This document shows, piece by piece, positions 1 to 45,751 of a DNA stretch of 45,751 bases. Source of the stretch: Clostridium sp. GTDB taxonomy: Bacteria > Bacteroidota > Bacteroidia > Bacteroidales > Muribaculaceae. The notes beneath the pieces are model-generated. The model was given only the letters and a program-made list of their open reading frames with translations, was not told the DNA's origin and did no database searches. A program made the translations under genes and the position numbers. The first letter of the stretch is position 1. The number at the start of each line of letters is the position of its first letter. The stretch covers positions 1 through 45,751 of the forward strand of contig JAMPBQ010000011.1 in NCBI GenBank assembly GCA_023666615.1, given 5' to 3'.

Positions 1-50
1 GCATCTGACTACGGATCAGAAGGTTACAGGTTTGAATCCTGTGCGAATCA
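1..50 (+). tRNA. tRNA-Arg (anticodon ACG), 5' part outside the window
   Basis: The 3' two thirds of a tRNA are visible. The anticodon stem TCTGA/TCAGA (4-8 and 16-20) encloses the seven-base loop CTACGGA, so the anticodon at 11-13 is ACG, which reads CGU arginine codons after A34 editing. The T arm has stem ACAGG/CCTGT and a TTTGAAT loop. Seven acceptor bases and a discriminator A follow, ending at 50. CCA is not encoded, as is common in Bacteroidetes. The D arm and 5' acceptor strand lie before base 1, so the acceptor pairing cannot be tested here. Confidence 0.9.
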
Positions 51-69
51 CTTAAAGCCTACACAACAA

Positions 70-109
70 ACGCCCCCGAACATTTTCTCTTCGGGGGCGT
101 TTATTTTTG
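70..109. terminator. Intrinsic terminator between tRNA-Arg and clpB
   Basis: An 11-bp perfect inverted repeat (70-80 with 90-100, GC-rich core CCCCCG) is followed by a T-rich run at 100-109 on the plus strand. It ends the tRNA-Arg transcript. The convergent clpB gene stops ten bases away on the other strand, where the flank is A-rich on the plus strand, so the same hairpin may serve both transcripts. Confidence 0.85.
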
Positions 110-118
110 TTCTGCCGA

Positions 119-2707
<2,589 letters not shown>

Positions 2708-2837
2708 AATATATAGTTGTTGCGATTAGTCTTTAGTAGAATAACACTCATTTGCGAATAAAGGTTTTGGGTCGGTCTCCATGAAATTGGCATGCCTTGT
2801 GCTTCATCGGCGAAAAGCCGCGAAAGATGCTCGGCAT

Positions 2838-2878
2838 AAAACATACATACAATTATCGCGCCACTGACAAAATGTCAG
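2838..2878 (-). promoter_or_regulatory. Candidate clpB promoter overlapping a palindrome
   Basis: CTGACA-AAA-TGTCAG (2864-2878) is a perfect 6-bp inverted repeat. Read on the minus strand it contains TTTG (2871-2868), followed 22 bp later by TATGTTTT (2845-2838), which is one base off TAnnTTTG. A start site near 2831 would leave a leader of about 120 nt before clpB. The overlap of a symmetric site with the -33 box suggests repressor or special sigma-factor control. No better clpB promoter was found. It is not the CIRCE element, whose sequence differs. Confidence 0.35.
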
Positions 2879-2912
2879 ATTGCGCATAAATATGCTAATA
2901 ATCGCAAACACA

Positions 2913-2944
2913 TTTGGTAGTCTCAAAAAAAGCTCCTAACTTTG
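2913..2944 (+). promoter_or_regulatory. Promoter of tRNA-Glu
   Basis: TTTG (2913-2916), 20 bp, then TAACTTTG (2937-2944) match the Bacteroidetes -33/-7 consensus exactly. The expected start site lies near 2950, about 20 nt before the mature tRNA. Confidence 0.75.
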
Positions 2945-2968
2945 CATCGTCAAACAACGACAGAGTAT

Positions 2969-3041
2969 GGCGATTTAGTGTAGTGGTCTAGCACGCCGCC
3001 CTCTCACGGCGGAAACCAGGGTTCGAGTCCCTGATTCGCTA
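2969..3041 (+). tRNA. tRNA-Glu (anticodon CTC)
   Basis: A 73-nt cloverleaf. The anticodon stem CCGCC/GGCGG (2996-3000 and 3008-3012) encloses CTCTCAC, giving anticodon CTC at 3003-3005 (reads GAG). The T arm is CAGGG-TTCGAGT-CCCTG and the D arm GTGT/GCAC. In the acceptor stem the first pair is a G-U and the sixth is a U-U mismatch, which is slightly unusual. No CCA is encoded. Bacteroidales usually also have a UUC tRNA-Glu; this is the CUC isoacceptor. Confidence 0.93.
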
Positions 3042-3043
3042 CA

Positions 3044-3079
3044 AAAGGCATCAAGCTCAAAGCTTGATGCCTTTTTTTA
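3044..3079 (+). terminator. Terminator of tRNA-Glu
   Basis: A 14-bp perfect stem (3044-3057 with 3061-3074) with a CAA triloop runs straight into a T tract. It starts three bases after the tRNA and so also defines the end of the transcript. Confidence 0.92.
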
Positions 3080-3172
3080 TTCCCCCTCCATCCCCTCTCA
3101 TCCCCCTCCAAACCCATTATCATCCAGCTCAACCGAGCATAGTTAGTGGGCAGTGTATAGCTATGCTGTCGT

Positions 3173-3398
3173 GGCGAAGCCGCAGCCGTAGTTCTTTTGT
3201 TGAGATAGTGTGGGAAATAACTCAATCAAAGCCTCGTAGAGGCTATATTGTGAATAACCCCAGGCGCAGCCTGGGGTCTATGATAATCAATAATGTAAGC
3301 CTCGTAGAGGTGTCGTTGTGGCAGTGGCATTTGTCCGGCCTTTTGGCGGTTTTTCAACAGTCCATGACATGCAATGAGTCAACCGCACGGCAAAGCCG
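3173..3398. repeat. Gene-free stretch with a cluster of short triloop hairpins
   Basis: 3080-3555 holds no credible gene. It does hold several small perfect hairpins with three-base loops: GGC-GAA-GCC (3173-3181), GCCTC-GTA-GAGGC (3231-3243), a 9-bp stem around GCA (3257-3277, ACCCCAGGC/GCCTGGGGT), a second copy of the GCCTC-GTA-GAGG unit (3299-3310), and CGGC-AAA-GCCG (3388-3398). They look like REP-type palindromes or remnants of a repeat array. The 116-residue open frame across them has no protein-like features. Confidence 0.5.
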
Positions 3399-3415
3399 GG
3401 CCTCATCACATTAAA

Positions 3416-3616
3416 ATCTCTAGCGAAGAGATTTGGATGTCTTGTAATAGATTATAAAACAATTATATGCGAAGTGTGTGATTTCTGCTTTTTTAAACAA
3501 TCTATGGCGAATGTTTAAGAAAATGGAGATTTTTTTGTTTTTTCAGCGCCCAAAATTTGGTCATTTATAGGAAATTACGTAATTTTGTGGCAAGAAGAGG
3601 TATCTCTTCGCTAGAG
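3416..3616. repeat. 15-bp inverted repeats, each itself a hairpin
   Basis: The 15 bases at 3418-3432 (CTCTAGCGAAGAGAT) reappear as an exact reverse complement at 3602-3616. The copies are 169 bp apart and each folds on itself (CTCT/AGAG arms). The right copy lies about ten bases after the predicted start site of the promoter at 3556-3587, so it would form a hairpin near the 5' end of that mRNA. The pair could be the ends of a small non-coding mobile element or two copies of a REP-like unit. Confidence 0.5.
3556..3587 (+). promoter_or_regulatory. Promoter of the small secreted protein operon
   Basis: TTTG (3556-3559), 20 bp, TAATTTTG (3580-3587) fit the -33/-7 consensus. The start site would be near 3593, giving a leader of about 115 nt. 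The sequence resembles the promoter at 5424-5455 beyond the two boxes: both read TTTGGTCATTT at the -33 and TTGTGGCA at the -7. Confidence 0.7.
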
Positions 3617-3707
3617 CAATTTGGCATAAACAAAAGGAAACAATCCTATTTTGCCTATGATTTCCAATAGTATACAAGTACAATAATTTAATAATAACCA
3701 ATCAAGA

Positions 3708-4178
3708 ATGAAGCATTTCTACACAATTATGGCCTCGGCTGTGTTTGCCTGTACGTTTGCTGCGCATGCCGATAGCCACAAGTTGGTGCTCGGCCATCCC
3801 GATGGCGATAAGCACATCAACGTCAGCGACATCAAGCAAATCACTTTCGATGGCACACAGATGACGATTGCCACCTCTCAGGGCAATCACCAGGCCGATG
3901 TGCTCTCACTCTCGAACATCAAGTTCGATATGGCCACGTCCTCGGCCGAGAGCATCAGCAAAGACTTTGAAGATGGAGCCAATATCGAGCTCAGCGCCGG
4001 AGTCCTCACCGTCACCGTGGCCGGCGACGGAATGGCCCAAGTCGACGTCTACGCCATCAGTGGCGTTAAGGCGGCCTCTGCCGCCGCCACCGGAAGCGTC
4101 ACGGTTGACCTAAACTCGCTCTCCACAGGCGTATACATCATCAAAGCAAACAATAAAACCATAAAATTCACCCGCTAA
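3708..4178 (+). CDS. Small secreted protein with a type IX-like C-terminal tail
   Basis: This 156-residue protein has an N-terminal signal peptide (hydrophobic to about residue 20, AAHA then D). A short segment with the pattern LGH..GDKHINVSDIKQITF follows, a motif that recurs near the N-terminus of many Bacteroidales exported proteins. The last 60-70 residues resemble the Por/type IX sorting domain: VDVYAISGVK, then LSTGVYIIKANN and a basic end. Nearly the whole mature protein is therefore motif plus sorting domain, with no enzymatic domain. The next gene starts one base after the stop codon and carries the same ITF motif, so the two are translated from one mRNA. The function is unknown; a surface or periplasmic partner of the next product is inference. 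Confidence 0.7.
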   Translation: MKHFYTIMASAVFACTFAAHADSHKLVLGHPDGDKHINVSDIKQITFDGTQMTIATSQGNHQADVLSLSNIKFDMATSSAESISKDFEDGANIELSAGVLTVTVAGDGMAQVDVYAISGVKAASAAATGSVTVDLNSLSTGVYIIKANNKTIKFTR

Positions 4179-4179
4179 A

Positions 4180-5292
4180 ATGAAAAAACTAACAGCCCTT
4201 ACCATATCAATGGCCGTGGCCGCGTCGGCTATGGCCCAGGAAGCGACTCCCGTAATGCACATCAACCTCAAGGGAGGCGCTACAATCGACTACACTCTCT
4301 CTGAGATTGAAACCATTACATTCGAAGAAGTGACTGCGGCTCCGCTGCCCGCCGAGTTCGCCGTGCCCACCGATTTCTCAGCAAGCTACGTGCAGAAGAT
4401 CATGGCCGGCGGAAAGCAGGTGGCCGAAGTGGCTAAGGAATACGTTAAAGACCTGGGCCAGGTGGTAGTGGTTTATCCCTGCGACGAAAACGGTAAGGCC
4501 ATCCTCACAAAAGGCATGACCACTACAGGCGCCACCGTATCATGGGCCAGCAACAAGCCCACAGTGGGCGAGGCCGCCGGTGACATAGCCAAATTCTATG
4601 TAGTGGACGGCGAGCTGGCTTCATCATACGATGGCGAGACCCAGACAGCCACCGCCGTGGCCGACGTACTCGTTGACCGCCGCGGCACCGAGACCCAGAC
4701 CTACCGCATCGTGAAAATCGGCGAGCAATACTGGATGGCCGACAACCTCCGCGCCACAAAGTGGAATGACGGCACCGCAATCGACGGTTTTGCAGTAACT
4801 CAGGGTGATGACTGGAGCGCTAATACCACTGGATGCTACCTCGTTGATACAGAGTCTGATTGGGTGGCCATCGCGGGCCTCCTTTATAACGGCTATTGCG
4901 CGGTTAGCGACAAAATCGCTCCAGAAGGTTGGCATGTGCCTACCTGCGACGACTATGGTAAAATCAAGACTTCCGTGGGAAAAGCTACAGCATCCCTTTA
5001 TCGCGACGATACGCCTATGGCTTGGTCTGACGGCACAGCATGCACAAATGAGACGGGATTTTCAATCGTTGCCACAGGATATTACGTAAATGCTGGTGAT
5101 TTAAATGTTAACGCCCAATTCTCTGAAACGCAAATTTGGACAAAGGACAGTTCCATAGATTTCCTTACAAGAAAAAAAGCCTTGGACTTCTTGTGGGTAA
5201 GAGCATCGAGCGCAAGTGTAGTTTTCCCCACAAAGGGTTTGTCTCCTCATGATTATGCCTTTGGCCACTGCATCCGCCTGGTGCGTGACTAA
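4180..5292 (+). CDS. Secreted FISUMP-domain protein
   Basis: This 370-residue exported protein has a signal peptide MKKLTALTISMAVAASAMAQ with a clear AMA-Q cleavage site. It is followed by the segment LKGGATIDYTLSEIETITF, the same type of motif as in the gene before. Residues from about 170 match the Fibrobacter succinogenes major paralogous (FISUMP) domain: IGEQYWMADNLRATKWNDG, GLLYNGYCAV, APEGWHVPT, and a C-terminal end of the type FGHCIRLVRD. This fold is common in Bacteroidetes surface proteins and has no assigned reaction. The middle (about 60-165) is probably an Ig-like or linker region. It lies in a two-gene operon ended by the terminator at 5327. Confidence 0.85.
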   Translation: MKKLTALTISMAVAASAMAQEATPVMHINLKGGATIDYTLSEIETITFEEVTAAPLPAEFAVPTDFSASYVQKIMAGGKQVAEVAKEYVKDLGQVVVVYPCDENGKAILTKGMTTTGATVSWASNKPTVGEAAGDIAKFYVVDGELASSYDGETQTATAVADVLVDRRGTETQTYRIVKIGEQYWMADNLRATKWNDGTAIDGFAVTQGDDWSANTTGCYLVDTESDWVAIAGLLYNGYCAVSDKIAPEGWHVPTCDDYGKIKTSVGKATASLYRDDTPMAWSDGTACTNETGFSIVATGYYVNAGDLNVNAQFSETQIWTKDSSIDFLTRKKALDFLWVRASSASVVFPTKGLSPHDYAFGHCIRLVRD

Positions 5293-5326
5293 GGCCTAAT
5301 CTAATACATTTACATTAGCTATATTA

Positions 5327-5360
5327 TCCCCCGATGACCTCCTGGCCATCGGGGGATTTT
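5327..5360 (+). terminator. Terminator after the FISUMP gene
   Basis: A 10-bp perfect stem (TCCCCCGATG at 5327-5336 with its complement at 5347-5356) is followed by ATTTTCG. The T run is short but the stem is strong and well placed, 35 bp after the stop codon. Confidence 0.75.
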
Positions 5361-5423
5361 CGTCAAAAATCAATTGTGTTTCGCACGGAAATCGCCGCTT
5401 CCCGCCAAATCTTGGGGGTGTCG

Positions 5424-5455
5424 TTTGGTCATTTCATCACAATTGCCTAAATTTG
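5424..5455 (+). promoter_or_regulatory. Promoter of the structured leader RNA
   Basis: TTTG (5424-5427), 20 bp, TAAATTTG (5448-5455) match the consensus exactly. Transcription should start near 5461, some 15 nt before the left arm of the long stem at 5478. It shares GGTCATTT and GTGGCA flanks with the promoter at 3556. Confidence 0.75.
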
Positions 5456-5477
5456 TGGCATGAAACATTTCTACTGA

Positions 5478-5722
5478 CATACACATCTCATTGAGGTAAA
5501 AAAATAGTTGCCTCCACCGAATTTCAATGAATGCATAGAATGCCGGTAGCTTATGGTGTGCCCATGCGCCAGGCCTATGCATTGCGGACATTGACATTCT
5601 GGGTGGACAGCCGGGGGAGGGCCTCCGGCAACAACTATAAGCAAGCCGTTTGCTTCCACCGCGCAGTCCACTGGTGGCATAGCATGCGGCAATTTTTTTA
5701 CCTCAAAAAACAAATGTGTATG
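5478..5722 (+). ncRNA. Structured leader RNA (or ncRNA) closed by a 27-bp long-range stem
   Basis: The two ends pair over 27 bp in three blocks: 5478-5486 with 5714-5722 (CATACACAT/ATGTGTATG), 5492-5504 with 5693-5705 (13 bp, TGAGGTAAAAAAA), and 5508-5512 with 5688-5692. Inside are further helices: a long arm using 5513-5518/5602-5607 and 5530-5538/5575-5583 (9 bp), then 5610-5614/5625-5629, 5639-5644/5650-5655, and 5656-5660/5673-5677. The result is a multibranched RNA of about 245 nt. Both possible start codons of the next gene (5714, 5720) lie in the right strand of the outer stem. It may be a translational control element or a stable RNA. The reading frame through it (from 5531) is open but does not look like a protein domain. 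Covariation has not been tested. Confidence 0.6.
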
Positions 5723-6277
5723 AAAACAAATCAGACAACCAACAATTTCAACCTCAGCCTAAAGTCATCAACCCCTCTTCAGGCCCTGGAGGCCAAGGCG
5801 CTCAAAGCCCGCGCGATTGCCCTGGCCAAAGCCGCCGGCAAGAAGGAGGATCCAAAAACAAAAGACAAGAAAAAGCGGGCAAAAGAGCTAACCCCGATTG
5901 AGCGCAGCCTGCGTAATCTCGAACGCGCGGTGCAGGGGTGGAAGCTTGATGGCCGCGCCGCCGCTTTCGAAAGGGGCAAGGGCGACACGGCCGCATGCGC
6001 CACGATAAGCATATTCAAAGTCGACGCCGCAAAAAAGGAAGAGTTCATGGCGGAGCGGCAAGGCGACGCAAAGCCGAGGGCGGAGAAACGCTACGTCTTC
6101 TACCCCGACCCCCTGATGCCTTCGCGCCTGGGATCAGTGGCCATATATGGCAAGGAGGCGCGCGAAACGCTGGAGGCGGTGGCCAAGGCCGGCCACATCT
6201 TCGGGCATAGAATCCGCTGCGCCACGGTAGAATTTGGATGCCGCCCGTTCGTGGACGTGAAATTTTCCAAGTTTTAG
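5720..6277 (+). CDS. Basic protein of unknown function, preceded by the structured RNA
   Basis: I do not recognise this 185-residue protein. It has no signal peptide or membrane segment. The first 35 residues are polar (MKTNQTTNNFNLSLKSS). A very lysine-, arginine- and alanine-rich helical stretch follows (about 30-65, including KTKDKKKRAKELTPIERSLRNLERAV), then a more globular part with YVFYPDPLMPSRLGSVAIYG and a C-terminal RCATVEFGCRPFVDVKF. The charge suggests nucleic-acid or ribosome contact, which is inference. The start at 5720 (or 5714, adding Met-Cys) was chosen because the frame upstream runs through a strongly folded RNA. Both ATGs are in its outer stem, so translation should depend on opening that stem. 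Confidence 0.6.
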   Translation: MKTNQTTNNFNLSLKSSTPLQALEAKALKARAIALAKAAGKKEDPKTKDKKKRAKELTPIERSLRNLERAVQGWKLDGRAAAFERGKGDTAACATISIFKVDAAKKEEFMAERQGDAKPRAEKRYVFYPDPLMPSRLGSVAIYGKEARETLEAVAKAGHIFGHRIRCATVEFGCRPFVDVKFSKF

Positions 6278-6310
6278 GCATATCTTCCCGTTTATTAAAA
6301 TGATTTTTCG

Positions 6311-6318
6311 TAACTTTG
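6311..6318 (+). promoter_or_regulatory. -7 box for the RlmL-like gene
   Basis: TAACTTTG matches the -7 consensus 39 bp before the start codon. No good TTTG is found 19-21 bp upstream, so the -33 part is weak or degenerate. Confidence 0.5.
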
Positions 6319-6356
6319 CGCCGTAAAATAAATGTGACTAAAAAAGAATCCGCGAT

Positions 6357-8069
6357 ATGCAAAATTTCCAAATGGTGGCCAAAACCCTCAAAGGCCTTGA
6401 AGAGGTGCTGGCCGAAGAGCTCAGGGACCTCGGCGCCGAAAACGTTGAGCCCGGCAAGCGCATGGTTTCCTTCGAGGGAAATTTAGAGACGCTCTACAAA
6501 GCCAACATGTGCTGCCGCACCGCGCTGCGCATCCTAAAGCCATTCTACTCCTTCACAGCCCACACCCCCGACGAGCTTTATGAGAAAGCCAGGGATTATG
6601 ACTGGGACACGCTCCTTTCGGTCGACAAGACATTCTGCATCGACACCGTGGCATTCAGCGAGGACTTTACCCACTCGCATTTCGTGACTTACAGGGTGAA
6701 GGACGCCATTGTGGATTGGTTCCGCGACAAGTACGGCCCCGACCAGCGCCCGGGCGTCAGGCTGAAGGAGGCCGATGTGATGATCAATGTGCATATCTCA
6801 GGCGGAAACGTCACCTTCTCGCTCGATTCATCGGGAGAGTCGCTCCACCGCCGAGGCTACCGTGTGGCGCAGACCGACGCCCCCATCAGCGAGGTGCTTG
6901 CCGCCGGCATAATCCTGATGAGCGGATGGAGGGGCGGAGAGCCTTTTGTCGACCCAATGTGCGGCTCCGGCACGTTCTTGATCGAGGCGGCATTGATCGC
7001 CGCCAACATCAAGCCCGGCCTTTACCGCAAGTCGTTCGCCTTCATGCAGTGGCCCGATTTTGACCAAGACCTGTACGATGCGATATACAATGACGATACA
7101 GAGGAGCGCACCCCGGCGTTCCCAATCATAGGCGCCGACATTTCGCCGGCTGCCATAGATATCGCCACCCGCAACGTCAAGAGCGCGGGCATGGGAAAAT
7201 ACATCGAGCTAAAGACTATGCCCATTGCCCACTGGGAAGAGGCGCCCGCTCCGGCCGGCGTCCTTGTTACGAATCCTCCCTACGGCGAGCGCATCAGCGT
7301 GCCCGATATGGAAGGACTTTACACCACCATCGGCAATCGCCTGAAGAACGCCTTCAAGGGGTATCACGCCTGGATTATCGGCTATCGCGATGAATATTTC
7401 CAGAAGATAGGCCTGGCTCCTTCGCAGAAAGTGGAGTTGCTCAACGGTTCGCTTGAATGCGAGCTCCGCGAATACGTGATATTCGAAGGCGACAAAAAGA
7501 CCTTCCTGGCCAACGGCGGCCGCCTTAAGGATAAGCCGCAGGACGAGGCGCCCCGAGATCGCAAGCCCTTTGACCGCGAGCGCAAGCCCTTTGACAGGGA
7601 TCGGAAGTCCTTCGACAAGGATCAGAAGCCCTATGACCGTGACCGCAAGCCCTTTGACCGCGAGCGCAAGCCCTTTGACAGGGATAGGAAGCCCTTTGAC
7701 CGCGAGCGCAAGCCTTTCGACAGAGATCGGAAGCCCTTTGACCGCGATAGCAAGTCCTATGACCGTGACCGGAAGCCTTTCGACCGCGAGCGCAAGCCCT
7801 TCGACAGAGATAGGAAGCCCTTTGACCGCGACCGCAAGCCCTTTGACAGGGATCGGAAGCCCTTTGACCGCGAGCGCAAGCCGTTTGACCGCGAGCGCAA
7901 GCCTTTCGATCGAGACCAGAAGCCCGAGCGCAGGGAGGAAAAGTCGGAAAATCCATTGGCATTGCGGCGCAATCCTGATGCGCTGAAGATGCTGCAAAAC
8001 CGCCAGCCTTCGTTGCCGCCTACAATGCGCAAGCGCGGATGGCGCAAGAAGGACGAAGGCGAAGAATAG
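6357..8069 (+). CDS. RlmL-like 23S rRNA guanine-N2 methyltransferase with a repetitive charged tail
   Basis: This is a cytoplasmic SAM-dependent RNA methylase of the THUMP plus UPF0020 class (RlmL/RlmK N-terminal half, m2G in 23S rRNA). An N-terminal ferredoxin-like/THUMP part fills about residues 1-160. The Rossmann methylase follows, with motif I DPMCGSGTF near residue 199 and catalytic motif NPPYGER near 306. The enzyme proper ends near residue 390. The remaining 170 residues are unusual: 17 tandem seven-residue units of the form KPFDRxR (about 403-521), then a basic end (MRKRGWRKKDE). Such Arg/Asp/Lys/Phe tails are probably disordered and RNA-binding. There is no RlmK-like second methylase, so it is shorter than enterobacterial RlmL. 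The exact target base is inferred from family. Confidence 0.88.
   Translation: MQNFQMVAKTLKGLEEVLAEELRDLGAENVEPGKRMVSFEGNLETLYKANMCCRTALRILKPFYSFTAHTPDELYEKARDYDWDTLLSVDKTFCIDTVAFSEDFTHSHFVTYRVKDAIVDWFRDKYGPDQRPGVRLKEADVMINVHISGGNVTFSLDSSGESLHRRGYRVAQTDAPISEVLAAGIILMSGWRGGEPFVDPMCGSGTFLIEAALIAANIKPGLYRKSFAFMQWPDFDQDLYDAIYNDDTEERTPAFPIIGADISPAAIDIATRNVKSAGMGKYIELKTMPIAHWEEAPAPAGVLVTNPPYGERISVPDMEGLYTTIGNRLKNAFKGYHAWIIGYRDEYFQKIGLAPSQKVELLNGSLECELREYVIFEGDKKTFLANGGRLKDKPQDEAPRDRKPFDRERKPFDRDRKSFDKDQKPYDRDRKPFDRERKPFDRDRKPFDRERKPFDRDRKPFDRDSKSYDRDRKPFDRERKPFDRDRKPFDRDRKPFDRDRKPFDRERKPFDRERKPFDRDQKPERREEKSENPLALRRNPDALKMLQNRQPSLPPTMRKRGWRKKDEGEE
7563..7919 (+). repeat. 17 x 21-bp in-frame tandem repeat
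   Basis: The unit encodes Lys-Pro-Phe-Asp-Arg-(Glu/Asp)-Arg with few substitutions (KSFDKDQ, KPYDRDR, DS in unit 9). Unit length is a multiple of three, so copy-number change keeps the frame and changes only the tail length. Several units are identical or nearly so at DNA level (gaccgcgagcgcaagccctt), which points to recent slippage or recombination. Confidence 0.95.
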
Positions 8070-8148
8070 CCCAATTTTGCCTATGCGTTGAGCCGTGGCG
8101 AGGTATAAATACATTCAATTTCACAAATCCCACCAAATCACCCACTTA

Positions 8149-9420
8149 ATGAACATTCTTCTCCTTGGCAGCGGCGGACGCGAAGCCGCCCTCGCAAAAA
8201 AAATAAGCGAAAGCCCCCTCGCCGACAAGCTTTTTATAGCTCCCGGCAATGGCGGCACCTCAAAATATGGCGAAAATGTCAACATTTCGCCCCTTGACTT
8301 CCCCACGCTTGTGAACTTCGTTGAAGAGCATGGCGTTGAGCTCGTGGTTGTGGGCAACGAAGACCCCCTTGTGGCCGGCATCCGCGATTTCTTCGCGAAG
8401 GAGGCTCCAAATGTCCTGCTTGTGGGGCCGGCTGCCGATGGCGCCCAGCTTGAAGGCAGCAAGGACTTCGCCAAGAGATTCATGGCCCGCCATGGCATTC
8501 CCACCGCTCGCTATCATACATTCGACGCATCATCCTTGGATCAGGCCGACGCGTTCCTGGACCAGCTGCAGCCCCCCTACGTGCTAAAGGCCGACGGGCT
8601 GGCCGCCGGAAAGGGCGTAATTATCCTAAATAATTTGGATGAGGCGAAATCCACCCTTCGCGAGATGTTGGGAGGAATGTTCGGCAAGTCCTCGGCCACA
8701 GTGGTCATTGAGGAGTTTCTCGATGGCATCGAGTGCTCGGTGTTCGCTTTGCTCGACGGCAAAGGTGGCTTCCGCTTGTTGCCCGAGGCCAAGGACTACA
8801 AGCGCGTTGGCGAGGGCGACACCGGCCTCAACACAGGCGGAATGGGCGCCATTAGCCCAGTGCCTTTCGCCGACAAGGCGTTTATGAGCAAGGTGGTCAG
8901 CCGGATAGTGGAGCCCACCGTAAATGGCCTTATCGCCGACGGCATAGACTACCGCGGATTCGTGTTCTTCGGCCTCATCAACGTAAAGGGCGAGCCGATG
9001 GTGATTGAGTACAACGTGCGCATGGGCGACCCTGAGACCGAGGTAGTTATGCCCCGCCTCGCCAGCGACCTCGTGGAGCTGCTGCTGGGCGCAGCCAAGG
9101 GCAATCTTGCCGACATCCCGGCTGAGCATGACGAACGCGCCGCCGCCACGGTTATGGCCGTATCTGGCGGTTACCCGGGCTCATATCCCAAGGGATTGGA
9201 AATCACCGGCAACCTTGACCCCGAGGAAACAGTTCTCTTCCATGCAGGCACAAAGATGCAGGATGGCAAGCTTCTGACCAATGGCGGCCGCGTGATAGCC
9301 GCCACTTCCCTGGCCGAAACGCTGCCGCAAGCTTTGGAGAAGAGCTATAAGGCAATAGATGAAATAAAATTCGACGGCAAATATTTCCGCCGTGACATTG
9401 GCCGCGACGTGCTGAAATGA
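8149..9420 (+). CDS. purD: Phosphoribosylamine-glycine ligase
   Basis: GAR synthetase, second step of de novo purine synthesis: 5-phosphoribosylamine + glycine + ATP gives GAR. An ATP-grasp enzyme of 423 residues, the usual length. Visible are the N-terminal GSGGREAAL nucleotide-fold motif, LKADGLAAGKGV (ATP-grasp loop), GGMGAISPVP, and EYNVRMGDPETE (metal and substrate site). The start at 8149 was chosen because the family begins MNILLLGSGGRE; the frame remains open upstream to a GTG at 8095, but those residues are not family-like. Its stop overlaps the next start by four bases (ATGA), indicating coupled translation with the membrane protein gene. Confidence 0.96.
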   Translation: MNILLLGSGGREAALAKKISESPLADKLFIAPGNGGTSKYGENVNISPLDFPTLVNFVEEHGVELVVVGNEDPLVAGIRDFFAKEAPNVLLVGPAADGAQLEGSKDFAKRFMARHGIPTARYHTFDASSLDQADAFLDQLQPPYVLKADGLAAGKGVIILNNLDEAKSTLREMLGGMFGKSSATVVIEEFLDGIECSVFALLDGKGGFRLLPEAKDYKRVGEGDTGLNTGGMGAISPVPFADKAFMSKVVSRIVEPTVNGLIADGIDYRGFVFFGLINVKGEPMVIEYNVRMGDPETEVVMPRLASDLVELLLGAAKGNLADIPAEHDERAAATVMAVSGGYPGSYPKGLEITGNLDPEETVLFHAGTKMQDGKLLTNGGRVIAATSLAETLPQALEKSYKAIDEIKFDGKYFRRDIGRDVLK

Positions 9421-10406
9421 CGAAATTCCTGCATTCGCGCGCCATGCTGGTGCTGGCCTCGCTGCTGGCCATGGGCTGCGCCCTCGCTTGCGCTGGCCTG
9501 GCCGGCTATCCGCCCGCCTTTCAGTCCTTTGGCCTTGTCAAGGACTGGAGCGGAGAGTGGGCTGTGCCTCAGCCCGCGTCTATGTGGTTAGCGATTGGGC
9601 TCAACATAGGCATTGCGGCCATGCTGGTGTATGTCAACAAGGCCTTCAATCTGCTGCGATGCCTGACAATGCTGCAGGGCACGGTCTTCCTGTTCATGCA
9701 GATGGCCTCGTCCCGGCTCCTTGTCGAGGTCAACCCCGGATTGGCGCTGTGCTTGGCGTGGCTTGTCTGCATGCTGCTGCTTTTCCCCAACTTTTCGGCT
9801 TCAATGCCTCAAAAAGAAGTGTTTTTGGCCTTCGCCATAATGTCGGGCATGTCGGCGTGCGTCGATGAGGCCTTGATATTGATTCCGGGGCTTTGGCTGG
9901 CATGCGGGCAGATGCGCATTCTCAACCTCCGCTCGGTGCTGGCGTCGCTTATGGGCCTGGCCTGCCCGTGGATTATCTTCTTCGGTTTTGGCTTGATTGG
10001 CCCCGAGGGGATGCAGCCCCCGTCCCTGCTGAAATTTGGCGATGCCTTTTCAAGCGTTGACAGTTTGTTTCTGGCATTATTGGCGTTCACAGTGTTCCTT
10101 GGCGCTGTTTGCTGGGTGCAGAATTTTATGAAATACCTCACGTACACCGCCAAATATCGGGCATATCAAGGGTTTGTCACCGTCACGATGCTGCTCTGCG
10201 TCCTGGGCATGGCCTTGGACGTGGCCGACAGCATGGCCATGCTGCCCGTGCTCAATGTGTGCGTGGCTCTTCAGGTGGCGCATCTCTTTGGCGCAATCCA
10301 CTTTACGAGGAAATCCTGGATTCCGATCCTCATAATCCTGCTAATTTACTTATTCTTCTCATATCCTTTCGTTTTGGCATGGCAAATGATAGCCTACATT
10401 TTGTGA
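9417..10406 (+). CDS. Multi-pass membrane protein of unknown function
   Basis: A hydrophobic 329-residue protein with about eight or nine predicted membrane spans. The first follows a short MTKFLHSR start; the last lies just before the C-terminus (IPILIILLIYLFFSYPFVLAWQMIAYIL). Charged residues sit in short loops, and there are no recognisable catalytic motifs. It overlaps purD by 4 bp and pdxB by 28 bp, so it is translationally coupled to both. I recall proteins of this sort near purD in Bacteroidetes, often carrying only a DUF label, but cannot assign a family with confidence. A role in transport or envelope biology is possible but unsupported. Confidence 0.75.
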   Translation: MTKFLHSRAMLVLASLLAMGCALACAGLAGYPPAFQSFGLVKDWSGEWAVPQPASMWLAIGLNIGIAAMLVYVNKAFNLLRCLTMLQGTVFLFMQMASSRLLVEVNPGLALCLAWLVCMLLLFPNFSASMPQKEVFLAFAIMSGMSACVDEALILIPGLWLACGQMRILNLRSVLASLMGLACPWIIFFGFGLIGPEGMQPPSLLKFGDAFSSVDSLFLALLAFTVFLGAVCWVQNFMKYLTYTAKYRAYQGFVTVTMLLCVLGMALDVADSMAMLPVLNVCVALQVAHLFGAIHFTRKSWIPILIILLIYLFFSYPFVLAWQMIAYIL

Positions 10407-11401
10407 TTGACAAAAACATTCCATTCATCCACGGGCTGCTTGAGCCCTATGGAAGAGTGGATTACCTGTCGGAACCTGAAATGACGCCCGAATCGGTGCG
10501 CGATGCCGACGCCTTGCTGGTGCGCACCCGCACCAAGTGCGATGAGGCTCTGCTGGGCGCCTCAAAATGCAGGTTTGTTGGCACATGCACCATTGGCACC
10601 GACCATCTTGACCTCCCCTGGCTGGCTTCGCGCGGCATCATCGCCGCAAATGCGCCGGGATGCAATGCCCCGGCTGTGGCCCAGTACGTGTTTGCGTCAA
10701 TAATGCGGCTGCACAATCGCCCGCTTTCGCAGTACACGATTGGCATCGTGGGCGTTGGGAACGTGGGAAGGATAGTGGAAAGCTGGGCTCGCCAGCTTGA
10801 CATGAAGGTCTTGGTCAATGACCCTCCGCGCCAAGCCGCTGAAGGCGGCGTCCAGTGGAGCTCGCTGGAAGAAATTGCGGAAAAGGCCGACATCATCACG
10901 TTCCACACGCCTCTTGACAATTCCACCAGGCATCTGGCCGACGAGGCCTTCTTCAACTCGCTGCGCCGCGCCCCAATCATAATCAACGCGGCACGCGGCC
11001 CGATAGTGGACAATGCCGCCCTTGTGGAGGCGTTGGACTGTGGAAAAGTGAGCCATGCGGCGATTGACTGCTGGGAGGGGGAGCCTTCATCGCTCAATCC
11101 GCGCCTGCTTGAGCTTGCCGACATTGCCACGCCCCACATAGCCGGGTACAGCTGGGAAGGGAAGGTGCGCGCTACACGCATGGCGCTTGACGCGCTTTGC
11201 CGCGCCCTTGGCCTGCCACATATCGAGATGGAGCAAAAGGCGCCGGCCGGCGCGGCGAAATCGGTAAACGCAAAATCCATTCTGCTTTCCTATGACCCAT
11301 TGGCGGACACCAAGATGCTGAAGGCTAATCCCGAAGGCTTTGAGGAGATGAGAAACCATTACAATCTCCGCCATGAGGCCTCTGCCGGCAAAATTGATTG
11401 A
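10379..11401 (+). CDS. pdxB: 4-phosphoerythronate dehydrogenase
   Basis: NAD-dependent D-2-hydroxyacid dehydrogenase that oxidises 4-phospho-D-erythronate in the DXP-dependent route to pyridoxal phosphate. The N-terminus FVIDKNIPFIHGLLEPYG is diagnostic of PdxB, as is GTDHLDLPWL. The Rossmann dinucleotide motif GIVGVGNVG begins near residue 121. Catalytic residues appear in NAARGPIVD (Arg) and PHIAGYSWEGK (His). The C-terminal PdxB dimerisation segment is short (SYDPLADTKMLKANPEGFEEMRNHYN region), giving 340 residues against about 380 in Escherichia coli. The start at 10379 is inside the end of the preceding gene. The LD-carboxypeptidase gene begins one base after the stop. Confidence 0.94.
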   Translation: MANDSLHFVIDKNIPFIHGLLEPYGRVDYLSEPEMTPESVRDADALLVRTRTKCDEALLGASKCRFVGTCTIGTDHLDLPWLASRGIIAANAPGCNAPAVAQYVFASIMRLHNRPLSQYTIGIVGVGNVGRIVESWARQLDMKVLVNDPPRQAAEGGVQWSSLEEIAEKADIITFHTPLDNSTRHLADEAFFNSLRRAPIIINAARGPIVDNAALVEALDCGKVSHAAIDCWEGEPSSLNPRLLELADIATPHIAGYSWEGKVRATRMALDALCRALGLPHIEMEQKAPAGAAKSVNAKSILLSYDPLADTKMLKANPEGFEEMRNHYNLRHEASAGKID

Positions 11402-11402
11402 A

Positions 11403-12398
11403 ATGCGAAAAGTTATCATTATATTTCTCGTTATGATGGCATATATGGCAGCCGCAGCTCAGGGCACGATCACTATTCCCCGGCCGATTAGGGCGGGAAG
11501 CAAGATAGCCATTGTCACGCCGGCCTCGTATGTCTATGACAAATATTTGGACGGCGCGGTGAAGGCCCTTGAGGCGCGGGGATACAGGCCAATAGTCCTG
11601 CCGCATGCCCGCGGCAAGGAGTTCGGGTCGTTCGCCGCATCCGACGCCATGCGCGCTGCCGATCTTATGTGGGTGTTCAAGGACCCTGAAATCGACGCCA
11701 TACTTTGCGCCCGCGGCGGTTATGGCACTGTAAGGCTGCTGGAATCGCTCGACACTGCCGTGATCAAGGCTAATCCGAAGTGGTTGATTGGATTCAGCGA
11801 CATTACGGCCTTGCACGCCATGATGACTAAATTGGGTATTGCTTCGGTGCATGGGCCCATGTGCAGCCATCTTGCAAAGAAAGAGCCATCCGACTCTTCC
11901 TTGGTTTATACCTTCCGCATTCTCGAGGATTCCCTGCCGATAACGTATAGCCTTCCGCCAAATAAGCATGATATCCATGGACATGCCGAAGGGCGCCTGG
12001 TCGGCGGCAACCTTATGGTGGCCAATGGGTTGGCGCAGACCGAATATGACCTTCTCAACCCCGAAGGCGATGAAGGCGACATAATATTTATCGAGGATGT
12101 GGGCGAGAAAATCTATGCTATAGAGCGAGTTATGATGCGCTTGCACCAAAGCGGCGCGCTGAAAAAGGCCAAAGGCCTTATCATAGGCGAGTTCACCAAC
12201 TACAAGCCCAGTGATGACTTTGATTCTATGGAAGATATGATTAGCTATTGGCTGCGCAAGTGGGGCTACGGCAATCTTCCCGTGCTCTTCGGCATGCCAT
12301 CAGGCCACGGCGAGGTGAACTATCCCCTCGTGCTCGGCGCAAAGGCCTCGCTCACCGTCACCCCCGAGGGCTCCACCCTCACTATGGCCCTGCAATAA
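11403..12398 (+). CDS. Exported LD-carboxypeptidase (peptidase family S66)
   Basis: Serine peptidase of the LdcA/MccF type, which removes the terminal D-alanine from tetrapeptides during murein recycling. It is 331 residues with an N-terminal signal sequence (MRKVIIIFLVMMAYMAAAAQ), so it acts in the periplasm, unlike the cytoplasmic E. coli LdcA. Motifs: ARGGYGTVRLL, the nucleophile region GFSDITALH, HGPMCSHL, the acidic EDVGEKIYAIERVM, GEFTNY, and the C-terminal catalytic His in MPSGHGEVNYPLVLGA. It is last in the tightly packed purD-membrane protein-pdxB-ldc run (one base after pdxB). Confidence 0.92.
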   Translation: MRKVIIIFLVMMAYMAAAAQGTITIPRPIRAGSKIAIVTPASYVYDKYLDGAVKALEARGYRPIVLPHARGKEFGSFAASDAMRAADLMWVFKDPEIDAILCARGGYGTVRLLESLDTAVIKANPKWLIGFSDITALHAMMTKLGIASVHGPMCSHLAKKEPSDSSLVYTFRILEDSLPITYSLPPNKHDIHGHAEGRLVGGNLMVANGLAQTEYDLLNPEGDEGDIIFIEDVGEKIYAIERVMMRLHQSGALKKAKGLIIGEFTNYKPSDDFDSMEDMISYWLRKWGYGNLPVLFGMPSGHGEVNYPLVLGAKASLTVTPEGSTLTMALQ

Positions 12399-12442
12399 AC
12401 AAATCCACATTGGCATTCAGCGCTATCCCAACCATTTAGGCT

Positions 12443-13522
12443 ATGTATCAACCGCCATTTAGAATAACATCCCGCATGCTTAATCTTGTCGCCGAAATAT
12501 CGGCAAAGATTGAGCGATACGCCATAGCGCTTGAGCAGGACGCCTCATTGCGCCTGCGTAAAGCCAACCGCATCAAGACAATCCACAGCTCGCTTGCCAT
12601 TGAAGGCAATGGGCTGACTGAAGGGCAAGTGCGGGACATTGTCAACGGAAAAAATGTTGTGGCTCCGCTGCGTGAGATTCAAGAGGTGAAGAACGCTATA
12701 GCCACTTATGACCTTTTTCCCTCCCTCAATCCTTTTGATGAGAAGGATTTGCTTCGCGCGCATCAGACTATGATGCAGGCTTTGGTGGACAATCCCGGAC
12801 GTTGGCGAGCAAGCGGGGTAGGGGTATTTGGCGAAAAAGGCTGTGTGCATATGGCGCCTCCGGCCGAGCGTGTGCCGCAGTTGATGGGTGACCTGTTTGA
12901 ATGGCTTAAAAACGCGGATGACCATTTGCTGATTCGGTCATGCGTTTTCCACTATGAATTTGAATTTATCCACCCATTCCTTGACGGGAACGGGCGCACA
13001 GGGCGTCTTTGGCAATCGCTCATATTGTCGCGGCTCCATCCGCTTTTTGCCCATTTGCCTGTGGAGAATATGGTTTACGCCAATCAACAAGCGTATTACG
13101 ATGCTATCTCCGCGTCGACGGCCGAGGGGGAATCCACGCCGTTCATAGAGTTCATGCTATCGGAGATTTTAGCCACTCTAACTCGGGGAGAGTCGGACTC
13201 CGTGAACTACAAAGTGGAATATGTTCCTATTAAAGTCCAGGGTAAATTTCCTAATAATATTCCTAATATTTTTCCTAATAACGTGCAGTCACGTTATCCG
13301 TCAGTGTCAGAAGCGGCATGGCATATCGCTTCTTTGTATAACAATACCCCAGGAGCAAGCGCAGACCAAATAGGTGAAGCTTTGGGCATAAGTGGACGAA
13401 TGGTGCGCAATCATACGGCCACACTTCGCAAATTAGGCATCATTGAGCGCATAGGGAGCAATAAGACGGGGTATTGGAAGGTGAATCGCATAGAGGGCGC
13501 GGATGGGAATGAATTTTTGTAA
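12443..13522 (+). CDS. Fic-domain protein with autoinhibitory helix and winged-helix end
   Basis: Probable AMP-transferase (Fic fold) of 359 residues. The core motif HPFLDGNGRTGR near residue 177 is intact (catalytic His, acidic residue, both Arg). The N-terminal SLAIEGNGL around residue 52 is the S/TxxxE(G/N) inhibitory-helix motif of class II Fic proteins, meaning a self-restrained enzyme. The C-terminal 70 residues (SEAAWHIASLYNNTPGASADQIGEALGISGRMVRNHTATLRKLGIIERIG) form a winged helix, so DNA binding or autoregulation is likely. The stretch PNNIPNIFPNN before it looks like a linker. It follows the peptidase gene by 44 bp but is probably unrelated in function. The target is unknown. Confidence 0.92.
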   Translation: MYQPPFRITSRMLNLVAEISAKIERYAIALEQDASLRLRKANRIKTIHSSLAIEGNGLTEGQVRDIVNGKNVVAPLREIQEVKNAIATYDLFPSLNPFDEKDLLRAHQTMMQALVDNPGRWRASGVGVFGEKGCVHMAPPAERVPQLMGDLFEWLKNADDHLLIRSCVFHYEFEFIHPFLDGNGRTGRLWQSLILSRLHPLFAHLPVENMVYANQQAYYDAISASTAEGESTPFIEFMLSEILATLTRGESDSVNYKVEYVPIKVQGKFPNNIPNIFPNNVQSRYPSVSEAAWHIASLYNNTPGASADQIGEALGISGRMVRNHTATLRKLGIIERIGSNKTGYWKVNRIEGADGNEFL

Positions 13523-13669
13523 TTTCAGCCGACTTCTACAAGCGCTCCGATAGCGGCGACTAGCCGCCTTGGCATGTGGATTCAAGACAATCAAGATAAC
13601 CTTAGGCATAGGAAAGCGATTCCAAAAAATTTTGTTAACTTTCCTCCAAATATTATAAATTGCAAAAAG

Positions 13670-13701
13670 GTTGTGAGAATCAACGCTAATAGCTATCTTT
13701 G
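13670..13701 (+). promoter_or_regulatory. Promoter of the thioredoxin-like gene/mnmA
   Basis: GTTG (13670-13673), 20 bp, TATCTTTG (13694-13701): perfect -7 and a -33 with one mismatch. The leader would be about 90 nt. The rest of 13523-13669 shows only a small hairpin (GCGGC/GCCGC, 13553-13567) without a T run. Confidence 0.6.
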
Positions 13702-13796
13702 TGAATAATTTCGCGAAAGGGGCTGTTTTGCCCTATTTTATGGCGGGATTACATTGTTTTTATCGCGGATTTCATTGCAATTTTAAAACAGACCAC

Positions 13797-14708
13797 ATGA
13801 AAAAGATAGTTATTGCTCTTTGCTGCATAGTATGCGCTTTGGCCGCGGCGCCGGCCGCCGCCCAGACCGGGGAAAATGACGGCAAGCCCTTTGCTTATCC
13901 CGTAATTCCCGACTCAAAGACCACCCTTTCCGAGAGGTGCAACCATTTGGTGTACCATTTTTGGGAAAGATGCAACCTTGATGAAATATTCACCCGCAAG
14001 AAGGACGTTGATCAGGCCATGAACGATTGGCTTTCGTTCATGCCCTACGCCACATCCGACACTGTGCATATGGCGATTGACGCGTTTTTGGGCAAGGTGG
14101 AGAAGACCGGAGGCGAAAATACCCTGCTCATTGGCAAGACAGCGGAAAAGTACCTCTACACCGACTCAGCGGAAATATTTTCGGAGGAGCTCTACCTGCC
14201 ATTCTGCAAGGCTGTGGCTGAGCACAAGAAGGTGGGAAAGGCCGACAAGGCTCGCTTTCAGGCTCAGGCAAAGATATTGGAAAACAGCTCGCTGGGCGTG
14301 AAGGCTCCGGCATTCAGCTTTGTAGCTCCTGACGGCACTCCGATGTCGTTTGGCGACATAATAGCATCGCGCATCATCTTGCTGTTCAACGATCCGGACT
14401 GCTTCGACTGCATGATGAACCGTACGCGCCTTTCTGCCGACTATAACACCAACCAATTGATTGACAAGGGTCTGGTGAAGGTGGTATGCATCTATCCCGG
14501 CAAACCTACACAGGAATGGAAGGATGCCGCGGCATCTTATCCGAAAAACTGGATTGTGGGCGCCAGCGAGGACATAGACCAGATATTCGACATTCCGGAA
14601 ATGCCTGATATGTACTATCTTGACGGCAAGCACACGATTCTTGGCAAGCACATGCCGATTGACAATATGCTCAACGCCCTGCACCGCATCAACGTAAGCA
14701 TGAACTGA
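13797..14708 (+). CDS. Exported thioredoxin-like protein with DUF5106-type N-terminal part
   Basis: This 303-residue protein has a signal peptide ([23 protein letters not shown]; a lipoprotein is also conceivable). The N-terminal half ([30 protein letters not shown] to about residue 155) matches the helical DUF5106 region found in front of Bacteroidales thioredoxins. The C-terminal half is a TlpA/AhpC-like fold: [34 protein letters not shown] with an intact CxxC (CFDC), then [14 protein letters not shown] role in periplasmic disulfide chemistry is likely. The start at 13797 was preferred because the frame upstream runs into the promoter. The stop overlaps the mnmA start by one base (TGATG). 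Confidence 0.85.
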
Positions 14709-15784
14709 TGAATATAGCGGCATTGATATCCGGAGGAGTTGACAGCGCAGTGGCCGTGCGCCGCCTGCTGGACCAGGGGCACGACCCGCACCTCTTCTAC
14801 ATCCGCATAGGCATGGATGACGACTCGGGCGACTGTTCGACCGAGGAGGATATTGAGATGTGCTCATACATCGCCAGGCAGTACGCGTTGCCATTCGATG
14901 TTGTGCCCCTGCACCAGGAATATTGGGACAACGTGATGGAATACGCCTTGCGCACAGTGAGGGAGGGCTTTACGCCAAATCCAGACATTATGTGCAACAA
15001 GATGATAAAGTTTGGATTCTTCGAACAGCGCTGGGGCAAGGATTTTGACCTCACCGCCACCGGCCATTACGCAAGGGTGGTGGAGAGCGGCGGCAAGAAA
15101 TGGCTTGGCACCGCACCAGACCCGGTGAAGGACCAGACCGATTTTTTGGCGCAGATCAGCTACGACCAGCTATGCCACATAACGTTTCCGATAGGTGACC
15201 TCCCCAAGGCGGAGGTGCGCCGCATCGCGGCGGAATGCCATCTGCCAAATGCCGGGCGCAAGGATTCGCAAGGCATTTGCTTTTTGGGAAAAATCAACTA
15301 TAACGACTTCATACGCCGCCATTTGGGCGAAAAGGCCGGCCCGATAATCGAGATTGAGACCGGGAGGAAGCTTGGCGAGCACAAGGGATTCTGGTTTCAT
15401 ACCATAGGCCAGCGCAAGGGCCTTGGGCTGAGCGGAGGCCCGTGGTACGTGGTGAAGAAAAACGCCCATGAAAACATCATTTATGTGAGCAACGGCTACG
15501 GCACCGAAAAGCAGTACGGCCGTACAATCTTCGTGGACGATATGCACTTTATCACCGCCGACCCTTGGGGAGAGGATTGCAAGGATGCGGCCATATCATT
15601 CAAGAACAGGCACATGCCGCAATTCATCCCCGCGAAAATCACGAGGTTGGCTTCCGGCGAATATAGGATAGATTCAGAGCAGGACGTGCAGGGCATAGCG
15701 CCCGGCCAATTCTGCGTGGCCTACGACCCCAGCGGCAGCATTTGCTACGGCTCGGGCGTGATAGTGCAGGGAAAGGGACAATAA
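14708..15784 (+). CDS. mnmA: tRNA-specific 2-thiouridylase MnmA
   Basis: ATP-pyrophosphatase that makes 2-thiouridine at wobble position 34 of Lys, Glu and Gln tRNAs in the cytoplasm. The PP-loop SGGVDSAVA is at residues 8-16. The two sulfur-relay cysteines appear in [12 protein letters not shown] and in the [12 protein letters not shown] motif. [18 protein letters not shown] and [18 protein letters not shown] are further family signatures. The C-terminal beta domain is present ([14 protein letters not shown]). At 358 residues the length is normal. Some Bacteroidetes carry two mnmA copies, so another copy elsewhere is possible. Confidence 0.96.
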
Positions 15785-15824
15785 AAGCCTAAAATCAAAC
15801 AGATTGACTATTATTCCACAGAAT

Positions 15825-16409
15825 ATGAGCGACAATAAAGAGAGAGTGAAATTGACGGTGCTGGGCATCTCCTACAACCCGCTGCAGTCCGGGGCTTTTG
15901 GCATGCTCTTGGCTGAAGAAGGCGGCCGCCACCGCATTCCCATCGTGATTGGTTCGGCCGAGGCGCAATCCATCGCGATAAACCTGGAGGGGGTGGTAAC
16001 GCCACGCCCCATGACGCATGATCTTTTCTGCAGCTTCGCTCAGGCCTTTGGCGTAAGCCTGATTGAGGTGTACATCTACAAGTTTGAGGACGGCATATTC
16101 TCTGCCGAGCTTAAATTCACTGATGGCGAGCGCGAAGTGACCATTGACTCGCGAACGAGCGACGCTGTGGCCATAGCCATAAGGTGCGGCGCGCCGATAT
16201 ACACCACAAGGGAAATATTGGAAACAGCCGGCACCCTGGCCGATGCCGATGAGGATGACGCTGCATTGGACGGGGACGGTGAAAGCCGGCAGCGCAATCT
16301 TGACGAGCTTTCCGCAGATGAGCTGCAGGAAAAGCTGAACAAATACATCGAAGAGGAGAACTATGAAGAGGCGGCCAAGGTAAGCCGCATCCTCAAAGAA
16401 CGTCAATAA
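15825..16409 (+). CDS. Bifunctional nuclease-type protein (DUF151 plus UVR motif)
   Basis: A 194-residue protein. The DUF151/BFN domain (about 8-135) is recognised by LTVLGISYNPLQSGAFGMLLAEEGG, RIPIVIGSAEAQSIAI, RPMTHDLF and SRTSDAVAIAIRCGAPIY. A short acidic linker follows (DADEDDAALDGDGE). The C-terminal 35 residues match the UvrB/UvrC interaction motif: LDELSADELQEKLNKYIEEENYEEAAKVSRILKER. DUF151 proteins in plants and Thermotoga have reported nuclease activity, but the role in Bacteroidetes is not settled. Start 15825 (MSDNKERVK) was preferred over a TTG at 15804. The nucleoside transporter gene follows after 27 bp. Confidence 0.9.
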   Translation: MSDNKERVKLTVLGISYNPLQSGAFGMLLAEEGGRHRIPIVIGSAEAQSIAINLEGVVTPRPMTHDLFCSFAQAFGVSLIEVYIYKFEDGIFSAELKFTDGEREVTIDSRTSDAVAIAIRCGAPIYTTREILETAGTLADADEDDAALDGDGESRQRNLDELSADELQEKLNKYIEEENYEEAAKVSRILKERQ

Positions 16410-16436
16410 GTTGAAATTAAAAAAACTACTAATATC

Positions 16437-17777
16437 ATGGGACAAATCAAATTCAGGCTCATAATCCTTTATTTCCTTGAATTCGCCATTTGGGGAGCGT
16501 ACCTCACTTCGCTTGGCAGCTTTTTGGCCATCAACGGCTTGGCGGAGAATATCGGCTGGTTCTACGCCGTGCAGGGCGTGGTGTCCATCTTTATGCCCGC
16601 CCTTGTAGGCATTGTGGCCGACCGCTGGATCCAGGCGCAGCGCACTCTCTCGCTTTGCCAGCTTCTGGCCGGCGTGTTTATGCTCGGCGCCGGGGCGTAC
16701 GCCTGGTATGCGCAATCCAACGGCAAGGCCATAGAATTTGCCCCGCTGTTCTGGCTGTACACAGGGTCGGTGCTCTTCTTCATGCCTACGATAGGCCTAT
16801 CCAACTCGGTGGGCTACAGCGTGCTTACGAGCAATGGCCTTGACACCGTAAAGCATTTCCCGCCCATCCGCATATTCGGCACGATAGGCTTTATATGCGC
16901 CATGCTCTTCGTAAACTTTACCGGGTATCAGAATACTTATGGACAGCTCTTTACGTCGGGCATACTCAGCCTTGTGCTATGCCTTTACTCGCTGACCATG
17001 CCCGCCTGCCCCACATGCAAGGCGGCTGCGTCCTCCAGCATTGTTGAGGCTCTTGGGCTAAACGCGTTTAAGCTATTCAAGAGCCACCGCATGGCGATAT
17101 TCTTTATCTTCAGCATGCTCCTTGGCGTATCGCTGCAGATCACCAACGGTTTTGCCAACCCGTTTATCCAAAGCTTCGGCTCAATTCCTGAGTTTGCGGG
17201 CAACTGGGGCGTTGAGAACGCCAACGCGCTCATCTCTATTTCGCAGTGCAGCGAGACGCTTTGCATCCTTCTCATCCCATTCTTCCTAAAGAGGTTTGGC
17301 ATCAAGGTGGTGATGCTTATGTCGATGCTGGCGTGGGTGTTCCGCTTCGGCCTTTTCGGCATTGGCGACCCGGGCTCGGGCGTATGGATGTTTGTCCTTT
17401 CTATGATTGTCTATGGCATAGCCTTTGACTTCTTCAATGTCTCAGGCTCGCTTTATGTCGACAAGCAGACGTCGCCAGCGATACGCAGTTCGGCTCAGGG
17501 CCTATTCATGCTAATGACCAACGGCATAGGCGCGACGATAGGCACGCTGGGGGCGCAGGCCGTGATCAACAAACTCGTATACTCGCAGCCCGAAGGCATA
17601 AGCCAAATCGAGGGCTGGAGCCACTCATGGCTGATATTTGCCGGCTACGCCCTTGTGGTGGCGGTGCTCTTCTTCTTCCTTTTCAAGGATGATTCGGCGA
17701 AGGAGGATTCCGAGACGGAAATTAAAGAGGCAGAAGCGCGCATTGAATCAGACCCGGAGGGCGGCGTGGAGCTATGA
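16437..17777 (+). CDS. Nucleoside:proton symporter of the MFS (NupG-like)
   Basis: Inner-membrane carrier of 446 residues with 12 predicted spans. It starts with the typical MGQIKFRLIILYFLEFAIWGAYLTSLGSFL. The MFS loop 2-3 equivalent is GIVADRWIQAQRTL. RIFGTIGFICAMLFVNF and FGIGDPGSGVWMFVLSMIVYGIAFDFFNVSGSLYVD are signatures of the nucleoside H+ symporter family. The C-terminal tail is strongly acidic (DDSAKEDSETEIKEAEARIESDPE) and cytoplasmic. It supplies purine or pyrimidine nucleosides for salvage. The stop overlaps the rsmE start by four bases. Confidence 0.93.
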   Translation: MGQIKFRLIILYFLEFAIWGAYLTSLGSFLAINGLAENIGWFYAVQGVVSIFMPALVGIVADRWIQAQRTLSLCQLLAGVFMLGAGAYAWYAQSNGKAIEFAPLFWLYTGSVLFFMPTIGLSNSVGYSVLTSNGLDTVKHFPPIRIFGTIGFICAMLFVNFTGYQNTYGQLFTSGILSLVLCLYSLTMPACPTCKAAASSSIVEALGLNAFKLFKSHRMAIFFIFSMLLGVSLQITNGFANPFIQSFGSIPEFAGNWGVENANALISISQCSETLCILLIPFFLKRFGIKVVMLMSMLAWVFRFGLFGIGDPGSGVWMFVLSMIVYGIAFDFFNVSGSLYVDKQTSPAIRSSAQGLFMLMTNGIGATIGTLGAQAVINKLVYSQPEGISQIEGWSHSWLIFAGYALVVAVLFFFLFKDDSAKEDSETEIKEAEARIESDPEGGVEL

Positions 17778-18496
17778 TTCAATTCTATGCGCCCGAAATA
17801 GAGGAGGATCCGGCGCTGCCGGAGGCTGATTCGCAGCATTGCGTGAGAGTGCTGCGAATGAAGCAGGGCGACGCTGTGCAGGTGATTGACGGCAAAGGCT
17901 TTGTATATGATTGCACGTTGATAGACCCGCATCCCAAGCATGCCATGCTGCAAGTGCTGGCGCGTAGGGAGCAGCCGCTGCCGTGGAAGCAGCGAATCAC
18001 TGTGGCCGTGGCGCCCACGAAGATGATGGACCGCATGGAATGGCTGGTGGAGAAGCTTACGGAAGTGGGCGTTAATCGCTTTGTGCCATTGCTTTGCCGC
18101 TATTCCGAGAGAAAGGAGATCAAGGAAGAGCGCCTGCGCAAGATTGCGGTATCGGCCATGAAGCAGAGCCTCAAGGCCACGCTGCCTGAGATTATGCCCA
18201 TGACCCCGATTGCCGAATTCATAAAGGGATGCCGGGCGGAGCAGAAATTTGTGGCCTACTGCGACCCGACGATACCGAGGCGATTGCTCACGGAGCTGTA
18301 TCGGCCTGGTGCGGATGTCGCCATTTTGATAGGCCCCGAGGGCGATTTTTCCGCCACGGAGATAAAGATGGCGATTGACGCGGGCTTTAAGCCGGTGAGC
18401 CTTGGAGACAACCGGCTGCGCACGGAGACGGCCGCGCTCTATGCCGTCTCGGCTTTCCATGTGATTGACGAGATTGGGCGGGATTTGAATTTATGA
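17774..18496 (+). CDS. rsmE: 16S rRNA (uracil-1498-N3)-methyltransferase
   Basis: SPOUT-class (trefoil knot) SAM methylase that makes m3U1498 in 16S rRNA. It is 240 residues. The N-terminal PUA-like part includes SQHCVRVLRMKQGDAVQVIDGKG. The knot region shows ILIGPEGDFSATEI and SLGDNRLRTETAALYAV, the classic RsmE signatures. KMMDRMEWLVEKLTEVGV and RSE/KQSLKATLPEI complete the match. It is coupled to the transporter gene by a 4-bp overlap. Confidence 0.96.
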   Translation: MIQFYAPEIEEDPALPEADSQHCVRVLRMKQGDAVQVIDGKGFVYDCTLIDPHPKHAMLQVLARREQPLPWKQRITVAVAPTKMMDRMEWLVEKLTEVGVNRFVPLLCRYSERKEIKEERLRKIAVSAMKQSLKATLPEIMPMTPIAEFIKGCRAEQKFVAYCDPTIPRRLLTELYRPGADVAILIGPEGDFSATEIKMAIDAGFKPVSLGDNRLRTETAALYAVSAFHVIDEIGRDLNL

Positions 18497-18549
18497 ATCT
18501 TGATGAATCAAGGGAAATCTTGAGGAATCTTGATTTAATTTGAAAAATA

Positions 18550-19359
18550 ATGATTATGACGACTTTAGAGTATCTTTTATCTTCAAATAATTTCTTTTTG
18601 CTGGCCGGGCCTTGCGTGATTGAGGGTGAGAAGATGGCCCTTGACATCGCCGGCTACATCAAGCCCCTTTGCGAAAAGTACGGGATTCCTTACGTATTCA
18701 AGGGATCGTACAGGAAGGCCAACCGCTCGAGGCTCGATTCTTTTACGGGCATTGGCGACGAGAAGGCCTTGAAGATACTGGCCAAGGTGCGCTCGGAGTT
18801 TGATGTTCCGGTTGTGACCGACATCCATGAGACTACCGAGGCGGCCATGGCGGCGGAGTATGTTGACATTCTGCAGATTCCGGCATTCCTTTGCAGGCAG
18901 ACCGACCTCCTTGTGGCCGCAGCCAAGACCGGCAAGATGGTGAATGTGAAGAAGGGTCAATTCTTGGCTCCCGAGTCAATGCATTTTGCCGTTGAGAAGG
19001 TGCGCGACGCTGGAGGCGAGCAGGTGGCGGTCACTGACAGGGGCACCACTTTTGGCTACGGCGACCTTATCGTGGACTATCGCGGCATACCGACGATGCA
19101 GAAGCAATGCAAGTGCCCGCTGATTTTGGATATCACCCATTCGCTGCAGCAGCCCAACCAGGGCGGGGGCGTCACCGGCGGCCGGCCCGACATGATTGAG
19201 ACCATAGCGAAGGCCGGCATAGCGGTGGGGGTTGACGGGCTCTTCCTTGAGACGCATCCTACGCCACAGACCGCCAAGAGCGACGGGGCCAACATGCTGC
19301 GGCTCGACCTATTAGAGCCGCTTCTGGAAAAGCTGACACGGCTGCGGGCAGCGCTGTGA
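18550..19359 (+). CDS. kdsA: 3-deoxy-8-phosphooctulonate synthase
   Basis: KDO-8-phosphate synthase: condenses phosphoenolpyruvate with arabinose-5-phosphate to start the KDO branch of LPS synthesis. A TIM-barrel enzyme of 269 residues. Motifs: LLAGPCVIEG, FKGSYRKANRSRLDSFTGIG, VTDIHE, DILQIPAFLCRQTDLL, VNVKKGQFLAPE, DRGTTFGYGDLIVDYRG, LDITHSLQQPN and VDGLFLETHP. Cys in AGPCVIEG plus the C-terminal pattern leaves open a metal-dependent form. The start could be 18550 or 18556. The 53 bp before it hold three copies of AATCTTGA (18496, 18516, 18526) and a CTTGAT-GA-ATCAAG palindrome at 18499-18512, a possible operator. Confidence 0.96.
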   Translation: MIMTTLEYLLSSNNFFLLAGPCVIEGEKMALDIAGYIKPLCEKYGIPYVFKGSYRKANRSRLDSFTGIGDEKALKILAKVRSEFDVPVVTDIHETTEAAMAAEYVDILQIPAFLCRQTDLLVAAAKTGKMVNVKKGQFLAPESMHFAVEKVRDAGGEQVAVTDRGTTFGYGDLIVDYRGIPTMQKQCKCPLILDITHSLQQPNQGGGVTGGRPDMIETIAKAGIAVGVDGLFLETHPTPQTAKSDGANMLRLDLLEPLLEKLTRLRAAL

Positions 19360-19403
19360 AGAAGATTGTGCGAAGGCCAATAAGGCAATAATAGGCATTT
19401 AAT

Positions 19404-19601
19404 GTCTTTAAGGGGATTAAGGGTTTTAGCAACTATTCAACTATCATAAGTTTTTGATTTGTAGGGCTACACACTGGTGCGACCGATGCAAAAGCCAAAA
19501 AATCGATGGGAAACGGATGCACCAGGGTGCATCCCTACTTTTATAATCAATCGCTTATACATTTAAATATAGCTGAATAGTTACGGTCTTTAAGGGGATT
19601 A
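19404..19601. mobile_element. MITE-like element with inverted repeats and flanking direct repeats
   Basis: The 262-bp gap between kdsA and the minus-strand gene holds a nested structure. Outermost, the 16 bp GTCTTTAAGGGGATTA occur as exact direct repeats at 19404-19419 and 19586-19601. Inside are 14-bp inverted repeats with one mismatch (AACTATTCAACTAT at 19431-19444, complement at 19569-19582). Then comes GTAGGG (19461-19466) against CCCTAC (19533-19538). At the core is a perfect hairpin GGATGCACC/GGTGCATCC (19515-19534). No coding capacity. The direct repeats look like a target duplication of a non-autonomous element, though 16 bp is long for that. The GGATGCACC hairpin resembles a REP-like unit I associate with Bacteroidales intergenic DNA (recollection). 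Confidence 0.55.
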
Positions 19602-19620
19602 GTGGGGGGAAGGGCCGGGG

Positions 19621-21879
19621 TTAAGAGAGGAGGTCGGCGATTACTTGGGGGATGTCGAGAGCCCAGTCGCGGGTGTAGACACGATCGGCCCGGGCGGGGT
19701 CGTCGACTATCTCCATGCCGCGGGCGTTGGCCATAATGGCGAGGGTTTTGCCTATTGTAGGCTTGCTTTTGAGGCGCTGTAGCATCGCTTGGATGCCATT
19801 GAGCGAGACGGTGAACGCCGCTTGGTCGTCGCTGCCGAGCTCCAGCCAGGTTACTTCATTTTCCTTGACGTCAAGCATTCCGAAAGTTAGCGAGCGGGTT
19901 AGGGAGGTGGGGGCGACTTTCACCATGTGCTGCACTGTGGAGGGGTCGAAAGCAACGCCTGTGGAGTTGGAGACTTTCATGGGATATTTTGAATCCATCC
20001 ATCCGACGCGGGTGTTTACGTCGAGCGTGCCTCCGCTATAATGGCTGGCTACGAACACCACGTATTCGGCGCCCCGCTCGCGCAGGGCGTTTAAGTCAAG
20101 CTCAATGTACTCGGCGGTGCCCACCTTGTCGGGGATTTGGCGAATGTCGCCCGAATGCCGTGCTCCGTAGGGGGATAGGTTGTAGTAAGAGCAATCCTCC
20201 ACGCCCCCGGGATATATGATTTTCGCGCTGAGGTCCAAGTCAATCGGCGCCGCGGCAAGGCCTTCGCCCCAGTTGAGGAATAGGCGCAAAGAGTCGCCTT
20301 CGACCGGGAATTTAGTGCCCTGCGGCACGGAAGAAAAGGCCTGCACGGCGGCGCTGCGGTCGCCCAACGGGAGCACCATAGAATCAAGCTCAGGGTCGAT
20401 ATAGATTTTCACCCCCCGTTCGGGATTGTTTGCATAGTGCCGGCGCAGAAAATCCAAAGAGAGATTTTGGATGGCATGCGCTATTGATTGCAGCTGCTTT
20501 TCGGTGTAGCGGGCAATGGCGGGATTTGCGGGAATGACTTTGCTTTTGCCGGTAAGGGTCTTTACCACTCGGTCGGAGGGTGAGAAATAGCGCTCGGCAT
20601 GGCGGCCAAGTTCAATCACAAGCCGGAGCGGAACGTCGGGGAGGACTGCGCGGAAGGCTTCGAGAGCGGCGTCAGGGTCGGCGAGGATGCTGCTGAAGAG
20701 CTGGCGGGCGAAGAGGCCGGGGTGATGTTTTAATATTGCCAGGGCGGCGGCGCGGTCGCCTTGCCGGATGGCCATGTCGATTTTGCCTTGCGTTACGGCA
20801 TAGCTTTCATCCCACCATACGCGCAGCATGGCGGCCAGGCGTTCGAAGCCGGGCTTCTTTGCGTATTCGGCCAGTCGCAGGGCGCGGATGAATCGCGTCC
20901 ACATTCCCCGCTTTGGGTGCATTATGGCGCAAGCGGCCTTTGGCGACATTTCGAGGCTGTTGAGCCACTGGGCGGCCATGCGGCATTCGCTTCGGCCATA
21001 ATGCAGGCGGAGGTCGCGCTTGGCCTGGGCGGCGAGTATATGCCCGGCGCTTGAGTAAGGAGTGAACCGGTTGGAGTTGGCCAGAAGCGTATTCTTCACA
21101 ATCGTACCGGGCTCAATGACTTGGATGTGGCCTGTGTGGCGGTACCAGAGCAGGCGGAGGACGTCGGCCGGGGATTGCATCAACGCGCCGACGCGGTCGG
21201 CCTGGCCGTTGTCAATCAGGTCAGACGCTATGATGATGGCGTTTTCCTTTACCGGGATTTTGGTTTGCTCGGGCAGCTTTATGCCGGCCTGAAGCAGGCC
21301 TTTAAGGTCTTCTCGGGCAGTGGCGTCGAGGGGAATAGTGGACTCGGCCAGCTGCGTGAGCGTGCGCTGCAGGTCAGCGTCGGCCCAACGCTTAAGCTCC
21401 TTCAGTTTAGAGGCCTGGCCATAGAAGATTTCATCGCCGATGCGGAAAGGCCGGCCGCAGAAGGGGCAGCCGTTGTACCGCTCAAGGTTGAATGTGCCGT
21501 TTGGAATGAGGTGGCCGCAAGGGAGAGTGACGCCGTCAGTCCAAATGCCGCGCTCGCGCAAGAAATTGGCATAGGCGGTGGCGAGATGGTCGATTAGTCC
21601 TTCGCCGGTAGGCTCAAGCCAGCCTTTTACGAGGGGATTCCAATTTAGGTTGACGCCAAGGGCGTCGTTTATGGTCTCAAGGATAAGCCCTTGTGATGAT
21701 GGAGGCAGGGCGTTGAAGGCGCGCAGGGCATCCTCTGCAAGCGTGAATCCGCAACGGCGCAGCTGCTGCAGGCAGTGGGCGGTGGAGGCCGTGACGGGCG
21801 ATGGGGCTGAGGGCAAGTCGGGGAGGTAGAGCGCGCGGTGGCGCAGCGCTATTTTCTGAAGCAATGCCTGTGTCATCAT
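19621..21879 (-). CDS. RING-like zinc-binding protein with TerD-like C-terminal domain
   Basis: A 752-residue cytoplasmic protein that fits the MXAN_6230/SCO0854 family. A zinc-finger candidate lies at C121-x-H123 ... C138-x2-C141 (LPCGHLIPNGTFN then NGCPFCGRPF), like a RING or treble-clef knuckle. A long helical region follows (about 150-480, with repeat-like HHPGLFARQLF, RLVIELGRHAERYF). The C-terminal third (about 540-700) resembles TerD/TED stress domains: LDLSAKIIYPGG, YNLSPYGARHSGDI, AEYIELDLNAL and YVVFVASHYSGG. TerD domains bind calcium and occur in tellurite, phage and stress-response loci, usually with other ter genes, which are absent here. The function is unknown. It has its own consensus promoter overlapping a palindrome. 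Confidence 0.8.
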   Translation of the reverse strand: MMTQALLQKIALRHRALYLPDLPSAPSPVTASTAHCLQQLRRCGFTLAEDALRAFNALPPSSQGLILETINDALGVNLNWNPLVKGWLEPTGEGLIDHLATAYANFLRERGIWTDGVTLPCGHLIPNGTFNLERYNGCPFCGRPFRIGDEIFYGQASKLKELKRWADADLQRTLTQLAESTIPLDATAREDLKGLLQAGIKLPEQTKIPVKENAIIIASDLIDNGQADRVGALMQSPADVLRLLWYRHTGHIQVIEPGTIVKNTLLANSNRFTPYSSAGHILAAQAKRDLRLHYGRSECRMAAQWLNSLEMSPKAACAIMHPKRGMWTRFIRALRLAEYAKKPGFERLAAMLRVWWDESYAVTQGKIDMAIRQGDRAAALAILKHHPGLFARQLFSSILADPDAALEAFRAVLPDVPLRLVIELGRHAERYFSPSDRVVKTLTGKSKVIPANPAIARYTEKQLQSIAHAIQNLSLDFLRRHYANNPERGVKIYIDPELDSMVLPLGDRSAAVQAFSSVPQGTKFPVEGDSLRLFLNWGEGLAAAPIDLDLSAKIIYPGGVEDCSYYNLSPYGARHSGDIRQIPDKVGTAEYIELDLNALRERGAEYVVFVASHYSGGTLDVNTRVGWMDSKYPMKVSNSTGVAFDPSTVQHMVKVAPTSLTRSLTFGMLDVKENEVTWLELGSDDQAAFTVSLNGIQAMLQRLKSKPTIGKTLAIMANARGMEIVDDPARADRVYTRDWALDIPQVIADLLS

Positions 21880-21975
21880 TTGGGTGTCTTTCTGTGCATA
21901 AAAAATGCAGGCAATTGTAAAACTGAAGATCCTATTAATTCATTATGAAGTAAGTCTTACTTGGCCTGCATGAGG

Positions 21976-22009
21976 CAAAATTAGGCATAAGATTTGTATT
22001 GTACAAATC
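21976..22009 (-). promoter_or_regulatory. Promoter of the RING/TerD gene overlapping an 8-bp palindrome
   Basis: On the minus strand TTTG (22007-22004), 20 bp, TAATTTTG (21983-21976) is a full consensus promoter, giving a leader of about 90 nt. GATTTGTA-TTG-TACAAATC (21991-22009) is a perfect inverted repeat covering the -33 box and half the spacer, a natural place for a repressor. Confidence 0.65.
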
Positions 22010-22110
22010 ACGGGGCGCTATTTTGTGCGAAAGGATGATGTTTTTAGGCGAATGTGGTGGAATTATTTAAAAAAAATTGGGGGAGGGGGTGGCGGAATGT
22101 AAAAATGTTG

Positions 22111-22118
22111 TAAATTTG
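22111..22118 (+). promoter_or_regulatory. -7 box for the sugar genes
   Basis: TAAATTTG lies 12 bp before the fdtA-like start codon, so the mRNA would be nearly leaderless. No TTTG stands at the right distance upstream. The 22020-22110 region is otherwise featureless. Confidence 0.4.
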
Positions 22119-22130
22119 CGTGATAGAAAT

Positions 22131-22556
22131 ATGGAAAATCTTCAGCCGCATATTATCGACTTGCCCAAAATTTGCGATCCGCGCGGGAATCTGACCTTCG
22201 TAGAAGGGGGCAGGCACATGCCGTTCAGCATAGCCAGAGCCTTTTGGATATACGATGTTCCGGCCGGCGAAGAGCGGGGCGGCCATTCGCACCATAAGCT
22301 GCACCAGCTGCTTGTGTCGGTTGGCGGGAGCTTTGACGTGAACGTGACCGACGGGTTTACTCGGCGCACGTACACCCTTAACCGGCCTTTCAAGGGGCTG
22401 TACTTGCCGCCGGGAATTTGGAGCGACATCACAAATTTTTCGTCAGGAGGCGTGTGCCTTTCGCTTGTTGATGATTTCTTCAGCGAGGAGGATTACGTAA
22501 GGGATTTTGACGAGTATATGGAATTGGCTAGGGCGCATGGCCCCATAATAAAATGA
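22131..22556 (+). CDS. Sugar 3,4-ketoisomerase (FdtA/QdtA/WxcM-like cupin)
   Basis: A 141-residue single-domain cupin of the dTDP-4-keto-6-deoxyglucose 3,4-ketoisomerase family. Family marks: DPRGNLTFVEG, PFSIARAFWIYDVP, ERGGHSHHKLHQLL (catalytic and metal-like His cluster), GSFDVNV, LYLPPGIWSDITNFSSG and DFFSEEDYVRDFDEY. The product would be the 3-keto sugar that the aminotransferase encoded next converts to a 3-amino-3,6-dideoxy sugar such as Fuc3N or Qui3N. Start 22131 (MENLQPHIIDL) fits the family; frame upstream is spurious. The aminotransferase gene begins eight bases after the stop. Confidence 0.88.
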   Translation: MENLQPHIIDLPKICDPRGNLTFVEGGRHMPFSIARAFWIYDVPAGEERGGHSHHKLHQLLVSVGGSFDVNVTDGFTRRTYTLNRPFKGLYLPPGIWSDITNFSSGGVCLSLVDDFFSEEDYVRDFDEYMELARAHGPIIK

Positions 22557-22563
22557 GAATGTG

Positions 22564-23697
22564 ATGCTTGAATCTTTTCTTGATTTGGCGGCCGTGAACG
22601 CCCCTTTTATGGAAGACATAAAGCGGGCCATGGAGAGGGTGGTTGATTCGGGGCGATATGTAGGCGGCCCGGAGGTAGAGGCCTTTGAAGCGGAGCTGAG
22701 CGCGATTGCGGAGACGCCATACGTGGTGGGCGTAAGCAACGGGCTTGACGCTTTGCGGCTGATACTCAGGGCCTATATGGAGCTTGGGCGGCTTAGGCCG
22801 GGAGACGAGGTGATAGTGCCGGCCAATACGTATATCGCTACTGCCCTGGCTGTTACCGACAATGGGCTAAGGCCAGTGTTCGCTGATGTTTCGCCGGTTA
22901 CCTTCAATCTTGACGCGGAAAAGCTTGAAGAGGCAATGACGCCTCGCACCAGGGCGATTATGCCGGTGCATCTTTATGGGCGAGTATGCTGGGATGAGGC
23001 CTTGGTGGATTTCGCCAGGCGGCATGATTTGATTGTGGTAGAGGACAATGCGCAGGCTATCGGGGCGTCAGCTTCAGCTGAAGGGCTTTTTGGCACGCAT
23101 GCGGCCGGAGGGCTTGGGCATGCCGGCGGGTTCAGCTTTTACCCGACAAAAAATATTGGTGCGATGGGCGACGCCGGAGCTGTGGCCACCCATGACAAGA
23201 AATTGGCGGAGACGGTAAGGGCGTTGGCGAATTACGGAAGCGACAGGCGGTACCATAATGTCTATGAGGGTTTTAATTGCAGGCTTGACCCGGTGCAGGC
23301 GGCTGTGCTGAGGGTGAAGCTGCCGCATTTGGCGGAGATCAATGCGCGCAGACGAGAGCTGGCAGGCATATATGACGCTGAGATTTGCAATCCGCTGGTG
23401 AAGAAGCCGGAGATGCCGAAGGCTGGCGAGGAGCACGTTTGGCACCAGTATGTGGCGCGGGTGGAGAATCGCGACGCATTCCGGGCTTTCTTGGGGGAAA
23501 GGGGCATTGCCACGGATGTGAATTATCCCGTGAATCCGGCGCATCAGCCTTGCTACGCCGCGGAGTATGGCATGGCGGCCACGCCGGCGGCCGACGAGTT
23601 GGCGGAGCAAGTGGTGAGCCTCCCCCTTAACACGGCCTTGAACCCCTCCCAGATTAGCCGCGTGGCCGCCGCCGCAAACCTTTGGAACGGCCGGTAA
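22564..23697 (+). CDS. DegT/DnrJ/EryC1/StrS sugar aminotransferase (FdtB-like)
   Basis: A PLP enzyme of 377 residues that transaminates a nucleotide-linked keto sugar for surface polysaccharide. Motifs: SGRYVGGPEVEAFEAELS at the start, GVSNGLDALRLIL, PGDEVIVPANTYIATA, IMPVHLYGR, VVEDNAQAIGA (PLP Asp), and FYPTKNIGAMGDAGAV containing the Schiff-base lysine. GFNCRLDPVQAAVL is also typical. With the upstream ketoisomerase it makes a dTDP-3-amino-3,6-dideoxyhexose pair. Neither rmlA nor rmlB is in the window, so the precursor must come from elsewhere. Start 22564 ATG rather than 22561 GTG. Confidence 0.92.
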   Translation: MLESFLDLAAVNAPFMEDIKRAMERVVDSGRYVGGPEVEAFEAELSAIAETPYVVGVSNGLDALRLILRAYMELGRLRPGDEVIVPANTYIATALAVTDNGLRPVFADVSPVTFNLDAEKLEEAMTPRTRAIMPVHLYGRVCWDEALVDFARRHDLIVVEDNAQAIGASASAEGLFGTHAAGGLGHAGGFSFYPTKNIGAMGDAGAVATHDKKLAETVRALANYGSDRRYHNVYEGFNCRLDPVQAAVLRVKLPHLAEINARRRELAGIYDAEICNPLVKKPEMPKAGEEHVWHQYVARVENRDAFRAFLGERGIATDVNYPVNPAHQPCYAAEYGMAATPAADELAEQVVSLPLNTALNPSQISRVAAAANLWNGR

Positions 23698-23722
23698 AAT
23701 GCTACTTTATATATAATATATT

Positions 23723-24776
23723 ATGAATCAGATAAATACCCCCCCCCCATTACCCCCACAACCCGCAATCATCAAATATAGATAAGAGAATCGCGTGGAT
23801 TGACGTATCTAGAGGACTGGCTTTTTTGTTGGTGATTTATAGTCACATACCCCAATGTGACGATAAGTTGATGATATATTTTGCGCCAGTTTTTCTCACA
23901 GCTTTCTTTTTTGTATCGGGCTATCTCTACAAAAGTGGACAAAGATTTTCCTATGTTTTAGAACAACGCATTCGTACCCTATTGATACCATTGTTTCTAT
24001 TGGGTATCTTAATGATAGGCATGTCAAAAATTATTTCTTACAAAGAAAGAGTTGACATTTTAGATAGTCTGAAGGATCTGTTCATTCAGTCAGGCTTTGA
24101 ACATTCACCTATCTTATGGTTTGTGGCGGCTCTGTTTGTCTATTCTGTATTCTTTTATTTTGTAGATAGATGGTGCAAAACAACATTGCAGTTTGTAATG
24201 GTTATTGCAGTTCTCTTCATAGTAAATTGTGTGACGAATTATGTATTACACATTCGTTTTTATTGGCATCTGCATTCACTTGGATTTGGAATATTCTATA
24301 TGGGCTTAGGTCGTCTTTATCGACAGTATGAGGATCAAATAGACAAGAATATCAAGTGGTGGATGGTAGTTATATGTCTATTGTGTTATGTGGCATACAT
24401 AGCTTATTCGCAGAAATACATAAGTTGTGGTGGGTCTGAGACAATCATAGACGCAATGATTTTAACGTTGATGGGATTGGTGTTGATAATAACAATATCG
24501 AAAAAATATCTCGGAGGCAGCAAGCTGCTTTTATTCGTTGGCGCCAACTCGCTTTTCTACTTTGCTTTCCATGGGAAGGTTTATGCTGTGATTATATCAA
24601 TAGGCAATAAAGTCGCGCCTGAGCAATTTTCTTCGGACGAATTATTTATTAAGTGTATAGTGGCCTTATCAGTGGTGCTTTTAGACGCTTTAATCCTCAT
24701 TCCCCCAGCTATGTTCGTAAATAAGTATATGCCTCAGATGCTTGGCCGAAAATTTAAGTTATGGAGAGAGGGATAG
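23723..24776 (+). pseudogene. Membrane acyltransferase (acyltransferase_3), out of frame at a poly-C tract
   Basis: From 23778 on, one frame encodes NIDKRIAWIDVSRGLAFLL and continues as an acyltransferase family 3 protein with about ten membrane spans, probably O-acetylating a surface glycan. The conserved RIxWIDxxRG start is complete, but this frame has no ATG or GTG start: it meets a stop at 23733. The only suitable ATG, at 23723 (25 bp after the aminotransferase stop), begins MNQINTPPPP and ends at a stop soon after. The two frames meet at a run of ten C (23739-23748). Nine or twelve C would join them into a protein of about 350 residues. This is either an ON/OFF phase switch caught OFF or a homopolymer error. 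The sequence is clearly more AT-rich than its neighbours. Confidence 0.75.
23739..23748 (+). repeat. Run of ten C at the frame junction of the acyltransferase
   Basis: Ten consecutive C sit six codons into the acyltransferase gene, exactly where the start-codon frame and the domain frame must join. It is the longest C or G run I noticed in the window, and it is set in otherwise AT-rich sequence, which makes it a credible slipped-strand switch. Confidence 0.8.
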
Positions 24777-24860
24777 CGGCCGAGAGAGAGACGGAATGGA
24801 CGAGACGCGCGAAAAATAGGATTAAGAGGTGAGGCTTGGCAAAGAAGTAATGCAGTTTAT

Positions 24861-24955
24861 AAAAAACGCGATGCCACCCGACAAAGTGGTGGCATCGACT
24901 TTACCTTTTTTTATAGTGCAAGGATACATCGACAAAGTATGTATCGGCACTTTTG
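24861..24955 (-). ncRNA. Small RNA with two hairpins sharing one loop, downstream of the Abi gene
   Basis: Read on the minus strand, a consensus promoter (24992-24961) is followed by an RNA of about 95 nt. Hairpin one: GATACAT/ATGTATC (24945-24939 and 24929-24923), extended by AGTGC/GCACT (24915-24919, 24947-24951). Hairpin two: CGATGCCACC/GGTGGCATCG (24897-24888, 24878-24869), followed two bases later by six U (24866-24861), so it is also the terminator. Both loops are the same nine bases, ACTTTGTCG, while the stems are unrelated but perfect. The RNA lies just past the stop codon of the Abi_2/HEPN gene on the same strand. An antitoxin or guide-like role is inference. On the plus strand, the second hairpin could also end the acyltransferase mRNA. 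Confidence 0.65.
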
Positions 24956-24960
24956 TAATG

Positions 24961-24992
24961 CAAAGGTAGTGCTTTTATTTAAATTCTACAAA
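24961..24992 (-). promoter_or_regulatory. Promoter of the small RNA
   Basis: TTTG (24992-24989), 20 bp, TACCTTTG (24968-24961) on the minus strand match both boxes and the spacing exactly. It lies 29 bp past the Abi stop codon and points away from that gene, so the downstream RNA has its own transcription. Confidence 0.72.
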
Positions 24993-25020
24993 TTTTGAGC
25001 ATTAAAATGAGTTTTTAATT

Positions 25021-25899
25021 TTAAATGAGCGTAAAATCGGGAATTAAGGGCTTTAAAGCGGGGGAGTTCAAACACAGTTCACTGTATAAGGCAGTGATTT
25101 TGGAATCCATTTCATTAGCCCTATTGGCTGACACTTGTTTCATTATGTATTTTACAACACGCAGCGCGCCAATAATGTTTCCGGAATCGGTTGACAAAGA
25201 AGATGCGGGGCCTCTGCGGATACGCATCGGCAATTTTAAGTCATAAAGGAGAGAGCCGTGGGCGCAAGCGTTTCGCACATTGCGGATAGTGTGCATATAG
25301 CTTTCAAAAGTAACAACCTGGCGCAAGCCAAATAAATTGGCGATTTTTATCTTGTCGGAGGCGTCTTTCAACTGTTCATACAGTTTTAGCACCGCGCCGA
25401 ATGTCATAAATTCCAAGGTTTTCCAAGCGGGAGCATATTCGTCAGACGGATATTTATGATGGTGTCGCGCAATTACGGGATTAAGTTTAAAATCCGAGTT
25501 GTAAACTTTGTTTTGGAAATTATCAGCATAGGTTCTGTTGACGACTGAAGGGTTTACAAACCACAAATTGTCGTCACTGTACTTATTTGAGAGCGTGTAT
25601 ATCATTGAGGTGCGGAAAGCGATTTCAATGCGGTTTAGATAACGCATTAATAGAAGCCGCAAGTCGAAATCAAAATAATACAAACGGACCGCATCTTCAA
25701 ATGTGCTTCCTTCTGCGTATTGATGTGTCCTTAGAGAAAGTTGGGGATAAGATTTTTCAAAAGGGAATAGGTAGAAGCCAAGGCGATAATATCCTATGTC
25801 AAGAAGGATTTCTTTCGCTTTGTCTTGGTCACGGATTGTAAGGCCCCTCGTCTTAAGGATCTGTAATTGTTTGTCAATGGTTGTGGCGGATTTATTCAT
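25021..25899 (-). CDS. Abi_2 family (AbiD/AbiF-like) HEPN protein, predicted abortive-infection toxin
   Basis: A 292-residue protein of the Abi_2 family, known from phage abortive-infection genes. N-terminal marks: KQLQILKTRGLTI, then ILLDIGYYRLGFYLFPFE (compare GYYRLxGYxxPF), then LNRIEIAFRTSMIY. The HEPN ribonuclease motif RNxxxH is present as R209-N-A-C-A-H214 and appears intact, so RNase activity is expected. The gene is AT-rich compared with the flanking fba and sugar genes, a sign of transfer. It lies alone on the minus strand, with a -7 box upstream and the small RNA downstream. Published work, as I recall it, links AbiF-type proteins to adjacent structured RNAs and to the origin of Cas13. 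That would fit this layout, but has not been tested here. Confidence 0.9.
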   Translation of the reverse strand: MNKSATTIDKQLQILKTRGLTIRDQDKAKEILLDIGYYRLGFYLFPFEKSYPQLSLRTHQYAEGSTFEDAVRLYYFDFDLRLLLMRYLNRIEIAFRTSMIYTLSNKYSDDNLWFVNPSVVNRTYADNFQNKVYNSDFKLNPVIARHHHKYPSDEYAPAWKTLEFMTFGAVLKLYEQLKDASDKIKIANLFGLRQVVTFESYMHTIRNVRNACAHGSLLYDLKLPMRIRRGPASSLSTDSGNIIGALRVVKYIMKQVSANRANEMDSKITALYSELCLNSPALKPLIPDFTLI

Positions 25900-25917
25900 T
25901 TCGTGTCAGTGAAGATA

Positions 25918-25925
25918 CAAAGGTA
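25918..25925 (-). promoter_or_regulatory. -7 box for the Abi gene
   Basis: TACCTTTG on the minus strand (25925-25918), 19 bp before the start codon, is identical to the -7 box of the small RNA at 24968-24961. No TTTG lies at the right distance, so this promoter should be weaker than that of the RNA. Confidence 0.5.
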
Positions 25926-25972
25926 CAAATTTTGTTTGAAAAAATGATTGTGGGAGGGAGCAATTTTTAGGC

Positions 25973-26011
25973 TAAATTTGCGCGGAAAGATAAAAATAAT
26001 CGCTATCTTTG
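25973..26011 (+). promoter_or_regulatory. Promoter region of fba
   Basis: Two -7 boxes point toward fba: TAAATTTG (25973-25980) and TATCTTTG (26004-26011). The TTTG at 25977-25980 could act as a -33 for the second, but with a long 23-bp spacer. The second box gives a leader of about 30 nt. Confidence 0.5.
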
Positions 26012-26049
26012 CGAATAGAAAACCAAATAATGTATAATTTTATTGTAAT

Positions 26050-27045
26050 ATGGTAAGTTACAAGGAATTGGGCCTGGTTAACACTCGCGAGATGTTTGCC
26101 AAGGCCATCAAGGGCGGATACGCAATCCCCGCCTTCAACTTCAACAATATGGAGCAGCTGCAGGCCATCATCAAGGCAGCGGCTGAGGAGAAGTCGCCTG
26201 TTATTCTGCAGGTATCGAAGGGCGCTCGCAACTATGCGAACGCCACCCTTCTTCGCTACATGGCGCAGGGCGCAGTGGCCTACGCCAAGGAGCTTGGCTG
26301 GGAGAATCCCCAGATTGTGCTTCACCTGGACCACGGCGACAGCTTTGAGCTTTGCAAGGACTGCATCGACAATGGCTTCTCATCAGTGATGATCGACGGT
26401 TCGCACCTGCCTTATGAGGAGAATGTGGCTCTGACGAAGAAGGTGGTTGACTACGCTCACCAGTTCGACGTAACGGTAGAGGGCGAGCTTGGCGTATTGG
26501 CCGGCGTTGAGGATGAGGTATCCTCTGACCACCACACCTATACCAACCCTGAGGAGGTTATCGACTTCGCTACCCGCACCGGCTGCGACAGCTTGGCCAT
26601 CTCTATCGGCACGTCGCACGGCGCATACAAGTTTACGCCGGAGCAATGCACCCGCGATGAGAACGGCAAGCTCGTGCCCCCTCCATTGGCATTCGACGTG
26701 CTCGACGCCGTAATGGAGAAGCTGCCCGGGTTCCCCATCGTTCTGCACGGGTCTTCTTCGGTGCCCCAGGAGTATGTGGACATGATCAACGAGTACGGCG
26801 GCAAGCTGCCTGACGCCATCGGCATTCCTGAGGAGCAGCTGCGCAAGGCTGCGAAGAGCGCCGTATGCAAGATCAATATCGACAGCGACAGCCGCCTGGC
26901 TATGACCGCAGCAGTGCGCAAGGTGCTGGCTACGAAGCCGGGCGAGTTTGACCCGCGCAAGTATCTTGGACCGGCCCGTGACGAGATGGAGAAGCTGTAC
27001 AAGCACAAGATTGAGAATGTGCTTGGCAGCGACGGCAAGGCATAA
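26050..27045 (+). CDS. fba: Class II fructose-bisphosphate aldolase
   Basis: Zinc-dependent glycolytic aldolase: fructose 1,6-bisphosphate to and from DHAP and glyceraldehyde 3-phosphate. It is 331 residues. Motifs: AIPAFNFNNMEQLQAII, the zinc site LHLDHGDSFELCKDCIDNGFSSVMIDGSHLPYEENV, VEGELGVLAGVEDEV, SLAISIGTSHGAYKF, and VLHGSSSVPQEYVDMINEYGG. KINIDSDSRLAMTAAVRKVL is the DHAP phosphate-binding end. The regular, GC-ending codons suggest strong expression. It stands alone between its promoter and a strong terminator. Confidence 0.96.
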   Translation: MVSYKELGLVNTREMFAKAIKGGYAIPAFNFNNMEQLQAIIKAAAEEKSPVILQVSKGARNYANATLLRYMAQGAVAYAKELGWENPQIVLHLDHGDSFELCKDCIDNGFSSVMIDGSHLPYEENVALTKKVVDYAHQFDVTVEGELGVLAGVEDEVSSDHHTYTNPEEVIDFATRTGCDSLAISIGTSHGAYKFTPEQCTRDENGKLVPPPLAFDVLDAVMEKLPGFPIVLHGSSSVPQEYVDMINEYGGKLPDAIGIPEEQLRKAAKSAVCKINIDSDSRLAMTAAVRKVLATKPGEFDPRKYLGPARDEMEKLYKHKIENVLGSDGKA

Positions 27046-27070
27046 TCGCTTGATTTCTTAAGATATGGGA

Positions 27071-27111
27071 ATCCCCCTCGGGACCGTTTGGCCTGGAGGG
27101 GGATTTTTTTT
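27071..27111 (+). terminator. Terminator of fba
   Basis: ATCCCCCTC (27071-27079) pairs perfectly with 27096-27104, followed by a run of eight or more T. It is one of the strongest terminators in the window. Confidence 0.93.
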
Positions 27112-27180
27112 CGGTTTTTTGGGGGATGGGGAGGGGCGAGCAGAGCTCGCAAACACAACGAAACAGGGTCGGCATTTTAG

Positions 27181-27330
27181 GGATGATGGGGAGGGGATTT
27201 TACCACGGATTTCACGGATTGCACGGATTTTTTTGATTTTTTTTCAGGATGATGGGGCGGGGATTTTACAACGGATTACACGGAATTTTTGGATTTTTTT
27301 TCAGGATAATGGGGCGGAGGAGTTTTTTTG
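27181..27330 (+). repeat. Imperfect 57-66 bp tandem repeat before the LRR gene
   Basis: The block starting GGATGATGGGG, then GGGGATTTTAC and ACGGATT units, then a T-rich end with TTTTTTTTCA, occurs at 27181-27246 and 27247-27303, with a partial third copy from 27304. A related GGGGATGGGGAGGGG piece is at 27122. Within the first copy ACGGATT also repeats three times. No gene lies in 27112-27400; the repeat and the -7 box at 27334 fill it. Confidence 0.75.
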
Positions 27331-27333
27331 TTG

Positions 27334-27341
27334 TATATTTG
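27334..27341 (+). promoter_or_regulatory. -7 box for the LRR-protein gene
   Basis: TATATTTG, 60 bp before the start codon, fits the -7 consensus. The -33 region falls in the G-rich end of the tandem repeat and shows no TTTG at the right distance. Confidence 0.45.
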
Positions 27342-27401
27342 CGGTTGAATGTTTGAATTTTTTTGTTTTTGAATTTTCTTTTTGCTTTTTGAATCTTTTT
27401 T

Positions 27402-30400
27402 ATGAGGAGTTTTTTGGTTTTTTTTGGTCTGCTTGGCTTTTTGTTTGGCTGGGCTGAGACTTTTGTTGTTGATGGGATTAAGTATACTACATCGAGCGGG
27501 TATAATTGCTATGTTTCGGGGCATACTGATGATGCTCCGGCTGATATTGTGATTCCCGCGACGGTGGAGGGGAACGGGATTGAGTACACTGTGACGCAAA
27601 TCGGGAATGACGGGCTTAGCGGGATTGAGGCCAACAGCTTGGTTTTGCCCAATACGCTTGTTTCGATAGGGCATAGCGGACTATATGGAGCAAAGGTGCC
27701 GGAGGTGAAGGTGCCGGAGGGTGTGACTTATATTGGGAATTATGCGTTTGAGCGCTGCGAGATGGAGGAGATAGAGCTTCCGTCGACATTGACGAGAACG
27801 GGCTATAATCCATTTTTGAATTCGATAAAGCTGAAGGCCATAGAAATTCCGGGAACGCTCGTAACATTAGCCGACAAGACCTTTAGGGGTTGCGCCGCGC
27901 TGGAGAGGGTGGTTATAGGCGAAGGGGTTGTGACATTGGGAGGCGAATGCTTTTACGGCTGCTCAAGCCTGAAGAATCTGACAATAGCGTCAACTGTGAA
28001 TACGATAGGAGGATCCTGCTTTTCGGGATGCGGGTCGCTGAAGGAGATCGCCATACCTGAGGGAGTGACAACGCTCAGCGGCTATACTTTCAACAATTGC
28101 GTGGCGTTGGAGCGGGTGCAATTGCCGTCGACGCTGGAGAAGATAAACGACAGGAGCTTTCGCAATTGCACCTCGCTGCAGGAGATAGACATACCTGAGA
28201 ATGTGAATTATATTGACGGGTATGTGTTTTTGAACTGCACCTCACTGACCAAGGCGACGATACGCTGCAAGGCGGGAAAAATGAGCGGATACACCTTCAA
28301 CACCTGCACATCGCTTACGAGCGTTGAGATTGCTGAGGGCATTACATCGATAGGCGGGGCATTCACGAATTGCACATCGCTGAGGAGCATCAGGCTGCCT
28401 GAGAGCGTGGAAGAGATTGGGGCTTTTTGCTTTGAAAACTGTAAGGCTCTTGAAACGATAGAGCTTCCATCGAATTTGAAAAAGATAGGGTCAAGCTGCT
28501 TCAATGGTTGTGTATCATTGGTGTCAGTTGAATTGCCGGGGAGCGTAGAGGAAATAGGAAGCAGCGCATTTGAGGGATGTTCTTTGCTCAATGGTTTGGT
28601 CTTGCCTTCCAAAATTAAGACTGTAGAATCATATTGCTTCAGGAATTGCGCGCAGCTGGAGAACATACAATTGCCTGAAGGGCTGACGGCGATAAGAAGC
28701 CACGCCTTTGGAGGCTGCGCGGGACTGGGTGAGATAGGTCTTCCAGAATCCGTTACCTCAATAGAGGGTTATGCGTTTTACTACGCAGGACTGAAGAAGA
28801 TAGTTTTGCCGTCGCATTTGAGCAAAATCGGAGAACAATGCTTTAGAGGCTGCACGTCGTTGGAGGAGGCGGTGATTCCGGATGAGATGAAGGAATTGGG
28901 GAACAGCGCTTTTTATGGGTGTTCAGCATTGCATACGATAACGATTGGAAGGGGCATATCGTCGATAGGAGGTTGGACTTTTTATAATTGCAAGGCGTTG
29001 AGGAAGATTGTTTGCAGGAATTTGTTGCCGCCGACATACAGCAATACACAGCTTGACAGCCAGGTTTACGCGGAGGCTGAGCTTGAGGTGGACGCGAGCT
29101 GCGTGCATTTGTACAGGGAGCACGCGGTTTGGGGAAAATTTGCGAACATCAAGGGCGTTGATTTTGGATACACCACCACCTTTGACCTTTCGGAGTGGGA
29201 GACCGTGAAGAAGATTGGGGAAGAATTGAAGGCCAACGGATGGAGCAACGCATGGCGCACTGAGGTAGGGCCCAATGTGGCAAGGCAGCTGTCGGGGCTG
29301 ACGATAGAGGACGACCATGTAGTGGGCATTAGCTTGTCTAACTGCAAGGTGAACGGCGCGGCGCTGGCGGCCATGATGGAATTTCCGAAGCTGCGGAGCC
29401 TGAACGTATCGAACAACGCCATAGAGGGAGATATCGCGGAATTGATTTCGGAAGCGACGGTGAATGAAAACTTGACGAGCCTTGACATATCGAACAACAA
29501 ATTCAGAGGGAACATAGCCTGGGTGAACGAGCGATTCCCGAATTTGGCCACGTTGACGGCGAACAAGAACCACTTCAGCCGGGTAGAGCCGGCGTTGAAC
29601 GCAAAGACTGTCAACATCAACGACCAGGAGATAGAGGAGCCCATGCGGTGGACTTTCGGACCGATGGACAAGGACGAGATGGTGGCGATGATGCCGAACA
29701 TATTGCTTTATGAGCACAACAACAAATCGTACAAGACGAGCCCGACATTCAACATAAAGAGCGACGCCAACAGCGCAAGCGGAACACAAACCTTGTTATT
29801 GGAATCTACGCTCACAGAAGGCGTCTATAATTATAGGTCACCGAACTGGAGATATAATTATATATTCAAAATCAACGAAAAATATGATTTATATCTTACG
29901 ATTATCAACCATTCATCGGGGAACGTGGCGGTGATACTGGATTTTGTGGAGGGCGACTGCAATTGCGACGCCGTGGCGGACATAGCAGACGTGCAGAATC
30001 TGGTGAACTATATTTTGGGCTACGGGCAGAACAATAAGGTGTTTAACGAGCAGGTAGTGGACTTTGACAAGAATGAAAAGCTAAACGTGCTGGATGCGGT
30101 GGGGCTAGTGAACCACCTTTTGGAGCAAGACCTGGGCAGGAACTTGGCCAAGGCGCCGATGGCTGAAATGGCAGAAGCGGGAGCGAAGATATGCGCCAGG
30201 GGCGGAAAACTTGAGCTTGAGGCCGGGGAGGCCGTATCCGCGCTGGACATAACGATAAGTGGCGGCAAAGAATTTGCGCTGTCAGCCGCGCTGAGGGAAG
30301 CGGGATTCACCTGCGCCACCAAGTGCCAAGGCGGGATGGAGAGGATAATCATCTACTCGGCCGGCGGGGCAAGGCTGCCGGAAGGGACGGTGGAGCTTGG

Positions 30401-30722
30401 AACGGCAGAGGGCGCAGAGATAGCCAAATGCGAGGCCTGCACGCCCGAAGGAGAAAAAATAGCCGTTAGCGCAGGCTATGAGACATCAGGGATAGCTGAC
30501 GCCGAGACAGAGGCGGGACAAATAGCCGTGGGCGGGCGCAGCATAAGAGTGCCGGCGAGATACATCGGCGGAGCATGGACGGCATATGACATGGGCGGCA
30601 GGACAGTGGCCCAGGGGGCTGTTGCCGAAGGAATCAGCGAAAAAATAAACGCGCCCGGGCCTTGCATCCTGGTGATATCGAAGGCGGGAGAAGAGAGCCT
30701 AACCGAGAAGATAAACTTTTAA
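27402..30722 (+). CDS. Secreted BspA-type leucine-rich-repeat protein with dockerin-like segment
   Basis: A 1106-residue exported protein. The signal peptide (MRSFLVFFGLLGFLFGWAE) is followed by about 20 BspA/TpLRR repeats of about 23 residues (about 45-560; pattern CxxLxxIxLPxxVxxIGxxxFxxC). A second block has canonical LRRs (640-720, LRSLNVSNNAIEGDI and LTSLDISNNKFRGNI). Residues about 848-908 contain two calcium-loop-like helices, DCNCDAVADIADVQNLVNYIL and FDKNEKLNVLDAVGLVNHLL, as in type I dockerins. A cohesin-like beta region (about 925-1030) and a type IX-like tail (TAYDMGGRTVAQG, CILVISKAG) end it. BspA proteins mediate adhesion to host matrix or other bacteria. It precedes the 2070-residue gene by 98 bp. 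Arg AGG and Ile ATA codons are frequent. Confidence 0.9.
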   Translation: MRSFLVFFGLLGFLFGWAETFVVDGIKYTTSSGYNCYVSGHTDDAPADIVIPATVEGNGIEYTVTQIGNDGLSGIEANSLVLPNTLVSIGHSGLYGAKVPEVKVPEGVTYIGNYAFERCEMEEIELPSTLTRTGYNPFLNSIKLKAIEIPGTLVTLADKTFRGCAALERVVIGEGVVTLGGECFYGCSSLKNLTIASTVNTIGGSCFSGCGSLKEIAIPEGVTTLSGYTFNNCVALERVQLPSTLEKINDRSFRNCTSLQEIDIPENVNYIDGYVFLNCTSLTKATIRCKAGKMSGYTFNTCTSLTSVEIAEGITSIGGAFTNCTSLRSIRLPESVEEIGAFCFENCKALETIELPSNLKKIGSSCFNGCVSLVSVELPGSVEEIGSSAFEGCSLLNGLVLPSKIKTVESYCFRNCAQLENIQLPEGLTAIRSHAFGGCAGLGEIGLPESVTSIEGYAFYYAGLKKIVLPSHLSKIGEQCFRGCTSLEEAVIPDEMKELGNSAFYGCSALHTITIGRGISSIGGWTFYNCKALRKIVCRNLLPPTYSNTQLDSQVYAEAELEVDASCVHLYREHAVWGKFANIKGVDFGYTTTFDLSEWETVKKIGEELKANGWSNAWRTEVGPNVARQLSGLTIEDDHVVGISLSNCKVNGAALAAMMEFPKLRSLNVSNNAIEGDIAELISEATVNENLTSLDISNNKFRGNIAWVNERFPNLATLTANKNHFSRVEPALNAKTVNINDQEIEEPMRWTFGPMDKDEMVAMMPNILLYEHNNKSYKTSPTFNIKSDANSASGTQTLLLESTLTEGVYNYRSPNWRYNYIFKINEKYDLYLTIINHSSGNVAVILDFVEGDCNCDAVADIADVQNLVNYILGYGQNNKVFNEQVVDFDKNEKLNVLDAVGLVNHLLEQDLGRNLAKAPMAEMAEAGAKICARGGKLELEAGEAVSALDITISGGKEFALSAALREAGFTCATKCQGGMERIIIYSAGGARLPEGTVELGTAEGAEIAKCEACTPEGEKIAVSAGYETSGIADAETEAGQIAVGGRSIRVPARYIGGAWTAYDMGGRTVAQGAVAEGISEKINAPGPCILVISKAGEESLTEKINF

Positions 30723-30731
30723 ATCTGAAAC

Positions 30732-30845
30732 AGCCAAGACTGAAAGACGATAATAGGATAGCCAAGACTTAAGGACGATAATAAAATAAGCCAAGACTAA
30801 AGAATGACAATAAAACAGCCATGAACCTAAGGACGATAATAAGCA
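30732..30845 (+). repeat. Four 28-29 bp tandem repeats; the last contains the start codon
   Basis: Units begin with AGCC at 30732, 30760, 30789 and 30817. They share AGCCAAGACT, a purine-rich centre and GACGATAATA. In the fourth copy AGCCATGAACCTAAGG supplies the ATG of the next gene, and its GGACGATAATA encodes Arg-Thr-Ile-Ile. The leader thus appears to be made of copies of the gene's own first codons. No promoter box is apparent in the 98-bp gap. Confidence 0.85.
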
Positions 30846-33800
30846 AGACAATCATATTGACGCTGATGCTTGCCGCCTATGCGGGGGCGATGGGGCAGCG
30901 CATGAACAAACTGTGGATAGCGGACTGCGCCGGCACAGCGACAAAAACGATAGACGTATTCGTAAACTTAGACAATACGGACGAAATCACGGCATTTCAG
31001 TTTGACTTGACCGCGCCTAGCGGCTACAGCTTTGGGTCGGAGTTTGTGAAATCAGAAAGATTAGGCGAGAGCCATGCCGTGGCGATCAGGCTCATCTCCG
31101 CCAACAATGTGAGGGTGATAGGCTACGCGGCTGACAACTCGGCCATAAGGGGCAACGCCGGGGCATTGGGGCATATCTCGCTCACCATCCCCGCCAACGC
31201 AGCGGAAGGGACCGAGCAGACGATAAGCATAACCGAGGCCATTCTGGGCAACAGCCAGATGGAGAACACGCTGACCGAGGCCGCGGACGGGAAATTGACC
31301 ATCGCGACAATGCCCGACATAGAGGTGAGCGGCGTTGGCACGAGCGCCACCAAGGCCAGCCCCGGCGACGAGATAGACTTGAGATGGACTGTGAGCAACA
31401 TAGGGACAGTGGCGCTGAAGGGCGGATGGAAAGAGACCATAAGGGCAAAGGGAGCCGACGGGCGCACCGCCACCATCTATGAAGGATACTCCGACGTGGA
31501 AGGTCTGGGCGGCAAGGCGACCATCGAAAGAGAGGCAACAGGAAAAATCCCCGCGCTGCCGGGAATAGACGGCGACATAACCCTGGAGGCCGAGGTGACG
31601 CCCGGCGACGAATCAGGCGAATCGCAAAGCGCGACGGTCAACAACACCGCGAGCTCAGCGGAGACATTCTTCCTGGACAAATACATGACGCTGAAAATAT
31701 CCAAGAAAGAGATAAGAGAGGGCGTTACAGCAGAATGCACGCTGACGAGAAGCGGGTCGTGGGCAGAGGCGCAGACCTTCACAATCAAGGGCACAGAGAG
31801 CGGCAGATACACATATCCGGCCACAGTGACCATACCACGCGGGTCGTCGGCCAAGACGTTCAACGTGACGGCGACAAACAACAACCTTCTTGACGGCAAC
31901 ATCGAGGGCGAAATTACGATAGAAGGAAACGGATACGAGGCTGTTGGAACGACTTTTACGATAATAGACGACGAAAAGCCCGACTTTGAGATAAGCGTAG
32001 TGCTCGACAACGTGACCGAAGGCAAGAACTTCCCGCTAAAGATAGACCTGGGGTGCGAGCTGCCGACGGCTACAACGGTGAGCTTCGCCACCAGCCACCC
32101 CAACAGAGTGGAGCTGCCGAAGAGCGTAGAGATACCTGCGGGGACAACATCCGTGACCTTGCCCATCCCGACAAGCGACAGCGACGAAATAGACGGGAAC
32201 GTGACGGCGTCGATCATAGCCACGACCGAGCTCTATGGCGAGAGCACCGACGCGATCACCATCGTGGACAAAGACATGCCCAAGCTGGAGATGACGCTTT
32301 CGAGCGACGTGCTGCACAAGGGAGAAGAGAGCTACTATGCGAACATAAAACTTGACCGCGAGGCAAAAAGCGAAATAAGGATAGAGCTGTCCGACAATTC
32401 AAACGGACTCCTGGAGATAGGGAGCGCGACGGCGGTGATACCCGCTGGAGAGACAGAGGCGATCGTGCCGCTGAGCGTATCGGACAAAAAGATAGGGGCA
32501 TCGTCGAAGCGCTGCACGCTCACCGCAGCTGTTGTCATCAAAAACTGCAACTGCTCAGCCAGCGCAGAGACATCAGGGCACACAAGCCGCGAGCTGACGA
32601 TAATAGACCCCAGCCAAAACCGATTGACCCTCTACTGCGACGAGCTCTTCACGCTTGAGGCGCCCAAGAAGCAAATAATGGTGAAGCGCAACGGCGACTT
32701 GACCAAGGCGCTGACCGTCAACTTAAGCGCAACGGCGCCTCTGACAGTGGCATCAAGCGTCTCCATCCCCGCCGGCGCAGAGACAGCATACTTTGAGGCG
32801 CAGCTTCTGGGCACAGAAGAAGAGAAGACCGGCATGGCGATGATAAAGGCGCAGGCCAGCGGATACTACCAGGGCGGGTGCATAGCCATGTACACCACCG
32901 AGAGGCTTCCCGACGCCACGATAAGCCTTGCAACTGAAGAAGGGCAGAAGATAGTGGGCGGCGGAAAGATGGCCTTAAAGGCGACGATAACCAACAAAGG
33001 CAACGCACCGCTGCCCAAGGGCGTAGGCATAAGCATAGAATCGGAGGGATTCAAAGCGCCCTACAGCTTTGACCTGGAGGCGGACTTGGCCGCGGGAGGG
33101 AGCATTGAAAATAAGATAGAGGCGGAATTGATAGAGGCCAAGGCGAGCTTCAACATCGTAGGCGCCGTGAACCGAGGCAAAGAAGCAAAAGAAGTGAGCT
33201 ACGCCAACAACAGCTCCAGCATCATATGCGCAACAGCGGCGCCCTTCACCATAAGCCTGCGGGCCGACAAAGAAATGTACTATCCCGGTGAGACAATCAA
33301 GCTGACGGGCAAGGCCGAGGGCGAGAATACGGCAAACGCCGAGGTAGACATATATTTCGTATCGAGCACCGGCAACGTCAGCCAGACCAAGGCTAAGACC
33401 AACGCGCAAGGCGAGATCATTCACGAGACGACGGCCAAGCATGCGGGATACTACCAGGCTGTGGCCGGCTACCGCGGCGACATCAACGGGGGCGAGCAGG
33501 CTGAATACAACGTGCTGGGCTTCAAGGTGGATACTCCAAACGTCAAATGCGGACTGAAGCAGAATGAAGAATACGAGGGCGAGATTTCCATAACGAATCC
33601 CATGTCGATGGAGCTGACGGGGCTAAAATTCGCCTATGACTTAAAAGGGCAGGAAGGCAAGCTAAGCTTAAAGATAGACGAGACGGCAAGCATTCCGGCG
33701 AGAACAGCGGCAAGAGTGCCATTCAAGATAAAGAGCTCGGCGCTGACCGAAGGCGACGCATGGAACAATATCGAAGTGACCGCAACGGCCGACAAGGGCT

Positions 33801-36800
33801 TGAGCCAGAAAATCAAGATAAGCTACAACACGCAGCCGCAGATGGGGCGCCTAACGGCAGACATAGACAATATAGACATAGCCGTCGTGGACGGAGAGAC
33901 GCGCGAATACACCTTCAGCATCACCAACACGGGGGCCGGCTCCACCGGGGCGATAGAGCTGTCGCTGCCCAAGGGGGTAGAGTCGGTGACGCCCAAGAGG
34001 CTTGTGGCCCTGGCGCCCGGCGAAGAAGCGGCAGTGAGCCTGCGCTTCAGCGGCAAGGAAGAAGGGACGGCCGCAATGCTGAGAGAAGGCACGATAGCCC
34101 TCAACTGCGAGCGGGGCATAGGCATGAAACTGCCTTTCCGCGTGGCGTTTGTGTCGACAAAGACCGGCAGGCTGAGGGTTAAGGCCACGGACGAATACTC
34201 ATACTACGACGGCAGCGGGCAAAGGATAGAGACCGAGGACGTGTTTGAGCGGCAAGGACTGGCCGGCGCCGAAATAGAGCTGATAGACGCGTTGACAAAC
34301 GAGACTGCGCTGACCGCCACGGCAGACGAGAAAGGCGAAATAAGCGCCGAGCTAACCGAAGGCTACTATAGGCTCAAGGCAAAGGCAGAGAACCACACAC
34401 AGGCAGAGGCCGTGGTCTACATAGAGCCCGGCATCGACAACGAGATAGAGGCATTCTGCACGTACCAGGCCATCAAATACAGCTGGAACGTGGCGGAGAC
34501 CGAGGTGGAGGACAGCTACGAGATGACCACCGTGGCTGAATTTCAGACGATGGTGCCCAAGCCGGTTGTGACGATAGAATACCCCAAGGAGGGCGTGCCG
34601 GTGCTGCAGCCGTTCAGCATTACCGTTACCAACCACGGCCTAATCCGGGCTTATGATTTGAATGCGGAGTATGAGGTGGAAGGCGGGCTTACCCTTTTGC
34701 CGCTGAGCGACACAAGCTTTGACGCGCTGGAGGCCGGCGAGACAGTGGAGCTGGAGGCCGTGCTTGTGCCCAATGAAGTGATGGACAAACTCAACACGGG
34801 GGCAGAATCAAAATACGCAAAGGCCATCAGCGGCCCGGATTTGAAAGACAAAATGGATATGTTTAGGAGGCTCCTTTTAGACGAAGATTCGGAAGAATAT
34901 GAGAATTTTAAATTCTGGTACTATTGCTACATACTGGGCACCAGACTAACGATGAAATACGTAGGTTGCCATGAGATGGATGCGGAAGAGCGGGAGATTT
35001 ATGCCAAGCTAAATGAAATGTGCAAAGAGGAAGAGAACTATTACGAAGAGATAGGGCGATTCCTTGGCCTTTCCAAGCTTGACAACGGCAATTCAACAAT
35101 CAAAAAGGCGAAAGGCAAGGGCAAAACAATACCCGCGGCCGGGGGCAAAGAATTTGTTGGCGGGCTTGGCAGCAGCTATGAGATGCTGCCTCAAATAGAG
35201 ATAACCGATGGCCCATGCGGCAGGATAAAAGGAAGAAGCCGAGCCGGCAGCCTGATGCAAGCAATGCGGGCGCTGGGATATGCGGCGCAAAAGGCGCCAG
35301 AAGAGGAAGACAACGCCACATGCGCCACGATAGTACTGGAATTTAAGCAGAGCATAGCGCTGACGAGGCAGGCCTTCGCGGGCTCGCTGAGCATCAACAA
35401 CGGGATGCCAGAAGCGATGACCGGCATCAAGGCCATGCTGACCGTGACAGACGCGCATGGGACTCCGGTGACGTCGCACATCATAGACATAAGCGAAGAA
35501 TCGAAAGAAGGCTTCAGCGAAGGCGCGGACGGGCTATGGAGCATAGCGGCGGGAGGAAACGCCACCGCCAACTACCTGTTCACGCCCAGCGCGCAGGCGG
35601 CTCCCGAATCGGCGCAGGAGTACTCAATAGGCGGGTACCTGGCATTCAACGACCCCGAGACCGGCGCGGCCAAATCGCTGCCGCTGCGCGAGGCGAAAAT
35701 CACCGTAACGCCTAGCCCCATTCTGGACTTCACATACTTTATGCAGAGGGATGTGCTGGGCGACGACCCGCTGACAGACGAGGTGGAGGCCTCCATGCCG
35801 GCGGAATTCTCGCTTCTGATCAGCAACGCCGGGAACGGCGAGGCAAAGAACCTGAGAATCGCCACCTCGCAGCCCGAGATCATAGAGAACGAAAAAGGAC
35901 TGAAGATAAGCTATTCAATCATAGAGGCGCAGCTGAACGGCAAAGAGCGTAACCTGGCCCTGGGGAAGACCGTGTACACCGACTTTGGCGAAATAGGGGC
36001 GCACAGCACTGCCTATGCGCAATGGTGGATGGAGAGCTCGCTGCTCGGGCACTTCACCGAATACGACCTGACGATGAACCACCTGACCAGCCACGGCAAC
36101 GCGGCGCTATCCATAATCCGCGATGCGAGCATGCATGAACTGATACGCGGGCTGCGATACGCGGACGAAAACGGCGAGCCTCAAAGGGCATTCTTGGCCA
36201 ACGACATAGCGGACGACGAAAGCTATCCCGACCAGGCCTATCTCACCAATGGGGAAAAGCATGGCGTGGCGGTTGTGGCCGACGCCAAGCTGGAGAAGAC
36301 AGACGAAGAAAAGTACGAGCTGACCGTAAAGGCCGCAGAGGCCGGGTGGATCTACGGCAACGCGCTGAATGCCGACATGGCCAACCGCAAAATCACCGGG
36401 ATAGAGCGAAAGAGCGACGGCGAACGGATAGATGCCTACAACTTCTGGATTACCGACCGCACGCTTTACGACTACAAAAAGCCGATTTATGAGCACAGGC
36501 TGCACTTTGCCGATTGCTTGCCGGCCGGCGGGACAGAGACATACCTGATAACGCTCAGCGAAAAGACGGAAAAAGAGGTGGACGTGGAGTACATCTCCGC
36601 GGCCGTGAGCGACTTCGGCGTGACAGGCGGGGCAGTTGACGAAATCATCGTCAACTTCAACACGAGCCTCAAGGCCGAATCGGTAAGGCTCAATGAGAAC
36701 GTGGCGCTGACGATGAACGGAGAGTCGCTGGCGCTTACGGAAGAAATGGTGAAGATAGAGGAAGACCGCATAATCATCAGGCCCGGCGCGATCACCGGGG

Positions 36801-37033
36801 AAGAAGGATTCTACCAGCTGACCGTAGACTGCTCGCGCATCAGGGACGAAAGGGGGTATGCCGGCAGCAACAAGGCATACTTCTCCTGGACCAAGGACGC
36901 GACGAGCGGAGCTGGGGACGCTCTGCGGGAAGAAGAGGAATCGCCGGCCTACGACTTGCTAGGAAGGCCTGTGGATCCTGAGAGGCATAAGGGCGTGACA
37001 GTGCGAAAGGGCACGGCCACCATAAAATTTTAG
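30821..37033 (+). CDS. Giant secreted multi-domain protein (cohesin-like, CARDB, Calx-beta, Ig-like)
   Basis: 2070 residues with a signal peptide (cleavage near GAMGQ, residue 26). Domains in order, by eye: cohesin-like (27-150, TIDVFVNLDNTDEITAFQFDL); CARDB-like (160-285); about four Calx-beta-like repeats (285-700, each with IPAGTTSVTLPI-type strands); another CARDB (about 705-815, TITNKGNAPLPKG); an Ig-like domain (825-910, MYYPGETIKLTGKA); further NEW3/Ig domains. A carboxypeptidase-regulatory-like segment is near 1120-1200. An unusual helical acidic insert lies near 1330-1430 (MFRRLLLDEDSEEYENFKFWYY). Big_5-like strands (about 1920-2020) precede a short end AYDLLGRPV ... TIKF resembling a type IX sorting tail. 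Likely a cell-surface adhesin or scaffold. The cohesin-like start beside the dockerin-bearing neighbour is notable. Confidence 0.8.
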   Translation: MNLRTIISKTIILTLMLAAYAGAMGQRMNKLWIADCAGTATKTIDVFVNLDNTDEITAFQFDLTAPSGYSFGSEFVKSERLGESHAVAIRLISANNVRVIGYAADNSAIRGNAGALGHISLTIPANAAEGTEQTISITEAILGNSQMENTLTEAADGKLTIATMPDIEVSGVGTSATKASPGDEIDLRWTVSNIGTVALKGGWKETIRAKGADGRTATIYEGYSDVEGLGGKATIEREATGKIPALPGIDGDITLEAEVTPGDESGESQSATVNNTASSAETFFLDKYMTLKISKKEIREGVTAECTLTRSGSWAEAQTFTIKGTESGRYTYPATVTIPRGSSAKTFNVTATNNNLLDGNIEGEITIEGNGYEAVGTTFTIIDDEKPDFEISVVLDNVTEGKNFPLKIDLGCELPTATTVSFATSHPNRVELPKSVEIPAGTTSVTLPIPTSDSDEIDGNVTASIIATTELYGESTDAITIVDKDMPKLEMTLSSDVLHKGEESYYANIKLDREAKSEIRIELSDNSNGLLEIGSATAVIPAGETEAIVPLSVSDKKIGASSKRCTLTAAVVIKNCNCSASAETSGHTSRELTIIDPSQNRLTLYCDELFTLEAPKKQIMVKRNGDLTKALTVNLSATAPLTVASSVSIPAGAETAYFEAQLLGTEEEKTGMAMIKAQASGYYQGGCIAMYTTERLPDATISLATEEGQKIVGGGKMALKATITNKGNAPLPKGVGISIESEGFKAPYSFDLEADLAAGGSIENKIEAELIEAKASFNIVGAVNRGKEAKEVSYANNSSSIICATAAPFTISLRADKEMYYPGETIKLTGKAEGENTANAEVDIYFVSSTGNVSQTKAKTNAQGEIIHETTAKHAGYYQAVAGYRGDINGGEQAEYNVLGFKVDTPNVKCGLKQNEEYEGEISITNPMSMELTGLKFAYDLKGQEGKLSLKIDETASIPARTAARVPFKIKSSALTEGDAWNNIEVTATADKGLSQKIKISYNTQPQMGRLTADIDNIDIAVVDGETREYTFSITNTGAGSTGAIELSLPKGVESVTPKRLVALAPGEEAAVSLRFSGKEEGTAAMLREGTIALNCERGIGMKLPFRVAFVSTKTGRLRVKATDEYSYYDGSGQRIETEDVFERQGLAGAEIELIDALTNETALTATADEKGEISAELTEGYYRLKAKAENHTQAEAVVYIEPGIDNEIEAFCTYQAIKYSWNVAETEVEDSYEMTTVAEFQTMVPKPVVTIEYPKEGVPVLQPFSITVTNHGLIRAYDLNAEYEVEGGLTLLPLSDTSFDALEAGETVELEAVLVPNEVMDKLNTGAESKYAKAISGPDLKDKMDMFRRLLLDEDSEEYENFKFWYYCYILGTRLTMKYVGCHEMDAEEREIYAKLNEMCKEEENYYEEIGRFLGLSKLDNGNSTIKKAKGKGKTIPAAGGKEFVGGLGSSYEMLPQIEITDGPCGRIKGRSRAGSLMQAMRALGYAAQKAPEEEDNATCATIVLEFKQSIALTRQAFAGSLSINNGMPEAMTGIKAMLTVTDAHGTPVTSHIIDISEESKEGFSEGADGLWSIAAGGNATANYLFTPSAQAAPESAQEYSIGGYLAFNDPETGAAKSLPLREAKITVTPSPILDFTYFMQRDVLGDDPLTDEVEASMPAEFSLLISNAGNGEAKNLRIATSQPEIIENEKGLKISYSIIEAQLNGKERNLALGKTVYTDFGEIGAHSTAYAQWWMESSLLGHFTEYDLTMNHLTSHGNAALSIIRDASMHELIRGLRYADENGEPQRAFLANDIADDESYPDQAYLTNGEKHGVAVVADAKLEKTDEEKYELTVKAAEAGWIYGNALNADMANRKITGIERKSDGERIDAYNFWITDRTLYDYKKPIYEHRLHFADCLPAGGTETYLITLSEKTEKEVDVEYISAAVSDFGVTGGAVDEIIVNFNTSLKAESVRLNENVALTMNGESLALTEEMVKIEEDRIIIRPGAITGEEGFYQLTVDCSRIRDERGYAGSNKAYFSWTKDATSGAGDALREEEESPAYDLLGRPVDPERHKGVTVRKGTATIKF

Positions 37034-37064
37034 CGAAGATTGGCGTTTTTTTGAGAAAAATTTG

Positions 37065-37072
37065 TAACTTTG
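37065..37072 (+). promoter_or_regulatory. Promoter of the nuo-atp operon
   Basis: TAACTTTG is a perfect -7. TTG at 37040-37042, 22 bp upstream, may be the -33. The leader would be about 140 nt (37078-37215), with no obvious riboswitch fold. The -7 lies only 32 bp after the stop codon of the giant gene, which has no terminator of its own. Confidence 0.5.
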
Positions 37073-37215
37073 CAAAATCAATGGGCCAGTCTCATAGGAA
37101 AATTGTGCAAAAGAAGGGGCTGAATGCAATGGCCGCCAGAGAGGCGGTTGTTGGATTTAGTCGTTTTAAGGCATGATTACAAGTACTTTAAATCGATAAC
37201 ATATAATCACGAGAT

Positions 37216-37584
37216 ATGATATCTTTAGCAATCAACAACGCTTTGCTGGCGCTAGTGGGCTTGCTCACGGGCGTGGCATTGGTTACCCTAGCCATGTGGA
37301 TCGCGGGGCTGATATCTCCGCGGTCGTTCAACAAGCAGAAGGGAGAGCCCTACGAGTGCGGCATTCCGACGAGAGGCGAGAGCATGTCGCAGTTCCACAT
37401 CGGTTACTATCTGTTTGCCATCCTGTTCTTGATGTTTGACGTGGAGACAGTGTTCCTGTTTCCGTGGGCAGTAAAGATGCGGGCCTTGGGGACAGACGGC
37501 CTTCTAAGCATAGCGGTATTCTTTGGCGTATTAGTGCTGGGCTTGGTATACGCTTGGCGGAAAGGAGCTTTGGAATGGAAGTGA
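37216..37584 (+). CDS. nuoA: NADH-quinone oxidoreductase subunit A
   Basis: A small three-span membrane subunit of complex I, 122 residues. Family marks: KGEPYECGIPTRGES (the conserved loop with the Cys), FHIGYYLFAILFLMFDVETVFLFPWAV and GLVYAWRKGALEW. Its stop overlaps nuoB by 10 bp. Confidence 0.95.
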   Translation: MISLAINNALLALVGLLTGVALVTLAMWIAGLISPRSFNKQKGEPYECGIPTRGESMSQFHIGYYLFAILFLMFDVETVFLFPWAVKMRALGTDGLLSIAVFFGVLVLGLVYAWRKGALEWK

Positions 37585-38183
37585 CGACAAAGAGCATGCC
37601 CTACGACGCATGGAAAGACAATGAATACATAGAGAAGCTCGTGAAAGAGCTACAGGACAGCGGCACAAACGTGATTGTAGGCAGCCTCGACAAGCTAATA
37701 AACTGGGGCCGAAGCAACTCGCTTTGGCCGTTGACGTTTGCGACGAGCTGCTGCGGCATCGAATTCGTATCGCTAGGCGCGGCGCGCTTCGACATGGCGC
37801 GTTTTGGCTGGGAAGTGGCGCGCTCAAGCCCCCGCCAGGCTGACTTTATGATGGTGGCGGGCACGATCGTGAACAGGATGGTGCCGGTGTTCAGGCGCCT
37901 CTACGACCAGCTGGCTGAGCCGAAGTACGTTATAGCGTGCGGCAGCTGCGCCATCTCCGGAGGGCCGTTCCTTAAATCGTACCATGTGGCCAAGGGCATC
38001 GCCGACATCGTGCCCGTGGACGTATTCCTTCCGGGGTGCCCGCCGCGCCCCGAGGCAATGATATACGGCATTATGCAGCTATCGCGCAAGATTAAGGTGG
38101 AGCGCTTCTTCGGGGGCGTCAACCGCCAGGAGAAGCAGGAGGAATTCCTGCGCGAGCATCCGGTAGATGGCGTGAAAGACTAA
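37575..38183 (+). CDS. nuoB: NADH-quinone oxidoreductase subunit B
   Basis: A 202-residue peripheral subunit that carries the terminal 4Fe-4S cluster N2, next to the quinone site. The four ligands are visible: C59-C60 in TSCCGIE, C125 in CGSCAISGG, and C155 in PGCPPRPE. Start 37575 (MEVTTKSMPYDAWKD) overlaps nuoA; the open frame further upstream is out of family. Confidence 0.95.
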   Translation: MEVTTKSMPYDAWKDNEYIEKLVKELQDSGTNVIVGSLDKLINWGRSNSLWPLTFATSCCGIEFVSLGAARFDMARFGWEVARSSPRQADFMMVAGTIVNRMVPVFRRLYDQLAEPKYVIACGSCAISGGPFLKSYHVAKGIADIVPVDVFLPGCPPRPEAMIYGIMQLSRKIKVERFFGGVNRQEKQEEFLREHPVDGVKD

Positions 38184-38226
38184 AGAAAAAAGAAACGAGA
38201 AAAGCTAAATCCAAAAAAGCTAAAAT

Positions 38227-39858
38227 ATGGCAAACATTCAGGATAAAATAGCCGGCATGTGCCCCGAGGCGCAGTTTGAGCAGGCTGATGTCCTCCAGGT
38301 CACTGTCCCAGAGGCTAAATGGCATGAAATGGCCTTAGCCCTAAGGAATGACGCCGACTTGGCTTTCGATTATCTCATCACCATTGTCGGGATGGACTGG
38401 CAAGAGTCGATGGGATGCATATATTATATGATGTCGACCACGCGCGGCAATGAGACATTGGCCGTGAAGGTGCTGGCGTCGGGCACGCGCAAGCAGCCTT
38501 ACATGGCCTCGGTGCATGACGTATGGGCCGTAGCAACGCTGTACGAGCGCGAGGTTTACGATTTCTTCGGCATCATCTTCGTGAATAATCCTGACATGCG
38601 CCGCCTGTTCCTGAGCATCGACTGGGTGGGCTACCCCCTGCGCAAGGATTACGACACCGACCCGAAGCTCAACCCCATCAGCACCGAGAGCGAGCGCCAG
38701 AGCGACTTCACCGACACATGGGAGATGGAGAAAGGCAAGCTCGTGAAGAAAGAGGTGAGGATATTCCAGCCCGAGGATTTCGTGGTGAACATCGGGCCGC
38801 AGCACCCGTCGACGCACGGCGTGCTCCGCTTCCGCACCTGCGTAGACGGCGAGACCATAAAGAAGATTGACGTTTACATGGGCTACATCCACCGTGGCAT
38901 CGAGAAGCTGATGGAAGGGCTGACTATACCGCAGTGCCTGCCGTTCCTGGACCGCATGGACTATTTCTCGGCGCAGAACTACCACAGCGGCATGTGCAGG
39001 CTGGTGGAGAGGGCCGCCGGCATCCAGATCAGCCGCAGGGCAGAGGTGATCCGAGTGATGATGGACGAGCTGTCGCGCATAGCGTCGCACTGCCTGTTCA
39101 TGGGCACGTTCTGCATGGACCTTGGGGCCACGACGATGCTGTTCTACACCCTGAGGGTGCGCGAGCAGATTTTGGACATAATGGAAAAGACCTGCGGGGC
39201 GCGCATGACGTTCAACTATCCGTGTATCGGCGGCGTAATGCAAGACTTGCATCCTGACTTCCAGAAGGACGTGAAGGCATTGCTGGCAGTGCTGCCCGCC
39301 AACATCAAGGAATACCAGACGCTCTTCACGGGCAACGTGATAGCGAAGGAGCGCATGGTGGGCGTAGGGCACCTGAGCAAGGAGGACGCGATAGCATACG
39401 GCGTGACGGGCCCGTCGGGCAGGGCGTCGGGATGGTCATGCGACGTGCGCAAGATACATCCTTACAGCATCTATCCCGAGCTTGACTTTGAGGAGGTGCT
39501 GGCCACAGAAGGCGACTGCATGGCGCGCTTCAACGTGCGCCTGCATGAAATAGAGCAGAGCGCGAAGATACTTGAGCAGCTTGTGGACAACATCCCCGAG
39601 GGCGAATATTGCGTGAAGGTGCCCAAGGTGCTGAAGCTGCCCGCAGGTCACTGGTTTGAGATGACCGAGGGCTGCCGCGGCGTTCTTGGCATCTACCTGG
39701 AGAGCGACGGTACGGCGAATCCGTACCGCGTGAAGCTGGTACCGCCGTGCTTGCCGCTGGCGGGAGTTGTAGACCACATCACGCAGGGCATGAAGATCGC
39801 CGACTTGATCACCATAGGCGGTTCATTGGACTACATCATCCCAGACATGGACCGATAA
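38227..39858 (+). CDS. nuoCD: NADH-quinone oxidoreductase subunits C and D, fused
   Basis: A 543-residue fusion. The NuoC part (about 1-165) has EREVYDFFGIIFVNNPDMRRLFL and the PLRKDY end. The NuoD part (about 175-543) has FVVNIGPQHPSTHGVLRF, MGYIHRGIEKLMEGLT, RMDYFSAQNYHSGM, ELSRIASHCLF, GGVMQDLHPDF, GPSGRASG and the C-terminal GSLDYIIPDMDR. The fusion is usual in Bacteroidetes. It helps form the quinone-binding module with NuoB and NuoH. Confidence 0.96.
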   Translation: MANIQDKIAGMCPEAQFEQADVLQVTVPEAKWHEMALALRNDADLAFDYLITIVGMDWQESMGCIYYMMSTTRGNETLAVKVLASGTRKQPYMASVHDVWAVATLYEREVYDFFGIIFVNNPDMRRLFLSIDWVGYPLRKDYDTDPKLNPISTESERQSDFTDTWEMEKGKLVKKEVRIFQPEDFVVNIGPQHPSTHGVLRFRTCVDGETIKKIDVYMGYIHRGIEKLMEGLTIPQCLPFLDRMDYFSAQNYHSGMCRLVERAAGIQISRRAEVIRVMMDELSRIASHCLFMGTFCMDLGATTMLFYTLRVREQILDIMEKTCGARMTFNYPCIGGVMQDLHPDFQKDVKALLAVLPANIKEYQTLFTGNVIAKERMVGVGHLSKEDAIAYGVTGPSGRASGWSCDVRKIHPYSIYPELDFEEVLATEGDCMARFNVRLHEIEQSAKILEQLVDNIPEGEYCVKVPKVLKLPAGHWFEMTEGCRGVLGIYLESDGTANPYRVKLVPPCLPLAGVVDHITQGMKIADLITIGGSLDYIIPDMDR

Positions 39859-39887
39859 AAAAGCTAATTCCTAATACCTAAAAGGTT

Positions 39888-40970
39888 ATGTTTGACTTTT
39901 CTGTTGCAACAACTTGGATTAACCAGTTTCTGCTAGGCACATGCGGGCTTCCGCAGTGGCTTACGACCACGATAGAGTGCGTGCTGATTGGCGTATGCCT
40001 GCTGTTAGCGTATGCGTTGCTGGCCCTCTTCTATATCATTTATGAGCGCAAGCTGTGCGCATACATACAGTGCCGCGTCGGTCCGGTGCGCGTAGGCCCG
40101 TGGGGCTTGCTGCAGGTGTTTGCCGACATGTTCAAGATTCTCATCAAGGAGCTTGTGCAGCTGAAGGACATTGACAAATTCCTGTTCGCTTTGGCTCCGT
40201 ACCTGGTGATTATCGCGTCGATGCTGGCGTTTGCGGTTCTGCCGTGGGGCAATGGGCTGCAGATTATCGATTTCAACATAGGCATATTCTTCCTAATAGC
40301 CGTAAGCTCGATAGGCGTGCTAGGCATCTTGCTGGCAGGCTGGTCATCGGCGAACAAGTTCACCCTAATCGGCGCGATGCGCTCCGGCGCTCAGATGGTA
40401 AGCTACGAGCTGTCGATCGGTCTGTCGATATTGACGATGGTCTGCCTAGCGGGCACAATGTCGGTGGGCGGCATCATCGCAGAGCAGGCCGACCTGTGGT
40501 TCATATTCAAGGGACACATACCGGCGATCATAGCGTTCATAATCTACCTTATCGCGGCTACGGCAGAGACCAACCGCGGCCCGTTTGACCTACCAGAGGC
40601 AGAGAGCGAGCTGACGGCCGGCTACCACACAGAATATTCGGGCATCCACTTTGGATTCTACTATCTGGCGGAGTACCTGAACCTGTTTATTGTGTCGGGC
40701 GTTGCGTCGCTGATGTTCCTCGGCGGGTGGATGCCGCTGCACATACCCGGGTGGGAAGGATTCAACCACGTAATGGACTATATCCCGTCGATCATATGGT
40801 TCCTGGGCAAGTGCTTCTTCATATCGTACATCATCATCTGGTTCAAGTGGACATTCCCGCGCATCCGCATTGACAACATGCTGGCCCTGGAATGGAAATA
40901 CCTTTTGCCCATCAACCTGGTGAACTTGGTGCTGATGGTGCTGGTAATAGTCTATGGACTGCATTTTTGA
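39888..40970 (+). CDS. nuoH: NADH-quinone oxidoreductase subunit H
   Basis: A 360-residue membrane subunit with eight or nine spans that connects the quinone site to the proton-pumping arm. Motifs: [91 protein letters not shown] and [15 protein letters not shown]. It is the last nuo gene here: atpD starts 29 bp after its stop, where nuoI-J-K-L-M-N would normally follow. Confidence 0.96.
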
Positions 40971-40981
40971 ATAGAAATTAA

Positions 40982-42505
<1,524 letters not shown>

Positions 42506-42528
42506 AGTAAACAAAAATCTACAACGAG

Positions 42529-42765
42529 ATGACACTGAAGATTATATCGGCAAGCGAGACCCTCTTTGAGGGGAAGGCGAGCCTGGTGACTTTGCCCGGC
42601 GCCATGGGCGCGTTCACCGTGCTTGACAGGCACGCATCCTTGATATCCACCCTTGTGAAGGGAAACATCGTTTATAAGGATGAAAAGGGCGAGGAGAACA
42701 CCATAGAGGTGCCCGGAGGCGTGGCGGATATAGACAACAATGTCGTTTCAGTATGCATATATTGA
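42529..42765 (+). CDS. atpC: ATP synthase F1 subunit epsilon
   Basis: A 78-residue protein with only the N-terminal beta-sandwich of epsilon (LKIISASETLFEGKASLVTLPGAMGAFTVLDRHASLISTLVKGNI, then VPGGVADIDNNVVSV). The C-terminal helical hairpin that inhibits ATPase in many bacteria is absent, which is typical of Bacteroidetes. Its stop overlaps the atpB start (TGATG). Confidence 0.93.
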   Translation: MTLKIISASETLFEGKASLVTLPGAMGAFTVLDRHASLISTLVKGNIVYKDEKGEENTIEVPGGVADIDNNVVSVCIY

Positions 42766-43955
42766 TGAGTATGAATCGCTTCCTGAAGATATTCCTCTTG
42801 ATAGCCATAGCCGTAGCGCCATTGTGGGCATCGGCCGCTGAGGCAGACTCCATAGCCCAGGAGCAGGCCGAGGCGATAGACGTGGCGGCGCAAGCCAACC
42901 TTGCCAATGAGGCCAAGACTGAGGGCGAAGGGGAAATAGACGCGAAAAAGATAATCTTTGAGCATCTTGGTGACGCCTATGGATGGGAAGTGCCATTCAA
43001 TCACCATGCGCGGATACCATTGCCAATCATCGTAAGGGCGAAGGATGGAAGATTCCACGTGTTTTCGTCGGCGCGGGTGCAGCATGGAGAAGTTTATGCC
43101 GACGGCGGGGCTGAATTCATGATCGCGCCGGAGGGCGCCGAGCATGAGGGCAAGGTGGTGCAGCTTCTTCCCGGCGGAGAGATGTATCGGCCGCTAGACA
43201 TATCGATAACGAAGAATGTGGCCGCTCTGTTCGTGGCGATGATTCTTGTGATAGGGCTTATGCTCTGGCTGGCGGGATGGTACAAGCGGCATGGATACCG
43301 CAGCCCGCGGAAGGGGCTTGGCGCGGTGGAAACCTGCGTTGAGTTTGTGTACAACGGAGTTGTGAAGGCAACGCTGAAGGAGGACGCGCCGAGGTTTGCG
43401 CCATACCTTATGACGGCCTTTTTCTTCATCCTTGGCATGAACCTCTTGGGTCTGATTGTGGTGTTCCCCGGCGGCGCCAACCTTACGGGCAACATAGCCG
43501 TGACGCTTGTGCTGGCGGTGCTGACATTCCTGGTGACGAACATATTCGGCACGAAGGAATACTGGAAAGAGATATTCTGGCCAGACGTGCCGCTTTGGCT
43601 CAAGTTCCCGATACCGATTATGCCGGTGATAGAAATCTTCGGCATGTTCACGAAGCCGGCGGCGCTGACTGTGCGCTTGTTCGCCAACATGATGGGCGGG
43701 CATATGATAGTGATAGTGCTTACGCTTCTGATATTCATATTCTCGTACATGAACCCTGTGGCCGGAGGATTTACGACAATAGTTTCGGTGGGCTTCTCGG
43801 TGTTCATGCTATTGATAGACGTGCTGGTCAGCTTCATCCAGGCCTACGTGTTTACGATGCTTTCGACCATCTTCATCTCCTTGGCGCAGGCAAAGGCGCA
43901 CGGCCATGAGAAGAAGGAGAGCGCCGGCGAGGCCATAAAGGAGGCCTTGGTGTAA
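42765..43955 (+). CDS. atpB: ATP synthase F0 subunit a
   Basis: A 396-residue proton-channel subunit. It has an N-terminal extension typical of Bacteroidetes: a signal-like segment (MNRFLKIFLLIAIAVAPLWASAAEAD) plus about 100 periplasmic residues before the first channel helix (VAALFVAMILVIGLMLWLAGW). The key arginine lies in AALTVRLFANMMGGHMIVIVL, and the last helices include FIQAYVFTMLSTIFISLA. Start taken at 42765 (MSMNR); 42753 and 42771 are also possible. The gene often found between atpC and atpB in Bacteroides is absent. Confidence 0.94.
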   Translation: MSMNRFLKIFLLIAIAVAPLWASAAEADSIAQEQAEAIDVAAQANLANEAKTEGEGEIDAKKIIFEHLGDAYGWEVPFNHHARIPLPIIVRAKDGRFHVFSSARVQHGEVYADGGAEFMIAPEGAEHEGKVVQLLPGGEMYRPLDISITKNVAALFVAMILVIGLMLWLAGWYKRHGYRSPRKGLGAVETCVEFVYNGVVKATLKEDAPRFAPYLMTAFFFILGMNLLGLIVVFPGGANLTGNIAVTLVLAVLTFLVTNIFGTKEYWKEIFWPDVPLWLKFPIPIMPVIEIFGMFTKPAALTVRLFANMMGGHMIVIVLTLLIFIFSYMNPVAGGFTTIVSVGFSVFMLLIDVLVSFIQAYVFTMLSTIFISLAQAKAHGHEKKESAGEAIKEALV

Positions 43956-43989
43956 AAGGAAAAACAAAGAATAAAATAAAAAACAATAA

Positions 43990-44253
<264 letters not shown>

Positions 44254-44271
44254 ACCTTTAAGCATACCTGA

Positions 44272-44769
44272 ATGGAATTATTCGCCCCAGATTTCGGCCT
44301 GGTCTTTTGGATGTTTGTGTCGTTTGGCATCCTCTTCCTAATATTGTGGAGGTATGCCTGGCCGGTCATCCTAAAATCGTTGGACCAGAGGGCCGACCTC
44401 ATCGACAAGGGCGTGGAGTATGCTCAAAACGCGAAGGCACAGCTCGACAACGCCCGGCAGGAGGCACAGAACGTCATCACCGAAGCCCGTAAGCAGCAAG
44501 CGGACATGCTGCGCGACGCCGATAAGATGAAGAACCAAATCATCGAGGAGGCACGCACGCAAGCACAGCGGGAGGCTCAGAAGGTGATGGACCAGGCCAA
44601 GGTGTCGATACAGCAGCAGCAGAAAGAGGCCGAGCAGGCCTTCCGCGACTCAGTGAGCGACTTTGCGCTGCAAATCGCCACGAAGGTTGTGAAGCAAGAA
44701 ATGGCAGACCCGAAGGCGCAATCGAAATTAGTATCGTCCCTTCTGAATGAGATGGAGGGCAAAAACTGA
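44272..44769 (+). CDS. atpF: ATP synthase F0 subunit b
   Basis: A 165-residue stator subunit: one N-terminal membrane span (FGLVFWMFVSFGILFLILWRYAW), then a long charged coiled coil rich in Gln, Lys and Glu (ARQEAQNVITEARKQQADML onward). It lies 18 bp after atpE and six before atpH. Confidence 0.94.
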   Translation: MELFAPDFGLVFWMFVSFGILFLILWRYAWPVILKSLDQRADLIDKGVEYAQNAKAQLDNARQEAQNVITEARKQQADMLRDADKMKNQIIEEARTQAQREAQKVMDQAKVSIQQQQKEAEQAFRDSVSDFALQIATKVVKQEMADPKAQSKLVSSLLNEMEGKN

Positions 44770-44774
44770 CACTG

Positions 44775-45323
44775 ATGGATCAAGGACTTATACCCAAGCG
44801 CTACGCCAAGGCCATCTATGAAGTGGCCCAGGAGCGTGGCGATGAGAAAGGGCTCTACGAGACGATGCGGAGGATATCGGCGTCGTTCGCCGCCGAGCCG
44901 AAGCTCAACGCCACCCTGAATAATCCGTTTGTGCCGGAGGCAGACAAGGAGGCATTAATCCTAACTGCGGCCGGCGCGGAAGAAGGAGACAAGCGGCTAA
45001 TGCCGATACTGTCGCTTCTGAAGCAAAACGGGCGCATAGGGATGATGCGCGACATAGCGGCCGCATACGAGGGCATCTACCGCAAGGCAAACCGAATCTA
45101 TCGGGTAACGGTCACGGCCGCAGCCCCGATGGAGAAGGCTGAAGAGGAAAGGCTCAAGGAAATGATAAAGTCGCACCTGAATGGGGGCGCGATGGAGTAT
45201 ACGTTCCGCGAAGATCCGGAATTGATCGGCGGGTTCACGGTCAGCATCGACAACGAGCGGCTTGACGCCTCAGTCAAGAATGAATTGAAACAACTGCGTC
45301 TTAAACTTTTAAGAAATAATTAG
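44775..45323 (+). CDS. atpH: ATP synthase F1 subunit delta
   Basis: The 182-residue peripheral-stalk subunit. It begins LIPKRYAKAIYEVAQERG and ends DPELIGGFTVSIDNERLDASVKNELKQLRLKLL, both family signatures. It is followed by atpA after eight bases. Confidence 0.94.
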   Translation: MDQGLIPKRYAKAIYEVAQERGDEKGLYETMRRISASFAAEPKLNATLNNPFVPEADKEALILTAAGAEEGDKRLMPILSLLKQNGRIGMMRDIAAAYEGIYRKANRIYRVTVTAAAPMEKAEEERLKEMIKSHLNGGAMEYTFREDPELIGGFTVSIDNERLDASVKNELKQLRLKLLRNN

Positions 45324-45331
45324 GCATCAAC

Positions 45332-45751
45332 ATGATAAATCCAAGCGAGATTTCCGCCGTTCTGAAACAGCAACTCGAAAATGTCAGCTCGAAGGTGGCC
45401 TTCGAGGAGGTAGGCACTGTGCTTGAAGTAGGCGACGGCGTGGCCCACGTCTACGGCCTGGACAATGTCCGCGCCAACGAGCTTGTGGAGTTTGAGAACG
45501 GAGTCAAGGGCGTAGCCCTCAACCTTGAAGAGAGCAACGTCGGCGTGATTTTGCTCAACAATGTCAATAAAGTGACTGAAAACATGACCGTCCGCCGCAC
45601 CGGAGAAATCGCCTCCATCCCCGTGGGAGAAGGATTGCTGGGACGCGTCATCAACGTGCTGGGCGAGCCCATCGACGGCCGCGGGCCGATACAGGGCGAG
45701 CTTGTGCGCATGCCTTTGGAGCGCAAGGCCCCGGGCGTAATCTACCGCCAG
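45332..45751 (+). CDS. atpA: ATP synthase F1 subunit alpha (3' part outside the window)
   Basis: The first 140 codons of atpA are present and open to the window end. They encode MINPSEISAVLKQQLENV, then the beta-barrel domain (VGTVLEVGDGVAHVYGLDNV, NLEESNVGVILL, RTGEIASIPVGEGLLGRVINVLGEPIDGRG). The Walker A site lies beyond base 45751. By usual order atpG follows. Confidence 0.96.
   Translation, partial: MINPSEISAVLKQQLENVSSKVAFEEVGTVLEVGDGVAHVYGLDNVRANELVEFENGVKGVALNLEESNVGVILLNNVNKVTENMTVRRTGEIASIPVGEGLLGRVINVLGEPIDGRGPIQGELVRMPLERKAPGVIYRQ

Follow-up and report, generated by a model that had tools for sequence, protein, structure and literature searches.

Type III toxin-antitoxin systems such as ToxIN, CptIN and TenpIN combine a ribonuclease toxin of ToxN-like fold with an RNA antitoxin made of repeated units. 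Abi_2 proteins of the AbiF type have likewise been tied to neighbouring structured RNAs and to the ancestry of Cas13; an earlier note on the DNA studied here named both links, and both are in print (PMC12373285, PMC12165695). In the RCd22-AbiFCd system of Clostridioides difficile phi027, AbiF is toxic and needs R202 and H207, and RCd22, an RNA of about 100 nt with two abiF motifs, binds AbiF and silences it in cis and in trans (PMC12373285). Intact stems are required in RCd22 and compensatory stem changes are tolerated (PMC12373285). In an AlphaFold3 model, the RNA part of which is of low confidence, its two motifs contact the same zones of two protomers, and the unpaired stretch that joins the motifs occupies a basic groove at the active site (PMC12373285). 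PbAbiF with its ncRNA (PDB 8vz6) holds one RNA per protomer (PMC12737573).

The locus described here lies in the window, that is, the whole stretch of 45,751 nt that was analysed. Like RCd22-AbiFCd, it has an Abi_2 HEPN protein and an RNA of about 100 nt that contains a hairpin motif twice, preceded by a promoter and followed by a terminator. RCd22, however, lies upstream and is read through into abiF (PMC12373285), and other Bacteroidales abiF-like RNAs also sit in an upstream leader, whereas the window RNA is downstream with its own promoter, which counts against the toxin-antitoxin reading developed below. The RCd22 motifs are RF03085; the window RNA has no RF03085 match, and its second motif copy is itself the terminator. 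PbAbiF falls outside the clade of Abi_2 proteins with the two-hairpin RNA, since it scores 110.9 bits against the window protein compared with 260-283 bits for seven intact clade members, and for the window system we propose one two-loop RNA per dimer instead of one RNA per protomer. With the type III systems the locus shares repeated RNA units and an RNA antitoxin expected to inhibit a ribonuclease toxin, but its HEPN fold is not ToxN-like, its RNA is downstream and has two units, and the sole pseudoknot tested is unsupported. With CRISPR-Cas13 it shares a HEPN ribonuclease of related ancestry (PMC12165695), but no array was seen among 20 of the 25 direct-repeat families of the 20-31 kb region, and it has no spacer and one HEPN motif.

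The window protein is an Abi_2 protein by Pfam (159 bits, cut-off 25.6), as are all eight members of an eight-protein alignment (A1), and PADLOC calls it AbiD. RNACAH (residues 209-214) is its sole HEPN motif of this type; R209 and H214 are intact, as the earlier note had stated, and R, N and H are invariant across the eight sequences. Within the stretch searched, the motif is present in 75 of 77 clade representatives and 20/20 proteins of the sister group. With the window protein as sole query, intact relatives (43-50% identity) turned up in seven further genomes of the order, two fragments in an eighth (G333), and relatives of 48-51% identity in four viral contigs. Matches in the 293 plasmid and 28 phage records were all below 60% identity (25-32% in the 15 rows listed), so the clade was not seen there. 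Foldseek and VIA rows ranking below PbAbiF and Cas13d were treated as noise. An aldolase gene is common to the window and its relatives; upstream of it nothing aligned in the 12 relatives compared, of 13 found, and the empty-site comparison therefore carries no information on mobility. Elsewhere in the window, on the minus strand (19621-21879), a 752-aa protein with a weak match to the Prok-RING_4 zinc finger (25.1 bits, cut-off 27) may be part of a prokaryotic module for defence or signalling. On the plus strand (22077-24776) a run of FdtA-like, DegT-type aminotransferase and acyltransferase genes faces the RNA and is probably a small amino-sugar cassette.

Table 1. Features of the Abi_2 locus and its two-hairpin RNA (window coordinates)
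Feature	Position	Strand	Remarks
Two-hairpin RNA, predicted antitoxin	24861..24956	minus	covariance model R1 matches 24864-24956, 89.7 bits (window is one of the model's 22 rows); covariation; predicted length about 95 nt
Terminator T run	24861..24866	minus	six T, preceded by CG; read directly
Hairpin 2 (terminator), stem P3	24869..24897	minus	CGATGCCACC / ACTTTGTCG / GGTGGCATCG; loop 24879-24887 ACUUUGUCG; two-sided changes in 10/10 P3 pairs (88-sequence alignment A3)
Conserved UAUAAAA between hairpins	24909..24915	minus	first U also in P1; consensus UNUAAAA, mean conservation 0.87 in 50 representatives
Outer helix P1, 3' arm GCACU	24915..24919	minus	supported by conservation, hardly by covariation
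Hairpin 1, stem P2	24923..24945	minus	GATACAT / ACTTTGTCG / ATGTATC; loop 24930-24938 ACUUUGUCG; two-sided changes in 6/6 P2 pairs (A3)
Outer helix P1, 5' arm AGUGC	24947..24951	minus	pairs with 24915-24919; near-invariant; supported by conservation, hardly by covariation
RNA promoter, -7 box TACCTTTG	24961..24968	minus	TAnnTTTG before 80/85 RNA copies
RNA promoter, -33-like element TTTG	24989..24992	minus	spacer to -7 box 20 nt; read directly
Abi_2 / AbiD-F HEPN protein gene	25021..25899	minus	292 aa, predicted RNase toxin; RNACAH motif R209-H214
Abi_2 gene, -7 box TACCTTTG	25918..25925	minus	no TTTG at -33 spacing; read directly

Direct reading agrees with the earlier note that the RNA has two hairpins with different perfect stems and an identical nine-base loop, that the second hairpin is the terminator, and that a consensus promoter stands just behind the Abi_2 stop codon on the same strand (Table 1). 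The stems of the two hairpins are unrelated. The -7 box lies 52 bases 3' of the stop codon, and the combination of TTTG, 20 nt and TACCTTTG is one we take to be of Bacteroidota type. The further claim that this promoter is better than that of the toxin gene holds for the consensus only, as TACCTTTG precedes both and TTTG at -33 just the RNA. The folding energy of the RNA is -32.2 kcal/mol, whereas its shuffles average -18.4 (z -4.39; 0 of 200 as low). The earlier note had missed the outer helix, which encloses hairpin 1, and the UAUAAAA that follows; these are the most conserved pieces of the RNA family. Nor does the hairpin pair, as judged from two checks, recur in the genome away from Abi_2, which the earlier note had named as a finding that would refute its reading: the loop 9-mer occurs 24 times, twice within this RNA, and none of six of the other 22 occurrences inspected by eye is flanked by a stem, while a scan of the genome with the RNA model gave 84.6 bits for the window RNA and 27.3 bits for the runner-up, by eye a plain terminator.

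The RNA belongs to a family with conserved structure. In ten loci with visible flanks (L002-L008, L031-L033) a similar RNA was seen by eye, behind the gene in nine and before it in L008. From the 80 loci found with an eight-protein profile (the best 80 of 339 confirmed relatives), 22 RNAs were picked for their clear appearance and aligned with MAFFT, which uses no structure information. RNAalifold folded this alignment into three helices with two-sided changes in 14/19 pairs. Compared with shuffles, more cells were paired (87.4% versus 65.2%), more showed two-sided change (123 versus 43.6) and the covariation score was higher (0.627 versus 0.206, and at most 0.160 with partners slid); the number of pairs with any two-sided change, 17, is a coarser measure and was equalled in 5/500 shuffles. 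The covariance model built from the 22 rows (R1), of which the E-values are rough given a short calibration, matched all 80 loci at E <=0.005; 61 of them lie outside the model, and the match in L092 is cut by a contig end. Across 88 aligned matches (A3) each of the 16 pairs in the inner helices P2 and P3 shows two-sided change, with 554 two-sided cells against 168 in shuffles (the coarser pair count was equalled in 27/500), although this alignment, being fitted to the model, leans towards it. Outer helix P1 hardly varies, a single A-U to C-G exchange being its variation across A3, so it rests on conservation and covariation is no test of it. A pseudoknot between loop 1 and the AAAGU linker, hinted at by close relatives of the window RNA, was rejected, as only 56.7% of its cells pair in the 88 sequences and its covariation score was reached by 367/500 shuffles.

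The promoter sequence accompanies nearly all copies of the RNA. TAnnTTTG occurs within 32 nt before 80 of 85 RNA copies (1% in shuffles; L127, L133 and L137 were left out of this count), in 71 of these 80 at 10-12 nt before GUGC, and 73 of those 80 also have a TTG 15-26 nt ahead of the box (16% in shuffles).

The family is also closely tied to one Abi_2 clade. The structured RNA accompanies the toxin gene in 80/80 loci, and in the loci examined it was present at every intact clade gene whose flanks are visible. Cultured carriers of the pair are Alloprevotella rava DSM 22548 (L099), Bacteroides oleiciplenus YIT 12058 (L059) and Prevotella jejuni DSM 26989 (L096). Rows L009, L034, L115 and L126, in which gene or flank is cut by a contig end, were dropped. 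Placement was determined in 95 loci, leaving out L120, L121, L127, L133 and L137: 94 copies are downstream, three upstream (L008, L124, L125) and one unplaced (L060, where the frame runs on into the RNA), all on the strand of the gene. Most downstream copies (89 of 94) begin 10-100 nt after the stop codon, with a median of 60; an RNA also precedes the gene fragment L127. In three loci (L004, L005, L061) a single Abi_2 gene is followed by a tandem of two unlike RNA genes, the extra one differing in its loops. The tandem copy that carries GUGUAUUUGG and UAUAAAC is of a type that stands by itself in L106-L108 and L110.

Genomes were also scanned for the RNA alone, with strict filters that lose weak matches. 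R1 matched in 10 of 393 genomes of the order, in seven beside a protein of the same clade; of these, the window RNA is in the model, as is a near copy of the RNA of G277 and G189, and G025, G289, G327 and G356 are independent. One known case, G173, with an upstream RNA of 28.2 bits, was missed. A second RNA model (R2) matched in nine of 395 genomes of the phylum, including the window and G327, which are both in the model; three are new and come from a single family in a different order of the class, each with the RNA beside an Abi_2 protein 40-45% identical to that of the window. The RNA occurs in Bacteroidales, by record titles, and in that one family. The locus search and these scans bear out the earlier prediction that the same RNA would be found beside Abi_2 homologues. 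The remaining three R1 matches are L133 (G305), an RNA at a contig edge, L137 (G208), a clear two-hairpin RNA with promoter and terminator, and L136, probably a chance match; no same-clade protein was found in the genomes of L133 and L137, nor in that of L154 (G499), a clear orphan RNA with promoter and terminator that the R2 scan matched. The orphans L137 and L154 are possibly relics or solitary antitoxins; by eye, L154 adjoins a resolvase-like gene. These two and L133 count against the toxin-antitoxin reading. The overall pattern, RNA without toxin but no toxin without RNA, is the one expected from loss out of a toxin-antitoxin pair, although the cases are few. Weak matches that by eye resemble plain terminators without a promoter (L136, L156, L157, L158, L171) were not counted as members; the remaining three R2 matches, near 29 bits, look like plain terminators.

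Within single RNAs the two loops resemble each other. The likeness of loop 1 to loop 2 is 0.283 within one RNA and 0.105 (sd 0.028) between RNAs (46 RNAs, 80% redundancy), and 0 of 5000 permutations were as high at 95, 80, 70 and 62% redundancy (77, 46, 34 and 23 RNAs; four rows without a readable loop 1 were omitted). In the stem-arm control, 387, 54, 27 and 150 of 2000 permutations were as high at the same levels; as the arms come nearer to the permutations yet are not always level with them, shared ancestry inflates the loop test somewhat. The earlier note had seen a conserved loop on changed stems. This is true of the window's close relatives, but family-wide the loop is loosely conserved. 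In 50 representatives of less than 80% identity, mean conservation is 0.95 for the outer helix, 0.87 for UNUAAAA, 0.72 for loop 1, 0.71 for loop 2, 0.56 for the inner stem and 0.46 for the terminator stem. Loop 1 has the strict core pattern in 23 representatives and loop 2 in 22, and 18 have it in both (49, 45 and 37 of all 88), so that to speak of the same loop throughout would be an overstatement, and the count of 18 for both loops is held against the toxin-antitoxin reading. Loop 2 has seven bases inside the closing pair in 25 of 41 readable representatives, with a CUUNGUC-like core as the commonest, and a sub-group around L093, L103 and L109 has loops quite different from the rest. Two matched loops on a single RNA are most simply explained by a pair of identical docking sites, such as a protein homodimer provides.

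How the RNA relates to abiF RNA is a matter of descent and not of mechanism. The protein falls into a known family, and the pair very probably acts as AbiF does with its RNA. The RNA itself matched no known Rfam family and shows neither of two abiF RNA features: it lies downstream of the Abi_2 gene, and RF03085 found nothing in the window at gathering, nothing up to E 10 in 24750-25950 and nothing up to E 5 in 12 clade relatives. Helix plan, loop and position all differ as well, and the tree (99 clade proteins thinned to 77; L030 excluded for internal stops) shows one clean split. It is somewhat less likely than not that the RNA is a strongly diverged abiF RNA that moved downstream rather than a separate kind; such a descent would be compatible with the mechanism proposed below. 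The sister group carries abiF RNA, both are short hairpin RNAs, and RCd22 likewise fits two copies of its motif into about 100 nt (PMC12373285). Moreover, RF03085 misses 14 of 21 sister loci at gathering, none of which it finds up to E 1, so a non-match proves little and remote kinship keeps weight. Among these more distant Bacteroidales Abi_2 loci (L010-L030), 14 of 21 have an upstream hairpin, mostly CCACGCUUCCC..GAACAGCGC..GGG, which resembles an abiF RNA variant, and Rfam's RF03085 model seems too narrow. No prior description of the two-hairpin RNA was found in the literature searched, in which the Cas13-from-AbiF study of Zilberzwige-Tal et al. was represented by its treatment in other papers.

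We propose, with a probability of roughly 0.77, that the locus encodes an AbiF-type RNA-protein toxin-antitoxin pair. The Abi_2 protein would be a homodimeric HEPN ribonuclease that arrests growth by cutting RNA, probably upon phage infection. The small RNA would be transcribed from its own promoter behind the gene, bind the dimer, keep it off and be able to act in trans. Each matched loop may dock on one protomer of the homodimer, while the UNUAAAA conserved between the hairpins may span the HEPN active site that the protomers share. Besides the points named above, the scarcely varying outer helix, the shuffles that equal the coarser pair count, the unsupported pseudoknot and the low confidence of the RNA part in the RCd22 model (PMC12373285) weigh against this reading. 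The logic is that of RCd22 with other parts, namely matched loops, free stems and the conserved UNUAAAA, hence the reading as an RNA antitoxin. The interpretation given in the earlier note, an Abi_2 toxin with an RNA antitoxin, is thus supported, the antitoxin role being what we infer.

Three other functions were weighed. In most loci the RNA immediately follows the stop codon (median 60 nt), and its second hairpin serves as terminator; both would suit a cis element of the Abi_2 mRNA, a 3' UTR with terminator that sets mRNA stability and yields no separate RNA or antitoxin. We consider this unlikely, since the promoter box precedes 80/85 copies at near-fixed spacing, conserved loops in both hairpins are unusual for a terminator, and the RNA also occurs upstream (L008, L124, L125), before the gene fragment L127 and without the gene (L137, L154). 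Exposed loops are typical seed regions, and the RNA could be an antisense or trans-acting sRNA that controls Abi_2 or other genes by base pairing rather than protein binding. However, its stems evolve as structure, loops matched to each other fit two identical binding sites better than a target mRNA, and the solved and tested relatives bind protein (PMC12373285; PDB 8vz6), which makes base pairing more improbable still. A guide that leads the protein to a target, like a crRNA with Cas13, is hardly to be expected: the loops are matched or conserved instead of spacer-like variable, no CRISPR array was found beside Abi_2 among 20 of the 25 direct-repeat families listed for 20000-31000, the protein has a single HEPN motif, and the RNA of AbiF has been described as an antitoxin, with guided cleavage arising newly in Cas13e (PMC12737573).

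A more speculative idea, which we rate as unlikely, is that one Abi_2 clade swapped abiF RNA for an unrelated antitoxin RNA, the matched loops of which imitate the loop that the toxin has as its natural substrate, possibly an anticodon-like hairpin, and occupy the same site in each protomer. In tRNAs the base after the anticodon is a purine. The corresponding position in the RNA loops is mostly U, which counts against the anticodon form of this idea. If the idea were true, the loop pair would evolve in step with toxin specificity, and the target of the toxin could be read from its antitoxin.

Under the toxin-antitoxin reading, a clade with another RNA, in another position and with an internal two-fold repeat, would be a natural second solution beside abiF RNA, and comparison of the two makes the RNA features that silence a HEPN dimer directly testable. 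A covariance model is now available for an RNA that Rfam 15 does not detect. As AbiF with its RNA is regarded as the ancestral stock of Cas13, the silencing of such an enzyme by RNA would bear on the origin of the guide RNA.
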